A DNA stretch of 64,000 bases, taken from NCBI RefSeq assembly GCF_900169565.1, contig NZ_LT828648.1, forward strand, positions 1,118,876 through 1,182,875. Direction: 5' to 3'. Below, piece by piece: positions 1 through 64,000 of the stretch; within the stretch, counting starts at the first letter, position 1, and the number at the start of each line of letters is the position of its first letter. The position numbers were made by a program, and so were the translations under genes. The notes under the pieces are model-generated. The model made no database searches, was not told the DNA's origin, and was given only the letters and a program-made list of their open reading frames with translations. This DNA comes from Nitrospira japonica. GTDB lineage: Bacteria; Nitrospirota; Nitrospiria; Nitrospirales; Nitrospiraceae.

Positions 1-1071
1 CAGCACGTCCTCCGGACCGTCCGGGATGGGGACCATGCGCGTTTCGACGACGACGGTCCTGCCATCCTTCGTCCGCTGTCGGACTTCCCCGTACCAATGA
101 CCGGCTTCGAGCAGCCGCCGGTCGAAGTCTGCCGGGGGGCAAGGCAGCGCGGACTCGAGCAGACGATGCACGGACCGTCCCGTCGCCTCCGCGACCGTCC
201 ACCCGTAGAGTTCGGTCGCGCCGCGGTTCCAATACAGGATGCCGCCCCCCATCCGCCAGACGATGACGGCCTCGTGCGTTTGTTCGAGGAGGTCGGCCCG
301 CCAACGGAGTTCCGCTTCGGCGCGCTTCCGCTCCGACACATCGCGCAGAATGCCCATGTAACAGGCTTCCCCGGCGATGGACGAGCGGCTCACGGCGACT
401 TCGAGCGGAAATTCCGCTCCCTGCCGCCGCTGTCCCGTCACGTCGCGGCGAAGGCCGTCTCGCGGAGCCCGGCGACTGTCGATCCGGTCGGGTTCAGGCT
501 CGCGACGCTCGAACCAGGCCGGGATCAGCATCGTCACCTTGCGACCCAGGAGATCCTCGCGGCGATAACCGAACATCCGTTCAGTGGCGGCGTTGCAGGA
601 GAGAATGACGCCTGCGGCATCGAGCGTGATGATGCCGTCCGTCGCCGTTTCGACCAGCGTACGATACCGCTCTTCGCTTTCACGAAGGGACTTCTCCGCT
701 TCGTGTTTGTAGAGCACGATCTCGATCTGGGTGGTGATGTCGCGTTCGTCGAAGGGTTTGAGAATGTAGCCGAACGGCTCCGTCATGCTGGCCCGTTGCA
801 GCGTGCTCGCATCGGAATGGGCCGTCAAATAGATGACGGGGATGCTGCGTGCCTCCCGGATCCGCTCCGCGGTTTCGATGCCGTCCATCTGGCCGGCCAG
901 CCGGATATCCATCAGCACCAGGTCCGGCAGTTGCGCGGCCGCGGTTTCGAGGGCGTCCTCCCCGTCCGCGGCGATGCCGACGACTCGATAGCCCGCCCGC
1001 TCGAGCTTGCCGGCCAGGTCCGCCGCCACGACCGCTTCGTCTTCAACGATGAGAATGTTGCCCTTTGGCAT
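1..1071 (-). CDS. Response regulator with PAS domains (partial, runs off left edge)
   Basis: The frame is open from ATG at 1071 to base 1, giving 357 codons with no stop, so the C-terminus lies outside the window. Residues 1-120 form a receiver domain: it begins [13 protein letters not shown], has the phospho-acceptor Asp in LMDIRLAG, and the conserved Lys in YILKPFD. Two PAS domains follow, at about 135-255 and 260-357, with [10 protein letters not shown] linker signatures. By family logic this is a cytosolic signalling protein that takes phosphate from a kinase; a kinase domain could follow beyond the edge. The start overlaps the end of the preceding kinase gene by 29 bp, so translation is probably coupled. 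All key receiver residues are present. Confidence 0.9.
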
Positions 1072-2251
1072 CTTCGACCGCCTTGGTTTCTGACGAGGGA
1101 CCTCGGGAGCCCGCCGGGAGATTGAATTGCAATTCGAACGTAGTGCCGGATCCGTTGCGGAGCGCGATGTCCGCGTTGAGTTGCCGGCTCAACATCCGGA
1201 TGAGCCGCAATCCCAGCGAACCCGCCGCCTGCCAGTCGAGCCCTTCCGGAAGTCCGCGGCCGTCGTCATGGAACACGAGCCTCACCGCGTGGCTCTCGGT
1301 ACAGATCAACTGAATCACGATGGCGCCTGATTCCCTGCCGACGAACGCGTGTTTCAGACTGTTGGTCGCCAATTCGTTCAGAATCAGGCCGCACGGGATC
1401 GCCATGTCCACGGGAAGCAGCACGGGATCGAGCTCCATGCGCAAGCGGACCTTGGACGAGGTCGCCCCGTGGGCCAGAAAGAGCTCGTCCATGACGTTGC
1501 GAATGTACGCGCCGAGTTCGGCATGGGCCAGATCGGGCGATTGGTACAGCTTCTCGTGGACCAGCGCCATGGACCGCACCCGGTCTCGCGCGTCCTTGAA
1601 GAGGGCGCGGACGACCGGATCGGTGAGCCGGTCGGCTTGCAGGTCGATGAGGCTCGAGATCACCTGCAGGTTATTCTTGACCCGATGATGGATTTCCTTG
1701 AGCAGGATTTCCTTTTCGTGGAGCGACGCCTTCAACTGCTTCAACCGTTCCTCGATCTCCGCTTCCATGGCGCGGTTCATCGTTGCCAGCGCGCGCGTCT
1801 TTCGGAAGAGGTCCACGAAGACGCCGACCTTCGACTTGAGAATGAGGGGATTGACCGGCTTGCTCAGATAGTCCACGGCGCCGGCGCCGTAGCCTTGCAG
1901 GATGTCCGCGTCCTCCCGGTAGTAGGCCGTCAGAAACAGGATGGGAACGTGTTGAGTCCGTTTCCGCTGTTTGATCAGCTGGGCCAGTTCGTAGCCGCTC
2001 ACCTCCGGCATTCGGACGTCGAGCACGATGACGGCGAATTCCTCGGCGATGAGGGACAGCAATGCCTCGTCGGCCGTTCTGGCGCGGACGAGCCGGTGGT
2101 CCGGGGACTCGAGAATGCTCTCGAGCACGTCGAGGTTCCTGGCATCGTCGTCCACCAGGAGAATGTTGGCGCGGTCTTTGATTCCGCCTTTGGCGTCCAT
2201 AGACAGTCGGACCGGTCGGTCCCCTTGCGGTTCGTCGGTGTGGCGCGTCAT
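1043..2251 (-). CDS. Receiver domain fused to HisKA_2-type histidine kinase
   Basis: This 402-residue protein joins an N-terminal receiver (about residues 27-145, LLVDDDARN, acceptor Asp in VLDVRMPEV, Lys in YLSKPVN) to a HisKA_2/HATPase_c kinase. The phospho-acceptor is the first His of [10 protein letters not shown], at residue 188. The ATP-binding N box is [13 protein letters not shown] and the G box contains DDGRGLP. No membrane segment is visible, so it should act in the cytosol as a phosphorelay component. I chose the ATG at 2251 because it overlaps the stop of the upstream giant kinase as ATGA, the usual sign of coupling. A longer frame back to 2338 exists but would run inside that gene. 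HisKA_2 kinases are often found in stress and light signalling; the signal here is unknown. Confidence 0.92.
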
Positions 2252-5200
2252 CGGTACAGCCACACCCTCAGCATCGAAAGCAGCTGGTCCGTGTTGACGG
2301 GCTTGGCCACGTAATCCGACGCTCCGGCCTCCAGGCACTTTTCCCGATCGCCCTTCATGGCTTTCGCGGTCAACGCCAGGATCGGCAGCGACCGGAACTG
2401 CGGATGCTTGCGGATCTCGCGGATCGTCGCGTAGCCGTCCATTTCGGGCATCATGATGTCCATCAAGACGACGCTCAAATTCGAGGCGTCGTGGATGATG
2501 TCGATCGCCTGGCGCCCGTTGGTGGCGCTGACGACGTCCATCTCTTGGTTTTCCAGCACCGTGGTCAGCGCGAAAATGTTTCGCGCGTCGTCGTCGACGA
2601 CCAACACCTTGTGGCCGCGCAGGACTTCGTTGGAGTCGTGCAGGCGCGCCAGTAATTGCTGCTTGGGTTCCGGAAGATCCGCGACCACCCGGTGGAGGAA
2701 CAGCGCGGTTTCGTCGAACAGGCGCTCGGGCGACTGGACGTCCTTCATCACGATGCTTTTGGCGACGGCCTTGAGCCGGCGCTCTTCTTCCGGGCTCAGA
2801 TCCTTTCCCGTGAAGACCACGATCGGCACATTGCCCAGCTCCGGATCGGTCTTGATCTGATCAAGGAGATCGAAACCGCTCATGTCGGGCAGGCGGAGAT
2901 CGAGCACGCAACAATCGAACGGCTGGGTCCTCAGGCCTTGGAGGGCGGCGGCGCCGGTGCCCGCCTCGACGATCTCGATGTCGTCGTGCAACAGCAGTTC
3001 GCGGATGCTGCGGCTTTCCAGCTCATTGTCCTCGACGACCAGCAGCCGCTTGAGGTGGGGGGTGATGAAGTTGCGGATCCGGTCGAAGCACGATTCGAGC
3101 CCCTCGGTCGTGACCGGTTTGACCATGTAGGAGAAGGCGCCGTGTGAGAGGCCGTGCTGCCGCTCCTCTTCGAGCGAAATGATCTGCACCGGAATGTGAC
3201 GGGTCTTGGGATCCATCTTGAGATTGTTCAGGACCGTCCAGCCGAGCATGTCCGGAAGAAAAATGTCCAACGTGATGGCGGCGGGACAGTATTCGGCGGC
3301 CAAGGCCAGGGCCTGGCCGCCCTTGGTGGCGACGATGCCCTTGAAGCCTTTGTCGCGCGCGAGGCCGAGGAGGACTCTCGCATAGTGCGGGTCGTCCTCC
3401 ACGATGAGCAGAACCGCATCGCCGGGCGTCACCGACTCGCGATCGTCAGGAATCTTGTCGTCCGACGAAACCGGCAGAATCGGCAGCGACGGGGTCGCAT
3501 GGCCGAGGGGCGTGGGCGCGCCGGCGGGTCGGAGTTCCGACGACGACGGCCCCGTATAGATCAACGGCAAGTAGAGGGTGAAGGTGCTGCCCTGCCGGGG
3601 CTCGCTGAACAAGCGGATCTCTCCGCCGAGCAGCGTCGCCAACTCCCGGCTGATGGCGAGCCCCAGCCCTGTCCCTCCGTACTTGCGGCTGGTCCCGGCG
3701 TCCGCTTGCTGGAACGCTTCGAAAATGAGTTTCTGTTTTTCGGGCGCGATGCCGATGCCCGTGTCGGCGATCGACAGGGCCACGACCGTCTGAGCCCGGC
3801 TCAGCACGGGATGATCCGCCGTCCATCCTTCCGCCGCCAACCGCACGTTCATCGCCACCTGTCCGTGCGCGGTGAACTTGAAGGCGTTCGACAGGAGGTT
3901 TTTGAGGATCTGTTGCAGCCGCTTCGGGTCGGTCGTAAAGGCACGCGGCAGGCTCGCGTCGAACTCGACATAAAACGGCAGATTCTTGGAGTCCGCGACG
4001 TGTCGAAAATTCCGTTCGACGCTGTCACGGAGCGACGGAAACGTCATCTCCTCGGCTTCGACCGTGACCGTGCCGGATTCGATCTTCGAGAGATCCAGGA
4101 TGTCGTTGATCAGATTGAGCAGGTCCGACCCGGCGCTGTGGATGTTTCTGGAGAATTCCACCTGTTTGGGAGTCAGGTTCCCGCTCGTGTTCTCGCCGAG
4201 CTGCTGGCCCAGAATCAGAATGCTGTTGAGGGGCGTGCGCAACTCGTGCGACATGTTGGCGAGGAACTCCGATTTGTACTTGGACGTCAGCGCCAACTCC
4301 GCCGCCTTTTCCTCCAGGGCCCGCCGAGCCAGCTCGACTTCCTTGTTCTTCCGCTCGACCTCCGTGTTTCGCTCGGCCAGCTGCTTGGCCTTGCGCTCGA
4401 GCTCCTCGTTGGTCTGGGTCAGCTCCTTCTGTTGGGACTGGAGCTCGATCGTGAGCTGCTGCGACTGCTGCAGGAGGTTCTCCGTCCGCATCGTGGCTTC
4501 GATCGTATTGAGGACGACCCCGATGCTCTGCGTGAGTTGTTCCAGGAAGGTCAGGTGGGTGACCGTGAAGGGGCGCAGCGAGGCCAGCTCGATCACCGCC
4601 TTCGTCTGTCCTTCGAAGAGCACCGGCAGAACCACGATGTTGGCCGGCGTCGATTCTCCGAGGCTCGAATGGATTACCGCATAGGAAGCGGGCACGTCGG
4701 TGAGGAGCATGCGCTGTTTCTCCAGGGCGCACTGCCCGACGAGGCCTTCGCCCACGGCGAACCGCTCGGCCTGTCCCCGCTGCCGCGCATAGGAGGCCAG
4801 AAGCCCCAGGGACGGATGCTGGCCCTCTGCGGCGTCCATTTGATAGACGGTGCCTTCCTGCGCTTCGACCAGCGGGGCCAATTCGGACAACAGCATCTGG
4901 CCGACGGTGAAGAGGTCGCGCTGGCCCTGCAACATGCGCGTGAATTTCGCCACGTTGGTCTTGAGCCAGTCCTGCTCCTTGTTGCGCTCCGTCGTCTCGC
5001 GCAGATTGTTGATCATCGTGTTGATATTGTCTTTGAGCTCGGCCACCTCGCCGCGGGTCTCCACCTGAATGGAGCGGGTCAAGTCCCCCTTGGTCACGGC
5101 CGTGGCCACTTCGGCGATCGCCCTCACCTGGGTCGTCAGGTTAGCCGCCAGCAGATTGACGTTTCCGGTGAGGTCCTTCCAGGTACCGGCGGCGCCGGGC

Positions 5201-8200
5201 ACGTTGGCTTGCCCGCCGAGCCGTCCTTCCACGCCGACTTCCCTGGCGACGTTGGTGACCTGGTCGGCGAACGTGGCGAGCGTGTCGGTCATGTTGTTGA
5301 TGGTCTCGCCCAGCGCGGCGACTTCCCCCTTGGCTTCCACCATGAGCCGCTGCCGGAGATTCCCGTTCGCCACCGACGTGACCACCTTGACGATGCCGCG
5401 GACCTGGTCGGTCAGATTCGTCGCCATGACGTTGACCGAGTCCGTCAGGTCCTTCCAGGTGCCGGCCACGCCCGTGACCAGAGCTTGTCCGCCCAGTTTG
5501 CCTTCGGTGCCGACTTCGCGGGCCACACGGGTGACTTCGGCCGCAAAGGCGTTGAGCTGGTCCACCATCGTATTGATGGTGTTCTTCAACTCCAGAATTT
5601 CGCCTTTCACGTCGACGGTGATCTTGCGGGAGAGGTCGCCGCGGGCGACCGCCGTGGTCACCTCGGCGATGTTGCGGACCTGTCCGGTCAGGTTCGCACC
5701 CATGGCATTCACCGAGTCCGTGAGATCTTTCCACGTGCCGGCCACGCCCGGCACCACGGCTTGGACGCCCAGACGGCCCTCGGTGCCGACTTCGCGGGCC
5801 ACGCGGGTGACCTCGGAGGCGAAGGACCGGAGCTGTTCCACCATGGTGTTGATGGCTTCCTTGAGCTGGAGGATCTCGCCGCGGACGTCCACGGTGATCT
5901 TGCGGGACAGGTCGCCGTTAGCGACCGCGATCGTGACCTCCGCGATGTTGCGGACCTGGGCCGTCAGGTTGGAGGCCATGGAATTGACGTTGTCGGTGAG
6001 ATCCTTCCAGGTGCCGGCGACGCCGGGGACCAGGGCCTGGCCGCCGAGCTTGCCTTCGGTGCCGACTTCGCGGGCCACGCGGGTGACCTCGGAGGCGAAG
6101 GACCGCAACTGTTCGACCATCGTATTGGCCGCTTCCTTGAGCTGGAGGATTTCGCCGCGGACATCCACGGTGATCTTTTTGGACAGGTCGCCGTTGGCCA
6201 CCGCGATCGTGACTTCGGCGATGTTCCGCACCTGGTCGGTCAGGTTCCCGGCCATCTGATTGACGGAATCGGTCAATTCCTTCCAGACGCCGCTGACGCC
6301 CTTGACCTGGGCCTGGCCGCCGAGCTTGCCTTCGGTGCCGACTTCGCGGGCCACGCGGGTGACCTCGGAGGCGAAGGACCGCAACTGTTCGACCATGCTG
6401 TTGGCCGCTTCCTTGAGCTGGAGGATCTCGCCGCGGACGTCCACGATGATCTTTTTGGACAGGTCGCCGTTAGCGACCGCCACCGTGACTTCGGCGATGT
6501 TGCGCACCTGGGCCGTCAGATTCCCCGCCATTTCGTTGACGCTCTCGGTCAATTCCTTCCAGACGCCGCTGACGCCCTTGACCTGGGCCTGGCCGCCGAG
6601 CTTGCCTTCGGTGCCGACTTCGCGGGCGACGCGGGTGACTTCGGAGGCGAAGGACCGGAGCTGCTCGACCATGACGTTGATCGTCTCTTTCAACTGGAGG
6701 ATCTCCCCGCTGACGTCGACGGTGATCTTGCGCGACAAATCACCGCGCGCGACGGAGGTGGCGACTTCCGCGATGTTCCGGACCTGGGCGGTGAGGTTGT
6801 TGGCCATCGAGTTGACGTTGTCGGTGAGATCCTTCCAGGTGCCGGCGACGCCGGGGACGACGGCTTGCACGCCGAGCTTGCCTTCGGTGCCGACTTCGCG
6901 GGCGACGCGGGTGACCTCGGCGGCGAATCCGTTGAGCTGGTCCACCATCGTATTGAGCGTGTTTTTCAACTCCAGGATTTCGCCCTTCACGTCGACGGTG
7001 ATCTTGCGGGAGAGGTCGCCGCGGGCCACGGCGGTTGCGACCTCGGCGATGTTGCGGACCTGGGCGGTCAGGTTCACGCCCATCGCATTGACCGAATCGG
7101 TGAGGTCTTTCCAGGTGCCGGCGACGCCGGGGACGGCGGCCTGCACGCCGAGCTTGCCCTCGGTGCCGACGTCGCGGGCGACGCGGGTGACCTCGGCGGC
7201 GAATCCGTTGAGCTGGTCCACCATCGTGTTGATCGTGTTTTTCAACTCCAGGATTTCTCCCTTCACGTCGACGGTGATCTTGCGGGAGAGGTCGCCGCGG
7301 GCGACGGCGGTCGTCACTTCCGCGATGTTCCGCACCTGGGCGGTCAGATTGTTGGCCATGGCGTTGACGGAGTCGGTCAGGTCCTTCCAGGTGCCGCCGA
7401 CGCCGGGGACGGCGGCGTTCACGCCGAGCTTGCCCTCGGTGCCGACCTCGCGGGCGACGCGGGTGACCTCGGAGGCGAAGGACCGGAGCTGCTCCACCAT
7501 CGTGTTGATCGTCTCTTTCAACTGAAGAATTTCGCCGCGCACGTCGACGGTGATCTTGCGGGAGAGGTCGCCGCGGGCGACAGCCACGGTGACTTCGACG
7601 ATGTTGCGGACCTGGGCCGTCAGGTTGGAGGCCATCGAATTGACGTTGTCGGTGAGATCCTTCCAGGTGCCGGCGACGCCGGGGACGATCGCCTGGCCGC
7701 CGAGCTTGCCCTCGGTGCCGACCTCGCGGGCGACGCGGGTGACCTCGGAGGCGAAGGACCGCAACTGTTCGACCATCGTATTGATGGCTTCTTTGAGCTG
7801 GAGAATCTCGCCGCGCACGTCGACGGTGATTTTTTTCGAGAGATCGCCATTGGCCACCGCGATCGTGACCTCCGCGATATTGCGGACCTGGGCGGTGAGG
7901 TTTCCGGCCATCTGATTGACGGAATCGGTCAATTCCTTCCAGACGCCGCTGACGCCCTTGACCTGGGCCTGGCCGCCGAGTTTGCCCTCAGTGCCGACTT
8001 CACGGGCGACGCGCGTGACTTCGGAGGTGAACACCGAGAGTTGCTCGATCATCTTATTGAGCAGTTTGGCGCTCCGGAGAAATTCGCCTTCCAGCGGCCG
8101 GCCGTCTTTTTCGAGGGCCATGGCCTGGCTGAGGTCCCCCTTGGCCACGGCGCCGACTGCGCGGGTGACTTCTGTGGTCGGAGAGACGAGGTCGTCGATC

Positions 8201-8535
8201 AATTGGTTCAGGGAGTCGATCTCGTCCGCCCATCCGCCGGTCACGCCGGGGACGGACAGGCGTTGTCTCAATCGCCCTTCTTTTCCAACGACGCGGCAGA
8301 CCCGCACGGTTTCGTTGGCCCGCCGTTCACTGACGTCGAGGATGCCGTTCATCGTGTCCGCCATCTTGCCGAGCATGCCGGTCCACGTGCCGGGCAGCCG
8401 CACGGAAAAATCTCCATTGCGATATGCCGTCATGACATCCAGAATCTCGCCGAGCTGTTGGTTGACGTTCTGGCGAAGATGGCCGTTTTTCATGGAGGCC
8501 TTCGATGTCTTCAAGTCCACGGCAGTGCCCTTCAT
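2248..8535 (-). CDS. Giant soluble poly-HAMP hybrid histidine kinase with three receivers
   Basis: This protein has 2095 residues and no membrane segment or signal peptide. Order: two degenerate HAMP-like units (about 20-160), eleven tandem 92-residue HAMP-type units (about 160-1170) each with NLTxQVRxI and GDLS(R/K)KITVDV, a GAF domain (about 1210-1350), a coiled coil, HisKA with His1430 in SHELRTPL, HATPase_c (N box LLSNAFKF, G boxes DTGIGIAP and GTGLGLA), then three receivers with acceptor Asp near 1757, 1879 and 2026. Poly-HAMP soluble kinases of this plan resemble fungal group III (Nik1/Os-1) osmosensors, which usually have five or six units. I chose ATG 8535 because AAGGAGG precedes it; a longer frame to 8622 crosses the palindrome. 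The downstream kinase gene overlaps by ATGA. Confidence 0.95.
5060..8060 (-). repeat. Eleven tandem 276-bp repeats encoding HAMP units
   Basis: A 276-bp (92-codon) unit repeats with exact period through the middle of the giant kinase. The codons for NLT fall near 7890, 7614, 7338, 7062, 6786, 6510, 6234, 5958, 5682, 5406 and 5130. Long stretches, such as the GTEGKLG and EVTRVARE segments, are nearly identical at the nucleotide level. This implies recent duplication or ongoing gene conversion. Every unit keeps the reading frame. Boundaries are approximate because the outermost units are more divergent. Confidence 0.93.
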
Positions 8536-8622
8536 GCCGGCCTCCTTCGAATAGGGACGATGGGGTGGAAAACGGCGTAGGATCGACCCGACGGAACATA
8601 CGCCCAGGCGGAGAATTGCCAA

Positions 8623-8638
8623 CTAGGGGAACCCCTAG
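8623..8638. promoter_or_regulatory. Palindromic operator candidate (site A)
   Basis: CTAGGGG-AA-CCCCTAG is a perfect inverted repeat with 7-bp arms, in the 154-bp gap before the poly-HAMP kinase gene, 88 bp upstream of its start codon. Similar 16-bp palindromes lie at comparable distances before four other operons in this window. The regulator is unknown. Confidence 0.7.
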
Positions 8639-8689
8639 CAACGGGAGAATGGCACAGAAAACCCGCAGGAATAGCCGCTAAAATCCGGA

Positions 8690-11600
8690 TCAGATCCGCC
8701 GCATGTGCCCGGCAGCGCCCGTCGTCTGGTGAACCTGAATGGCGCTGTAGAGTTCGTCGACCGCGGCTTCCTTGGTCAAGAGGACGGCGGCGCCCGCCTG
8801 CTTCATGGCCTGATCGTTCTCGGTGCCGGCATTTACCGACAAGCCGATGACGATCGTGTGCGGATGGGACGCCCTGATCCGTCTGGTCGCGTCGATTCCG
8901 TTCATCCCCGGCATATTGACGTCCATGACGACGACGGAGGGCTGCAGACGATCCACGCACGCGAGGGCTTCGAAGCCGTCCCGGGCCTCCCCGACGACCT
9001 CGACGTCGGCGTAGGTTTCCAGGACACTGCGCAGACCCTGGCGTACCATCGCGTGATCGTCGACGAGCAGCACCCGAATCATCGTCTTCTGCCGCGGCAT
9101 AAGCCTGGCGAGCCGCGATTCCCTCAGCAGGTCTTCCGGCTGGGTCATAAGAAGGGGTGGGGCGACATGGGGCAAGGAGTCCACGCTGCCGTCGGACGCC
9201 GGACTCAGGGCTTCCGCCTTTTCCCTCAACGGCAGCACCAGCCGCGCCTTGGTCCCATTGCCGGGCTGAGAGACCAAATCCAGGCGTCCACCGAGCGCAG
9301 TCATCCGTTCGCGAATGCTGTAGAGGCCGAACTTCGACGACAGGGCCGTCGGCACTTCGACGGCGAAGGCGGTGCTGGGATCGAATCCCTTTCCATCGTC
9401 TCCGACCTCGATGCACAGGCTTCCGGGCTGCCGCTCGATCGACAGGAGCGCACGGCCGGATTGACCGTGCTTGGCCGCATTGATCAGCAACTCCCGCACC
9501 GATTGAAAAAGCAGGACGGCTTGATCTTCCGCGAGCACCACCTCGCCGACACCGTCGGCTCGGACGTCCACCTGAAGGCTGTGGCGGACCATGCGGTCGG
9601 CGAGCCATCGAAGCGCGGCGACCAGGCCGAACTCATGCAGCACGGGCGGGGCCAGATCGGCAACCAGGGTTCTCGTATAGGTGAGCGATTCGCTCAAGAC
9701 GTCCTGCGTCTGCTGGACCAACTCCGCTCCCTTGTCGTCCAATTTCGTCGACCGTCTCAGTTGTCCCAGGTTGAGACGGCACAGCACCAGCATTTGCGCC
9801 AGATGATCGTGCAGTTCCATGGCCATCCGTTTTCGTTCCCGCTGTTCGGCGAAGTTCAACTCCGTCGCCATGGCCCGCAACCGTTTTTGCGACTGCATCA
9901 GCTTGTCGGTTCGGTCTGCGACCATCTGCTCCAGCTGTGTGGCGAACGAACGGAGCCGGTCTTCGCTTTCCCGTAAACGGGTTTCCGCCGTGCGACGGTC
10001 GATGCCGGTGGCCAAGGTTCCTCCGATCGCCTGGGCCAGGGCGAGCTGGTTCGGATCCATGATCCGGGGCCGATCGAAATACACCATGAACTTTCCAAGG
10101 AGCCTTCCGCCGTACATCAGCGGGATAAAGCTCAACGCGCGGATACCCTCCGCGACGATCGTCGCCTTCAGTCCCGGTTCGAGATCGGCAGCGGCAATGT
10201 CCCCGATGGTAATCGGCCGGGGATCCGTTTCATCGGCCTTCCAGGGGGAATGCCCTTCCACGGCTCGCCGATACGCCTCCGACAGGCCCCTCCAGGCTTT
10301 GAACCGGATGACGCCGTCGTTCTCGAGGAGGAGGATGGACGCCCGGTCGGCGTCCAGCGTCTGGATGATCGAGTCGAGCGCTTGTTCGTACAGCTGGGGG
10401 AGCGCGTCCGCATGGTTGACGGCTTCGGCCAACTCGAACAGCAAGCGCTGCTGCCGGCTGCGGGCGAGTAATTCTTCCTGGGCCTGCTTGCGTTCGGTAA
10501 TGTCAGTCGCCACGCCGATGATCTGTTTCACCCGTCCGTCCGGGCCTCGTTCGAACGCCGTCGCTCTCGAAAGCAGCCAGCGATAGGACCCGTCCACGTG
10601 CCGGATCCGGTGCTCATGTTCCAGGGCTTCTCCTTCCTCGACTCCGTCGAACCGTGCGAACCATTCACGCGTCGTCCGAAGGTCGTCGGGATGGACGATC
10701 TGATCAATCACGTCACCGGACATTCCCCGAATCTCCGCCGAGTTGTAGCCGAGTATGGTGTCGACACGTTTGTTCGAGTAAATGTTGCGGCCTTCCTGGA
10801 TGTCGTGGACAAACAGGATGTCAGGGGTGGCCGCCGCCATACGTTCGAGAAACAGCTTGCTGCGCGCGAGCTCTCCCTGCATGTCTCGACGCAGGCGCGC
10901 CAATTCGTAGTGGCTTTCGACCCTCGCGAGAAGCTCCCGCGCGCTGAACGGCTTGATGAGATAGTCGTCCGCGCCACGCGCCAGCCCTTCGATGCGGGAT
11001 CCCTCGCCCGCCCGGGCGGACAACAGAATGATCGGAATGGCCCTGGTCGAGGGCTCGGCGCGCAGCGCGCGCACCAAACCGAACCCATCGAGCGAGGGCA
11101 TCATGACGTCGCTCAGGATGACGTCGGGCGGCCGGGCTCGCGCGGCGGCCAGCGCGGCGGATCCGTCCGTCACGGCGTCCACGTCGAAGTAGGGATCCAG
11201 CAGCCGGGTGAGGTACGTTCGCATATCGGCATTGTCGTCGGCCAACAGCACGCGGGGCCGTGGTTGATCCGATGCTCCATGAAGAAACCGGAACGACGGT
11301 TCCGGATCGGCCTCCGGCTCCGACGTCGGTTGCCCGTCACCCTGCTCGTCCGGAAGCCAGCGGAGCGCCTCTTTCCAATAGAGATCGGCCTTCGCGCCGC
11401 CGGACTCGAGAGAGCCGACCGGTCCGACTTGGTCCGCGGGTAAGTGGGCGGTACCGAAGGGAATCCGGACCGTGAAGACGGATCCTTCATTCAGGATACT
11501 GGTGACGGTCAGTGAACCGCCGTGGAGCTGCACGAGTTGCTTGACCAGCGCCAGACCGATCCCGCTGCCCTCGATCGTCCGCCCTCCCGCGCCCTGCACG

Positions 11601-13186
11601 CGATGAAATCGCTCAAAGATCTTCGACAACTCTTCGTCGGGAATCCCAACCCCCGTGTCGCGGACGTCCAGGACCGCGCCGGACCCGTCTTGCCGCAGCA
11701 CGACGGTGATGCTTCCTTGCAGCGTGAACTTGAAGGCGTTGGACAAGAGATTCAGGACGATCTTTTCCCACATTTCCCGGTCGATGTAGATCGGCTCGGA
11801 CAAGGTCGGGCAATCGACCGTCAGTCTGAGCTGCGCCCGTTCGACGGCGGACCGGAAGACCGCGGCGAGCTGGACGGTCAATGCCGCCAAATCGGTCGGC
11901 TCGTAGCGGGCAAGGGCCCGGCCCGCCTCGATGCGGGCGAAATCCAGCAGGGTATTGACCAGCTTGAGGAGGCGCCGGCTGTTTCGGTACGCGAGGCCGA
12001 GGCGATCCCGATGGATCGGAGCCAAGGGTGTGGTCTGGTCGTCCAGGCTGTCCCGCAAGGGTTCGATCATCAGCGTGAGCGGCGTGCGGAACTCATGGCT
12101 GACATTGCTGAAAAATGCGGTCTTGGTCCGGTCGAGCTCGGCCAAAGCCTCGGCGCGTCTCCGTTCTTCCTCGTAGGCCCGGGCAGAGGCAATGCCTGTG
12201 GCAATTTGTGTGGAGATCAATTCCAGGAAGCTTCGATATCCGTCGTCGAATTGGAGGCGGGGGCTGAGACCGGCCACGAAGAAGCCGGCCAGCTCGTGCG
12301 CGACGTTCGACCGAATGGGGACGACGACTGCTCCGGCTGATGGTTCCGTCCCCGGCCCCGGAACAGTCGGAAACCGGGAAGTCGACCCCGGAAGCAAGAG
12401 AAGAGTTTCGGTGGCCATGACTTCCGCCAAGGGCCAGGGGACCGTGTCATCGTGGCGCTTCAAAGAAATGGAGGATGGTGCGACGGGCCCGTCCGGAGCC
12501 GCGCCCGCAACACCGACGAGTCGGGCGCAGTCCCGCGGCGTATCGACGAGATAGAGCAACGCAAAAGGAATGTCTTGCGGATGTCCGGACAAGACGTGTG
12601 CCGCGATGGCGCAGGCCTCCTCAGGGGTCTTGGCATCCAGGGCTCCCATGCCGACGTCTTTGAGCACATTGAGCCGGCGCTCACCCACAACCTTGTCGGT
12701 GATCTCGTGGACGGTCGCCAGGACTCCACCGATGCCGTTCGGCACGGTGTCGTCCGGAACGGGGCTGTAGGCAATCGTGAAATGCGTCTCTTCGATGAAG
12801 CCACGGCGGTTAATTTCCAACATGAGGTCGTCATTCCACGTCGGAGGGCCGCCGTGAAACGGCGTATCGATCAACGGCTGAAGAATGTGCCAAATCTCGC
12901 TCCAGCAGTCGCGCACCGGTTGTCCGAGGGAGTTGGGGTGTTTCGCTCCGAGGATCGGCCGATACGCATCATTGTAGAGCGAGACGTAGTCGGGGCCCCA
13001 CCAGAGCAAGAGGGGAAATCGGTTGGCGAGGAGAAAGTTTACCATTGTGCGCAGCGTCGGCGACCAAGACTCGACGGCGCCGATCGGTGTCTTGGACCAG
13101 TCGAACGCTCGGACGCGACGGTCCATTTCGCCGTCGCCGTCAAAGGGGGCTTGGGAGCCGGTCTGGTGGTGAGAACGTTCACTCAT
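8690..13186 (-). CDS. Hybrid sensor protein with two different kinase cores and two receivers
   Basis: This protein has about 1498 residues and no membrane segment. Order: PAS-like domain (about 20-165), GAF (190-340), classical HisKA with His364 in SHEFRTPL plus HATPase_c (to about 590), receiver (Asp in ILSDVMMP near 692), PAS (770-885), GAF (900-1060), a second kinase of the NarL/HisKA_3 type with His1126 in ELHDHLAQ plus HATPase_c, and a C-terminal receiver (Asp in VMDVNMPG near 1423). Two autokinase cores of different families in one chain suggest an internal relay or two inputs. Both appear intact. The start is uncertain: ATG 13186 begins MSERSHHQ, but a frame open to 13246 adds 20 unlikely residues. 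Neither has a clear ribosome-binding site. Confidence 0.92.
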   Translation of the reverse strand: MSERSHHQTGSQAPFDGDGEMDRRVRAFDWSKTPIGAVESWSPTLRTMVNFLLANRFPLLLWWGPDYVSLYNDAYRPILGAKHPNSLGQPVRDCWSEIWHILQPLIDTPFHGGPPTWNDDLMLEINRRGFIEETHFTIAYSPVPDDTVPNGIGGVLATVHEITDKVVGERRLNVLKDVGMGALDAKTPEEACAIAAHVLSGHPQDIPFALLYLVDTPRDCARLVGVAGAAPDGPVAPSSISLKRHDDTVPWPLAEVMATETLLLLPGSTSRFPTVPGPGTEPSAGAVVVPIRSNVAHELAGFFVAGLSPRLQFDDGYRSFLELISTQIATGIASARAYEEERRRAEALAELDRTKTAFFSNVSHEFRTPLTLMIEPLRDSLDDQTTPLAPIHRDRLGLAYRNSRRLLKLVNTLLDFARIEAGRALARYEPTDLAALTVQLAAVFRSAVERAQLRLTVDCPTLSEPIYIDREMWEKIVLNLLSNAFKFTLQGSITVVLRQDGSGAVLDVRDTGVGIPDEELSKIFERFHRVQGAGGRTIEGSGIGLALVKQLVQLHGGSLTVTSILNEGSVFTVRIPFGTAHLPADQVGPVGSLESGGAKADLYWKEALRWLPDEQGDGQPTSEPEADPEPSFRFLHGASDQPRPRVLLADDNADMRTYLTRLLDPYFDVDAVTDGSAALAAARARPPDVILSDVMMPSLDGFGLVRALRAEPSTRAIPIILLSARAGEGSRIEGLARGADDYLIKPFSARELLARVESHYELARLRRDMQGELARSKLFLERMAAATPDILFVHDIQEGRNIYSNKRVDTILGYNSAEIRGMSGDVIDQIVHPDDLRTTREWFARFDGVEEGEALEHEHRIRHVDGSYRWLLSRATAFERGPDGRVKQIIGVATDITERKQAQEELLARSRQQRLLFELAEAVNHADALPQLYEQALDSIIQTLDADRASILLLENDGVIRFKAWRGLSEAYRRAVEGHSPWKADETDPRPITIGDIAAADLEPGLKATIVAEGIRALSFIPLMYGGRLLGKFMVYFDRPRIMDPNQLALAQAIGGTLATGIDRRTAETRLRESEDRLRSFATQLEQMVADRTDKLMQSQKRLRAMATELNFAEQRERKRMAMELHDHLAQMLVLCRLNLGQLRRSTKLDDKGAELVQQTQDVLSESLTYTRTLVADLAPPVLHEFGLVAALRWLADRMVRHSLQVDVRADGVGEVVLAEDQAVLLFQSVRELLINAAKHGQSGRALLSIERQPGSLCIEVGDDGKGFDPSTAFAVEVPTALSSKFGLYSIRERMTALGGRLDLVSQPGNGTKARLVLPLREKAEALSPASDGSVDSLPHVAPPLLMTQPEDLLRESRLARLMPRQKTMIRVLLVDDHAMVRQGLRSVLETYADVEVVGEARDGFEALACVDRLQPSVVVMDVNMPGMNGIDATRRIRASHPHTIVIGLSVNAGTENDQAMKQAGAAVLLTKEAAVDELYSAIQVHQTTGAAGHMRRI

Positions 13187-13276
13187 GATGAGATTGCCGT
13201 CCTCGCCGAAGCCGCACCCGGTCCCGCCCGATGCGCTCTTGACCATCAGGTGTGGGCTTGGATCGTTGCATGCACG

Positions 13277-15016
13277 TCACGACAGACGTTCGGGCTGGAC
13301 GAATCCTTCGGAGCGATCGGTGCGTCCTGCGGCGAGAATCACGTCATGCAGGTGCTCGGCCGCGGCGTCCTTGGAGACGAACATCGTCGCGCCGGCCGCC
13401 GTGATCGCATCCCGCGTGTGCGGCTGGTTATCGATGGACAGGGCGATGACCGGAGTCTCCGGCCACTCCTGCTTGATCCGCTTGGTCGCCTCGATGCCGT
13501 CCATCCAGGGCATGTTGATGTCCATCAGCACGAGATCGGGAGCCAGCTCCGCCACTTTTTCCACGGCCTCGCGCCCGTCTCCCGCCTCACCGACGACCGT
13601 AAGATCGGGAAAGCCTTCCAAAATGACCTTGAGGCCCCGGCGCACCATGACATGGTCATCGACCAGCAGCACGCGAATGCGGGGAATATCGGTATCCGGC
13701 GGTGTGTCGGATACAAGGGGTGCGGCATCCGCGGGCTGCAGATCGGCGTCGACCCGCTTGGCTTCCGGGGCGGGGAGCAACGGCAGACTGAGCGTGGCGG
13801 TGGTCCCCACGCCCGGTGCGCTCGTGACGTTGAACCATCCGCCCATTGCCTGCATGCGTTCCCGCACACTGAACAGGCCGAAGTGCGAGCCGGCCGGCTT
13901 GGACTCGGGAGCGGCGGGATTGAATCCGCGGCCCTGATCCTGCACTTCGAGACGGAGGCGGCCAGAGTCCTCGACCTCCAACGTCACCGTGGCGCAGTCG
14001 GTGGCGGCATGCTTGGCGACGTTGAGCAGCAGCTCCCGCACGGATTGAAAGAGCAGGACCGACTGATCGTCGGGCAACGCGACCTTCTCCGTTCCGAGCC
14101 GCACGTCCACCTTCAGGCCGTGCAGCGGCATTTCGCTTGCGAGCCACGTCAGCGCCGCCGGAAGTCCGAGTTCGTCGAGCACGGGCGGGCTCAATTTCGC
14201 CATCAACGACCTGGTGTACTCGGCGGCTTTCTTGAATAGATCGTCGATTTCCGTCACGTGCGGCTCGATCCGGCCTCCCTGAGACAGTTTCGAGCGGAGC
14301 TGCGCGACCTTCATCCGTCCCAACGCCAGCATTTGTGCGAGATAGTCGTGCAGTTCAGCGGCCAGGCGTTTGCGCTCGCGCTGTTCCGCCAGCGTCAATT
14401 CGGAAGCCAGTGCCTGGAGCCGGTTGTGCGAGGCGATGATGTCCCGCGTCCGCTCCTCGACCCGCTGCTCCAGTTCGCTGTTCAGCCGCAGCAACGCCTC
14501 TTCCGCGCGTTTGCGCTGCTCGAGTTCCTGCTCGAGGGAATGGTTGGCCACCCGCAGTTCGGCCGTCCGCGCGGCGATCCGGAGCGCCAGTTCTTCATTC
14601 AGGGTCACGATGGACTGCCGGGCGGCCGCGTGCTCCTCCCGCAGCCGGCGCTGCTCGAGCGCGTGGCGTACCGACTCGCCCAGGCGGCCCAACCGGTCCT
14701 TCAACAGATAGTCCGCGGCGCCGGCCCGCATCAGGGCCACGGCGTCCTCGTCACCGATCGCATGCGAGACGATGATGAAAGGAATGCCTGCCCCGTGCTC
14801 CTGTGTGAGCCTCAAGGCTTCCGCCGAGCTGAATTGCGGCAGGTTGTGGTCGTAAATGATGAGGTCGGGCCGATGCTCGACGAGGCCTTGCAGAAAGGCG
14901 TCCCGGCCGGTCACCGGCAGACAACAGGGTTCATAGCCGCTCTTCTTGAGTTCACGGACGACCAATTCGATGTCGGCCGCGTCATCCTCGACGATCAGCA
15001 AATTCAATGGTGCCAT
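13277..15016 (-). CDS. REC-HisKA_3 kinase-REC protein
   Basis: This 579-residue cytosolic protein has an N-terminal receiver (about 1-125, LLIVEDDAAD, acceptor Asp in IIYDHNLP, Lys in YLLKDRL), a long coiled coil (125-210), a HisKA_3/HATPase_c kinase with His223 in ELHDYLAQ, and a C-terminal receiver (about 450-570, VLMDINMPW). The last receiver resembles those of NarL-type regulators but lacks their helix-turn-helix. The kinase half is clearly related to the second kinase of the next gene downstream. GGAGC lies just before the ATG. The gap to the upstream receiver gene is only 24 bp, so the two are probably cotranscribed. Confidence 0.93.
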   Translation of the reverse strand: MAPLNLLIVEDDAADIELVVRELKKSGYEPCCLPVTGRDAFLQGLVEHRPDLIIYDHNLPQFSSAEALRLTQEHGAGIPFIIVSHAIGDEDAVALMRAGAADYLLKDRLGRLGESVRHALEQRRLREEHAAARQSIVTLNEELALRIAARTAELRVANHSLEQELEQRKRAEEALLRLNSELEQRVEERTRDIIASHNRLQALASELTLAEQRERKRLAAELHDYLAQMLALGRMKVAQLRSKLSQGGRIEPHVTEIDDLFKKAAEYTRSLMAKLSPPVLDELGLPAALTWLASEMPLHGLKVDVRLGTEKVALPDDQSVLLFQSVRELLLNVAKHAATDCATVTLEVEDSGRLRLEVQDQGRGFNPAAPESKPAGSHFGLFSVRERMQAMGGWFNVTSAPGVGTTATLSLPLLPAPEAKRVDADLQPADAAPLVSDTPPDTDIPRIRVLLVDDHVMVRRGLKVILEGFPDLTVVGEAGDGREAVEKVAELAPDLVLMDINMPWMDGIEATKRIKQEWPETPVIALSIDNQPHTRDAITAAGATMFVSKDAAAEHLHDVILAAGRTDRSEGFVQPERLS

Positions 15017-15040
15017 GGCCCGCGCTCCTATCGCCTAGGG

Positions 15041-15502
15041 TTATTGCGATTGATGCTGCCCCGGTAATTCGGCCGGGATCTGATTCAGGAGGATCCAATA
15101 CATGCCCAACTGCCGGACCGCGTCGCTGAATTGCGGAAAGTCGACGGGCTTGACCACGTAGCTGTTCACGCCCAGGTTGTAACTGCGAATCAGATCCTGT
15201 TCTTCCCTCGAAGAGGTCAGAACCACGACGGGGATGTTTTTCGTGCGCGGATCGGCCTTGCACCGCTGGAGAATCTCGAGGCCGTCGACTTTCGGCAGCT
15301 TGAGGTCGAGCAGGATCAGCCGCGTTTGATGACAGGTGCTGTGCTCGCTGTATCGCCCCGTGCTGAACAGGCATTCCAGCGCCTCTTCGCCGTCCCGCAC
15401 GACGTGGATTTTGTTCGTGAGGTTGTTTTTGCGGAATGCGCGCAAGGTGATCTCGACGTCCTCGGGATTGTCTTCGATTAACAGAATCTCCACATCGTTC
15501 AT
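15041..15502 (-). CDS. Single-domain response regulator, Rcp1-like
   Basis: This 153-residue protein is one receiver domain: acidic pocket in LLIEDNPED, acceptor Asp in LLDLKLPKVDG, Ser/Thr in VLTSSREEQD, Lys in YVVKPVDF. It closely fits the Rcp1 class, which pairs with phytochrome-type and PAS-type kinases. Its start codon overlaps the stop of the CHASE3 kinase as ATGA, so that kinase is the likely partner. It has no output domain and probably passes phosphate onward or acts by protein contact. Confidence 0.94.
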   Translation of the reverse strand: MNDVEILLIEDNPEDVEITLRAFRKNNLTNKIHVVRDGEEALECLFSTGRYSEHSTCHQTRLILLDLKLPKVDGLEILQRCKADPRTKNIPVVVLTSSREEQDLIRSYNLGVNSYVVKPVDFPQFSDAVRQLGMYWILLNQIPAELPGQHQSQ

Positions 15503-18500
15503 GGTCTCAACGCCTTTCGCAGAGAGAAATAAAATGTCGCGCCGCCCTCCACTTTGCCTTCGGCCCAGACGCGGCCGCCGTGCCGATACACGATGCGGTG
15601 GACGATGGCCAGCCCGACTCCCGTGCCGTCGAAATCCTCCTTCAAATGCAAGCGTTGGAAGACCCCGAAGAGTTTGTGCACATACTTCATGTCGAACCCG
15701 ACCCCGTCGTCCTTCACATAGTACACGACGGCGTCGGACTGCTGGTCGTCCGGAAGCCAGCCGACCGTCACGTGGGCGGTGTCCCGGGTCTTGGTGTACT
15801 TGAACGCGTTCGACAGGAGGTTGGTCCAGACCAGCTTGAGGAGCCGCCAGTCTCCATGACAGGGCGGCAGATCCGCGATCATCAGCTCGATGGTCCTGTC
15901 TTGATGGAGGACGCGCTGCTCCTCCGCCACGTCGCGCGCCAAGTCGGCCATGGCGACCGGACGGAAATCCATGCCGAGACGGCCGAGACGCGAAAATTCC
16001 AACAGGTCATCGATCAATTCGCCGGCCCGTCCGGCGGCCTGCCGGACAATCCGCATGCAGCGCAGCGCTTCCGCGTCCAGCTGCGAGCTGTGGTCTTCTT
16101 CCAGAATGCGGATGAAGGCATCGATCGTGCGGAGCGGCGCCCGCAAGTCGTGCGAGACGGAGTACGAGAAGCTTTCCAGCTCCTTGTTGGCCTCGGCCAG
16201 GGCGGCCTTCTGTCTCGTGAGCGCTTCATTGGAGACGGTCAGAGCCAGGTCCCGTTCCTGCAACGCCTCCTCGGCGCGCTTCTTCTCGGTGATGTCCCGC
16301 GCAATCGAAGAGGCTCCGACCACGGTGCCATGGATGTCGACGATGGGAGAGACGGCCAATGAGATATCCAACATGGTGCCGTCTTTGCGGACCCGGACGG
16401 TGTCGTAATGGCTGACCGGTTCGCCACGGCCGATCTGCGTGAGAATCGTGTCCTCCTCGTCGTGGCGGTCGGAAGGAATGAGCCGATAGATCGATTCGCC
16501 GAGCATTTCGCCGGAGGTGTAGCCGAACAGTTTCTCCGCTCCGCCGTTCCAGCTGGTCACGATGCTGCGCAGATCCTTGCTGATGATGGCGTCGTCGGAG
16601 GACGTCACGATGGCCGCCAACTGGCCGATGGCATGGCCGGCGCGTTTGCTTTCGGTGACGTCCACGAGCATGTTCACGGCTCCGATGACCGCGCCCCCGG
16701 CGTCCCGGATCGGTTCCGGGTGCGGGAGGACGTGCCGCTTCGTCCCGTCCGGCCGTTCAATGACGATCTCCCGGCCTCGGATCGCGCGGCCTTCGCGCAA
16801 GCTGACCGCCATGGGGCATTCATCCGGCGAAAGCGCTTGGCCGTCCGGTTGGTACATCTTCCAGGACCCGCACCACAAGTCTTTGCCGACCTCCGGTTCC
16901 CGGCCCCAGAGCTCCACGGCCGCCTGATTGTAGAGGGTGATGCGGCCCCGCTCATCGCACGTGTAGACGGCCGCCGGCAGGGCCTGAATGAGATCGCGAT
17001 AGCGTGCCTCGCTGTGCCGCAACGCCTGTTCCTGCCAGAGTCGCTCGGTCACGTCGCGCAGGATGATCGTGTAGAACTTGCCGGCCGCGGTTTGCAACTG
17101 TGAAAAAGACGCTTCGACGGGGAACTCCTCGCCGTCGACGCGACGCCCATGGACGGTGCCGTGGGCACCCTTGCGCCGTTCCGAGGTGGCGCCCTTGGCG
17201 AACGCCTTGAGTTCCCGGGCTTGGAGCGCCTGGAAACTTTGGGGCAAAAATCGATCGATCGGCTGCCCCAAGGCGACGTCGGCTGAACAGGCGAACATGG
17301 CCTCGGCCGCATTGTTGAAGTCCGTGATCCGCTGCTGGGCGTCGATCGTGACGATCGCATCCATGGCCGACGTGATGATGCCGCTCAACCGCTGCTCATT
17401 GTCCCGCAAGGCATCCTGCGCGTGTTTCAAATCGGTGATGTCGACGCAGGAGCCGACGTAACCGAGGAAGGTGCCGTGCTCATCGAAACGCGGCACTCCT
17501 CTATCAAGGATCCACCGGTAGACGCCGTCAACCCGCCGGAGGCGGAACTCGGTTTCGAAGGGCTCCCGCCGGTCGAACGCCTCGGTCTGCAGATGGAAAC
17601 ATCGCGCTTCGTCGTCGGGGTGGGCGCCGATGGTCCAGCCCATGCCGGTTTCCTCTTCCAACGTGCGGCCGGTGAAATCCAGCCATCCCTTGTTGAAATA
17701 GGTGCGGTGCCGGTCGAGGTCCGATACCCAGATCAGCACCGGGGAGGCGTCCGCCATCAGGCGGAATCGGGCTTCGCTCTCTCGCAGGGCCTGCTCCACG
17801 CGTTTTTGGTCGGTCACGTCACGGGTGAAGCAACGGGTATGGATGAACTGCCCGTCCTGGAACCGCACGTTGGAATTGATCAGCACGTCACGGATCGATC
17901 CGTTTTTGCATCGGAGCCTCGCGGGGTACTCCCGCAGGGTTTCTCCGCAGGTGAGCCTGGAAAGGATGTCGTCGATGACGGGCTGATCGACGTGGAAGCC
18001 GGCGATGTGCCGGCCGACGTATTCGTCCCTGTCATAGCCCAGCAGGTCGAGTTCGGCTTGGTTGACACGGAGAACCGTCCCGTCCGAGCCGACCCAATGG
18101 ATGCCGAGACTGGCGTTCTCAAAAAATTCCGCCAACTCGCCTTCGCTGGCGCGCAAGGCCTCGTCGGTCTGCTTGCGCTCGGTGACGTCGATGTTGACGC
18201 CGGTGAGCCGCAAGGGACGGTCGTCCTCATCGCGGAACACCTGCCAGCGTCCGGACATCCAACGCACCGCTCCGTCGGGACGCACGATACGGAATTCGCA
18301 CCGCACGACCGCGTGGTTGTCCAGCGATTCGTGCACCTGGCGCAGGGCTTCCCCCCGATCGGCCGGATGGAGAAACTGCGACCAGCCTTCGAACGTGCCG
18401 ATGAAACCGCCGGGTTGAAGGCCATAGAGGGCCTCGAGTTCCGGGGTCCAGGTATTGACGCCGGTGCGGATGTTCCAGTCGAACGTGCCGATGCCGCCGG

Positions 18501-19569
18501 CTTGCTGGGAGAGGCGCAGGCGCTCCTCGCTCACCCGGAGCGCTTCCTCGACGGCTTTACGTTCGGAGATGTCGCTGTTGACCTCGAGGATCGCCGTGGG
18601 TCTGCCGTTCTGGTCCCGTCGCAGCAGCCATTGACTGTCGATGACGAGCAGTCGTCCGTCCTTGGTTTGGTGCTTCAGCTCCCCGTTCCATTTTCCGTCG
18701 CGGAACAATGCGGTGCGAATCCGCTCAAGCGGTTCCGCAAAACGCGTTCGCAGCAATTCATGGGAGATCCGCCCGATCGCCTCCGATGCGTCGAACCCGT
18801 ACAGCCGGCTTGCTCCGTCGTTCCATTGAACGATCCGGTCGTCCGTATCGCGGATCAGTACGGTGGCCAGGTTCAAAATATGCGCCTGTTCCTGCAGCAT
18901 GGCCGCTTGCCGATGCTTCAATCCGATCGCGTCCTCATAGACGGCCGAAATGCGTGTGATGCGCCGATGTACGACCCAGGCGATGAGCAGGCCGATTCCC
19001 AACAACGCGGACAGGGTCATGCCCCTGAACAGACGGGCGCTCTCGGCCGCCTCGACGCTGCGGGCGTCGCGCAAGGATTGCTCGGTGGTGAGGAGGTCGT
19101 TGACGTGCTTCCGCATGGCGTCGAACAGTCTCTTCCCTTCGACGCTGAGCGCGGAATTATGTTGCCTCTCCGTCGAGGGCTCCGAGGCCATCGTGCGCTC
19201 GGCATAGCGACGCCAATCTGCTACCCCGTGTCGCAGGGCTTCGAGCGTGGCCGTTTGAGCGGGATTGTCGTGGACGAGGGACTGAACCAGACTCAACACC
19301 GGATCCAGATCTCGGGACCCGACGCGGTATGGCTCGAGGAATAGACGCTCGCCGGTGAGCAGATAGCCTCGCACACCTGTTTCCATGTCGACCAGCAGAC
19401 CCATCGCCCGGTCCGTTTCGCTGATCACACGATCACTGTGGGCGACCTGACTGTTGGCCTCGGTCATCCGGGCCAATTGCCACATCAGCATGCCGGCGAC
19501 GAGAGCCAGCGCAATCACCGGAAGGGTGACGATACCCCATAGCCCTGCCCGGATGCGTTCTTGGTTCAT
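15499..19569 (-). CDS. Membrane-bound CHASE3 sensor kinase with seven PAS domains
   Basis: This 1356-residue protein has a first membrane helix at about 10-30, a periplasmic CHASE3-type helical domain at about 35-175 (GYLLTGERLFLEPY signature), and a second membrane helix at about 178-198. Seven PAS/PAC units follow to about residue 1090, each ending in a (D/N)(I/V)(T/S)E-K-type linker. The kinase core has His1140 in SHDLRAPL, N box [11 protein letters not shown] box DDGVGFD and GTGVGLAIV. The kinase core is of the bacteriophytochrome/Cph1 type. The signal is unknown; several PAS units could bind haem or flavin, but no ligand Cys is obvious. The ribosome-binding site is weak. A palindrome (site B) and a candidate leader ORF lie upstream. 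Confidence 0.94.
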   Translation of the reverse strand: MNQERIRAGLWGIVTLPVIALALVAGMLMWQLARMTEANSQVAHSDRVISETDRAMGLLVDMETGVRGYLLTGERLFLEPYRVGSRDLDPVLSLVQSLVHDNPAQTATLEALRHGVADWRRYAERTMASEPSTERQHNSALSVEGKRLFDAMRKHVNDLLTTEQSLRDARSVEAAESARLFRGMTLSALLGIGLLIAWVVHRRITRISAVYEDAIGLKHRQAAMLQEQAHILNLATVLIRDTDDRIVQWNDGASRLYGFDASEAIGRISHELLRTRFAEPLERIRTALFRDGKWNGELKHQTKDGRLLVIDSQWLLRRDQNGRPTAILEVNSDISERKAVEEALRVSEERLRLSQQAGGIGTFDWNIRTGVNTWTPELEALYGLQPGGFIGTFEGWSQFLHPADRGEALRQVHESLDNHAVVRCEFRIVRPDGAVRWMSGRWQVFRDEDDRPLRLTGVNIDVTERKQTDEALRASEGELAEFFENASLGIHWVGSDGTVLRVNQAELDLLGYDRDEYVGRHIAGFHVDQPVIDDILSRLTCGETLREYPARLRCKNGSIRDVLINSNVRFQDGQFIHTRCFTRDVTDQKRVEQALRESEARFRLMADASPVLIWVSDLDRHRTYFNKGWLDFTGRTLEEETGMGWTIGAHPDDEARCFHLQTEAFDRREPFETEFRLRRVDGVYRWILDRGVPRFDEHGTFLGYVGSCVDITDLKHAQDALRDNEQRLSGIITSAMDAIVTIDAQQRITDFNNAAEAMFACSADVALGQPIDRFLPQSFQALQARELKAFAKGATSERRKGAHGTVHGRRVDGEEFPVEASFSQLQTAAGKFYTIILRDVTERLWQEQALRHSEARYRDLIQALPAAVYTCDERGRITLYNQAAVELWGREPEVGKDLWCGSWKMYQPDGQALSPDECPMAVSLREGRAIRGREIVIERPDGTKRHVLPHPEPIRDAGGAVIGAVNMLVDVTESKRAGHAIGQLAAIVTSSDDAIISKDLRSIVTSWNGGAEKLFGYTSGEMLGESIYRLIPSDRHDEEDTILTQIGRGEPVSHYDTVRVRKDGTMLDISLAVSPIVDIHGTVVGASSIARDITEKKRAEEALQERDLALTVSNEALTRQKAALAEANKELESFSYSVSHDLRAPLRTIDAFIRILEEDHSSQLDAEALRCMRIVRQAAGRAGELIDDLLEFSRLGRLGMDFRPVAMADLARDVAEEQRVLHQDRTIELMIADLPPCHGDWRLLKLVWTNLLSNAFKYTKTRDTAHVTVGWLPDDQQSDAVVYYVKDDGVGFDMKYVHKLFGVFQRLHLKEDFDGTGVGLAIVHRIVYRHGGRVWAEGKVEGGATFYFSLRKALRP

Positions 19570-19588
19570 CCCGTTACATCTCTATTCG

Positions 19589-19717
19589 TCATCGTCCGTT
19601 GGAAGACGGTACAGAAGGTGGAGAACCGAGGACGGAAGCAGGAAGAGTTGAGTGCAGGGCGATGCGTCGCGGGGACATTCGTGCTGATGAAGGCCGATGC
19701 GATGCGGAACCATTCAT
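19589..19717 (-). CDS. Candidate 42-residue leader ORF
   Basis: ATG at 19717 is preceded by TTGGAGGACCCC, a strong ribosome-binding site at ideal spacing, and opens a 42-codon frame ending in TGA at 19589, 20 bp before the CHASE3 kinase start. The peptide begins MNGSASHRPS and is rich in Ser, Pro and Arg, with no recognisable domain. It may be a real leader peptide or a chance frame. The main support is position: site B lies 102 bp upstream of this ATG, the same spacing seen for other copies of that palindrome. The rest of the 313-bp gap (19570-19882) shows nothing else. Confidence 0.3.
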   Translation of the reverse strand: MNGSASHRPSSARMSPRRIALHSTLPASVLGSPPSVPSSNGR

Positions 19718-19818
19718 GGGGTCCTCCAACGCGGCGAAGCCGGAACTTCAGTATGCGCGCCCATTCTGAGGGATTGCCAGTGGCAGGGAGAGTCTAGATG
19801 ATCGTGCGGCATTGACCA

Positions 19819-19834
19819 CTGGGGAGACCCCTAG
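19819..19834. promoter_or_regulatory. Palindromic operator candidate (site B)
   Basis: CTGGGG-AGA-CCCCTAG, an imperfect palindrome matching site A except for one arm base and spacer length. It is 250 bp upstream of the CHASE3 kinase start and 102 bp upstream of the candidate leader ORF. Confidence 0.6.
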
Positions 19835-19882
19835 AGATAGGAATTCCGCTAGAAGAATGAATGGGTTGTGGAGGCGAGCAGG

Positions 19883-20896
19883 TCAAGCTGCGCTTCGGCC
19901 CGCCTTTCGTCCGCGGCTTCCGGACGGCCCCGCCGGTTTACCGGATTTTCCTCTAGTTTCCACGCTCCGCTTCAACAGCGCCATCAGGTCGATGACCTCA
20001 CCTTTGGGCGAGGGTTGTTCTTCCTCGACCGCCGGCTGTTCGACCGCTTCCGTTTGGCCTGCTTGGACACGCTTTTCGATCAGCGCCAGCAGGTCGCCGT
20101 GGTAGGTATCCCGGTATGTCTCGGGTTTCCAGTCTTCGCTCATTTCGTCAACCAGCCGCCGGGCCATGTCGATTTCCCTCGCATTGACCCCGACGGCCTT
20201 CAGGTTTCCGGACGGAATGTCCAACTCGTCGGAAGGCCGCAATTCGTTGGGATATCGGAGGGTGTTCATGACGATGACGGAGCCGACCGGCAGAAGCGCC
20301 GCGACATGCTGGCGGGTGCGAATGACGACGTTGGCGATGGCGACCTTTCCGGTTTGCTTGAGGGTTTCGCGCAGCAAGACGTAGCCTTTCTCCCCGCGCT
20401 TGTCCGGCGCCAGGTAGTAGGGCGTGTCAAAATACAGGGGGCTGATCGCCTCCTGCGGGACGAAGTTCACGATCTCCACGGTTTGGGTGGCCTCGATGTT
20501 GGCCCTCCTGAAATCTTCGTCGGTGAGCACGACATAACGGCCCTTTTCGTACTCATAGCCCTTCACGATGTCGTTCCACGGCACATCTTCGCCCGAGTCC
20601 TTGTTGTACCGCTTGAAGCCGACCGGGTGCATGGAGCGACGGTCCAGCATCGTGAGGTCGAAGCTGCTGCGGTTCTCCGCCGAATACAAGCCGACCGGAA
20701 TGTGCACCAGTCCGAAACTGATGGCGCCCTTCCAGAGCACACGGGATGCGGAGGCCTCGTTGTCCGTGTGATCGGCCGTACCGTCGGGGTGAGCGGGCCG
20801 ATGGGCGCCGGCTCTGTTACGCCGGGTGCGGGGCACCGTGGAGGCCGGTGGGTGGGCGGCCCTGCCGTTCCGTCGCTGCATCTTCGATTTCCGCAT
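19883..20896 (-). CDS. ku: Non-homologous end-joining protein Ku
   Basis: This 337-residue bacterial Ku binds double-strand DNA ends and recruits LigD. The Ku core starts near residue 52 with VLWKGAISFGLV, followed by GEDVPWNDIVKGYEYEKG and YFDTPYYLAPDK, and ends in a basic Gly/Arg/Ser/Lys tail typical of bacterial Ku. I chose ATG 20896 because GGAGGT stands 7 bases before it; this start lies inside the 3' end of yihY, an 80-bp overlap implying coupling. A GTG at 20740 would give a protein starting directly at the core and cannot be excluded. No LigD gene is in the window. Its place at the end of a stress operon suggests DNA repair in stationary or stressed cells. Confidence 0.93.
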   Translation of the reverse strand: MRKSKMQRRNGRAAHPPASTVPRTRRNRAGAHRPAHPDGTADHTDNEASASRVLWKGAISFGLVHIPVGLYSAENRSSFDLTMLDRRSMHPVGFKRYNKDSGEDVPWNDIVKGYEYEKGRYVVLTDEDFRRANIEATQTVEIVNFVPQEAISPLYFDTPYYLAPDKRGEKGYVLLRETLKQTGKVAIANVVIRTRQHVAALLPVGSVIVMNTLRYPNELRPSDELDIPSGNLKAVGVNAREIDMARRLVDEMSEDWKPETYRDTYHGDLLALIEKRVQAGQTEAVEQPAVEEEQPSPKGEVIDLMALLKRSVETRGKSGKPAGPSGSRGRKAGRSAA

Positions 20897-21761
20897 TGAT
20901 CTCACCTCCGATCAGAAGCGCCAGTCCGCTCCAATACAGCCAGAGCATCAGCACGATCACGCCGGCGATCGACCCATAGACCTTGTTGTAGTCGCCGAAG
21001 TGTTCGACATAGGCTTTGAATCCCAACGACATGACCACCCACATCGCGACGGCGAAGACAGCGCCGGGGGTGACCCACCGCCAGTCCTGCTTGATGTCGG
21101 GGCACGTGTAGTAGATGACCGCCACCACGAACAGCATCAGGGTGACGACGACCGGCCACTGCAGCACGGTCCACATCCACGTAAAGATCATTCCGACACC
21201 GAGAGCATCCGCGATCCATCGTCCGATGGACGGGCCGTACAGCACGAGCGCGATCGAGAAGATGACGAAGCCGGCCAAGCCGACGGTCAACAGCAAGGCG
21301 GTCAGGCGGATTTTCCAGAACGGCCGCGAGTCCTGTCGCACGTCGTATACGACGTCGAGCGCGTCGATGATGGCCGTCATGCCGCTGGACGACGCCCACA
21401 AGGCGCCGAGCGCTCCCAAGGAGAGAAGATTCGCGCCGCTGCCCTCGGCGACCTGGATCAGGAACCGCTCCACCATGGACAAGGCGTCCGTCGGGAGCAC
21501 GTTGCGCAGATAGCGCATCAGCTCGGGCATGAAATCCTCGACGGAGAACAGCCCCATCAAGGCCGTCAGAAACATCAGAGCGGGAAAGAGCGCCAGCAGA
21601 GCGTAGTAGGACAGTTGCGCGGCGCGGCCCAGCAATTCGTCCTCTTGCGCCTCGCGCCACAGCCGCCGTCCCAGATCGGTCAACGTCAAACCGCCCAACT
21701 TCCACGGATTGTACGCGGCCGAGGAACTGGTGACGGACGCCATGTCGGAAGTGCGGCTCAT
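20817..21761 (-). CDS. YihY/BrkB-family inner membrane protein
   Basis: This 314-residue protein has about six membrane helices and the family signatures AAQLSYYALLALFPALMFL near residue 50 and FKAYVEHFGDYNKVYGS near 245, ending in a hydrophilic tail. The YihY family (formerly misannotated as RNase BN) has no firmly established biochemical role; a membrane transport role has been suggested. The ATG at 21761 is two bases after the stop of the DUF748 gene, so it is coupled to it. A longer frame reaches 21800 but would overlap that gene. Confidence 0.92.
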   Translation of the reverse strand: MSRTSDMASVTSSSAAYNPWKLGGLTLTDLGRRLWREAQEDELLGRAAQLSYYALLALFPALMFLTALMGLFSVEDFMPELMRYLRNVLPTDALSMVERFLIQVAEGSGANLLSLGALGALWASSSGMTAIIDALDVVYDVRQDSRPFWKIRLTALLLTVGLAGFVIFSIALVLYGPSIGRWIADALGVGMIFTWMWTVLQWPVVVTLMLFVVAVIYYTCPDIKQDWRWVTPGAVFAVAMWVVMSLGFKAYVEHFGDYNKVYGSIAGVIVLMLWLYWSGLALLIGGEINAEIEDAATERQGRPPTGLHGAPHPA

Positions 21762-21762
21762 A

Positions 21763-23349
21763 TCAACCCGTTCCGTGCTCGAATCCTGGAAGAATGGCAT
21801 TGAAGAAGGCGTTTTGAACCAGTTTTTGGACGACCTGCCAGGTGCTGGCCTGAGGATTTTCGACGGGGCCGGAGAGGTCGGTGACGGTCACGACCTCATC
21901 CCGCGGTGTATTTTCCATCAGGCCCAGGACTTCGCCGACGACCGCTTCGTAGATCTTCCGCGTCAGCGCCTTGTCTTTGTCCTGCGCCGGGTCATACACC
22001 TCGACGTCCTTCAGCAACGGTTTGACATAGCCCTCGATGCGCTTGTTCTTCACCGACAGTTCGCTGAAGAACGCAAAGGTGCCGGCTTTCGTGTCGGCAT
22101 CTCCGTAGGCGCGAAGCATGTCGTTGAAGGCCACGACCCTCGTCTTGGTGATTTTCACGTCCAGATCGAAATCGGGGTTCGGCTTTTCCGGTCGAAAGAT
22201 GCCCTTCATCACGGTCGGCCCGCTGCCCATGAACTTGCCGGTCACCTTGACCGTGCCGGCGCCCTCCTCGAGCCGGTTGCTGAAGTTGTCCATTTCGAGA
22301 TTCATCTCGCTGATGTACAGGCGGTAATCAGGTGAAGTGGCTTGATTGACGAACCCCATTTCGCTGTTCTGCACCGTGCCGTGCACGACCAGGACTTTCA
22401 CCGACGGGTCCCGGTGCACTTCCGCGGCTTTGTCCACGACCTTTTTGGCCCGCCGCTTTTCTGCACGGCTGGTCGCGGCCGAATGCACATAATCGATTCG
22501 GGCTCTGTCGAGCAGGAGTTCCTCGATCGAGACGATCGTCGCACGGTTCGAATGCTCGATTCGCCCCGTCAAATCGAGCGCCCCGGCGCGGACTTGGAGG
22601 TTGTAACGCTGCACGACCGGCAGGAAATTCTTGAGCTCCAAGTGTCGGATCTTCAGGTCGGCCTCGACCGCCGGCAGCGGCTTCGTCAGCAGATCGGCCC
22701 GGCCGGTGAGTTCGATGTGGGATTCGTCGGGTAATAGCGCGCTCAGGCGAAGCGCGGACGGACGGGTGTCACCGTCGGCCGGCCGGTTCGTCAGATTCAC
22801 GACCTCAAGGTCGAATCGCTGGATGCGGACCGGCACGGAATCGGGTTTCCCTTCGTCGTAGGCGAAATGGCCGTTGGTCAGGTATAAGGCCGCCTCAAAG
22901 GCGATAGTTTCCCGGAGCTGCTCCTGCCAGCCGTCTGTTCCTTCCTGCACCAGTGGTTTGTTGAACCTCCGCAGCGCGCCGTTCACCTGCTGTTTCGTGG
23001 CCGAGAAGACCGGCTGATCGATGCGCACCGCCGCCGCGAGCTTCCCGGAGAGCAACGGCGAGAGCCGGGCATCCGCAGTGATGCGTGGCATGGCCGCAAT
23101 CGGCGGATCAGGATGGATGTCTTGGCGGACCAGCACCTCGTGGAGATCGACCGATAACGTGAGCGGGTGCACGGCCAGCCCGCCGATCGTGACGTGATAA
23201 CCCTTGATTCGGTCGTTGACGGTCCGTTCCGTCCATTGGCGAAGCGGCTCATCGACGAGGAATGCGGCCAGAATGCCGAGCGCAAGCAACAGACCGAGCC
23301 CGGCACCGATGAAATGCCAGGCATGCCGTCGTTCCGCTGGAACGGTCAT
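21763..23349 (-). CDS. DUF748-family (AsmA-like) envelope protein
   Basis: This 528-residue protein has one N-terminal membrane helix (about 13-33) and then a long beta-rich periplasmic region. DUF748 signatures include YHVTIGGLAVHPLTLSVDL near residue 51 and a C-terminal VVGEVLGLMENT segment. Proteins of the AsmA/DUF748 group span the envelope and are linked to lipid transport or outer-membrane homeostasis; a direct role here is inference. The start overlaps the previous gene as ATGA. Confidence 0.88.
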   Translation of the reverse strand: MTVPAERRHAWHFIGAGLGLLLALGILAAFLVDEPLRQWTERTVNDRIKGYHVTIGGLAVHPLTLSVDLHEVLVRQDIHPDPPIAAMPRITADARLSPLLSGKLAAAVRIDQPVFSATKQQVNGALRRFNKPLVQEGTDGWQEQLRETIAFEAALYLTNGHFAYDEGKPDSVPVRIQRFDLEVVNLTNRPADGDTRPSALRLSALLPDESHIELTGRADLLTKPLPAVEADLKIRHLELKNFLPVVQRYNLQVRAGALDLTGRIEHSNRATIVSIEELLLDRARIDYVHSAATSRAEKRRAKKVVDKAAEVHRDPSVKVLVVHGTVQNSEMGFVNQATSPDYRLYISEMNLEMDNFSNRLEEGAGTVKVTGKFMGSGPTVMKGIFRPEKPNPDFDLDVKITKTRVVAFNDMLRAYGDADTKAGTFAFFSELSVKNKRIEGYVKPLLKDVEVYDPAQDKDKALTRKIYEAVVGEVLGLMENTPRDEVVTVTDLSGPVENPQASTWQVVQKLVQNAFFNAILPGFEHGTG

Positions 23350-24041
23350 GTGAGCCGTCTCATCTCCGGCAACCGATCCACATGATCATCACGGCTGCGC
23401 CCGGATGGACGGCTCAACTGCGCAATCAGCAAGGCGCCGGCGGTTTGGGCCAGGTCGCGGAACAGGGAGCGACTTGCGCAAAGTGCCGCCTCACGCAGTC
23501 TGACACCTTCGTGCCGCAACTCTTCGGTCAAGTCCTCCCCGACCGTGCGTAAGAGGGAACGGGGTTGACGTCCCGATCCAGGCCCCGGCTCGCCGGTCGT
23601 CCGGCGGTGGTTGAGTCGTCGGGATTCCACGGACGGAAAAAACGGATACACGCCGCGTCGAGTCCTCGCATGCCCGTCGTCCGGCATGACGTCCGCGCCT
23701 CTGATAGTGGAGGGAAAATAGGGATAGATGCCGCCGTTGCTCCGGCGGCGGCGATCAATCCATGCGGCCAGCAAGCCGAGCGCGACGACCCCGCCGACGA
23801 GAGCCAAGGGCTGCCGGGTGGCACGCGAGACCAGGTAGGGAATCGGTCCGTGCCTCATGGTCTCGACGAGATGCGAGACCTTCTCGCCGGCGCTCTCGAA
23901 GACCTCCAGGGTTGCCGCTTTGGTTTCCCGGACCGTGTCGTCGATGCGGCGGTCGAGTAACTGGAGCTTTTCGTCCAAGGCGGCGCGGGTGCGGTCGATC
24001 TGTTTCAGATCCTCTTGTACGTCACGCGTTCTTTGATCCAT
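23346..24041 (-). CDS. DUF3618-like membrane-anchored protein
   Basis: This protein has 231 residues. Residues 1-50 form a coiled coil (DLKQIDRTRAALDEKLQLL) like DUF3618, followed by a single membrane helix near 86-105 (PLALVGGVVALGLLAAW) and a basic, disordered C-terminal half. DUF3618 proteins often sit beside phage-holin-like (PF07332) genes, as here. ATG 24041 has AAGGA upstream and overlaps the holin-like gene by 37 bp. The longer frame to 24251 is just shadow of that gene. Function unknown; it may be an envelope stress protein. Confidence 0.8.
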   Translation of the reverse strand: MDQRTRDVQEDLKQIDRTRAALDEKLQLLDRRIDDTVRETKAATLEVFESAGEKVSHLVETMRHGPIPYLVSRATRQPLALVGGVVALGLLAAWIDRRRRSNGGIYPYFPSTIRGADVMPDDGHARTRRGVYPFFPSVESRRLNHRRTTGEPGPGSGRQPRSLLRTVGEDLTEELRHEGVRLREAALCASRSLFRDLAQTAGALLIAQLSRPSGRSRDDHVDRLPEMRRLT

Positions 24042-24418
24042 TGCACGTTTTCCTTTATGGCGAAGAGACTCCGACGCGGCATCAGATGAACGCGTCCTGC
24101 CATGGATTGGGCTCTGACGAGACAGACGACGCTCAGGCCGGCCAGAAGACCGCCGACCACACCATAGGAGGCCCACAGCGAAAGGCCCGCCCACACGGTC
24201 AGACCGTGCACGAGCATCAGCAGGAGAAACAGTGCGGCGATCGCCGCGCATAGAATGCCGATCCCGAATCCGGACGCGGCTCGTCCGGTCTTGGACAACT
24301 CCAGTCTGAACTCATCACGCAACAGCTGCGCTTCCTGGCGCATCAACGTTTGAAGGTCTTCGAGAATGCCGCCGAGGAGAGTCACGACTCCGATATGCCG
24401 GGGCGTTGTATCGTTCAT
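24005..24418 (-). CDS. Phage-holin-like superfamily (PF07332) membrane protein
   Basis: This 137-residue protein has an amphipathic N-terminus (LLGGILEDLQTLMRQEAQLLRDE) and two membrane helices at about 48-72 and 76-98, then a basic tail. This is the Phage_holin_3_6/DUF1469 plan, which despite the name is mostly chromosomal and of unknown function. It lies 39 bp after the hemerythrin gene and overlaps the next gene. No phage genes are near, so a lysis role is unlikely. Confidence 0.87.
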   Translation of the reverse strand: MNDTTPRHIGVVTLLGGILEDLQTLMRQEAQLLRDEFRLELSKTGRAASGFGIGILCAAIAALFLLLMLVHGLTVWAGLSLWASYGVVGGLLAGLSVVCLVRAQSMAGRVHLMPRRSLFAIKENVQWIKERVTYKRI

Positions 24419-24457
24419 CGATCACCTCATTGAGAGGTCGGTTGGAGCGGCAGGTGG

Positions 24458-24928
24458 CTAAGCCGCGCGTCTCGGATCCTCTTCTTTCATCCGATGGATA
24501 TCGTCCGCCACTTGCATGAGCTCGGCGGCGCTGAGCAACGTGCGCGCCAGCGGAAAGATGCGCTGCTCTTCTTCTTCGAAGTGGCGGGACACGTCGGCCA
24601 TCAGCCGGTCGATCTCGGCCTGGAATTCCTCGTCGTGCGCCAGCACGTCCCTGACCTGCTCGATACGCTTGTGTAACTGTTCGTGGTCCCTGGCGGCGGA
24701 CGCAAGAGCCTTGGCTCCGGGGTCGGCGGTCGACATGTGCGCTGCCAGGACCGGATAAAACAGCTCGTTCTCCATCTGGCCATGTAGTTCCAGGATCCGT
24801 AAGATGCGGCTCGCGATGAAGTAGCGATCGTCCCCGCCGGCGGTTTCAAACGCCTCGTATAGTGTGCGAGCCCGCTCGTGGTCCCGTAGCAGCAACGCCA
24901 AGGCGTCTTCCCGTTTTTTTACCTGCAT
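24458..24928 (-). CDS. Hemerythrin HHE cation-binding domain protein
   Basis: This 156-residue four-helix protein has the His/Glu ligand pattern of a di-iron hemerythrin-like centre: RDHERA, LELHGQMENELFYP, ARDHEQLHKR and SRHFEEEEQRIFP. Such proteins bind oxygen, nitric oxide or iron, or take part in iron-cluster repair. I chose ATG 24928 because GGAAGG precedes it; a frame to 24985 exists but has no such site. It is the first gene of the probable hemerythrin-holin-DUF3618-DUF748-yihY-ku operon, with site C 74 bp upstream. Confidence 0.9.
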   Translation of the reverse strand: MQVKKREDALALLLRDHERARTLYEAFETAGGDDRYFIASRILRILELHGQMENELFYPVLAAHMSTADPGAKALASAARDHEQLHKRIEQVRDVLAHDEEFQAEIDRLMADVSRHFEEEEQRIFPLARTLLSAAELMQVADDIHRMKEEDPRRAA

Positions 24929-25001
24929 GGTGAACAACCTTCCCTTTCGGGTCGTCCGACTATCGGAATCGACCTTAGCAATCATGATCCGTGCACACCA
25001 A

Positions 25002-25017
25002 CTGGGAGCCTCCCTAG
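25002..25017. promoter_or_regulatory. Palindromic operator candidate (site C)
   Basis: CTGGGAG-CC-TCCCTAG, 74 bp upstream of the hemerythrin start codon, in the 162-bp gap after treY. It matches sites A, B, D and E in arms and position. Confidence 0.65.
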
Positions 25018-25090
25018 CGAGGGATGAGAGAAGAGGAGAAGGAGGAGGGTATTGCGCTATAGGCGTTTTGCCGCGCGGCTTGCCGGACGT

Positions 25091-27991
25091 TCAGGACAGC
25101 CGTTCCAACAGAGCCACGGGGCAATGGCCAAATACCTGACTCAACGGAAGGACCCGTCGGCCGTTCACCGACTCTGCGGTAAAGATTTCGCCGGTCAGAA
25201 CGTGGCGGTACTCGCCGAGCGTCGGCCACGGCGGCACGGTCACCCAGCTATCTTCCCAGATGGACGTGCCTACCGGGAGCCGTTTCTCGTCGGGAGCCAA
25301 TGTGGCGACCAGGCGGGGCACGACGGTCATGACGGCCTGTCGGTCTCGCACCCGAGCGAAGGCGCAGAGATGCTGTTTCTTGCTGCCGCCGCATTCCAGA
25401 GGAAGGTAATCGCCCTGCTGGAACAGCTCGGGATGACGCCGACGCTGGTCCAATCCGAGCATCAGCGCCAGTAACTTCACCCGTCCGTCTTCCGGCTGTT
25501 CGAAAAGCGACCGCACAAAGGCCGCGCGGTCCGGGCCGGCTCGGTCGATCGTGACGCGGAGTTCCTCGAGCGCCGCGGCTCTCGCGACGTAATCCACGGG
25601 GCCGCGGTTGTCCGGGTCGACGAGGTGAAAATTCCACAATTCGGCGCCTTGATACACGTCAGGAATCCCGGGGGCGGTGACTTTGAGCAGGACCTGCGCA
25701 ATCGAGTTGTAGAGCCCGTACCGGGCCACCCGCTCTTGGAACGGCAGGAAATCTTCGAGGAAGCGATTGGCCGGGACACGGTCCAGTACCGTGTGGATGA
25801 AGTCGTGCAGCGCCTGGTCATAGGTCGGGCTGGGATTGATCCAGCTGCTGTGAATCTTCGCTTCGTGCACGGCCTTATGCATGTAGCGCTGGATGCGGTC
25901 GCAGAAATTCCGATAGGCCTCGTCGGTCAAGGGCTCGAGCGGCCATGCGCCGATCAGCGTCTGATAGAGCAGATATTCGTCGTTGCGGTCCGGCAGCCGT
26001 TCCCCGTCGATTTCCCGTCGATGCGAGCGGTTCAGCCTGCTCCATCGACCGATCCGCGTCTTCCACTCCTGGGGCAGCTCGGACAACACGTTGATGCGCG
26101 CGCGCACGTCTTCGCTCCGTTTGGTGTCGTGGGTGGACGACGCCGACAGGCCGTGCGGCCAGCGGGTCTGCCGGTCCCTCATGCGCCGGTGGAATTCGTC
26201 GACCGACAAGCCGAACCGATCGGGATCGCCGCCGACTTCGTTGAGCGAAATGAGCCGGTGATAGCGGTAGTACACCGTGTCCTCGACCCCCTTGGCGGTG
26301 ACCGGGCTGGTGGTCTGTTGAAATTTCATGACGAACCGCATCTGTTCTTCACGGTCCTCCGGTGTCCTGGCGTCTCCCTGCTTGAGGAGCAGCGAACGGA
26401 TGAAATCGAAGACCTGGCCGTCGATCGCCGGGTTGCGCCGCTTCGCCCTGGCGACCGCCATATGAATATAGGCGCGGTCGCGGTCCGACACCGGCTCCGG
26501 TCCGTCGGTGATATACGTGCGATAGACCGGAAAGCAGGCGATGATCTCCCGTATGGCGTGCGTCAGGCTGTTCAGAGTGAAGTCCCGTGACCGGCGGTCC
26601 CGCTCGGACAGCACATTGAGCTGATGGCCCAGTACATTGAGCTCGCTGGACATCGATACCTGCATGATCAGCTGCTTGCCTGCATAGACCAGATCCGCAT
26701 AGGTGTCATCATGGCCGACCACCCTGGCGTAGATCTCCGTGAACAGGCGTTTGTGATCGGCGGCAACGAACAGGCCGTTGACGTCATTGAGAAATTCGTA
26801 CCCGGTCGTTCCTTGAATCGGCCAGGTCTCCGGCAACGATTCATCCCGGCCCAGGATTTTCTCGACGATGATGTAGAAGGGAGACGCGCCGGGATCGCCG
26901 CCGCCCTGCTGTGTCAGGTCACGCAGCTGCCGGAGGTAGCGCTCCGGATCGTACAGACCGTCGACGTGATCGATGCGGCATCCCCGGGCGATTCCCTGCC
27001 GGATGAGGCGCAGCAACAGCTGGTGCGCCTCCTGGAACACCGCCTCATCTTCCACGCGGATGGCCGCCAATTCGTTGATGTCGAAGAAACGCCGGTAATT
27101 GATTTCTTCGGACGCCACCCTCCACGACGCGAGACGATAGGCTTGTTCGTTCAGCAGGCTGTCCAAGAGATCGAAGCTGTCCGCGCGGTCCCGCTCCCCG
27201 TTGAAGAGACGCAGATTGTCCATCACGAACGCGCGCACCAGCGGATTGTCCCCCAATAGCGCGGCGAGCCGTTTCTTGATGACTTCCTTCTCACGGCCCC
27301 GCTCCTCGATCAGCTCCGGATCGCGCACATCCGGCGCCGGGAGATTCTTCAGCGCCGTCACGATGCTCCGCAGCTCCATCACCGGCATGTCCTGTTCGCC
27401 TTCGCGGGTCAGCTTGTCCAGTTGGTGCGACAGCAGACTCACCCAGGTTTTCGGCGCCAGGGGCAATTCGTGGTCGCCGTAGCGAAGCAGGAAGGCGCCT
27501 TCGTCGTACGCGACGTGAATGTCCTGTCGCTCGAGGACCGCTCCGTATTGATCGCCCAGGATGGGCAGCAAGACTTTGTTCTCCAGTTCGCGTTTGGTGG
27601 GATGCCAGTCGATGTCGAAGGCGGCGGCATAGCGGGATCCCGGGCCGTTCTCCAGCACGTCGCGCCACCAGCCGTTCAGCGTCTTGCCGATGCCCATGTG
27701 ATTGGGAACCGTATCGATCACGAGGTTCAGGCCCTGCGATCGGAGGGCATCCACGAACCGGCTGAAGTCCTCCTCGGTGCCGAGTTCGGGGTTCAAGACT
27801 GCATGGTTGATGACGTCGTAGCCGTGTTCGCTGCCCGGCATGGCGCGGTTGACCGGAGAAAGGTAGCAGTCGGTGATACCGAGCGCATTCAGATAGGGCA
27901 GAATGTCGGCGGCTTGCGCAAAGGTGAAACTGCGGTGCAATTGCAGCCGGTAGGTGGCCAACGGCAGGGGTGAAGAAATAGACGGCGACAT
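25091..27991 (-). CDS. treY: Malto-oligosyltrehalose synthase
   Basis: This 966-residue GH13 enzyme turns the reducing end of maltodextrin into a trehalosyl unit, the first step of the TreY-TreZ route to trehalose. Family markers are PLATYRLQLHRSFTF at the N-terminus, NLVIDTVPNHMGIG (region I), CRIDHVDGLYDPERYL (region II with the nucleophile Asp), YIIVEKILGRDE (region III with the acid Glu) and SSTHDTKRSEDVRARI (region IV). Length fits the longer members of the family. It starts 16 bp after glgC, so the pair is probably one transcript linking glycogen precursor supply with trehalose. treZ is not in the window. Confidence 0.96.
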   Translation of the reverse strand: MSPSISSPLPLATYRLQLHRSFTFAQAADILPYLNALGITDCYLSPVNRAMPGSEHGYDVINHAVLNPELGTEEDFSRFVDALRSQGLNLVIDTVPNHMGIGKTLNGWWRDVLENGPGSRYAAAFDIDWHPTKRELENKVLLPILGDQYGAVLERQDIHVAYDEGAFLLRYGDHELPLAPKTWVSLLSHQLDKLTREGEQDMPVMELRSIVTALKNLPAPDVRDPELIEERGREKEVIKKRLAALLGDNPLVRAFVMDNLRLFNGERDRADSFDLLDSLLNEQAYRLASWRVASEEINYRRFFDINELAAIRVEDEAVFQEAHQLLLRLIRQGIARGCRIDHVDGLYDPERYLRQLRDLTQQGGGDPGASPFYIIVEKILGRDESLPETWPIQGTTGYEFLNDVNGLFVAADHKRLFTEIYARVVGHDDTYADLVYAGKQLIMQVSMSSELNVLGHQLNVLSERDRRSRDFTLNSLTHAIREIIACFPVYRTYITDGPEPVSDRDRAYIHMAVARAKRRNPAIDGQVFDFIRSLLLKQGDARTPEDREEQMRFVMKFQQTTSPVTAKGVEDTVYYRYHRLISLNEVGGDPDRFGLSVDEFHRRMRDRQTRWPHGLSASSTHDTKRSEDVRARINVLSELPQEWKTRIGRWSRLNRSHRREIDGERLPDRNDEYLLYQTLIGAWPLEPLTDEAYRNFCDRIQRYMHKAVHEAKIHSSWINPSPTYDQALHDFIHTVLDRVPANRFLEDFLPFQERVARYGLYNSIAQVLLKVTAPGIPDVYQGAELWNFHLVDPDNRGPVDYVARAAALEELRVTIDRAGPDRAAFVRSLFEQPEDGRVKLLALMLGLDQRRRHPELFQQGDYLPLECGGSKKQHLCAFARVRDRQAVMTVVPRLVATLAPDEKRLPVGTSIWEDSWVTVPPWPTLGEYRHVLTGEIFTAESVNGRRVLPLSQVFGHCPVALLERLS

Positions 27992-28007
27992 GGCGTCACG
28001 TCGATGG

Positions 28008-29249
28008 TCAGGAGGCCCGGCGAAGGGAGCCTGGTTCCATGTCGATCGAGGGGTGCGGCACCACGACCAGCCCGGATTCCGATACGTGGAAGTGCGCGGC
28101 GTCCCGCTCCCGTTCGTATCCGAGGCGGGTCTGTCCGGGAATCACGGCGCCCCGGTCGGCGATGACGCGGCGAAGCCGGGTGTGCGGGCCCACGTGCACG
28201 TCGTCGAGGAGGACACACTCCTCGATCCGCGCGCCGCGTTCGATCCGAACTCCACGCCCGATGACGGACCGCCGGATTTCAGCGTCGACGCATTGACTGG
28301 ATTGTCCGATCATCGAATCGTCGATGCGGCTGCGAATCAACGAAGGCAGCGGGCCGTCGTACCGGCCCGAGACGATCGGCCAATCGGCATTGCGCAAGTC
28401 CAGAATCGGCGTCTCGCCAAGCAGGTCCATGTTCGCTTGCCAGTAGGCGTCCAGAGTGCCGACGTCCCGCCAATACGCATGCTCTTCGTACGGACGAAGT
28501 CCCGGGATGTCGTTGCACGACAGGTCATAGGCATGGACCACATAGTTGGCGAGCAGGTCCGGTACGATGTTGCGACCGAAGTCGTGAGGGCCTTGACGGG
28601 ATGCGTCGCGCTTCAGCAGTGGGACCAGGGTCTCGGTATTAAAAAGATAATTGCCCATGGAGGAGAGCGCGTAGTCGCTGCGGGTCGGCATGGGTTTGGG
28701 ATGTGCCGGCTTTTCCTGGAATCCGACCACTCGTCCGCTTTCCTCGGTTTCAACGATGCCGAAGCCGGTTGCCTCCTTGACCGGGACGGGCAGTACGGCG
28801 ACCGTCACGTCGGCCTCCGTTTCCAGGTGCCGGCGCACCATCTGGCCGATATCCATCCGGTAAATGTGGTCTGCGCCGAATACCGCGATGATGTCCGGTC
28901 GAAAATCCGCGATGAGATTGAGATTCTGATAAATGGCGTCTGCCGTGCCCTCGTACCATCCTTCGCGCGCCCGCATCTGCGGCGGGACGACGCTGACGAA
29001 ATTGTCCTTGCTCCTGCCGCCGATCTGCCACGCGTTGCGCAGGTGTTCGATCAACGATTGCGACCGGTATTGGACCAGGACGTGGAGCGCCGTGATGCCG
29101 GAGTTGACGAAATTGCTAAGGACAAAATCCACGATTCGATAGGTCCCGCCGAACGGGACAGCCGGTTTGCTCCGCACTTCCGTCAAGGGAAGCAATCGTG
29201 AGCCTTTCCCGCCGGCCATGATCATCCCTAACACGCGCGTCGATTTCAT
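28008..29249 (-). CDS. glgC: Glucose-1-phosphate adenylyltransferase
   Basis: This 413-residue enzyme makes ADP-glucose from ATP and glucose 1-phosphate for glycogen synthesis. Visible markers: nucleotide-binding MAGGKGSRLLPLTEVRSKPA at the N-terminus, WYEGTADAIYQNL near 105, FGADHIYRMD near 135, and a left-handed beta-helix C-terminus with hexapeptide-like repeats (VIGRGVRIERGARIEECVLL). I chose ATG 29249 (MKSTRVLG), which leaves a clean intergenic region containing site D; the longer frame to 29321 would swallow that region. Followed directly by treY. Confidence 0.95.
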   Translation of the reverse strand: MKSTRVLGMIMAGGKGSRLLPLTEVRSKPAVPFGGTYRIVDFVLSNFVNSGITALHVLVQYRSQSLIEHLRNAWQIGGRSKDNFVSVVPPQMRAREGWYEGTADAIYQNLNLIADFRPDIIAVFGADHIYRMDIGQMVRRHLETEADVTVAVLPVPVKEATGFGIVETEESGRVVGFQEKPAHPKPMPTRSDYALSSMGNYLFNTETLVPLLKRDASRQGPHDFGRNIVPDLLANYVVHAYDLSCNDIPGLRPYEEHAYWRDVGTLDAYWQANMDLLGETPILDLRNADWPIVSGRYDGPLPSLIRSRIDDSMIGQSSQCVDAEIRRSVIGRGVRIERGARIEECVLLDDVHVGPHTRLRRVIADRGAVIPGQTRLGYERERDAAHFHVSESGLVVVPHPSIDMEPGSLRRAS

Positions 29250-29340
29250 GAGTGATGTTCCATTTATGTTCGCTGATGTTCCGCCGCATGGTTGCGCCGG
29301 AAGCCATTCGCACCATAGCAAGCGCCTCCCACTCCCCTAA

Positions 29341-29356
29341 CTGGGAAATACCCTGG
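29341..29356. promoter_or_regulatory. Palindromic operator candidate (site D), divergent promoter region
   Basis: CTGGG-AAATA-CCCTGG lies between divergent glgC and the BON-domain gene, 92 bp before the glgC start and 103 bp before the BON start. A symmetric site could serve both. CCCCTAA directly to its left adds a further half-site-like element. Confidence 0.65.
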
Positions 29357-29458
29357 CCAGTCGCCACAGCGTCGCGTGCGCCCGATGTATCGTCGGTTGC
29401 ATGGCAGGGGGCTGTCGATCCTCCTCGATCTGTGGTATGGATGTCTGAAAGGTGAGGT

Positions 29459-30526
29459 ATGCCTAGGGAGTCACCGGGTAGGCAATTACGGAATGAGGCG
29501 GCAAAGATGATTTCGCGGCCGGTGAACGCTGTGAATGTAATCGGCAGGAGTCGGCATTTGGGTGCGTTGTCGGGGATCATCCGAAAAGCGGGAGCCGTAG
29601 GTTGGCTCGCATTCCTGTGTTTTCTGGTTCTGTCTTGGGATGTCGCGCGTCTCGACGCGTCCGACAACAACGACGATCGGTCCAAGGATTCCGGGGCAGC
29701 CCCGGAATCAAAGAAGAAACCGGACTCAGAGGCCAAGCCCGACGCAGGGGCCAAACCTGCGGCCGAAGAGAAAGCCAAGGAAGAAAAACCCAGGGTTGAA
29801 GACAAGGGTAAATCTGACGAGAAGGTCAAGGCCGAGGACAAGGGGCGGAGCGAAGACAGAGGAAAGTCAGAGGAAAAAGCGAAGATCGACGAGAAGCCGA
29901 AAACGGAAGAGAAGGCCAAGACCGAGGAAAAAGGAAAAGCGGAGGATAAGGTCAAGGCCGAAGACAAGACAAAGAGTGAGGAAAAGGCCAAAGTCGAGGA
30001 AAAGGCCAAGGTCGAAGAGAAGGCCAAACCAGAAGAGCCGGCGCAAGCCAAAACAGAGGAATCCGGGAAAAAACCGGTCACCTCGCTCAACTTGACCATC
30101 AAACTGGCGCTGATGGGCGACCCGCTGCTCTTTCCGTTCGATATTGAAGTGGAGGTGGACAATCGCAAAGCCGTGCTGAGCGGCAACGTGCCGACGGAGG
30201 AAGAGAAGACCCGGGCGGCGGAGATCGTGAAGAAGATCGACGGCGTCGACTCAGTGGTCAATAAGTTGACGCCTTCCCCCGCTCTCCGGGCCACCCTGTC
30301 CAAGAAGCAGGATGAAACCATCGCCCATCTCGTTCGAGACCGGTTGGCGCGCAGCGAAACCCTGAAGGCCGTGGGATTCGACGTGAAAGCGGAGAACGGC
30401 GTCGTGCTGTTGAGCGGCAAGACCCGATTTCAGGTCATCGCCCTGGAAGCGGCGGAGGCGGCCAGGCACATTCCCGGCGTTCGGGCGGTCAATACTTCCG
30501 GCGTGCAGATCATCGCAAAAGAGTAG
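29459..30526 (+). CDS. Membrane-anchored BON-domain protein with long Lys/Glu linker
   Basis: This protein has up to 355 residues. A membrane helix or signal anchor lies near 46-64 (AVGWLAFLCFLVLSW). Residues 75-205 are a highly charged low-complexity region of EEKAK/VEDK-type repeats. The C-terminus (about 215-355) has two BON-like units, with IEVEVDNRKAVLSGNV and VKAENGVVLLSGK. BON domains occur in osmotically induced periplasmic proteins such as OsmY and are thought to bind membranes. Both ATG 29459 (AAGG six bases upstream) and ATG 29507 (GAGG eight bases upstream) are plausible starts. The charged linker could span periplasm or cell wall space. Confidence 0.82.
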   Translation: MPRESPGRQLRNEAAKMISRPVNAVNVIGRSRHLGALSGIIRKAGAVGWLAFLCFLVLSWDVARLDASDNNDDRSKDSGAAPESKKKPDSEAKPDAGAKPAAEEKAKEEKPRVEDKGKSDEKVKAEDKGRSEDRGKSEEKAKIDEKPKTEEKAKTEEKGKAEDKVKAEDKTKSEEKAKVEEKAKVEEKAKPEEPAQAKTEESGKKPVTSLNLTIKLALMGDPLLFPFDIEVEVDNRKAVLSGNVPTEEEKTRAAEIVKKIDGVDSVVNKLTPSPALRATLSKKQDETIAHLVRDRLARSETLKAVGFDVKAENGVVLLSGKTRFQVIALEAAEAARHIPGVRAVNTSGVQIIAKE

Positions 30527-30568
30527 CGGCTCCAATAGGAATCTCACCTCAACCTTGCATGGGGGACC

Positions 30569-31885
30569 GTGTCAGTGCAGGACCGTCCGGCCCCTCTCAC
30601 AATTCAAGGCGTTCCGCGACGCTGGCTGCTCAGTCACGATTTCAGTCTGGTGTGGTGGGGGCAGGTCGTCTCGCAGGTCGGAGACGGCATCTCCAAGCTG
30701 GCGTTGGTGTGGTTCGTCTATTCCGTCACCGGCTCGCCGCTGAAAACCAGCATCATTGGATTGCTGCAAACGGTGCCGGCCATCGTATTGGCCCCGCTCA
30801 TCGGCGTCGCCGTGGATCGGCTTCCGAAGAAGACGCTGCTGATTCTGTCGGATCTCGTGCGGGCGCTCGTCATCGGCCTGATTCCCTGCTGGATGCCGGT
30901 CGATACCTTTACGGTTTCGGCGTTGTACGTGCTGGTGACCCTGCACGCCATGGCGACCGCCGTGTTCGGTCCGGCATTGACGGCCTCCATTCCTTCGCTG
31001 GTCGCCCCCGCTCAATACACATCCGCAAATGCCCTGCTGCAGGTCACGACAAGCTTGGGGATCATCATGGGACCGGCATTGAGCGGATTGGGCATCGCGG
31101 CGTTGAGTTCCCAGGAAGTCTTGTGCCTCAATGCCGCCACGTACGTCATCTCCGCGGCCTGTTTCATACCCATTCGGTTCGCTCCGTCCGTTTCAAGCGG
31201 CGCGTCCCAATCGCTTGCGTCAACCTGGCGTGACGTCGTGGAAGGGTTTTATTACGTGGTCAGAGGCCGGCCCCTGGTGCTGTTCCTCACCGCGACCGCC
31301 TCGTTGTATACCTTTGCGACGGCCGCGTTCACGACGCTGTTTCCGGTGTTTGCGAGAAAACTTCTGGACCTTGGTCCCGTTGAAGTCGGGTATCTCTGGT
31401 CGATGCTCGGTATCGGTCTGCTGAGCGTCTCCGTGGTGCTTACCACGATCAGCGCTTGGAGCGTCAAGCGCCGCCTCAAGATCATCGCCATGGCGAGTGC
31501 GGCAAGCGGCGTCGCGCTGCTGGGCTTGGTCTGGGCCAGCCGCCCGGCCGCGGCGGCCGGTCTGCTCATCCTTCTGGGAGGCGGGCTCGGAGTTCTCACG
31601 CCCGTTGCGTGGGGGGTGCTGCAGGAGGTGACGCCGGCGCAACTGTTGGGCCGTGTCCTGGGGTTCTATACGATGGGGGCGATGGGCGCGGCGATGGGAG
31701 GGATTACCTTTTTCGGGTGGGTCACAGGCGAGTACGGCGTGCCGATCAGCATCAGTGTCATTGGTCTGGTCATGGTCGGTACCGGACTCTGGACCGGGCA
31801 TTTCCTGGGCCGGATGACTGAACGGTCCCTAGCCTATGTCGTCCAGCAACCGGTTGAAGGTGAAGGGGATACCTGTCAGTCTTAA
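30569..31885 (+). CDS. MFS transporter, EntS/MFS_3-like
   Basis: This 438-residue protein has about twelve membrane helices. It has the MFS_3 signatures SQVGDGISKLALVWFVY near 37, GVAVDRLPKKTLLILSD near 87 (the loop 2-3 motif), ANALLQVTTSLGIIMGPALSG near 155 and GVLQEVTPAQLLGRV near 345. This group includes enterobactin exporter EntS and macrolide efflux proteins; the substrate here is unknown. The start is GTG: GTG 30569 has a G-run just upstream and GTG 30575 has better spacing. It follows the BON gene by 42 bp. Confidence 0.9.
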   Translation: MSVQDRPAPLTIQGVPRRWLLSHDFSLVWWGQVVSQVGDGISKLALVWFVYSVTGSPLKTSIIGLLQTVPAIVLAPLIGVAVDRLPKKTLLILSDLVRALVIGLIPCWMPVDTFTVSALYVLVTLHAMATAVFGPALTASIPSLVAPAQYTSANALLQVTTSLGIIMGPALSGLGIAALSSQEVLCLNAATYVISAACFIPIRFAPSVSSGASQSLASTWRDVVEGFYYVVRGRPLVLFLTATASLYTFATAAFTTLFPVFARKLLDLGPVEVGYLWSMLGIGLLSVSVVLTTISAWSVKRRLKIIAMASAASGVALLGLVWASRPAAAAGLLILLGGGLGVLTPVAWGVLQEVTPAQLLGRVLGFYTMGAMGAAMGGITFFGWVTGEYGVPISISVIGLVMVGTGLWTGHFLGRMTERSLAYVVQQPVEGEGDTCQS

Positions 31886-31902
31886 CTGGAGGTTTGTATG
31901 CT

Positions 31903-31924
31903 TGGACCTCTAGGGAAAGGTCCA
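31903..31924 (+). terminator. Hairpin after first MFS gene
   Basis: TGGACCT, an 8-nt loop and AGGTCCA form a 7-bp stem 18 bp after the MFS stop. There is no T-run, so termination is uncertain. The remainder of the 262-bp gap to the next gene (31886-32147) holds no gene I can support. Confidence 0.35.
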
Positions 31925-32147
31925 GGTCCTCGGAGAGCTGCAGCGGATTGGTCAGACAAATTGTCCTCATGAGGCGAAATAGTCTTGAGCTTCATGGCGA
32001 ATCGCCACGCTAACCCCCCAGGATAGAACGCAATCCCTCTTGATCTCCAGGACAACTTTGAGGCAAGGTCTGTGCATTTCATCCGGGCAGATAACGCGAT
32101 CAATACTCTGACCGATATCGACCATACACCCAGGACTTGAACCTATC

Positions 32148-33467
32148 ATGACGCGCGCACTTCCAAATGACCGCCCAGATGTTTCCGAAGAGCCCTCAGG
32201 CACCTCCGGCTGGGGCTTGCTGAAGACCCGGAATTTCGCCCTCTTGTTCTGGGGACAGATGACATCCCAAGTCGGCGATAGCTTGAATCGGGTGGCGCTG
32301 CTCTGGTTCGTCTATCAATTGACCGGTTCGGCTATGAAAATGGTCGTGATCGGCCTTTTGCAAACGATTCCCCCCCTGGTGTTGGGTCCTCTGATCGGGG
32401 TCTATCTCGATCGAGTGGATAAGAAGTCCGTGATGATCAAGGTGGATTTGGCTCGCACGTTCCTCGTGCTGATGATCCCCGTGCTCTATGCGATCGGCGA
32501 GTTGTCCCTCGAGCGATTGTACGTGGCCGTATTTCTGCTGGCCATCGTGTCGACGGTGTTCGGCCCCGCCCTGTCTTCCTCGGTTCCGCAAATCGTTCGG
32601 CGCGACCAACTGACGTCCGCCAATGCATTGCTCCAAACCACCACGAACGTGGGTTTGCTCATCGGTCCTCTGATCAGCGGCATCGGTATCGCCCTGGTCG
32701 GTTCGCAGAACGTCTTGTACGTGAATGCCGCGACGTTTTTCGTGTCGGCGCTGTGCCTCGTCGGCATCCGTCTCCGGCCCATGCCTAAAGAGATGGCTGC
32801 AGATGAGTCCGCCCGTGGCAGTTGGAAGCAGGAGTTAATGGCCGGAATTCGCTTCGTCTGCTTCGATCAATCCATGCTGGTCCTGATGCTGGCCGCCGCG
32901 CTTTATAGCCTGGCCGCGAGCGCCTTCGCCTTTATGTTGCCGGTTTTTGCGGAACAGAACCTGAGCGCGGGAGCGTTGGAACTGGGTATCCTATGGTCCG
33001 CGCTGGGAGCGGGAATGCTGGCGACATCGACCTGGCTGGCCTCCCTTGCCCAAGGTGATCTGACCCGCCGGTTCACCCTCATCTTCCGTTCGATGGTGGT
33101 CGGTGGTCTTGCCATGTGCGGACTTAGTGTGTTGACTGCTCCGTTGGTCGCTGGCGCCCTGATTCTGATCATTGGCGGCAGCACTGCCTTGTTCATGCCG
33201 ATCGTCTGGGGCGTGCTGCAGGAAGTCACGCCTGCTCCGTTATTGGGGCGTGTCTTCACGACGTTCAGCACCGGGTCTATGGCCTCGGCCATGGCCGGGA
33301 TGGCCGGGTTTGGATGGGCCGCCGATACGATGGGACCCCATGTGAGTTTGTTGGGGATTGGTCTCGTTCTGCTTGTCACCGCCTGCGCGGCGGCCTTGTC
33401 CAGCCGGCAATTCCGGCGGTTGGCCGGCGTGTACCGTCCCCAACCAGCCGGAGAATTGGCGGTCTAG
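32148..33467 (+). CDS. MFS transporter, paralogue of the preceding gene
   Basis: This 439-residue protein has about twelve membrane helices and the same landmarks as the gene before it: SQVGDSLNRVALLWFVY, GVYLDRVDKKSVMIKVD, ANALLQTTTNVGLLIGPL and GVLQEVTPAPLLGRV. The two are clear tandem paralogues that have diverged well apart in sequence. An export role is likely; the substrate is unknown. It ends facing the superoxide dismutase gene. Confidence 0.9.
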   Translation: MTRALPNDRPDVSEEPSGTSGWGLLKTRNFALLFWGQMTSQVGDSLNRVALLWFVYQLTGSAMKMVVIGLLQTIPPLVLGPLIGVYLDRVDKKSVMIKVDLARTFLVLMIPVLYAIGELSLERLYVAVFLLAIVSTVFGPALSSSVPQIVRRDQLTSANALLQTTTNVGLLIGPLISGIGIALVGSQNVLYVNAATFFVSALCLVGIRLRPMPKEMAADESARGSWKQELMAGIRFVCFDQSMLVLMLAAALYSLAASAFAFMLPVFAEQNLSAGALELGILWSALGAGMLATSTWLASLAQGDLTRRFTLIFRSMVVGGLAMCGLSVLTAPLVAGALILIIGGSTALFMPIVWGVLQEVTPAPLLGRVFTTFSTGSMASAMAGMAGFGWAADTMGPHVSLLGIGLVLLVTACAAALSSRQFRRLAGVYRPQPAGELAV

Positions 33468-33489
33468 CGCGTGAGCGGCTAGACACGCC

Positions 33490-33504
33490 ACCCGTTTTCC
33501 GGGT
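33490..33504. terminator. Candidate terminator between convergent genes
   Basis: ACCCG-TTTTC-CGGGT, a 5-bp hairpin followed on the plus strand by a pyrimidine-rich run, within the 70-bp gap between convergent MFS and superoxide dismutase genes. It is short and without a pure T-tract. Confidence 0.4.
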
Positions 33505-33537
33505 CTCCCCTTCTTCCCGTATTCCTCACCGCCAATG

Positions 33538-34173
33538 TCATGCGGCGCGCTTGCGAAGTCGCTCCGTATCCTCCACCCGACGATCCACAATGCGCCAATT
33601 GATGTTGGAGAAGAAGGCATCGATATATTGCGCCCGTTGGGACGGGGCATAATCCAAGAGATAGGCATGTTCCCAGACGTCCATGACGAGGACGGGCGCA
33701 AAGCCGGCCACGTTGCCATGCTCGTGCAGGGTCACCCAATGGTTCGTCAGTCGACCGCTCTCCGGATCCTGGAAACAGATGGCCCAGCCGACCCCTCTCA
33801 TCTTTCCAACGCTGGAGAAATCCGCTTGCCAGCGATCAAAGCTGTCGAACGAGGCCTCCGCTCGTCGGCGAAAGGCGGATGAGCCCTCCGGCTTCAGAGA
33901 GGCTTGGGAACTGAGGTTCTCAAAATAATGCTCGTGGAGGACCATGCCGTTGTACTCGAAGCCGAGGCGGCGCGTCAGTTCGGAATAGGCCGGCATTTCT
34001 TCCTGGTCTACCGATCCGTCCTTGAGAAATTCGGCGATACGCCCTTGTAAGGCATTTGTCGCCTTGACATACCCTTCATAGAGCGAGAGGTGGAGGTCGA
34101 CGGTTTTGTCCGAGATGCCTTGTAAGCCGTGCAGGTTGAAGGACTTCACGCGATAGGGAGGGAAGTGCGGCAT
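33538..34173 (-). CDS. Superoxide dismutase, Fe/Mn family
   Basis: This 211-residue enzyme should dismute superoxide in the cytosol. Metal ligand positions are visible: His28 (DLHLSLYEGYV), His80 (MVLHEHYFENL), and Asp and His in MDVWEHAYLLDY near residues 166-170. The sequence is a divergent branch of SodFM; metal choice cannot be told from these motifs alone. I chose ATG 34173 because AAGGAG stands six bases before it; the frame continues to 34260 but without support. A weak copy of the shared palindrome lies 92 bp upstream. Confidence 0.93.
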   Translation of the reverse strand: MPHFPPYRVKSFNLHGLQGISDKTVDLHLSLYEGYVKATNALQGRIAEFLKDGSVDQEEMPAYSELTRRLGFEYNGMVLHEHYFENLSSQASLKPEGSSAFRRRAEASFDSFDRWQADFSSVGKMRGVGWAICFQDPESGRLTNHWVTLHEHGNVAGFAPVLVMDVWEHAYLLDYAPSQRAQYIDAFFSNINWRIVDRRVEDTERLRKRAA

Positions 34174-34264
34174 GATGGACTCCTTTCCATGCAACGCGGC
34201 GCCGTCTCCATTCAGGGACGGCGCCGCACAGGTACAGGTAACGATCAGAAATGACTGCAAACTC

Positions 34265-34280
34265 CTGGGTTGGCTCCAGG
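34265..34280. promoter_or_regulatory. Weak match to the shared palindrome (candidate)
   Basis: CTGGG-TTGGC-TCCAGG, 92 bp upstream of the superoxide dismutase start, the same distance as for sites D and E. The right arm departs from the consensus, so this is tentative. Confidence 0.35.
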
Positions 34281-34281
34281 T

Positions 34282-34476
34282 TCAGCAAGGGCTGCTCGGT
34301 ATGACCCGTGTTCGTTCCTTGGGATTAGCAATGTGTTTATTGAATTCCTGAACTTCTTCTTCGAGCTTCTCCGCTGCCGTCTTGGATTGTCCCGCCGGGG
34401 CGTTTCGACGGCATTTCATCGCGACGTCCCGAACCGGTTTTCTCCTGTGGCCCGGTTGTGCTCTCATGATTGTCAT
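34282..34476 (-). CDS. Possible small protein coupled to the secreted-protein gene
   Basis: This 64-codon frame starts at ATG 34476, overlapping the stop of the 278-residue secreted protein gene as ATGA. The peptide is basic at its start and has a charged helical stretch (KTAAEKLEEEVQEFNKHI). No ribosome-binding site is clear and no family is recognised. Apart from this, the 299-bp gap between the superoxide dismutase and secreted-protein genes contains only the weak palindrome. Confidence 0.35.
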   Translation of the reverse strand: MTIMRAQPGHRRKPVRDVAMKCRRNAPAGQSKTAAEKLEEEVQEFNKHIANPKERTRVIPSSPC

Positions 34477-35309
34477 CGCACCGGGATCACGTCGGGTGTG
34501 GCAATTTCGAGCACATAGCCTTGTTCGTCCAGCAACAGCACGACTTCCTGACCGGGCTTGATCCGGTCCAGTTTTTCCAGCGGAGGACGGAATTGTACTT
34601 CCCGTTCTCTGCCGCCCTCCGAGATCTTCAGCCGGCCTTCAGGACCGGCCCCTCGAAACACGGCGCGCAATTGCTCGTGGGCTCCTTTTATGGGCGCCCG
34701 ATGGCTTTTCGCAGCGTCGGCTGCGGCGGATAGGCCGCCGGGCTGGGCATCCACCAGTTGTCCCGTCTCATCGGCCAGGAAGACGGCAGACACTCCGATG
34801 GGAATCGAAGCCAGCGTGCTTTTCGCCCGTTCGGCCACGACGAAGGTCTTCGTTCCTTCGGGCGTGACGATCACGGCTTTGTCCAGCCCGACGGTCAGTG
34901 GGGTCTGCAGTTTCCCTTCGATAACCTGATGATGCGATGTTTCCCCTGGACGATGGTAGTCGACGAGGGCGTTATTGTCGTTCAAGGTGATGATGATGAT
35001 GTCGCCCGGTTTGAACGTTTGCCCCTTGTCCGCCGCCGGCTTCAGTGGAATGTACAGCGACTTTGGATTGCCGATATCCACTTCCATTTGATTGCCTCGG
35101 ATTTCCTTGACGCGCCCGGTGACCAGGCGATTGCCGGCCAGGTTGGTCTCCGTTTGCTGGCTGATGACCTGTTCGCGAGAACCGCTCTGAACGGTTCCGG
35201 CCCCGGTCGTTGGTGAATCCGGTTGCAGATCGGCTGCCATGGTCGTCGCGGCACTGAGGCCGACCGTGAAACCGATGGTGAACACGAAGGCAGAATGAAC
35301 AATCTTCAT
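34473..35309 (-). CDS. Secreted protein of unknown function
   Basis: This 278-residue protein starts MKIVHSAFVFTIGFTVGL, a signal peptide with likely cleavage near AADLQ. The mature part is beta-rich, with a segment GRVKEIRGNQMEVDIGNPKSLYI resembling a small barrel. Two similar phrases (VFLADETGQLVDAQ and VLLLDEQGYVLEIA) suggest an internal duplication. I do not recognise the family. ATG 35309 has AGGAGG upstream. DUF2630 and the di-haem cytochrome lie upstream on the same strand. Confidence 0.8.
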   Translation of the reverse strand: MKIVHSAFVFTIGFTVGLSAATTMAADLQPDSPTTGAGTVQSGSREQVISQQTETNLAGNRLVTGRVKEIRGNQMEVDIGNPKSLYIPLKPAADKGQTFKPGDIIIITLNDNNALVDYHRPGETSHHQVIEGKLQTPLTVGLDKAVIVTPEGTKTFVVAERAKSTLASIPIGVSAVFLADETGQLVDAQPGGLSAAADAAKSHRAPIKGAHEQLRAVFRGAGPEGRLKISEGGREREVQFRPPLEKLDRIKPGQEVVLLLDEQGYVLEIATPDVIPVR

Positions 35310-35340
35310 AACGTCTCCTCCTCTTGCGCCCATGGCGTTC

Positions 35341-35574
35341 TTAGGGGCGATACTTCGCGACGATTTCGGCCGGACGGACCTGGGCTCTGTCGGGGTCTTG
35401 ACCGACAGAGCGAAGCGCGCGGCGTTGACGCAACAAATCCCAGCACTGATCGATTTCGACTTGAATGCGTCGCAACCTCAGAAACTCGTCTTCCGAAAGG
35501 GATTCTTTCCCCTGCATGAGATGCTGTTGCAAAACCAGTGTTTCGATCTGACTGAGTACCGAGCTGTCCGACAT
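35341..35574 (-). CDS. DUF2630 family protein
   Basis: This 77-residue protein matches the DUF2630 pattern: two helices with the conserved (V/L)EIDQCWDLLRQRRALR near residue 39 and a tail with GQDPDRAQVRP. The family is widespread, small and cytosolic; its role is unknown. It lies 31 bp before the start of the secreted protein gene and 64 bp after the cytochrome gene, so it may be on the SDR-cytochrome transcript. Confidence 0.9.
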   Translation of the reverse strand: MSDSSVLSQIETLVLQQHLMQGKESLSEDEFLRLRRIQVEIDQCWDLLRQRRALRSVGQDPDRAQVRPAEIVAKYRP

Positions 35575-35638
35575 GCATGGCCCCCTTTCGCCTCAGAGTC
35601 CCGATCGCTCAACGATGGCTGCTGCCGCCGCGTCGGAT

Positions 35639-37099
35639 TTACAACGCGCGCAGGAAGGCCGTCAGCGCCTTTTTATCCTCCGCTTCCAATTTCAAACCGC
35701 CGACGAGGTTGAAAAACTCGACCGTATCCTCCAGCGTCGGTAGCCGGCCGTCATGGAAATAGGGCGGAGAATCCTTGATACCGCGGAGGACGAACGTTTT
35801 GATGGGACCGTCTCCCATGGCTCCGAACCGCTCGAGCTGCAAGTCATGCATCTGATGGTCCGTATAAGAGGGAGGAGCATGACAGGCGACGCATTTGGCC
35901 TTGCCGAAAAACAGCTCTTCCCCTCGGATTTCCATCTGCGTCGCTTTGGCGCGATCCAACCGGCCGGTCATGGGATCAAGGTGTGGCGCCGGAGGAAAAT
36001 CGATCATGCTCTGCATTTGCGCCATGTGGGCGACCTGCAGGCGATCGATCATATTGATGCCTTTTTTCATCGCCCGTATTGAATCTCCATTGAAATAGGC
36101 CGTGCGCTGTTCGAATTCCGTGAAATCTTCCACCGAGCGGAGCGAACGTTTGGATCCGTGAATCTGTTGGTTGTACATTCCCCGCAGGCTGGTCGTATCC
36201 AGCCGCAGCCGGTCGAGTTGCGGTCTGGTGTCGGGATTCAAATGGAACTGCCCGGTGGTATGGAAATTGACATGGCAATCGAGGCAGGCGACCCCGAGAC
36301 TGGGTTTGGCGGTCTTGCGGTCATGGGTGGCATTGAACTCTTCTTGCGGAAATTGCGTCACCAGCATTCTCAGCCCGTCCAGCTGCACGGGGGTGATGAG
36401 CCCGCGGAATAGGCGGTCGAAATTCTCGGCGCTCAATACTTCGCCTTGCGATACGTCTCCGAGCTCGGGATGGGTCGTGAGAAAAATGGGAGGAGGAAAT
36501 TCCGGAAGAAAACAGTCCGGCAAGTCGAAATCGACGTCGAAGCGCTCTAGCCTTGGAAAGTCTTTGATCTGCATGGAGGGAAACACCATGCCGCCGACGG
36601 CATGTTTGACGTGAGGCAAGCGGTCGAAACCTCGCGGGAACCCACTCTTCTTTTTGATCTCCTCGGGTGTCAATTGCGCTAGTTGCTCCCAGGTTGTGCC
36701 GGACGGCAGCTTTACGGCGGGGCCGACCGGTTGGGACTTGCCTTTGGTCATGACGGCTCCCGACGCGGAACGACAAGCCATGTCATATCTGTCTTGCAAG
36801 AGCTGCTGTTGCCGTTTCATGACCGCCGGTTTTTCCGACACGTCCTTCTTCATGACCTGCTCGGCGCTCAGGACTGCATCTTGGCCCGGCGGGGCCCCGA
36901 ATGGATCATAGGAAAAGTCCACCCCGTCGAATCCCTTTTTCTTAGCCGCATCGATGGAGGGGGTGGAACCGGGTTTCCCGTCCGGCGATGTCGGCTGAGC
37001 CAGACTGTTGCGGTCCGAGACGCAGGCCCAGATCGTGAGCACGACGAGGAATGCGGTGACGAACCCGATCAGAAACTGAGAACGACGCAGTTTCATCAT
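35639..37099 (-). CDS. Exported di-haem c-type cytochrome, MauG/cytochrome c peroxidase-like
   Basis: This 486-residue protein has an N-terminal membrane anchor or signal (FLIGFVTAFLVVLTIWACV). Two haem c sites are visible: CLDCH at 272 and CVACH at 403. The surrounding pattern (RGEELFFGKAKCVACHAPPSYTD, then FVLRGIKDSPPYFHDGRLPTLEDTVEFFN) is that of the MauG/bacterial di-haem peroxidase superfamily. It probably acts in the periplasm in peroxide reduction or oxidation chemistry. The N-terminal 200 residues are not typical of CcpA and are unassigned. The start overlaps the SDR stop as ATGA; a second ATG follows directly. Confidence 0.87.
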   Translation of the reverse strand: MMKLRRSQFLIGFVTAFLVVLTIWACVSDRNSLAQPTSPDGKPGSTPSIDAAKKKGFDGVDFSYDPFGAPPGQDAVLSAEQVMKKDVSEKPAVMKRQQQLLQDRYDMACRSASGAVMTKGKSQPVGPAVKLPSGTTWEQLAQLTPEEIKKKSGFPRGFDRLPHVKHAVGGMVFPSMQIKDFPRLERFDVDFDLPDCFLPEFPPPIFLTTHPELGDVSQGEVLSAENFDRLFRGLITPVQLDGLRMLVTQFPQEEFNATHDRKTAKPSLGVACLDCHVNFHTTGQFHLNPDTRPQLDRLRLDTTSLRGMYNQQIHGSKRSLRSVEDFTEFEQRTAYFNGDSIRAMKKGINMIDRLQVAHMAQMQSMIDFPPAPHLDPMTGRLDRAKATQMEIRGEELFFGKAKCVACHAPPSYTDHQMHDLQLERFGAMGDGPIKTFVLRGIKDSPPYFHDGRLPTLEDTVEFFNLVGGLKLEAEDKKALTAFLRAL

Positions 37100-38163
37100 G
37101 GCCTCTCAAAGGTGTGTGGAAGAATGCCGGTATGGCGCGACGAGGAACCTCCCCTTCCGAACAGCGCCGCGGCCGTGATTCCGGCGGCCGCAATCATGGC
37201 ACCGGTGACAAAAGGGCGCAGAGACGCCTCCGTATAGAAGCTGGATGCCGAAACGCCAACCCTCCCGCGGGCACGTTCCTTCAACTCAGCGTCGGCAGGA
37301 GTGCGATACAGACTGTCTTGCCTTGTGCGGCGGGCGGGCCGCCGGGTGTGTTGGGCGCGAAAGAACGACCGTTCCATGATTTTATCCGTCAACCGTGGAA
37401 ACGCATGTTCCATCATGGCAAGCAGTTTTCCTTCGACCCCGACAAATACGTCTCGGACCGGCCGTTCGGCGCAGGACAGAATGGTCTGGGCCACGACTTC
37501 CGGCGCATAGAGCGGCGGAGGATTTTGGGGTTGGCTGGTCAGGTAATTTCTGGCGTGATCCGCAAATGGTGTATCGACCGAACAGGGTTTGACGAGCGTG
37601 ACGGAAATCGGCAAGCCGTCGTGCTCGATCTCCATTCGCAAAGCATCGGTATAAGCTTTGACGGCGTGTTTGCTGGCGCAATAGGGACCCTGAAGCGGAA
37701 TGGCCCGGTCCGAAACGGCGCTGCCGATATTGATCAGGGCACCTCCGTGCGTGCGAAGCTGCTCCACGGCGATGCGCGAGCCGTGCACGACGCCCCAGAA
37801 GTTCGTGTCGAACACTCGACGCTGGTCCGCGACCGGGACATCCATGAGCCGGCCGTAGGTCGAAACGCCGGCGCAGTTGATCCAGGTATCGATCCGCCCG
37901 TGGCGGCGGATGGCCTCGTCGGCCACTCGACGCAACGCCGCTTCATCCGCGACGTCCGCCGGCACGAAATGGGCCACTCCTCCATGTGACTCATTACCCT
38001 GAATCTCCTGGGAGAGTTCCCGAAGGGCTGCTTCATTCCTGCCGGTGAGGATCAGCCGCCCGCATCGACTTGCGGCAAGCCGAGCGGTGACCAAACCGAT
38101 CCCGCTGGTGGCTCCGGTGATGACGATGACCTGTTCTCGAATGGGTTTCAAACGAAGCGACAC
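37096..38163 (-). CDS. Short-chain dehydrogenase/reductase
   Basis: This 355-residue SDR has the NAD(P) site TGATSGIG, the NCAG motif, catalytic Ser in INIGSAVSD and the YCASK active site. A C-terminal extension of about 100 residues includes a possible membrane helix (FVTGAMIAAAGITAAALF). The substrate is unknown. I chose GTG 38163, giving MSLRLKPIREQVIVITG, which starts just before the fold; the upstream bases are G-rich. The frame continues to 38343 but that part looks non-coding and would contain site E. The stop overlaps the cytochrome start. Confidence 0.88.
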   Translation of the reverse strand: MSLRLKPIREQVIVITGATSGIGLVTARLAASRCGRLILTGRNEAALRELSQEIQGNESHGGVAHFVPADVADEAALRRVADEAIRRHGRIDTWINCAGVSTYGRLMDVPVADQRRVFDTNFWGVVHGSRIAVEQLRTHGGALINIGSAVSDRAIPLQGPYCASKHAVKAYTDALRMEIEHDGLPISVTLVKPCSVDTPFADHARNYLTSQPQNPPPLYAPEVVAQTILSCAERPVRDVFVGVEGKLLAMMEHAFPRLTDKIMERSFFRAQHTRRPARRTRQDSLYRTPADAELKERARGRVGVSASSFYTEASLRPFVTGAMIAAAGITAAALFGRGGSSSRHTGILPHTFERP

Positions 38164-38254
38164 GGTATTCCCCGCCCCGGTCCCTGGGATTCTTGCACTG
38201 TGAGAAGAGCCCACGTCTTCATTGACTATGGCGCATTTCCGAGGGTTCAAACGA

Positions 38255-38270
38255 CTGGGAAATGCCCGAG
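38255..38270. promoter_or_regulatory. Palindromic operator candidate (site E)
   Basis: CTGGG-AAATG-CCCGAG, 92 bp upstream of the SDR start, almost the same sequence as site D. The remainder of the 371-bp region 38164-38534 contains no gene I can support. Confidence 0.62.
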
Positions 38271-38534
38271 TGGCATCGTGAGGACGGAACACAAACGAAT
38301 GAGATTCGCGCGATCTCGCGAGGACGGATCGATCCCGGGGCATCGGCCAGGAATGACGGCACGGTGTCGAAAAGCGGACGGTCCGCGCTGGCTCGGCATT
38401 CAGAATCCCATCAGTCTGGATGGAGGAACCGGCGTGGATTGTCGGGATGCCGTGCCGAAGACCGGGAGGAGGGAGCTTGGGATCTCAAGGGTCCGGCTAT
38501 GGCTGGATCGTGGAGCACCCTCCCGGCACGTGTC

Positions 38535-38948
38535 CTAGCCGGGCATGCGGGCGGCCGCTGGCTCCCGGTGGGTGTCCAGCGGTTGACGCACCGCAGACAG
38601 CAGCACGCTGAGAATGACGTGATGGTCATAAGGAGTCCGTACCCATGCGAAGGCTCCCAACTCAATCATCTGACGTTCGACACCGTCTGTTTCGTTGGAA
38701 AGCATAATGACCGGTGTGTCAGGCCAGGTGGCCTGACTCAAGAGAAGAAACTCACGGCCGTCCATCCTCGGTAACCGATCATTGGAGATCACCGCGTCCA
38801 AGTGACGTTTATTCATTTCTTCCAATGCGTAGAGGCCATCGGCGGCGAAATGAACGTTATAGCCGGCCCGTCCGAGAAGACCCGCAAGTATCTCGCTGGT
38901 GTCGTCATTGTCGTCGACGATGAGAACGCGCTTGCCATAGCCATCCAT
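38535..38948 (-). CDS. Atypical receiver-domain protein lacking the phospho-acceptor Asp
   Basis: This 137-residue single receiver domain has an intact acidic pocket (VLIVDDNDDTSE). The phospho-acceptor position, expected in the motif VISD-x-x-(L/M)P, is Asn (AVISNDRLP), confirmed by codon AAT. The usual Lys-Pro near the C-terminus is Thr-Pro (WVRTPYD). Such pseudo-receivers are usually not phosphorylated and work by binding partners or ligands. A neighbouring Asp could in principle substitute. It has no output domain. An inverted repeat lies about 50 bp upstream of its start. Confidence 0.88.
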   Translation of the reverse strand: MDGYGKRVLIVDDNDDTSEILAGLLGRAGYNVHFAADGLYALEEMNKRHLDAVISNDRLPRMDGREFLLLSQATWPDTPVIMLSNETDGVERQMIELGAFAWVRTPYDHHVILSVLLSAVRQPLDTHREPAAARMPG

Positions 38949-38985
38949 GACTGTCTCCTCCTATTGCGTTGAATCCGCGCTCGCG

Positions 38986-39009
38986 GTGTCCCCGAGGAAT
39001 AGGGAACAC
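38986..39009. promoter_or_regulatory. Inverted repeat upstream of the atypical receiver gene
   Basis: GTGTCCCC, an 8-nt centre and GGGAACAC form an inverted repeat with 7 of 8 pairs, centred 50 bp upstream of the receiver start. It differs from the CTGGG palindrome family and may be a separate operator or part of a promoter. Confidence 0.35.
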
Positions 39010-39051
39010 CATCGAAGAAGTCCTGCTCGATGAATCGTTTCGGCCCCTTGC

Positions 39052-39945
39052 TTAACGGGAAGGGACCTCCCCTTGAGAGAGTGAATGCGGCTGATCTAAT
39101 CCTGGACTCACGAGAACCGGCACGTTCAATTTGTCAGGCAGCAAGACCAGTTTGGCGTTGGGACTGTCGTACAACTTGTACTGGAGATACTCCGGCGTCA
39201 GAGTTTTCGTGATCGTGTCCTGCGCCTGGGCCTGGCCGAGTGCGCGAATACGAAGCCCTTCGGCTTCTCCTTCCGACCGAATACGAACGGCATCTCCCTC
39301 TCCCCTTGCGCGTCTGCGGGCGATCTCCGCGTCCTTTTCGGCGATCACGAGTTCGAATTCCTTTTGTTCCTTCTCCTGCTCTTTCGCCTGTTTGCGTTCA
39401 ACGGCATCCAGGACGACCTTGGCCAATTCGATGTCCGCCAACGCCACACTGGCAATCTCCAGATGCCGACCGCTCAGTTTCTCGACGACCACCGCCTGAA
39501 CTTTGCTTGCAATTTCCGCGCTTTTTTCAGGGACATGCACCATCGCGTAACCGGACACCACGCTGCGAACGGCCGCCAACAATTCAGGCTTGACGACCCG
39601 CGGGTAGAAGTCCGTGCCGATTTCATGGGCCAGAAAATAGACCTCTTGCGGGATCGGCCGCATGATGACGGCGGTCTTCAGTTCCACCAAGAGATCATCG
39701 GAACTGAGCGCATCAACCGTTTCCGTGTAGCTCTGCCAGCGAACGTCATAGACATAGACGGAATTCCAGACCGCCCGCCAATAGAACCCGTCTCGCAAGG
39801 GTTCTGTTGACAGCCCCTCTGTGAATGGATGCCAGAACAGCCCGCGCTCGCCAGGTTGAACGGTCGTTCCCGCGCATCCTCCCGCCCCGGAGGCTGCGGA
39901 AAGAGTCAGAGCCAAGACAAGGATTGGACGTGAGGCGATCGACAT
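39052..39945 (-). CDS. SPFH/prohibitin-like exported protein
   Basis: This 297-residue protein has an N-terminal signal (ILVLALTLSAASGAGGC), with Cys28 as a possible though imperfect lipobox, then a band-7/SPFH domain (about 40-210; VDALSSDDLLVELKTAVIMRP and IASVALADIELA) and a charged coiled coil (QAKEQEKEQKEFELVIAEKDAEIARRRARGEG). SPFH proteins form membrane-bound scaffolds. A possible lipid anchor in place of the usual membrane helix is notable. ATG 39945 follows GGAGG at five bases. The lipoprotein gene lies 36 bp upstream on the same strand. Confidence 0.85.
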   Translation of the reverse strand: MSIASRPILVLALTLSAASGAGGCAGTTVQPGERGLFWHPFTEGLSTEPLRDGFYWRAVWNSVYVYDVRWQSYTETVDALSSDDLLVELKTAVIMRPIPQEVYFLAHEIGTDFYPRVVKPELLAAVRSVVSGYAMVHVPEKSAEIASKVQAVVVEKLSGRHLEIASVALADIELAKVVLDAVERKQAKEQEKEQKEFELVIAEKDAEIARRRARGEGDAVRIRSEGEAEGLRIRALGQAQAQDTITKTLTPEYLQYKLYDSPNAKLVLLPDKLNVPVLVSPGLDQPHSLSQGEVPSR

Positions 39946-39981
39946 CGGGGCCTCCATTTCTGTTCCACGGACCGCGCTCGA

Positions 39982-40341
39982 CTAGTCGTGCACCTCACCG
40001 TGCGTCGTCCGGCGATTGTACCCGTCACGGTACCGGCGAGCCGCCCGTGCTTTCTCCTTGGCTTCTTCCTCGTAGTATTGGGCCAAGAGGGTGGCTCCGA
40101 CGACCCATTCGGATCCCGGACCGAATAAACGCGTATACACCGTCGCCTGATCGGCCACGTTCTCCGCCTTCCTGCTGAATGTCATGGCTTCATTGGCGTG
40201 ATAGACCGCGATGGATCGCCCGTCATGAGACGGATCGTGAGAATCGAGAGCCAGCGGCTCGCCCGCCCTCGTGCATGACACGACCGAGAGCATCAAGGCA
40301 CAGCAGAATGGGACGCAATAATCAGAGCTCCGTGTTCTCAT
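39982..40341 (-). CDS. Small lipoprotein of unknown function
   Basis: This 119-residue protein begins MRTRSSDYCVPFCCALMLSVVSCTRAG, a lipoprotein signal with lipobox VVSC. The mature part contains a helical segment (AVYHANEAMTFSRKAENVADQA) and a basic charged tail (YYEEEAKEKARAARRYRDGYNRR). No family recognised. GAGGA stands seven bases before ATG 40341. The frame runs on to 40575 but the signal peptide and ribosome-binding site fix the start. It probably shares a transcript with the SPFH gene. Confidence 0.75.
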   Translation of the reverse strand: MRTRSSDYCVPFCCALMLSVVSCTRAGEPLALDSHDPSHDGRSIAVYHANEAMTFSRKAENVADQATVYTRLFGPGSEWVVGATLLAQYYEEEAKEKARAARRYRDGYNRRTTHGEVHD

Positions 40342-40887
40342 GGGGTTTCCTCGCGTGTGAAGGGCAGCCGCGTTGCGAAGGCCTGACAGCCCTGCCCGAC
40401 GGCCAGGCGGCAGTGATCTCTTGATTCGGGAGTCGGCAGGCGAAGGAACGATTGGAAAGTGCGCCACGGAGCGATCTCCCCTAGCGGTGCAGGTGCGATC
40501 CGGCGGAAGAGGGAGAGCGGGAAGAGGTCGGCTCTCTTGATCGATGTGGGAGCAATTTTCGGTCCCTGAGAACATGGGACAGGGAAGGAGACATCCGATT
40601 CAAAAGTCTTGGCGCAGCCGAGGAATCGTCCATCGCGATTGCCTCGCACCGCGAACGACCGATCGGAGGATATCCGTCGGCCGTATCTCTTCGCACAGTG
40701 CGTACGGTGCAGATTCGCTCGTTGAGCGAGGCGTGGTCCGGCGATCTGCAGGTGTGTCTCGACGTCTCAGAAGAGGGGTGTGGAAAAGAGGTCAGGAAGG
40801 AGAGGAGCGTCCGGCTTGAACTGACGGGAGCGGGTCGGATCAGGCCCCGATGAATCCGATAGAGGTCCGGAGGGATGTCTCAAGTCG
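40342..40887. other. Intergenic region without a supported gene
   Basis: About 546 bp. Frames of up to 91 codons occur on the plus strand but have Arg/Gly-rich, unprotein-like composition and no ribosome-binding site. TCCCCTAGC near 40475 resembles a half-site of the shared palindrome (137 bp from the lipoprotein start), with GGAG-CGAT-CTCC symmetry around it. It may carry the promoter of the lipoprotein-SPFH unit. Confidence 0.5.
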
Positions 40888-40928
40888 TCTGCGGTTCTCC
40901 GAGGGAGGCCATCTCGGAGAACCGCAGA
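40888..40928 (-). terminator. Perfect 16-bp hairpin directly after the NarL-type regulator
   Basis: TCTGCGGTTCTCCGAG, a 9-nt loop and CTCGGAGAACCGCAGA pair without a mismatch. The stem begins two bases after the regulator stop codon. There is no T-run behind it. It most likely ends the rplI-glyA-nrdR-kinase-regulator transcript or protects its 3' end. Confidence 0.6.
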
Positions 40929-40930
40929 TG

Positions 40931-41602
40931 TCACGGGCGTGGATCCAACTCGATGAGTCCTTTTCGGATGGCAAGAATGGCTGCTTGCGTGCGGTCATAC
41001 ACCTGCAGCTTATGGAAGATGTTGCGCACATGGTTCTTCACGGTCTTCTCGCTGAGATCCAGACTGTTGGCGATTTCCTTGTTGGTCTTGCCGTCCGCCA
41101 CGAGGCGCAGGACGGTGATTTCGCGCTCGGTCAGATCATGTTCGACCCACGCCGGCTTCTTCCCCTTTTTCTGCGCCATCAGGGAAAACTCCGCCAGGAT
41201 CTTGCTGGCGACGGAAGGGTGGATCAGTGATTCGCCACGGTAAATGGCGCGGATGGCGGCGACGATCTGAGAGGACTCGGAGTCCTTCAACAGGTATCCC
41301 GTCGCGCCGGCGCGGACGAGGTCGAAGATGTACTGCTGCTCCTCGTACATCGTGAGCGCCACGATGCCGATGTGCGGGAACTCGCGCTTGACCTGGCGGG
41401 TCGCCTCCACGCCGCCCATCCGGGGCATGCTCACGTCCATGAGGATGACGTCGGGCAGGAGCGTCCTGGTTTTTTCGACGGCTTCCATGCCGTCCTGGGC
41501 TTCACCTACGACCTGGATGTCGTCCTTGGTCTTGAGAATGGCGGCGAGCCCTTCGCGCACCACACGGTGGTCGTCTGCGATCAGAACCTTAATTTTCTCC
41601 AT
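40931..41602 (-). CDS. NarL/LuxR-family response regulator
   Basis: This 223-residue protein is a receiver (VLIADDHRVV, acceptor Asp in ILMDVSMPRM, Lys in YLLKDSE) with a C-terminal LuxR-type helix-turn-helix (LTEREITVLRLVADGKTNKE and SEKTVKNHVRNIFHKL). It is a two-component transcription factor and the only clear DNA-binding response regulator in the window. ATG 41602 overlaps the end of its kinase gene by 14 bp, so that kinase is its partner. NarL-family regulators bind short inverted repeats, which makes it one candidate for the CTGGG palindromes; this is speculation. Confidence 0.95.
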   Translation of the reverse strand: MEKIKVLIADDHRVVREGLAAILKTKDDIQVVGEAQDGMEAVEKTRTLLPDVILMDVSMPRMGGVEATRQVKREFPHIGIVALTMYEEQQYIFDLVRAGATGYLLKDSESSQIVAAIRAIYRGESLIHPSVASKILAEFSLMAQKKGKKPAWVEHDLTEREITVLRLVADGKTNKEIANSLDLSEKTVKNHVRNIFHKLQVYDRTQAAILAIRKGLIELDPRP

Positions 41603-42701
41603 CGTCCGGAGTCTCCTTCTTGCCGAGCGGCACTTCCACGACGATCGTCGTCCCACGCCCCTTCTTCGACTGAATGGTGGCCTCCCCTCCGACGAGCCGC
41701 GCCCGTTCGACGATGCCGCGAATGCCGAAGTGGTCCCATTTTTCGGGGTTGTGCAGGACCTGTTCCATGTCAAATCCGACGCCGTTGTCCGCAATGGTGA
41801 CCGTCAGTTTATCAAAGTCGATCTCGAGGCGCACCGACACGCGACTGGCTTTCGCATGTTGGGCGACGTTGCTCAGGGCTTCTTGCACGATCCGGAAGAG
41901 AAAGATCTTCGTGCGGGGAAAGAGAATCTGTTCGTCGCCGGACACCGTGAATTCGGTTTTGACCCGGGATTGCGTTTGATAGGACTTCAGGTAGTTCGTC
42001 AGACCCGGGATCAGCTCCATCTTGTCGTATTGGAGCGGGCGCAAATTGAAGATGACCTGCCGCGCCTCCTGGATTGCAAGCTTGAGCTGCTGTTTGCTTT
42101 CGCGCAGAGTCGCCAGGCTCGCCTTGGGGTTCTTTCTGAGCAGTTGCTGGGACAGTTCCAGCTTGAAATTTACGCCGGCCAGGCTTTGGACCAGTCCGTC
42201 GTGGATTTCGCACGCGATCCGCGTACGTTCTTCGGTGACGGCCGCGCCGGTTTCCTTGACGTACAGGCGGTAAAGCGATTGGTATTTGTTGAGCGTCTTT
42301 TCGATTTCGCCCGTGGCACGGATGCGGGCTTCGATCAGCTCCCACATGAACTTGGCGCTGGCGCCTCCGAGAATGGTCACGCCCATGCGGTGGAAGTCCT
42401 GGAGGACCTTCCAGACTTCCGGACTGCCGGACACGTCGATGATCAGATCGACGCGGTCCAGATTGAGCAGCAGGCGGTAGTCGCGCGTAATGGGAATTTT
42501 CAGGCGCTTGGCAAGACCCAAGCCGGGGGCGGCGGAGTTCGTTTCCGCGACAGCCACGATCTCGACCAGGGGGTCGTTCGCGAAAATCTCCATCAGGGCC
42601 GTGCCGCCGCGCCCGGCGCCGATAATGGCCACGTGCGTGGATCCGGGCATCGAGCCCGATTTGCGCCGCACGTGAGACGACTTGGCTTGAGCCATGGGCA
42701 T
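41589..42701 (-). CDS. Histidine kinase with N-terminal NAD(P)-binding-like domain
   Basis: This protein has 370 residues. Residues about 20-130 look like a Rossmann NAD(P)-binding fold of the homoserine dehydrogenase/dihydrodipicolinate reductase type: VAIIGAGRGGTALMEIF, then VEIVAVAETN at the second strand and DLIIDVSGSPEV. Next come a coiled coil and a NarL-type HisKA_3 core with His167 in CEIHDGLVQ and HATPase_c (FRIVQEALSNVAQHA, DNGVGFD). No membrane helix. The layout suggests a cytosolic sensor of a dinucleotide or of redox state; this is inference. I chose ATG 42701 (GAGG seven bases upstream). Confidence 0.88.
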   Translation of the reverse strand: MPMAQAKSSHVRRKSGSMPGSTHVAIIGAGRGGTALMEIFANDPLVEIVAVAETNSAAPGLGLAKRLKIPITRDYRLLLNLDRVDLIIDVSGSPEVWKVLQDFHRMGVTILGGASAKFMWELIEARIRATGEIEKTLNKYQSLYRLYVKETGAAVTEERTRIACEIHDGLVQSLAGVNFKLELSQQLLRKNPKASLATLRESKQQLKLAIQEARQVIFNLRPLQYDKMELIPGLTNYLKSYQTQSRVKTEFTVSGDEQILFPRTKIFLFRIVQEALSNVAQHAKASRVSVRLEIDFDKLTVTIADNGVGFDMEQVLHNPEKWDHFGIRGIVERARLVGGEATIQSKKGRGTTIVVEVPLGKKETPDDGEN

Positions 42702-42792
42702 CGGACAGCCTCGCGATAACGTTAAGATGCTCCGTTCGTCGGACGACAATCGGCGGGATGGGTGAATGGGCGGCGCGGAGTGGGGCGACCTG

Positions 42793-43257
42793 TCACCGCT
42801 CGCGGCGTTGTTGAGCCAACGTTCTCAGTTCATCCATGAACTGGTCGATGTCTTTGAACTCCCGGTAGACGGAGGCGAATCGGACGTAGGCGACCTGGTC
42901 CAATTGGTGCAGCTCCTTCATCAACTCTTCGCCGACGATCCGGCTTTCGATCTCCGTTTCCCCCATCTCTTGTATGCGTTTTTCGATGCGGTCGGTGACC
43001 GATTCGATCGTCACGGTGCTGATCGGTCGCTTTTCGCAGGCCTTTTTCAGCCCCGAAAGGATTTTGGCCCGGTCGAACGCTTCGCGCCGGCCGTCCTTTT
43101 TCACCACGACGGGAAGGATTTCGTCGACGCGCTCGTACGTGGTGAACCGCCGCTTGCACCCGAGGCACTCGCGTCGCCGGCGGATCAATTCGCCTTCCTT
43201 CGCCATCCGCGAATCGACCACTTTGTCTTCGACGTCATCACAGAACGGGCATTTCAC
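42793..43257 (-). CDS. nrdR: Transcriptional repressor NrdR
   Basis: This 154-residue protein has a zinc ribbon (MKCPFCDD, then CLGCKRRF) followed by an ATP-cone ([20 protein letters not shown]). NrdR senses dNTP/ATP and represses ribonucleotide reductase genes. The start is GTG 43257, giving the family-standard MKCPFC N-terminus; the longer frame to 43302 is not needed. It lies 45 bp after glyA and shares the transcript rplI-glyA-nrdR. Confidence 0.96.
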
Positions 43258-43302
43258 CGGCGGCGACCTTGTCGGTTCGATGCGGAATGCACGTGCGTTC
43301 AA

Positions 43303-44571
43303 TCAGTAGGCGTGAAAGATCGGAAAGCGGCTGCAGAGTTCCTTGGCCTTGGCGCGGACGGTCTCGAGCGCCGCCGGATCCTCCCGGTGTTGAAGCACGG
43401 TGTCGATCAGTTCGACGATCGACTTCATCTCCGCTTCCTTCATCCCGCGGGTGGCGACGATCGGGGTTCCCAGCCGGATCCCGCTGGCGATGGCCGGCGG
43501 CTTTTCATCGTACGGTACCGCATTCTTGTTGACGATGATTCCCGCCGCATCCAGGGCCGCGTCGGCTTCCTTGCCGGTGATGTTCTTGTTGGTGAGATTG
43601 ACGAGCATGAGGTGCGTGTCGGTTCCGCCGGACACGATCCTGTATCCCCGGTCGAGAAGGCCCTGAGCCATAACCTTGGCGTTCGTGACGACCTGTTGCT
43701 GGTACCGCTTGAAGGCCGGCGACAACGCTTCCTTGAACGCGACGGCTTTCGCCGCGATGACGTGCATGAGGGGGCCGCCCTGCATGCCGGGGAAGACGAA
43801 CTTGTCGACGGCTTTGGCATGCTCGGCCTTGCACATGACGACACCGCCGCGCGGCCCGCGCAGGGTTTTATGGGTGGTCGTGGTCACAAAGTCGGCGTGG
43901 GGAACCGGACTTGGATGGAGCCCCGCCGCAATCAGCCCGGCGATGTGGGCGATGTCGACCATCAAATATGCGCCGACCGACTTGGCGATCTGGGCGAATC
44001 GGGGGAAATCGATCGTGCGGGCATAGGCGCTGGCCCCGACCACGAGCATCCGCGGCCGGCATTCCTCGGCCAGTTTCTGGACCGCCTCGTAATCGATGGT
44101 CTCGGTCCGGCGGTCTACGCCGTAGGAAAATGCGCGGAAGATCGAGCCCGAAAAATTGACTTTGCTGCCATGCGTCAGGTGTCCGCCCTGGGCCAGATCC
44201 ATGCCGAGGATCGTGTCGCCAGGCTTCAGCACGGAGAGATAGGCCGCCATGTTCGCCTGTGAGCCGGAATGGGGCTGGACGTTGACGTGCTCCGCTCCGA
44301 AGATCTGCTTGCACCGTTGGATGGCCAGGTCTTCCACGGTGTCGACGTGCTGGCATCCGCCGTAATAGCGCTTGCCCGGGTAGCCCTCCGCATACTTATT
44401 GGTCATGAGGGAGCCCTGGGCAGCCAAGACCGCGGGGCTGGCGAAGTTTTCCGACGCGATCAGCAGGAGCTTATGGCGCTGGCGTTCCTCCTCGGCGTCG
44501 ATGGCGGCATAAACTTCCGGATCGGCGGCGTGCAAGGCGTCCAGCGAACCGACGGCATCCTTCATTGACAT
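43303..44571 (-). CDS. glyA: Serine hydroxymethyltransferase
   Basis: This 422-residue PLP enzyme converts serine and tetrahydrofolate to glycine and methylene-tetrahydrofolate. Markers: [15 protein letters not shown] near 36, [16 protein letters not shown] near 58, [15 protein letters not shown], and the PLP lysine in [14 protein letters not shown]. Length is typical. It starts 17 bp after rplI. Confidence 0.98.
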
Positions 44572-44588
44572 CGTGGCATCCCGTTGAT

Positions 44589-45065
44589 TTAGTTCGATGA
44601 ATCGGAAGCCGGTTCGGCTTCCTGTCTTTTCACCACCCGCACGGTCACGGCCGCAGTCACCTCGCGCGGCATCTTGACGGGCACGGTGAAACTGCCGAGT
44701 TCCTTGATCGGATGAGGCAACTGAATCTTCCGGCGGTCGACCTGATAGCCCTGCTCGGCCAACCCTTCGGCGATGTCCTTGACCGTGACGGAGCCAAACA
44801 TCTTGTCGTCTTTACCGACCTGCGCTTCCACAGTCAGCGTGACCGTCGAGAGTTTCTTCGCGTGGGCTTCGATCTCCAGCTTTTCCTTTTTGGCCCGGTC
44901 GGCCGCCACGCGCTTGGCATGCTCAAAGGACTTGATATTCCGGTCGTTGGCGACGACGGCTTTCTTGCGGGGCAGCAGAAAGTTTCTCGCAAATCCATCC
45001 TTGACATCAATGAGATCGCCCAAATGGCCGACCCCGTCCATGGTCTCCTGTAAAATGACCTTCAT
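44589..45065 (-). CDS. rplI: 50S ribosomal protein L9
   Basis: This 158-residue protein begins [21 protein letters not shown] with the signature [14 protein letters not shown] near 28, and has the usual long connecting helix and C-terminal domain. It binds 23S rRNA. AAGGAG stands eight bases before ATG 45065; the open frame to 45275 is upstream non-coding sequence. It heads a five-gene unit with glyA, nrdR, the NAD-kinase-like sensor and the NarL regulator, not the common rpsF-rpsR context. Confidence 0.98.
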
Positions 45066-45273
45066 GGCCCTAACTCCTTCTGTTGGAAAGAAAAAGAGGA
45101 TACTGACGGGAAGCTGAAAAGTCAATTCTGTTCTTCGGTGTCCTACGGATTCGCCGGCGGTTTTGGGTGAATGCTCGGGCGGTCCGGCGCAGCAGCGGCG
45201 AACTGGACTCACAGCCTCGGCTGCCCGTATGATGCCGGGCATAATTCCCTTTCGTCTTCGCCATTTTGAACAC

Positions 45274-46725
45274 ATGCCTGTCGCCGCACGAGACTTGATT
45301 CAAACCTGGGCCGATCGGCTCTCCGACCACCAACGATTGCCGGCTGTGACGGAGATGGACCGGCCGATCGCCCCTGTAGAGGGACGTCTGCTCCACACCG
45401 TCGGATCACTGCATCTCTATGAGTTCGTCCTGCCGGCCGGCCGGGCGGTCACAATCGATGCGCCCTTTTCAATCGTCCTCACGGATGACATGGAACCGAC
45501 GGAGGGGGTGGCCCTTCGGTCTCAGGGCAGTGTCTTACTTGCACAAACCGGGGATGCCATCGGCCCGGTGGTGACCGGGGCGACCATCGTACCGGACCAT
45601 GCGGGGAATCTGGCATCCCGTGGCACCAGATTGACCGACATGCTTGCTCAGGCCGATACCGTCCGGTTCGGACCGGCCGATCGCCTGGCTCCGATGCTCG
45701 AAGCCGGTTCGGGGCATGAGGAAGCCGGCGGAGTGGCCATGCTGTCCACCGTATGGTCCGATGACCCAGCCGCAAGACGGCAGCGCATCGCAGCTCTGGC
45801 CATCGAGGCGATTCGTGGGAACAAACGCATTTTGCTCGTCTGCCCGGATCATGAGGCAGCGGACGAGATGGCGGGCACCATCGCCCGTGCCATGAAGGCC
45901 GGAGGACTCCTCTACAAAACCTGGATCAGCCGTTATGAAATGACTCTGGCGCGGGAATCGGCCGGCCTGCCCATCCATGAGGTGGGCTTCGAGGCGCAAA
46001 TGCACCAATTTTATGCGAAGTCCCGGGCCGAGAAAGCGACCCTCCGGCGGAAATACGAGCGGTTCCGGGAGCTGACTCCGCTGCTGGCGTACAAGTCGCA
46101 AAAGCAGAAGGACCTCGACGAGGTGCGCCTGCTCGAATGGCGGCTCTTGACCCAGGTCAACGATCTTCGGCGGAAGCTCCAGGAAGGAAATGAGACGCTG
46201 GCGGGATATGAAAAGCTGCCGCTTCTGCGCAGGCTCAGTATGCAGGCCGTGGGCAAAAACGTCGAATCGCTGCATCAGTACCGGGAGCTGTACGAACACC
46301 AGATCGCGGGTCTCATGAAGGAGCTGGAGATCGCCAGGGGCCGCATCGCCGAGCTGGCGCCCGAAGCGGCGGTTCCCAAAGAGATACGACCGGAATTCGA
46401 AGAGTTGAAGGAAGACATTGTACGGCTGGGGGGGACGAAAAAAATCCGGGAACTGTTGGCCGCCGAGGAAAACACCAACCGCCAGGCGTTCATTCAGAAC
46501 CGACGCCTGGTCATCACCACGGCCGCCCGCGTCTTGGGCGATCCCTTGTTCAGCCGCGTCAGATTCGACGTTCTCATTGCCGACAACGCGCCTTGGATCG
46601 GGGCGGCAGAGCTGCTCGGATCGGCGGCCCTCGTGAGGGAGCGAATTATTCTCACCGGCGCCCGACAAGACATCGCGACGGCCGGACTATGGACATCGAC
46701 CGCCTTGCCGTCCCGGGGAAGCTGA
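45274..46725 (+). CDS. SF1 helicase-like protein without a P-loop
   Basis: This protein has about 483 residues. The region GNKRILLVCPDHEAADEMA resembles motif Ia of DNA2/UPF1-type helicases, and FDVLIADNAPWIGAAELL then IILTGARQDI resembles motifs II-III (normally VDEASQ and GDxxQ). The Walker A loop expected before the first segment is absent, and the protein ends soon after motif III, so it cannot be an ordinary helicase. The middle (about 230-400) is coiled coil. The start is uncertain: the frame is open from 45163, and ATG 45229 or 45274 are both possible; none has a good ribosome-binding site. It is divergent from rplI and ends 83 bp before tRNA-Leu. Confidence 0.6.
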   Translation: MPVAARDLIQTWADRLSDHQRLPAVTEMDRPIAPVEGRLLHTVGSLHLYEFVLPAGRAVTIDAPFSIVLTDDMEPTEGVALRSQGSVLLAQTGDAIGPVVTGATIVPDHAGNLASRGTRLTDMLAQADTVRFGPADRLAPMLEAGSGHEEAGGVAMLSTVWSDDPAARRQRIAALAIEAIRGNKRILLVCPDHEAADEMAGTIARAMKAGGLLYKTWISRYEMTLARESAGLPIHEVGFEAQMHQFYAKSRAEKATLRRKYERFRELTPLLAYKSQKQKDLDEVRLLEWRLLTQVNDLRRKLQEGNETLAGYEKLPLLRRLSMQAVGKNVESLHQYRELYEHQIAGLMKELEIARGRIAELAPEAAVPKEIRPEFEELKEDIVRLGGTKKIRELLAAEENTNRQAFIQNRRLVITTAARVLGDPLFSRVRFDVLIADNAPWIGAAELLGSAALVRERIILTGARQDIATAGLWTSTALPSRGS

Positions 46726-46808
46726 AGGCGGTCGCTAAGAGAGTTGCTTGACGCGGACGAGGCCAATTCAGGATAATCCCGTTCCTCGTCCGTTCGACCA
46801 AGCCTCTT

Positions 46809-46895
46809 GCCGAAGTGGCGGAACTGGCAGACGCACTAGATTCAGGGTCTAGCGCCCGCAAGGGTGTCCGGGTTCAAATCCCGGCTTCGGCACCA
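46809..46895 (+). tRNA. tRNA-Leu (anticodon CAG)
   Basis: The acceptor stem GCCGAAG pairs perfectly with CTTCGGC, followed by discriminator A and an encoded CCA. The anticodon stem CTAGA/TCTAG encloses loop TTCAGGG, so the anticodon is CAG. The long variable arm is typical of leucine tRNA. T-arm: CCGGG-TTCAAAT-CCCGG. It marks the left border of the mobile island; tRNA-Leu genes are frequent integration targets. Confidence 0.97.
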
Positions 46896-47064
46896 ACCTT
46901 CCACAGATCATCATGGAACTGATTTTTGCCAGGATTTCCTCGGTTATGGCCTATACGAACATCGGTTAAGATCTTTGAGTATCGGCGAGTTCGTTTGCAC
47001 CAGGTTTGCAATCTTAGTGGGCACATACCCTCACGTGTGAACTCCAAATTTAGGCTGGTAGGCG

Positions 47065-47421
47065 ATGAATATTTACGAATGGGGCGCTATCCAAGCCTTC
47101 AGGCGAGGTGATAGGGAGCCACTAGCGAAATTGCTCAAAGAACGAGACCTGAGCATGCCTCTTTCGAAGAAACTTTATGAGGTATTTCAAGAGCTAGTTG
47201 ATGGAAAGACAGGCCGAGCGAAAGGTCGTCCAGTGGTTGGAGACCTCTGCGAGCAGATGTACCTCGCCTATCTCGTGGGGTTTCACGTTAGAAATGGTTT
47301 AAGAGTTAAAGAAGCTCTCGACAAAGTTTCTAAGGAGCGGAAGCGCACATTTTCTTATGTCGAGAGGGCTCATCAGAAACACCGCACAGTCGCTTCCCTA
47401 TTCTTTGATCCCTCCAACTGA
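47065..47421 (+). CDS. Hypothetical protein, first gene of the island
   Basis: This 118-residue, basic, helical protein starts MNIYEWGAIQAFRRGD and contains GRPVVGDLCEQMYLAYLVGF near 60. I do not recognise a family; the N-terminal phrase resembles small regulatory proteins of integrative elements. A short purine-rich stretch precedes the ATG. It lies 170 bp after tRNA-Leu. Confidence 0.65.
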   Translation: MNIYEWGAIQAFRRGDREPLAKLLKERDLSMPLSKKLYEVFQELVDGKTGRAKGRPVVGDLCEQMYLAYLVGFHVRNGLRVKEALDKVSKERKRTFSYVERAHQKHRTVASLFFDPSN

Positions 47422-47528
47422 GCTCAATAAATAGCCCCCGTTTGTTAGACCCTAAAAGCGCTAGAACAATCCATCTCGCCTAGGCTAGACATGTCTCCAG
47501 ACAGTTAATTTCTGCGAGGCAAGTCTCA

Positions 47529-47741
47529 ATGGAAACAGTCACTAATAACAAGAAGCCTTCATTTGAGGAACTTGGCGACTGGTTAAGCCCCGAAGAGGTC
47601 CGTGTCTTTCTCGGCCTCGGACGAGCAACCGTCTACGAGTTGATTCGCTCGCGCCAATTGCCCAGTCGTCGCTTCGGTAGACGTATCCGAGTACCGAAGG
47701 CTGCACTGTCTCCTCGCATCGAGTCGATGGTGAACGCATGA
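47529..47741 (+). CDS. Excisionase-family (AlpA/MerR-like) DNA-binding protein
   Basis: This 70-residue protein has a winged helix-turn-helix of the excisionase type: LSPEEVRVFLGLGRATVYELIRS then LPSRRFGRRIRVPKAAL. Such proteins direct excision or regulate the integrase of mobile elements. GAGG stands nine bases before the ATG. The stop overlaps the primase-helicase start as ATGA, so the two are coupled, as in phage satellites and plasmids. Confidence 0.88.
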   Translation: METVTNNKKPSFEELGDWLSPEEVRVFLGLGRATVYELIRSRQLPSRRFGRRIRVPKAALSPRIESMVNA

Positions 47742-49672
47742 AGCCTTGCTCAACCTCCCCAACTGATTGCTCGAATTTGATGACGTCGGCTGAAGTAAAG
47801 ACTGCTGTAGCGGTGCAAATGATCTTGAGGGCTTACGGGAGCGCTCCCGATGAAAAAGGAAAGTGGAATTGCCTGTTTCCCGAACGACATAAGAACGGAG
47901 ATCTACATCATAGCGTTACGGTGAAGGGCGATATCGCGACGTGTTGGAGCCAGAAGTGTTTTGAACAAGCTGACATCTTTCGTCTCGTCGCGCTGAAGGA
48001 AGGCATCCAGACATTTGCCGATCAAAAGAAGCGCGTCATTGAACTCGCAGGACTGAGTAAGAGAAATGGCACCAGGCTTGGGAAAATCGTGGCGACATAT
48101 GACTATACAGACGAGAGAGGAACTCTCCTCTTCCAAGTTCTTCGGTATCATCCCAAAACCTTCCGGCAGCGGCGGCCGGTCGGTCAAAGCGACTGGTTAT
48201 GGAATGTGAATGATACTCGGCTCGTGCTCTACCGTCTGCCGCTAGTGTTGAAGGCCGATTATGTATTAATCGTTGAGGGCGAAAAAGATGTAGAGAGAGC
48301 CTATGAGCTAGGTCTTCCTGCGGGCTGGGCTGCTACGTGTAACCCAATGGGAGCGGAGAAATGGAACGACGGTTACTCCGAGGCTCTAAGCGGCAAACGG
48401 GTGGTCATTCTGCCCGATGCTGATGAACCAGGGCGAAAGCATGGAGCAAAAATCGCGCATTCCCTCACAGGAATAGCCACGAGCGTTGAATGGATAAGTT
48501 TGCCCACAAACGCCAAAGACTTTTCTGAATGGGCGGTAGAGAAAACTGAAAGAGATGTTGCTGGTTTACTCTCAAAGATAGTTCCACAGCCACAAACATT
48601 TGGGCTTCAGTTTACATCGTTGGCTGAACTGCTCACTGAACCCGATGAGCTGACAACATGGCTCGTCGAGCAACGCTTGGTGGTCGGCGGACTGTCGCTG
48701 CTTTGCGGAAAACCAAAAGCCGGGAAAAGCACGTTGGCTCGGAATCTCGCGCTGAGCGTCTCTCGCGGTACTCCCTGGCTTGGCATGGAAACCGTTCAGG
48801 GATTGGTCTTCTATCTTGCCCTTGAAGAGAAACGATCGCAGATACGTAAGCACTTTCAACTGATGGGAGCGACGGGAGCCGAGGCAGTCCATATTTTTTG
48901 CGCCCCCTCGCCTGCAAATGGGCTAACACAACTTAGAGCCGCTACGGAACGCGACAAACCTGTATTGATCATTGTGGATCCTCTATTCCGATTCACGAGA
49001 GTGCGAGACTGCAATGATTACGCGTCGGTTACTTCAGCTCTGGAGCCATTACTTGTTCTGGCACGTGAATCAAATGCACATGTTCTCGCGGTTCATCACT
49101 TGGGAAAGGGAAATCGAGACGGCGGTGATGCCATTCTCGGCTCAACCGCAATTTTTGCCGCAGTTGACGCTGCGCTCATCCTCAAACGTACAGAAAAATA
49201 TCGAACGCTGAGTTCCATTCAGCGCTATGGAGAAGATCTCGAAGAAGTCACTCTCAGCATGGAGGGCGAAAACGGGCTGATTTCCATTGGCCCATTGCGA
49301 AAGGATGCAGAAGAGGTTGCGATAGCTACGCTCATTCTCGACTTTCTAGCAACGCAGGGGAAGCCCGTCGAGGAATCAGTGATTCATGACAACATTTGGA
49401 GTCGTAAGGCAATCAAAGTAAAGGCACTCCGGCGCTTGGTTGAGGATAGGAAGGTTTTACGTCAGGGGGCCGGTAAGAAAGGGAACCCATTTATTTATTC
49501 AAATGCTGGTTTCCTAGTTCCCTCTATATATAGGGAACCAGAAACATGGAAAGGGGAATTGATCGAAAGTCTAAGCAACTCTAAAGGAAATGCTAGTTCC
49601 CATCTGCTTGCGGGTTCCGGGACAGCTTCGAAGTATTCAGAGTCAGAGGCGGAAGTGATCGACCTATGCTGA
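47738..49672 (+). CDS. Primase-helicase: zinc-finger/TOPRIM and RepA-like ATPase
   Basis: This protein has 644 residues. The N-terminus has a CHC2-like zinc site (WNCLFPERH and CWSQKCFEQADIF). A TOPRIM domain follows at about 165-260 (LIVEGEKDVERA; LPDADEPGRKH). The C-terminal half is a RecA-fold helicase of the RepA/AAA_25 type with Walker A GKPKAGKST near 332 and Walker B LIIVDPLFR. It should support replication of the element after excision. It is intact, unlike the mobilization genes downstream. Confidence 0.9.
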   Translation: MKPCSTSPTDCSNLMTSAEVKTAVAVQMILRAYGSAPDEKGKWNCLFPERHKNGDLHHSVTVKGDIATCWSQKCFEQADIFRLVALKEGIQTFADQKKRVIELAGLSKRNGTRLGKIVATYDYTDERGTLLFQVLRYHPKTFRQRRPVGQSDWLWNVNDTRLVLYRLPLVLKADYVLIVEGEKDVERAYELGLPAGWAATCNPMGAEKWNDGYSEALSGKRVVILPDADEPGRKHGAKIAHSLTGIATSVEWISLPTNAKDFSEWAVEKTERDVAGLLSKIVPQPQTFGLQFTSLAELLTEPDELTTWLVEQRLVVGGLSLLCGKPKAGKSTLARNLALSVSRGTPWLGMETVQGLVFYLALEEKRSQIRKHFQLMGATGAEAVHIFCAPSPANGLTQLRAATERDKPVLIIVDPLFRFTRVRDCNDYASVTSALEPLLVLARESNAHVLAVHHLGKGNRDGGDAILGSTAIFAAVDAALILKRTEKYRTLSSIQRYGEDLEEVTLSMEGENGLISIGPLRKDAEEVAIATLILDFLATQGKPVEESVIHDNIWSRKAIKVKALRRLVEDRKVLRQGAGKKGNPFIYSNAGFLVPSIYREPETWKGELIESLSNSKGNASSHLLAGSGTASKYSESEAEVIDLC

Positions 49673-50022
49673 TTGAAACCTCCCTACCTCTAATACTGCT
49701 GATACCTTCTGGTGAACTTCGGCTGAAGGCAGGCCAGTTCGTGGACCTTCCTGATGAGCAGGCCAAGCGATTAATAGAGAAGGCCGCCGGTAAGGTTCGA
49801 GTAGTGTCATTATCTAAGCCCGTGATGATCCAATCGCCGCTTCGTCAACCACGTTCTGTATATTGGGAACGGGCGGATGGATCAATTGCTGGACCAGCGG
49901 AACCAGAGATTTTGGAATGCGTGGAAGTTGGGTCCCAGGAATCCTTTTGGGTGGTGGTGCAGTATGAAGGGGTGCCAGTCTGGATCTCTTCGGCCGTATT
50001 GAGGACCGATCGGGGTGTTTGA
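49666..50022 (+). CDS. Hypothetical protein
   Basis: This 118-residue protein starts MLIETSLPLILLIPSGELRL and overlaps the end of the primase-helicase by 7 bp. It is beta-rich with a C-terminal phrase SFWVVVQYEGVPVWISSAVL. No family recognised. It is likely cotranscribed with the primase-helicase. Confidence 0.6.
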   Translation: MLIETSLPLILLIPSGELRLKAGQFVDLPDEQAKRLIEKAAGKVRVVSLSKPVMIQSPLRQPRSVYWERADGSIAGPAEPEILECVEVGSQESFWVVVQYEGVPVWISSAVLRTDRGV

Positions 50023-50103
50023 ACACAGGGCCCGACCCACACCTTTGATGGACCAGTATGAATGGTCTCTTTCTCTTCAACGGTTGTTAAAGGATTCTGA
50101 CCT

Positions 50104-50652
50104 GTGAACAATCTTCGATTGAAGCATCGCCGATTTGTTGAAGAATACGTGATCGATTTCAATGGTGCACAGGCCGCAATTCGCGCGGGCTACTCCAAAA
50201 AGACAGCTCGACAGATCGGTCAGAGATTGTTGACAAATGTTGACATTACGAAGGCGATCGAGCAGCGAATGAGGCATTTCACTATGCAATGCGAACTCAA
50301 GACCGAAGCTATACTTAGGCAGCTCACGCGGATCTGCTTTTCAGATATACGAAAGATTTTCGATTCCGATGGCAAACCTCTGAAGTTGCATCAACTCGAC
50401 GACGACACAGCCGCCGCAGTCTCAAGTATGGAAGTAGCCGGCAGCAGCATTAAGATTCGATTCTGGAATAAAATTGACGCGTTGAGTCTCGCCGTCCGGA
50501 TCCTGAACTTGTTCAAAGAGGATACGCTTGCTCAGACCCAAGAGGATAAATACGTGATGATTGTGCCGGCGACCGCTACACACGAAGAATGGTCAAAATG
50601 TGTGGAACAACAAACCAAGCAGAAGCCAAATGGTCCGTTTGGCCCCAAGTAA
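50104..50652 (+). CDS. Phage terminase small subunit (orphan)
   Basis: This 182-residue protein starts at GTG, with AAGGA nine bases upstream. The N-terminal helix-turn-helix LKHRRFVEEYVIDFNGAQAAIRAGYS and the following KKTARQIGQRLLTN are classic for the Terminase_2 family, which recognises packaging sites on phage DNA. No large subunit, portal or capsid gene is near. In satellites such orphan subunits can redirect helper-phage packaging; here it might equally be a phage remnant. The 264 bp after it (50653-50916) hold nothing I can support. Confidence 0.88.
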   Translation: MNNLRLKHRRFVEEYVIDFNGAQAAIRAGYSKKTARQIGQRLLTNVDITKAIEQRMRHFTMQCELKTEAILRQLTRICFSDIRKIFDSDGKPLKLHQLDDDTAAAVSSMEVAGSSIKIRFWNKIDALSLAVRILNLFKEDTLAQTQEDKYVMIVPATATHEEWSKCVEQQTKQKPNGPFGPK

Positions 50653-50916
50653 AAAGGGTTTCTATGGCAATAACTTGCAAAGGATACTAACAAACTGAAA
50701 ACCCAAGGACTTTTGCGGACGAAAAGTAGGAGGAGGCTGTCGATTGCCATACGAAGGGTCTATCGCCTGTCATCGACGAACGATTCGGGATATATCTCAA
50801 GGTGCCCGTGTGATCATGTCTAGGTTCCGATCGTGTTCTTAGGTCTCACTAACAAAAGGCGCTCTACGTGCGCTCTAACAGGCATGTGCTAACCATCATC
50901 TAACCAAGGAGGCTTT

Positions 50917-51530
50917 GTGACTACGACCATTGAAAAGACACTGCGGAACCAGACTATGACCGTTGTGTGCAACAGGTCGAATCGCTCAAAGGTGAGCGCG
51001 CGTAGTTGGTGAAGCGGCAGGCGCAAGCACAAGAGGATCTGGAGCGGTTGAACTGCGAGATCCGAGACGCCGAACGTTCACAGGCCAGTTCGACAACCTT
51101 GACCAAGCTTCGCAGTGCGCGAACCACAGCCAAAGAAACAAGCGACGACGTGCAGATGTGCTTAGAAGCCTTCCCTCGGGAGCTTGAACTGGCTGAAGGT
51201 GCCGTCATCGGAGCGAAGCGAGCTTGTACGGCTGAACGGTATACGGCCTTGGTCGAGTGTCAGCGCAAGCTAGTCCAAATGATTTCCGAAGCTCTCGAAA
51301 GGATCTTCCAGTCCATGAAGATGAAGGAGAGTCTCGCCATTCAGCAGAGGCAGCTGTTGGCCGGCATCGGCAATTACAACTTCTCCCTCGAGAGTGTGCG
51401 CCTGGCGACCTGTGTGGAACTCGGGAAGAGGTTTGCGATCGCGGCGGGCTCTCCGGAGCGGCCAACGTCGATTATGGAGCTCGATTGGACATGCCGGTAT
51501 ATGAACCGGGGCGGGGGGTTGGTGGACTAA
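50917..51530 (+). pseudogene. Broken coiled-coil protein gene (frameshift plus in-frame TAG)
   Basis: GTG 50917 is preceded by AAGGAGG at ideal spacing and opens VTTTIEKTLRNQ. A one-base loss near 50952 then moves the frame; the next frame reads DYDRCVQQVESLKGERA, hits TAG at 51003-51005, and continues LVKRQAQAQEDLERLN to 51530. The pieces make one coherent coiled-coil protein of about 200 residues. Only the part after the TAG is open (174 codons from TTG/GTG 51006-51009). No family recognised. Two lesions point to decay. Confidence 0.7.
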
Positions 51531-51884
51531 GGAGTCCAAGCACCGTGAGCGAGCAGACCCACCCAACTCGAAGCGGCAAATCTTAGAGAATCGTCAGTCC
51601 AACGGCCAGACATTCCAGACCATGGCGAAGCCCTTAAAGTCTTCGACTTGATAGTCCACGGGGAACAGAGCGGCATGCGAAGGAAGGGATGAACGGTGAA
51701 GGGCATGGTGACCTTATAGCGAGATCGATTGTAGGTTAGCTGGAAAGGTGACTCGAGAACCACATGCAACAAATACGTGCATAATCCATCCTAACGGAGA
51801 TTCCGCGTGAAAATCGTTCTCTGAATTGACCTCTTTCATAGGGACGGCATACACTCCTGCTCTATTTCCTTGAGGCGATGAGAG
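51531..51884. other. Intergenic region with a possible gene remnant
   Basis: On the minus strand, 51772 down to about 51578 encodes two protein-like pieces in different frames: LESPFQLTYNRSRYKVTMPF and then LFPVDYQVEDFKGFAMVWNV before a stop. They may be the tail of a frameshifted gene. No start, ribosome-binding site or family could be assigned. The rest appears to be the leader of the helicase-nuclease gene. Confidence 0.3.
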
Positions 51885-54800
51885 ATGAGCCCAGCGGCAA
51901 CGCTACTTCACAAGTTGCTTGAGTATATTCATGAGCAAGCGAAAGAGATTGATCCTCGTGGCTTTCGCCTATCCGCATCAAAAGGTTTGGTCTGGCGTCG
52001 AGAGGACCTTAGTGGCCTCCCAGGTATAGACTTTGATGTAAAAATCGACGGCGATCATATCTGGCTTAGGCTCCGCCGCCTCGAAGCTACTTCACCCCCA
52101 GCCACTCCGACCACCCACAAGGACATTATCCGTGTAAGCGTCGACCCGCACGGACCGAAGCCATTGGTCGACGAAGCAGCATTCCTTCATCGCATGACTC
52201 AGCTGCTCGCTGACAAGATACCGGAAGATCAAGCCACCATTGAGGCACGCGAGCGAGCTGCACTAGAGAACGTGTTGAAGGAGTATTCCACGCTATGGGA
52301 GTCCTGGGCGGAAGGCGAATGCCCCCGACGCAAGACCATCGAATTATATGGTGACCTATTTGCCATCAAACACCAATTGGAAGCTGAGGAAACAGCAAAA
52401 CCGCAGGAGTTGGTGTGGGGTATTGGCGCTTCATTGTGGAACCTACCATGGGAAGAGGGGATTGTTAACTTCGAATATCCACTGATCACCCAGGCCGTTG
52501 AAATATTCATGGACGAGGCGACTCTGGCGTTAGACATCCGGCCTCGTGCCACTCCATCACGCGTGGAGATGGATGCCTTCATTGCCTGCGGTGTCGCCGG
52601 GGCGGCCGAGGTCGAACGTGCCATGCGCGCGCACCTTGACGCTCACAGGGACCAGCCTGTCACGCCCTTTGACAGTTCCAGCTACAGCGACATATTGAAA
52701 CTCGCGGCAGGTGGATTAGATAGCCAAGGCTCCTATCAGGAATGTCTTGCTCCTGAGTCTGTGTTTCCGAGCCCGGGAGACCATCTGATCGTGACAAATA
52801 CCTGGGCAGTGTTGGCCAGACCCCGTTCCAACAATTACCTGCTCGAGGATCTTCGGCATCTGCAGGAGAGTTTGGACGCAGGTTGCCCTATTCCCATGGG
52901 TCCACAGGCCTTAGTCACGCGACCTACAGACCTTCAGATCGAGCCTGATTCAATCAGATTCCGAGGATTGTCGAGCCGAGGCGATGTGGGCAACGGTCCG
53001 GTGAGGGAACTCTACTTTCCACTTCCTTATAACGATGAGCAAGTCACAATCATCAAATGCCTCGAACGAGCCGCCGGTGTGACCGTTCAAGGCCCGCCGG
53101 GAACAGGGAAAACCCATACAATAGCCAACATCATCTGTCACTACTTGGCGACGGGACGCCGCGTCCTTGTGACCTCGAGAGGAGAACCTGCACTCGAGGT
53201 CCTCCAGAAGAATATTCCGGAGGAAGTTCGACCACTCACAGTCGCCTTGCTCGCAAGTGACCGGGAGGGAGTCCGGCAATTTCAAGCCTCTGTCGAAAGT
53301 ATTCAGCATCAGGTTTCGCAGCTCAATCTGGAGCAGGCTCGACAGGACATTGTATTGCTGCAGAATGCGATCGGAAGGGCTCATGTGGATGTCATGGGAA
53401 TTGACAAACGAGTAGATGAAATTGCCCTCTCGCAACTCTCTCACGTCATCGTCGACACGGTCGAACGACGCCCCCAGGAATTGGCGGAGCTTGTAGTATC
53501 TGGTGAAGACCGTTTTGGGTGGTTCGATGACTCGGTTACGCTTACCCCTGACCAAGCACCTCCTCTATCACAGGAAGAAGCCGGAGAGCTACGAGCCGCA
53601 AGGCGCCGTCTTGCGGCGGATCTTGTGTATGTTCAGACCGTGATCCCCTCTGCGGACGACTTGCTTCCGACTGCGCGGATAGCCTCTCTCCATGAGGTGC
53701 TATCGCAGATGAAAGTTATCGAAACAGAGATCTTTGAGGGGACACTTCCTTCCTTGAAAGCGATAACCCCTGATGTGCTCCAATCTGCTCGTGATTTGAC
53801 GGCCTGTCTTGTTGAGGCAATAGAATTGACGGAGACACTAGAGCGCATTGCCGACACCTGGCCTATGACGCTTCGCACTAAGTGCAAATTGAGTTCGTTC
53901 GCGGCCGAACGTCAAGCGCTTGAATCGCTTTTCGCCGACGTGACGAGCCTGACGAGGGCAAGGGCGCAGTTTCTCCATCGTCCGGTCAAATTCCCCGAAG
54001 CAGGACTCATGTCGCCCAAGACTCGTGAGGCAGTCATGCGCGCGGTTTCCGATGGTAAACCATTTGGGATGCTGTCATTTGGCCAAACCGAGGCCAAGAC
54101 CCACCTTGCGAACGTGCGTATTGGCGGGCTGCCGCCTCAGACAGCTGCGGATTGGATGCACCTACTTCGCTTTCTCAACCTCCATGAGGAAATGTTGTCT
54201 TTTACGGTACGTTGGAACCATCTGGCATCCGATCTCTCGCTTCCTAGCTTCACTCACCACGGCAATCTCCTACGCGAGATTGAAGTCGTCGTGACAACTG
54301 CACAGAACGCCCATCGGCTGGCAACCCATTACGATGTGGTACTGCCCAAGCAAGCTGAGGCCGTATTTCTGCAAGCACCACATGAAGCCCTTTCAGGTTC
54401 GTCATCGGAATTAAAGATCATTCGGGATCATCTCCTAAGACATCTTCACAGAGTGAACCTGGCACAAGCAGCCACGGAACTCGCGATGCTCCGAGAAAAG
54501 TTGGCGGGAAAGACTGGGCCGATCGTTGAACAATTCCATATATTCCTCCAAGGCACACTTGGCAATCCGCAGATCACGACCGAAAGCGTTGTAGCTCGAT
54601 ATGCCGACTTACTCGCGGAACTGGCACGCCTTGCTAGTCTGTCCCGTCAACTCGCTCTCGTTTGCGATCTTGGGACACGGCTTCAAAAGGCAGGGGCTCC
54701 GAAATTAGCGGAACGCGTCCGCACTCACCCTCTGACCACTTCGGGAGATGATACAGTCTTTCCCGTATCCTGGCGTGAGGCCTGGAATTGGGCTCGCATG

Positions 54801-56480
54801 CGAACACATCTGGAGGCTATCGAGTCACGTCAGGAACTACATGCACTGGCAGCACGGCGACAGGAACTTGAAGCTGGGTTAGCGCGGCTCTATAGGGAAC
54901 TCGTCGCAAAGGCTGCATGGATCTCGACAAAGCAGAATGCAACACATCTAGTGCTCCAGGCCTTGGCTGGATACGCGACGGCCATCCGACGTATAGGGCA
55001 AGGGACTGGCCCTAATGCGACTCGATATCGCCGTGATGCTCGCGATGCGATGACGGATGCGGCTGGAGCGGTGCCTTGTTGGATTATGAGTCATGCGCGG
55101 ATTTCCGAGGCAATGCCAGCGGACATTGGTGCATTTGATCTAGTTATTGTGGATGAAGCCAGTCAATCGGATCTCTGGGCATTGCCTGCAATCTTGCGGG
55201 GGAAAAAGGTTCTCATTGTTGGAGATGATAAGCAGGTTTCACCAGATGCGGGTTTTATTGCAGGAGAGAGAATTCGAGAACTGAAAGCTCGGTTCCTGAC
55301 TGAGCAGCCATACGGTGTCGAGATGACACCCGAGAAGTCGCTCTACGACCTCGCCGCCCGTGTATTTGCGTCTGACCAAGTCATGCTTCGGGAGCACTTT
55401 CGATGTGTCCCTTCGATCATCGCATACTCTAATCGCATGTTCTACGGAGGCAAAATTTGGCCATTGCGCATTCCCCGACCGAGCGAACGGATCGATCCAC
55501 CGTTGATAGATCTCTATGTTGAAGGAGGGATTCGAGATTCGCGCGATCGCAACACATCTGAGGCACAGGCCATTGCTGAAGAGATTGAGAGCATTCTTCG
55601 AGACAAACGGTTTGCGAATCGGACCATCGGCGTGGTGTCTCTACTCGGGATTGAACAGGCCAAATACATTGACATGGTAGTACGAAAGCGATGCGATGGG
55701 CCAGAGCTCATTCGACGGCGATTTGAGTGCGGCGATGCTCGTACATTTCAAGGAAGCGAGCGCCATATCATGTTTCTCAGCATGGTCGTCGATACGGCGA
55801 ACTGCAAAGCGTTGTCAGGGACCATGTTCGAACAGCGTTTCAATGTTGCGGCATCTCGAGCTAGAGACCGTATGTATTTGGTTCGATCGGTAAACATTGC
55901 CTCACTTTCCGATAGAGATATTCGCAAGACCTTACTTGTGCATTTTGACAAACCAATGGTAACCGATGAAGCCGAAGCAGATCGCTTAATCGAGCGTTGT
56001 GAGTCTGAATTCGAGAAACAGATGTTCAATGCCCTCGTGGACAAAGGGTATCGCGTTATTCCCCAAGTAAAGACCGGGGCCTATCGGATTGATATGGTGG
56101 TAGAAGGAGCCGGGGATGCCAGGCTCGCGATCGAGTGTGATGGCGATCAATTTCATGGACCTGATCGATGGCCACATGACATGAGCCGCCAGCGTATTCT
56201 TGAGCGGGCGGGATGGCGCCTCTGGCGGTGCTTTGCTTCGACGTGGATCTTACATCGTAAGACCGTCTTCAACGAGCTAATAGGTGTCCTTGATTCTATG
56301 GGTATCGCTCCCATCGGGGCACTGACCCAGGCACCAACCTTGGTAGAAAAGCGCCAGTGGGTAAGTCCTGCATTGAGTTCGGAACCACTTCCCGTTCCTA
56401 CTGACGGACCTTCAATAAAGCCCTCCTTGATACCGCCAAACCTGCGTGCCGCTAAATCTCCACCTTTTGCTTATGATTGA
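51885..56480 (+). CDS. SF1 helicase fused to Vsr/MTES_1575-like nuclease (probable defence protein)
   Basis: This protein has 1531 residues. Residues 1-370 are unassigned. The helicase has Walker A GPPGTGKT at 403-410, a long helical insertion (about 480-1040), Walker B VIVDEASQ around 1090, motif III VGDDKQVSP, HFRC near 1168 and a motif VI-like FNVAASRARDRMYLV near 1320. The C-terminal domain (about 1370-1485) has ESEFEKQMFNAL, RIDMVVEG and IECDGDQFHG, the very-short-patch/MTES_1575 nuclease fold. Single-gene helicase-nuclease fusions of this general plan (for example DUF4011-helicase-Vsr, Hhe) are known anti-phage proteins. The N-terminus here does not look like DUF4011. It is intact. Confidence 0.85.
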   Translation: MSPAATLLHKLLEYIHEQAKEIDPRGFRLSASKGLVWRREDLSGLPGIDFDVKIDGDHIWLRLRRLEATSPPATPTTHKDIIRVSVDPHGPKPLVDEAAFLHRMTQLLADKIPEDQATIEARERAALENVLKEYSTLWESWAEGECPRRKTIELYGDLFAIKHQLEAEETAKPQELVWGIGASLWNLPWEEGIVNFEYPLITQAVEIFMDEATLALDIRPRATPSRVEMDAFIACGVAGAAEVERAMRAHLDAHRDQPVTPFDSSSYSDILKLAAGGLDSQGSYQECLAPESVFPSPGDHLIVTNTWAVLARPRSNNYLLEDLRHLQESLDAGCPIPMGPQALVTRPTDLQIEPDSIRFRGLSSRGDVGNGPVRELYFPLPYNDEQVTIIKCLERAAGVTVQGPPGTGKTHTIANIICHYLATGRRVLVTSRGEPALEVLQKNIPEEVRPLTVALLASDREGVRQFQASVESIQHQVSQLNLEQARQDIVLLQNAIGRAHVDVMGIDKRVDEIALSQLSHVIVDTVERRPQELAELVVSGEDRFGWFDDSVTLTPDQAPPLSQEEAGELRAARRRLAADLVYVQTVIPSADDLLPTARIASLHEVLSQMKVIETEIFEGTLPSLKAITPDVLQSARDLTACLVEAIELTETLERIADTWPMTLRTKCKLSSFAAERQALESLFADVTSLTRARAQFLHRPVKFPEAGLMSPKTREAVMRAVSDGKPFGMLSFGQTEAKTHLANVRIGGLPPQTAADWMHLLRFLNLHEEMLSFTVRWNHLASDLSLPSFTHHGNLLREIEVVVTTAQNAHRLATHYDVVLPKQAEAVFLQAPHEALSGSSSELKIIRDHLLRHLHRVNLAQAATELAMLREKLAGKTGPIVEQFHIFLQGTLGNPQITTESVVARYADLLAELARLASLSRQLALVCDLGTRLQKAGAPKLAERVRTHPLTTSGDDTVFPVSWREAWNWARMRTHLEAIESRQELHALAARRQELEAGLARLYRELVAKAAWISTKQNATHLVLQALAGYATAIRRIGQGTGPNATRYRRDARDAMTDAAGAVPCWIMSHARISEAMPADIGAFDLVIVDEASQSDLWALPAILRGKKVLIVGDDKQVSPDAGFIAGERIRELKARFLTEQPYGVEMTPEKSLYDLAARVFASDQVMLREHFRCVPSIIAYSNRMFYGGKIWPLRIPRPSERIDPPLIDLYVEGGIRDSRDRNTSEAQAIAEEIESILRDKRFANRTIGVVSLLGIEQAKYIDMVVRKRCDGPELIRRRFECGDARTFQGSERHIMFLSMVVDTANCKALSGTMFEQRFNVAASRARDRMYLVRSVNIASLSDRDIRKTLLVHFDKPMVTDEAEADRLIERCESEFEKQMFNALVDKGYRVIPQVKTGAYRIDMVVEGAGDARLAIECDGDQFHGPDRWPHDMSRQRILERAGWRLWRCFASTWILHRKTVFNELIGVLDSMGIAPIGALTQAPTLVEKRQWVSPALSSEPLPVPTDGPSIKPSLIPPNLRAAKSPPFAYD

Positions 56481-56645
56481 TCCAGCAACCTTGCCGGAAT
56501 AGGTATGAATTGAGGCTTATCAAAACACTAAGGCAGTCCTTGTAAACGTGTCACTGAGTTCGAACGGCTCCTTCGGCCCCAACCTCAATTCCCCAAGATT
56601 CCGCAAGGTTGCAAAGACCGCTAACCGACTGCCAACCACCAGGAC

Positions 56646-56873
56646 TTAGAGTTCACGGCAATCCCATTCCATGAAATCTGCCTGTCCAATATATCTGGCG
56701 GCAGTCAATTCGATATTGTGTGAGGCGGCAAATGCTTGAGCTTCTGCGAAGGAAGAAAATTTCGCCACAGCTGGCGGAATGTCTGTGATGCCTCCGCTCT
56801 TGCTAATGTAGAAGTTTCTTCCTCCGTGCTGCTCAGGCAAAGCGAAGATCACAAAGCGCCGCCTCAGTCCCAT
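56646..56873 (-). CDS. Small hypothetical protein
   Basis: This 75-residue protein starts MGLRRRFVIFALPEQHGGRN and has a helix with SFAEAQAFAASHNIEL. AGGAGG stands six bases before the ATG. It follows the RHH-like gene by 10 bp on the same strand. Function unknown. The 165 bp between the helicase-nuclease stop and this gene hold no gene, only the tRNA-end-like stretch. Confidence 0.65.
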   Translation of the reverse strand: MGLRRRFVIFALPEQHGGRNFYISKSGGITDIPPAVAKFSSFAEAQAFAASHNIELTAARYIGQADFMEWDCREL

Positions 56874-56883
56874 GACCGGCCTC

Positions 56884-57078
56884 CTACTTGCTCTTCGGAA
56901 TGCTGCCGCCTTTCTCCAGGTCCTTCCAGTGCGCCTCTACTAGTTTGATGATATAGGCCTTCACGGACAGACCCTCCAGGGCCGCGCCGATTTTCGCCTT
57001 CACGATAGCTTCTCGGGGTACCTCGCGAAAGTGCCAGATGCCCGGTTCTTCCGGTTCTTTCTCTTTATCCTTGGGCAT
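56884..57078 (-). CDS. Small ribbon-helix-helix-like protein
   Basis: This 64-residue protein has HFREVPREAIVKAKIGAALEG then SVKAYIIKLVEAHW, matching the strand-helix-helix pattern of Arc/MetJ-type DNA-binding proteins. It could be an autoregulator or antitoxin paired with the 75-residue protein after it, though neither resembles a known toxin. It is divergent from the plus-strand RHH gene at 57196. Confidence 0.6.
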   Translation of the reverse strand: MPKDKEKEPEEPGIWHFREVPREAIVKAKIGAALEGLSVKAYIIKLVEAHWKDLEKGGSIPKSK

Positions 57079-57195
57079 GTGAATCGCTAACTAGGTTGAT
57101 TAGCCAGCGACTGTAGCACTCCGGCAGACCCCATTCAACACCACTTGCATCATATGCATCATAAACTGTAGTATGACCCATTCTGGAGGGTACCC

Positions 57196-57363
57196 ATGAG
57201 AATGGCGCGACTCAACATTCAGTTGCCGAAGCCCCTAAAAACTAAGCTCGACGCTCAGCGTCAGCGCGGGACCACGGCTTCCGGTCTGATCCGTCACTTG
57301 CTGGAAGAGCATTTCAATACTGACCGGCGAAGAACAGGCCGGAACGCTCCACGTGGATTCTGA
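57196..57363 (+). CDS. Short ribbon-helix-helix regulator upstream of integrase
   Basis: This 55-residue protein begins MRMARLNIQLPKPLKTKLDA and continues with TTASGLIRHLLEEHF, a clear ribbon-helix-helix (CopG/Arc-like) pattern with a basic tail. GGAGGG stands five bases before the ATG. It ends 49 bp before the integrase gene on the same strand, so it probably controls the integrase or excision. Confidence 0.8.
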   Translation: MRMARLNIQLPKPLKTKLDAQRQRGTTASGLIRHLLEEHFNTDRRRTGRNAPRGF

Positions 57364-57412
57364 CAGGTGCCGTCGAGGACCTACGCGATCCCGAAACCAA
57401 TAGGAGGCCTTC

Positions 57413-58579
57413 ATGCGCGGCCATCTCTTCCAACGCAATCCTGAGAAGAATCCTCGAAGCTGGACCATCGTGCTCGACGTTGGCCGGAAGGTGGATCCGC
57501 TCACAGGGCGTACGAAGCGTGTCCAGATGTGGAAGACGGTTCAAGGGACCAAGAAAGAGGCGCAGGCCGAACTTGCCTCGATGCTTCACAATCTGCATCG
57601 TGGCCAAGTCGTTAGTCCGTCAAAAATGACCTTGTCGGAATGGTTCGATGAATGGATGAAATCAGCCATCAAGCCAAATAAGCGACTGCGCACGTGCGAG
57701 ACCTACCAAAATGTCATCGAGCGGCATCTCAAACTCGCCTTAGGCCAGTATCGGCTTGGCGATCTTCGTGCGAGCCACATTCAGCACTACTATCAATCGT
57801 GCAAACTGGCCCCGGCGACTGTCTCGCAACATCACACCATTCTGCATAGTGCCCTGAAAGCGGCTGTCATGCAGGACCTCATCCCTCGGAACGCAGCTTC
57901 CCTCGTGATTGGCAAGCCGAAGCGTCAAACCGATCATGAGGACCTTACCGCGAACTGCTGGGATGGACCGGAGGCGAAGGCCTTCCTCATGGCCGCTAAG
58001 GCCGGTAGCGCACAAGATGCAGCCTTCTATGCAACGGCACTGGACGGTGGCGCTCGCAAAGCGGAGCTCTGCGGGCTGAGGTGGTCAGATCTGGACCTTG
58101 AGAAGAAGACCCTGTCAATCGCCAGACAGTTGGTGAAGATCGGCAAGAAAGACGCCCTGCCCCTCTTTGGGCCGACGAAAAACGGAAAGGCTCGCACCGT
58201 CGATCTGGACGAGCGAACCATTGAGCTGTTGCGCCGACACAAGGCGCAGCAGGCCGAACGGCGGCTTCTACTAGGAACTTCCTATCAGGACCATGGGCTC
58301 ATCTTCGCTCGTGACTTTGGCCGGCCCTTGCCCATGAATAATCTCGGCGAGCGGGGATTCGCCAGGCTGATCAAGGCAGCTGCAATCAAACGGATTACCT
58401 TCCACGGGCTTCGTCATACGTGTGCGACGCTCTTGCTTCAGGCTGGGGTCCCGGTCAAAGTGGTAAGCGAGCGACTCGGTCATAAGCGCATTGAGATCAC
58501 CCTAAACGTCTATGCACATGCATTGCCATCTATGCAGCAAGATGCGGCAGTGAAACTTGGGCGCCTATTACATGGGTAA
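57413..58579 (+). CDS. int: Tyrosine recombinase (integrase)
   Basis: This 388-residue integrase has an N-terminal arm-binding region, a core-binding domain (about 70-160, TLSEWFDEWM) and a catalytic domain with all expected residues: Arg in GARKAELCGLRW, Lys in PTKNGKARTV, HxxR in HGLRHTCATLL, His in SERLGHKRIEI and Tyr in TLNVYAHALP. AGGAGG stands five bases before the ATG. It should integrate and excise the element. It is intact. Confidence 0.95.
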   Translation: MRGHLFQRNPEKNPRSWTIVLDVGRKVDPLTGRTKRVQMWKTVQGTKKEAQAELASMLHNLHRGQVVSPSKMTLSEWFDEWMKSAIKPNKRLRTCETYQNVIERHLKLALGQYRLGDLRASHIQHYYQSCKLAPATVSQHHTILHSALKAAVMQDLIPRNAASLVIGKPKRQTDHEDLTANCWDGPEAKAFLMAAKAGSAQDAAFYATALDGGARKAELCGLRWSDLDLEKKTLSIARQLVKIGKKDALPLFGPTKNGKARTVDLDERTIELLRRHKAQQAERRLLLGTSYQDHGLIFARDFGRPLPMNNLGERGFARLIKAAAIKRITFHGLRHTCATLLLQAGVPVKVVSERLGHKRIEITLNVYAHALPSMQQDAAVKLGRLLHG

Positions 58580-58949
58580 ACGGGCATCAGGCGACAACCG
58601 GCCCAGTCGCACCTGGCATGAAGGCATCGGCGATCAGACTCAAGAGCATTTTGAAGTTCGACATGGAAAAGCGTTCCAACCAGTATTAGTCCTCATCGCT
58701 CGGATCTGGGCTACAAAATCTGGTCCTCATACCGTCGAAATATTTCGCGATCACTTGCTAGAAGGGTTTGTCCGTGATCTGACGCTCCAATCTCTTAAGG
58801 GAGAACTCGACCTCTACTTGAAGAAGGACGAACGAAATATATGCCAATATCTCAAACATCACTGCACAACTGCGTCTAATGTTTACAGCTATTTTCATTG
58901 GGCATTCATCAAACGAGCATGCGTTAGATCCAAGCCAATAAGAAAGTAG
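58572..58949 (+). CDS. Hypothetical protein overlapping the integrase end
   Basis: This 125-residue protein starts MGKRASGDNRPSRTWHEG and overlaps the integrase stop by 8 bp. It contains FRDHLLEGFVRDLTLQSLKG and ends in a basic stretch. No family recognised. There is no clear ribosome-binding site, so it may rely on coupling. Position after int suggests an element-specific accessory role. The 150 bp that follow hold nothing certain. Confidence 0.55.
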   Translation: MGKRASGDNRPSRTWHEGIGDQTQEHFEVRHGKAFQPVLVLIARIWATKSGPHTVEIFRDHLLEGFVRDLTLQSLKGELDLYLKKDERNICQYLKHHCTTASNVYSYFHWAFIKRACVRSKPIRK

Positions 58950-59099
58950 ATTTACCGCTTTGTCGTTGTGTTATGGTGCGCCCGGCTGGAGAAAGTTCAT
59001 ACCAACCGGCCCCTATAGATACCGAAAATTTACTTAAAACGCTAGAGGAATGGAACCACCATCTTGAGGTCCATGCTTCTCTTTCCCAGACACCCTTGC

Positions 59100-59548
59100 A
59101 TGAGCGGTATGAAGGACCTACAAGCGGGTCCGCCGCTCTCAGGGGTGTTCCAGGTGGGTGCAAGACCAGGCCAAACACAGCCTAAATCTGACAAACGACC
59201 CCCGCCATTCTCCCTGCGCCTCACTTTCGAGGAACGGGCAAGGCTGGAACGGGACGCTGGGGACATGCCGATTGGGGCTATATCCGTTCCAGACTATTCG
59301 ACGAACCTGCCCCTCACCGTGCTGCAAGGAGAGCCAAGCGCCCGGTTAAGGATCATCAGGCACTCGCGAGTGTTCTAGGCGAACTGGGCAAAAGCCGGAT
59401 AGCCAATAACCTGAAGCAACTCGCCAAGGCCGCTAACAGCGGCTCCCTTCCTCTCACGCCGGAGACCGAGAAATCGTTACAGGAAGCCTGTGCCGGGGTT
59501 CAGTGGCTTCGAATGACCCTCATGCAAGCGCTCGGCCTACAGGCATGA
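59100..59548 (+). pseudogene. mobC: mobC mobilization gene with a frameshift
   Basis: The first frame encodes KSDKRPPPFSLRLTFEERARL and ERDAGDMPIGA, the N-terminal part of MobC. One base is missing near 59278; in the next frame it continues YIRSRLFDEPAPHRAARRAK, LGELGKSRIANNLKQLAKAA and GVQWLRMTLMQALGLQA to TGA 59546-59548. MobC helps the relaxase open DNA at oriT. Apart from this single lesion the gene looks whole, so decay is recent. Its stop overlaps the relaxase ATG as ATGA, the normal mobC-mobA arrangement. Confidence 0.8.
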
Positions 59549-60808
59549 TCCTGAAGGGCAACCAACGCGGTGGTGGAAAGCAGCTCGCGGCTCACCTAAT
59601 GAAGGTAGAGGACAACTAGCATGTCCATACCCACGAGCTGCGTGGTTTCATGTCTGACAATTTACATTCTGCATAGCATGAAGCCTACGCGGTCAGCCGT
59701 GGTACACGCGCGACGCAATTCCTGTTCTCCTTGAGCCTAAATCCGCCGCCAAACGAGAAAGTCTCGGTCGATGTGTTTGAAGCCGCGATCAAAACCGTCG
59801 AAGAACAACTCGGTCTCAATAACCAACCCCGTGCCATCGTGTTTCATGAAAATGAAGGCCGACGACACGCGCATGTCGTGTGGTCCCGGATTGATACGGA
59901 GGAGATGAAGGCCATCTATCTCCCCTTCTACAAGACAAAACTATGAACACGGCTGGAAGATGCCGCAAGGTCTGCTGGACAGCAACAACCGGGACCCGCT
60001 GAACTATTCCTTGCGTGAATGGCAGCAGGCGAAACGCCAAGGCTATGACCCCAAAGCACTTCAATCGATGTTTCAAAACTGCTGGGCAGTCTCGGATAAC
60101 CGGCCTTCATTTGAACATGCCTTGCAGCGTTACGGGCTGTATCTCGCCAAAGTAGATCGGCGCGGTTATGTGGCCATCGATTATCGCGGAGAAGTGTATT
60201 CCTTATCCCGCTGGCTGAAAGTCAAAACCAAAGCGCTACAAGAACGCCTAGGCCCTGCGGAAGTCCTTCCTGGAACCCAGGAGGTCAAAGCCAAAATTGC
60301 GGAGCGAATGACCGACAAATTGAAGACGTATATCCAGGAGACGCAAGTCCGGCTTAAACAACAGGTCCAACCCTTCATTCAAAAGAAGCGCAGCCTGCAG
60401 CATCAGCATCAAAACGAGCGCAGCCAGTTACAGCAAAAACAGGAAAAGCGCTGGCAGCAGAAATCCTTTGAACGTTCGCAACGGCTACCGAAGGGCTTCA
60501 AGGAGATTTGGTTTCGCATCACGGGGAAGTATTCCAAAATCCGAGATTAAAATGAACGCGAAACAGAAACATGTCGTATTCGAGATCGGAGCGAAATGCA
60601 CTTGCTTATAGACCAGCAACTTACCCATCGCCAGAAACTGCAACAACAGATACAGCCTGTCATAGAGGACTATAAACAAAGGGTTCAAGAACTCCGGCAA
60701 GAGAGCGCTCGATATATGGAGATGGATGGAACGCCTAATGTCACGCCTCATGAAGGATTGACGCAACGTCAAAAACACCGTGACATTGATTACGCACAGG
60801 AGTTATAG
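59545..60808 (+). pseudogene. Relaxase gene (MobA/VirD2 family), multiply broken
   Basis: ATG 59545 opens MILKGNQRGGGKQLAAHLMK, a standard relaxase start. In-frame TAG codons occur at 59617 and 59674; the frame continues HEAYAVSRGTRATQFLFSLS, then EGRRHAHVVWSRID, the metal-binding histidine motif. A deletion and frameshift near 59944 precede EHGWKMPQGLLDSNNRDPLN, then a TAA at 60548, and the frame ends at 60808 in a coiled coil. The normal protein would nick oriT for conjugal transfer. With at least four lesions it cannot be functional without suppression. Confidence 0.85.
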
Positions 60809-60851
60809 CGGAAATGTTTGGAAGTTACAGGCACAGTGGAGCAGGACTGAT

Positions 60852-62036
60852 TTACAGTAAAAGATTTTTAGCAAGCGTTGGCTTTCCAAGAATTGTTAAT
60901 CCCTTCGCGATTTCTTCCAGAAAATTTACTTTTTCTATGAGATGTCTAACTTCCTGAGCTGGGTTTGTATTTAGTTTGTGCTTGTTTCTGACAAGGGTCA
61001 GTTGTCTCTCATAAAATTCGCAAAAGCCCGCTTCCCGACCGATATAAAAAACAGTCTCCAAATCAGCAATTTCATCTCCTGAAAGAAACCTCAATATGTT
61101 CTTTTGGACTTCCTCAACCTTCTTTGCATGTCCTATCATCGCCTCAAAATCAGCGTTCGTGAAATCTGTTCCAAGGTCGTTCAAGTCTGGCGGCGGATGT
61201 AACCCTTTCCATTCTTGAACAACCAATTTTAATTTATGGTCCGTTAGATACAAAAGATCAAATTCTTTGCCAAGGCGAGCTGCCATAGTCCTATGATTCT
61301 TTATCAGGTTTATAGCATCAGAAAACTTGTTCGAACCTATACCATACGCCTCTTTAATTTCCTCTTTTGTCTTAACAAAAGCATCATCTGTCCATCTATC
61401 AATAGGAGGAAGCATTTTTGAGATTGTTCCTAAATCATTACGAGATAAGTCCTTCGTATAAGTCTTGGTTTGTCGTTCATCAACGAACCCCTCCAAACGA
61501 TATTTGGAGTCATATATAATTTTCTGCAATTCAAGCAGGCTCTTTCTTATAACCACCAAATTACAGAGCGCCTTATCCTTTAAGCTTTTCTGGCCATCTC
61601 GAGTCGTGGCGTATCTGAGTTCTTGCCCATCATCATCGATATTGCCCAAGCTAACCACGAATCGCTCCAGACTCTTGATATGTTGGGTAAGTTCTAAATC
61701 TCCCACTTTTGTAGATAACAGCAGCGCCCAATAGGAGCGAATGTCGTGATTCTTATTGAGAGTGGTTTTGATTAGTTTCTCCTTTAAAAAAGCGTCGTAA
61801 ATGTACTTTAATGATAACTCAAGGGCGTGACGTGCATTATAAAGAATTGGCATAGCGAGCGTATCTCGCTTGATGTACTGCTTCTGTTCAATAACAGCAT
61901 TCACTAGTTCTAGCGCTGCCTCCATGTATCCATCCATGTAGCTTTCAGGGTGAGCTTGTTTGCCTATGCAAGCATTCCACTTGGTACCTTCTTCTGTAAG
62001 CGCAAAAAACGGGTCGTTGCTATTTTCCAAAGACAT
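60852..62036 (-). CDS. HEPN-like protein of unknown function
   Basis: This 394-residue, helical protein has near residue 60-80 the motif MPILYNARHALELSLKYI and, after a short insert, NKNHDIRSYWALL. The R-H-x-L-E-L-x-L-K plus later N-H pattern recurs in the next gene and resembles HEPN-type helical bundles, in which an R-x4-6-H motif forms an RNase site; here the spacing is RH, so RNase activity is not assured. AT-rich compared with the chromosome, consistent with transfer. No strong ribosome-binding site. Confidence 0.6.
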   Translation of the reverse strand: MSLENSNDPFFALTEEGTKWNACIGKQAHPESYMDGYMEAALELVNAVIEQKQYIKRDTLAMPILYNARHALELSLKYIYDAFLKEKLIKTTLNKNHDIRSYWALLLSTKVGDLELTQHIKSLERFVVSLGNIDDDGQELRYATTRDGQKSLKDKALCNLVVIRKSLLELQKIIYDSKYRLEGFVDERQTKTYTKDLSRNDLGTISKMLPPIDRWTDDAFVKTKEEIKEAYGIGSNKFSDAINLIKNHRTMAARLGKEFDLLYLTDHKLKLVVQEWKGLHPPPDLNDLGTDFTNADFEAMIGHAKKVEEVQKNILRFLSGDEIADLETVFYIGREAGFCEFYERQLTLVRNKHKLNTNPAQEVRHLIEKVNFLEEIAKGLTILGKPTLAKNLLL

Positions 62037-62117
62037 ATAGTGTTTCTATTTTTACATTCTTCACTATGGTTCAGCCGTTTTTATGAGGCTCGTGAACATG
62101 AACTCCAAGGCGAAAAT

Positions 62118-62717
62118 CTAATAGCGGCCGGAGGCGCTACTGTTATTGTCGAGTAGGCCATCCGCTCCCGAAAAGAAATTGTTCACGGCTTCCATTACGT
62201 CCTTAATATTCGGTACATCGAAAGGTACATCGGGCAAACAAACCAATGCCCCTTTTTTATCCGTCGAGTAACGAAAAGAAAAGGAGCTTTTATCAAGTTC
62301 GTGGAAGTCCTTAACGACATGCTCCACGGCCACTAAGCACTCAGTATCTCCATCTGCTTCAAGGGCAATCATTATCTTCTTACAGACTTTCCAAAGCTGC
62401 CAAAGGTTATGGTTCGCGTAATCCTCCGCAGGGATGTCGGTGTATCCTCTGTACCGGTCGATAATCCATTTGAGCGCCAACTCTAACCCGTGCCGGTAGC
62501 AGAAAAGGATTGGATAGACGAGTTCATGTCGAAGCGCCCGCTCATTGGGATGACACGCCTCGACCAACATCCTGCCAGCTTGCATATACCCATTCCAAAT
62601 GTGCGCGTGCCGCGCGATTTCATGTTCAGCGAATGAGACAGATCGATGCCAGTCATTCTCAGCGCGGAGTAAGCGGTCTCCCTTCTTGGGCCACTTGTAC
62701 TCGTTCTCGGATTCCAT
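62118..62717 (-). CDS. HEPN-like protein, relative of the following gene
   Basis: This 199-residue protein has YPILFCYRHGLELALKWI and NHNLWQLWKVCKKI, matching the two motifs of the 394-residue protein downstream; the two are related over this core only. GGAAGGAG stands seven bases before the ATG. Pair of such genes in tandem on a mobile island suggests a defence or toxin role; this is inference. The 81-bp gap between them has no terminator I can see. Confidence 0.62.
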   Translation of the reverse strand: MESENEYKWPKKGDRLLRAENDWHRSVSFAEHEIARHAHIWNGYMQAGRMLVEACHPNERALRHELVYPILFCYRHGLELALKWIIDRYRGYTDIPAEDYANHNLWQLWKVCKKIMIALEADGDTECLVAVEHVVKDFHELDKSSFSFRYSTDKKGALVCLPDVPFDVPNIKDVMEAVNNFFSGADGLLDNNSSASGRY

Positions 62718-62852
62718 CGTTTGACTCCTTCCTACATGTTCCCTTCGTCGTCTTGTGACCCTAAAAATCCATCAGAGCCTTCCTCTGTGATCATCTGGGT
62801 GCGGAGCCAGAAAGGCTCCGATGGTGGGGGCCTCCATCTAACGGAGGAAACG

Positions 62853-63026
62853 ATGAAACTTATTACACGATTTGAAATGGTATCCAAGTCTACAAGTGAG
62901 CTTTACGCGCTACAGCGCGAAACATTCAATGCGCTTTGTGCCAGGAAGCCGCATAGCAGCGAACAGCGCACCTGCCTTGCATCGCTCGCCAATCTCGAAG
63001 CCGAAATTAACTCGCGAACGCCATAA
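62853..63026 (+). CDS. Conserved short protein
   Basis: This 57-residue protein starts MKLITRFEMVSKSTSELYAL and includes CLASLANLEAEI near the end. GGAGGAAACG directly before the ATG is a strong ribosome-binding site. I recall near-identical small proteins on integrative elements and plasmids of Proteobacteria, where their role is unknown. The frame is open back to 62721, but that part looks non-coding. It precedes the sce7726-family gene by 132 bp. Confidence 0.72.
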   Translation: MKLITRFEMVSKSTSELYALQRETFNALCARKPHSSEQRTCLASLANLEAEINSRTP

Positions 63027-63158
63027 CAAACGGTACATTTATCCCTTATGAGCTGGTAACGATATGAAAAATAATGACATTATGATATAAGCAGGTGCAT
63101 ATTGGAATATATTGCGTTAGAGTTTATCCGAAGGCATCCCCATTCAGGCCGCATCAGT

Positions 63159-64000
63159 ATGATCATGACCAACCTGGTATCAGAGCAATTAGCTGCGCTA
63201 TCGCATCTCTTCTCCTCAGGTGTGGTCCGAGAAATGGCGAGAAAAGGCAGGTCGTCTATCTTCGCGAGATTGGCGAATGAATCTGGCCTTCAACAGTCAT
63301 TGCCTTCATCTCACCTTGTAAGGGACTTGTTCGATATAGCATTCTCACTGCTAAAACGCGAAGGTTACCGGCACGAGTATATCTATAAAGCCGCGCTGAC
63401 CCACAATATATTACTCGGCACACACCGACTGAGAACGGCGTCAATGCTAACTGAATTTCGCATAGGTGAATGTAAGGCGGATGTGGCAATTCTTAACGGC
63501 ACGTCGACTGTTTATGAGATTAAATCCGAACGCGATTCTCTGAGCAGACTAGAGCGACAAGTCGCGGCGTACTCGAAGGTTTTCGCTACAGTATATGTCA
63601 TAGCTGCTGAGGGACACGTTCCTTCAATTCTAAAATCAGTACCACCATATGTTGGCGTAATGCGTCTCAACAACCGCTACCAGATTCAAAAAGTAAGGGA
63701 GGCATTAGATCAGCCAGAGCGTACTAACCCGGATGCAATATTTGATTCGATACGAACACAAGAAGCACGCGCGATCCTTCTTGCCCAGGGAGCGAAGCTT
63801 CCGGTGGTGCCCAATACTGAACTGAATGGAGCACTTCGGGAATTGTTCGTTAAGCTGAAGCCACACGAGGCGCACGACGGCATGGTGCGTGTCCTTAAGA
63901 AGACGCGTACACTCCTAAGACTCTCTGACTTGGTCGCTCAGCTTCCGTATTCACTTCAGACCGCTGCCCTTTCCGTACCCCTTCGAAAACTAGATCATGT
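63159..64000 (+). CDS. sce7726-family protein (partial, runs off right edge)
   Basis: The frame is open from ATG 63159 to the end. Family signatures: LTEFRIGECKADVAILNG, YEIKSERDSLSRLERQVAAY and VYVIAAEGHV. The D-x(n)-E-x-K arrangement (ADVAIL then YEIKSE) is that of PD-(D/E)XK nucleases; sce7726 proteins have no proven function and often pair with sce7725. The frame extends upstream to 63078, and TTG 63102 (LEYIALEFIRRHP) is an alternative start with protein-like sequence. Residues after about 210 are unassigned. Confidence 0.82.
   Translation, partial: MIMTNLVSEQLAALSHLFSSGVVREMARKGRSSIFARLANESGLQQSLPSSHLVRDLFDIAFSLLKREGYRHEYIYKAALTHNILLGTHRLRTASMLTEFRIGECKADVAILNGTSTVYEIKSERDSLSRLERQVAAYSKVFATVYVIAAEGHVPSILKSVPPYVGVMRLNNRYQIQKVREALDQPERTNPDAIFDSIRTQEARAILLAQGAKLPVVPNTELNGALRELFVKLKPHEAHDGMVRVLKKTRTLLRLSDLVAQLPYSLQTAALSVPLRKLDH

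Follow-up and report, generated by a model that had tools for sequence, protein, structure and literature searches.

A single gene in a variable region of the Nitrospira japonica genome fuses a helicase motor to a nuclease, and the question raised by this locus is whether such a protein could act against phage on its own and, if so, whether it belongs to a defence family that is already known. The gene lies on the plus strand at positions 51885–56480 of the 64,000-nucleotide stretch of DNA analysed here (the window). We put at roughly 0.6 the probability that it encodes a stand-alone anti-phage helicase–nuclease, that travels as cargo on an island resembling a phage satellite and works as proposed below, a reading drawn from sequence comparisons and structure models.

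Domain layout of the helicase–nuclease

The open reading frame begins with ATG and contains no internal stop, and its identification rests on its translation, its homologues and its pattern of selection. Within the 1531-residue protein, Pfam places AAA_11 at residues 382–459 (E = 2.5e-16), AAA_12 at residues 1152–1333 (1.2e-12) and PF18741, the MTES_1575 REase, at residues 1376–1466 (3.8e-30; 104 bits against a gathering cut-off of 38). All of the segments lie on the plus strand. An N-terminal region (residues 1–372; 51885–53000), known from an AlphaFold2 model and from its conservation within the clade of homologues, precedes the first part of RecA-like domain 1A (53004–53324), which is recognised by AAA_11, by profile matches to UPF1, SEN1 and IGHMBP2 in the PDB, and by the Q motif, Walker A (residues 399–416) and motif Ia. 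Between motif Ia and Walker B there is an insertion of ~530–550 residues (residues ~480–1010; 53322–54914), delineated by the AlphaFold2 model, our own HMM and hhalign. The second helicase part (residues ~1020–1350; 54942–55934) carries Walker B and motifs III–VI, with support from AAA_12, Foldseek and VIA, and is followed by the MTES_1575/Vsr-like PD-(D/E)XK nuclease domain (56010–56282), defined by PF18741 and its conserved residues. Among 25 homologues the helicase motifs GPPGTGKT, VDEASQSD, GDDKQVSP, HFRC, FQG and QRFNVAASRARDR are invariant or nearly so, as is the nuclease core FE1377, D1403, E1417-C-D-G-D (D1419) and H1424. The original prediction of an intact fusion, with a large insertion in an SF1 helicase and a C-terminal Vsr-like nuclease, is thus borne out by the reading frame, the Pfam domains and the conserved motifs, the catalytic residues being kept.

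The Walker A lysine K409 and the Walker B aspartate D1090 are 681 residues apart, and residues ~480–1010 are all-helical in the AlphaFold model. The insertion HMM matches members of the clade and, by hhalign, the sister groups; influenza haemagglutinin HA2 entries in the PDB profile search were discarded as chance coiled-coil matches to these helices. A profile of the 25 homologues matched UPF1 (5.7e-16), SEN1, NAM7 and IGHMBP2 in the PDB, over the helicase motifs only. With the model of residues 372–1496 (mean pLDDT 79), Foldseek retrieved Setx, Ighmbp2, Sen1, Dna2 and Upf1 (E from 3e-8, for Setx, to 1e-4), and VIA aligned 389 residues with Ighmbp2 (Z 17.5, rmsd 7.0). By its SF1 motifs and the fold predicted for its core, the motor is a UPF1-like SF1B helicase. 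UPF1-like enzymes are 5′–3′ movers.

Directly upstream of the gene there is a promoter-like site, TTGACC-18-TACACT (51826–51855, plus strand), which is only a weak match to the consensus, and promoter-like sites in the region are no more numerous than in shuffled sequences.

The N-terminal region and the named families

The first 370 residues had been described as matching no recognised domain and as unlike the DUF4011 of Hhe. No Pfam family matches them above its cut-off, and Foldseek and VIA searches with the N-terminus gave no convincing fold match, a result that does not show a new fold. The AlphaFold2 model, with pLDDT mostly 79–96 across residues 40–310, comprises a helix at residues 3–19, a short strand and helix, a hairpin at 48–63, a 54-residue helix at 113–166 and beta-hairpins at 174–220. 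The 54-residue helix and the beta-hairpins sit where a UPF1-like stalk and OB-like 1B domain would precede domain 1A, with weak fold matches, and from the model the region is possibly a winged helix plus an OB/stalk. Members of the clade conserve it, and sister groups do so weakly. Because its profile matches, by hhalign, the similarly built sister groups (98.9%, 98.2% and 91% probability) and not the N-termini of ProA (0.2%) or of Hhe (0.3%, the Hhe side being three Hhe-like sequences that score 1358–1394 bits against the Hhe model and are themselves under its cut-off), the N-terminus is distinct from that of DUF4011 proteins, as had been proposed.

Near-full-length homologues of 50–63% identity occur in Acidobacteria, Betaproteobacteria, Gammaproteobacteria and Pseudomonas, copies on Variovorax plasmids being 57% identical, and homologues of ~40% identity are found in other genomes of the class and phylum to which N. 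japonica belongs. A tree of 68 sequences, built by a quick method on the second helicase part and the nuclease, groups the window protein with its homologues in a single clade (SH-aLRT 96, and 100 for a core of 27 rows) that stands clearly apart from ProA and the Hhe-like proteins; some branches in other parts of the tree are long.

The best curated match is ProA (NF058533, ‘anti-phage protein ProA’), which covers the helicase, the insertion region and the nuclease end (residues 375–1468; 215 bits, 1.1e-63). Membership of this family was rejected, since the cut-off is 1500 bits, the first 642 model positions are unmatched, and the N-terminus and the clade are separate. Hhe (NF042953; 150 bits, 4.7e-44) has an SF1 helicase part and an MTES_1575-type nuclease in common with the window protein and was rejected on similar grounds: a cut-off of 2000 bits, no DUF4011 in the window protein, dissimilar N-termini and a separate clade. 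Kinship to these two anti-phage families was nonetheless counted in favour of an anti-phage role. The best PADLOC match is the candidate PDC-S37 (PDLC05009; 210 bits), which aligns with the helicase–nuclease part at residues 386–1469. This match extends over model positions 298–1338 of 1550 only, leaving the first 297 unmatched, and ProA members score 1230–1266 bits against the same model, so that membership was again rejected. Our literature search found nothing usable on PDC-S37 or for the ProA paper. For Mokosh (MkoA/MkoC), which has the SF1 helicase motifs in common, the match is limited to the helicase at 70–110 bits; Mokosh type II was excluded because Pfam finds no PLD nuclease, the C-terminal nuclease of the window protein being MTES_1575.

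Two published descriptions anticipate the architecture itself. The CnuH protein of CoCoNuT systems is a UPF1-like SF1 helicase with a large helical insertion after Walker A, and in Type III-B a Vsr nuclease is fused directly to this helicase, with a wHTH at the N-terminus (PMC11090510). All three elements, helicase, helical insertion and directly fused C-terminal Vsr nuclease, recur in the window protein, a likeness drawn from the published description, and the order of elements in its N-terminal model is compatible with the wHTH of CnuH; by analogy, it probably works like Type III-B CnuH. Unlike CoCoNuT Type III-B, however, it lacks an McrC/DUF2357 partner both in N. japonica and in nearly all genomes with homologues. 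In a search that covered PF10117 and PF09823, and which a divergent CnuC could escape, McrC was missing in all but one of 40 genomes that carry such homologues, and DUF2357 in all but one of 39, this genome being without either; both exceptions lie on other contigs. On this account membership of the CoCoNuTs is not supported. The fusion of an SF-I helicase with an MTES_1575 nuclease was noted as early as 2013 (PMC3710099); the giant helicases described there share this pairing, but carry HEPN, transglutaminase-like and DUF3320 wHTH domains, none of which was found by Pfam in the window protein. The suggestion that the gene may represent a new subtype therefore stands in part. The clade is distinct and well supported, falls below every curated cut-off and has its own N-terminus, whereas the architecture is already known and PDC-S37 is related; what sets the clade apart from CnuH is that it lacks McrBC partners.

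A foreign gene and its carrying island

Sequence comparison marks the gene as foreign to its host and horizontally transferred. At third codon positions its GC is 0.53, compared with 0.82 for a serine hydroxymethyltransferase-like host ORF at 43303–44571, and it is missing from six other genomes of the genus (present in one of seven), where the sole weak match, in G071, is an Hhe-like protein. Identity to three homologues at codon positions 1, 2 and 3 is 0.68–0.70, 0.77–0.80 and 0.32–0.34, respectively (0.70, 0.80 and 0.34 for the closest), a pattern that argues for strong purifying selection and against a chance open reading frame. A viral origin was considered and rejected, as the only viral matches were distant ones, in one phage record and 15 viral contigs.

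The left edge of the variable region is a tRNA-Leu(CAG) gene (46809–46895, ARAGORN), directly past which GC falls from ~61% to 50–55%. There follow, with the tRNA all on the plus strand, a primase/helicase of the carrying element (47738–49672; Pfam AAA_25, phrog_239), a terminase small subunit, TerS (50104–50652; Pfam Terminase_2, 3.6e-33, with matches to phage TerS), and, beyond the helicase–nuclease gene, a tyrosine integrase (57413–58579; Pfam Phage_integrase, 4.7e-30, phrog_1). The placement on a mobile island, as first predicted, agrees with these genes, with the low GC and with the absence from the other genomes of the genus; a search for att repeats and for the ends of the element found neither, the tRNA-Leu end having no further copy close to the island in this genome. 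A relative of the primase, 50–51% identical, lies beside capsid, TerS and integrase genes in G155, a genome of the same family. Because primase, TerS and integrase, with the capsid in the element of this relative, make up the gene set of phage satellites, the island probably resembles a phage satellite.

A gene placed between the primase/TerS pair and the integrase of such an island might serve the element itself, by interfering with a helper or competing phage or by aiding replication or packaging of the element, and the capsid-bearing element around the G155 primase would fit this. In G155 and G030, however, no helicase–nuclease gene accompanies the primase relative, and homologues of the helicase–nuclease turn up in a wide range of unrelated settings with neither primase nor TerS, so that we regard service to the element as very unlikely.

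Several other features of the region may be recorded. The tRNA-Leu gene is an integration hotspot in the genus: other genomes carry different genes there, and in G071 (L139, L140) the end of the tRNA is repeated, as a 55-bp copy, ~20 kb further downstream. The G155 element (L188, 7120–15068) is satellite-like, adjoins tRNA-Gly and encodes an integrase, an HK97-type capsid, TerS and the primase, ~50% identical to that of the window; it is possible that it and the window island represent a satellite family within this bacterial family. A short open reading frame before the integrase (57197–57364) looks by eye like a ribbon-helix-helix protein and is a possible integrase regulator. Further along the same variable region, genes of the sce7726 and sce7725 families and then a RES-domain gene run from 63102 to the window end at 64000 and on to 66048 (L132, 6978–9921), and are probably another conflict or defence cassette. 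Between this cassette and the integrase lie two adjoining low-GC genes, 60852–62036 and 62118–62717 (−), with no family match.

Defence neighbourhoods and proposed mode of action

The neighbours of the homologues are rich in defence genes. At a threshold of E ≤ 1e-15, 99 PADLOC models were matched within 4.5 kb of homologues in one set of 73 proteins and 109 in another of 77, against two for 75 control proteins from random regions of nine of the same genomes; these counts serve as a contrast and overstate the number of genes, as several models match one gene. The neighbours include Septu PtuA/PtuB, Gabija- or OLD-type genes, AIPR, GmrSD, Eco47II, C5 methylases, MmeI and ArdC, and AbiE and GIY-YIG genes lie close to the 57% identical Variovorax copy. 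In the immediate window no other known defence system was found.

UPF1-like helicases also act in repair and RNA turnover. The motor closely resembles Dna2, Sen1 and Ighmbp2, and an AddAB-like helicase–nuclease pair lies in one neighbourhood (L041), so a DNA repair or RNA-turnover enzyme with no immune role has to be considered. Such an enzyme fits poorly with the patchy, accessory distribution in the genus, the mobile context, and neighbours that are rich in defence genes where the control is near zero; we consider it the least probable of the alternatives. Kinship alone is no proof of defence, both because of these roles and because one of the core flanking genes in P. aeruginosa is a DUF4011 relative (PMC10250203).

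More distant plasmid relatives, of 35–39% identity to the window protein, show the same kind of surroundings. In Acinetobacter baumannii p3ABAYE (L164, 4262–24494; also L147) a 35% identical relative ends a complete type I BREX operon, 63 nt past brxL, and tblastn found matches in 38 Acinetobacter plasmid records, some not full-length. Relatives on Sphingobium and Rhizorhabdus plasmids come directly after methyltransferase and restriction genes (mod/res), and a Variovorax paradoxus relative lies a few kilobases from a Wadjet-like cluster (DUF4194, large ATPase). Taken with an architecture that equals Type III-B CnuH, and with a small overlapping gene upstream of Variovorax copies and a similar one by a Burkholderiaceae copy, the BREX and mod/res arrangements could mean that the protein works as a subunit in some larger defence machinery, like CnuH in CoCoNuTs or the last BREX gene, with partners encoded elsewhere in the genome. 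We think this unlikely: no partner is constant, the neighbours vary by locus, the window gene is alone, McrC and DUF2357 are nearly always absent, and the BREX-linked copies are just 35% identical. The prediction of a single-gene system draws support from the defence context of the homologues and the solitary gene in the window, and is qualified by some distant relatives, which either close a BREX operon or come after a small gene that overlaps them.

A stand-alone anti-phage protein is, on the sequence evidence, somewhat better than an even proposition. A defence role is favoured because an intact motor and nuclease are combined with defence-rich neighbours, patchy spread across phyla, occurrence on plasmids, an island with an integrase, and foreign codons under purifying selection. 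We infer phage restriction, the order of the steps and the substrate as follows. The UPF1-like SF1B motor would load onto aberrant or invading nucleic acid, and the N-terminal module and the long helical insertion may be recognition or regulatory arms that sense the target or restrain the nuclease. ATP hydrolysis, with translocation or remodelling on the target, would then release or position the C-terminal Vsr-type PD-(D/E)XK nuclease to nick or cut a substrate that could be ssDNA, dsDNA or RNA. The phage might be stopped directly, or by self-destruction as in Hachiman, where a helicase–nuclease pair senses damaged DNA and destroys all cellular DNA (PMC12278908), a parallel drawn in terms of function. 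A further, tentative proposal is that the clade constitutes a separate, unnamed one-protein immune family with its own sensor module, made up of the N-terminal 370 residues and the insertion, and is the source from which CoCoNuT Type III-B or the BREX-linked copies derived or recruited their helicase–nuclease.

Should the protein protect alone, the helicase-plus-Vsr logic of multi-gene systems would have a compact, one-protein form, in which the signals sensed by the N-terminal module and the helical insertion could be tested directly. Tools for annotating defence genes would also gain a clade that they do not yet model, one that reaches across several phyla and onto plasmids, and the extra gene that ends Acinetobacter BREX operons would be explained.

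A conserved upstream partner gene was considered and rejected, as the small overlapping gene, found with two Variovorax copies and one Burkholderiaceae copy, is absent in the window and not general. It overlaps or abuts the helicase–nuclease start (L145, 11801–11998; L160, 11747–12004; L041, 9756–9992) and is ribbon-helix-helix-like by eye, in two cases without a Pfam hit, and is perhaps a regulator. Several homologues (L049, L050, L059, L065 and L163) are broken, through decay or assembly errors: in four the reading frame is split, and in the Rhizorhabdus plasmid copy a transposase lies between the two parts of the gene.
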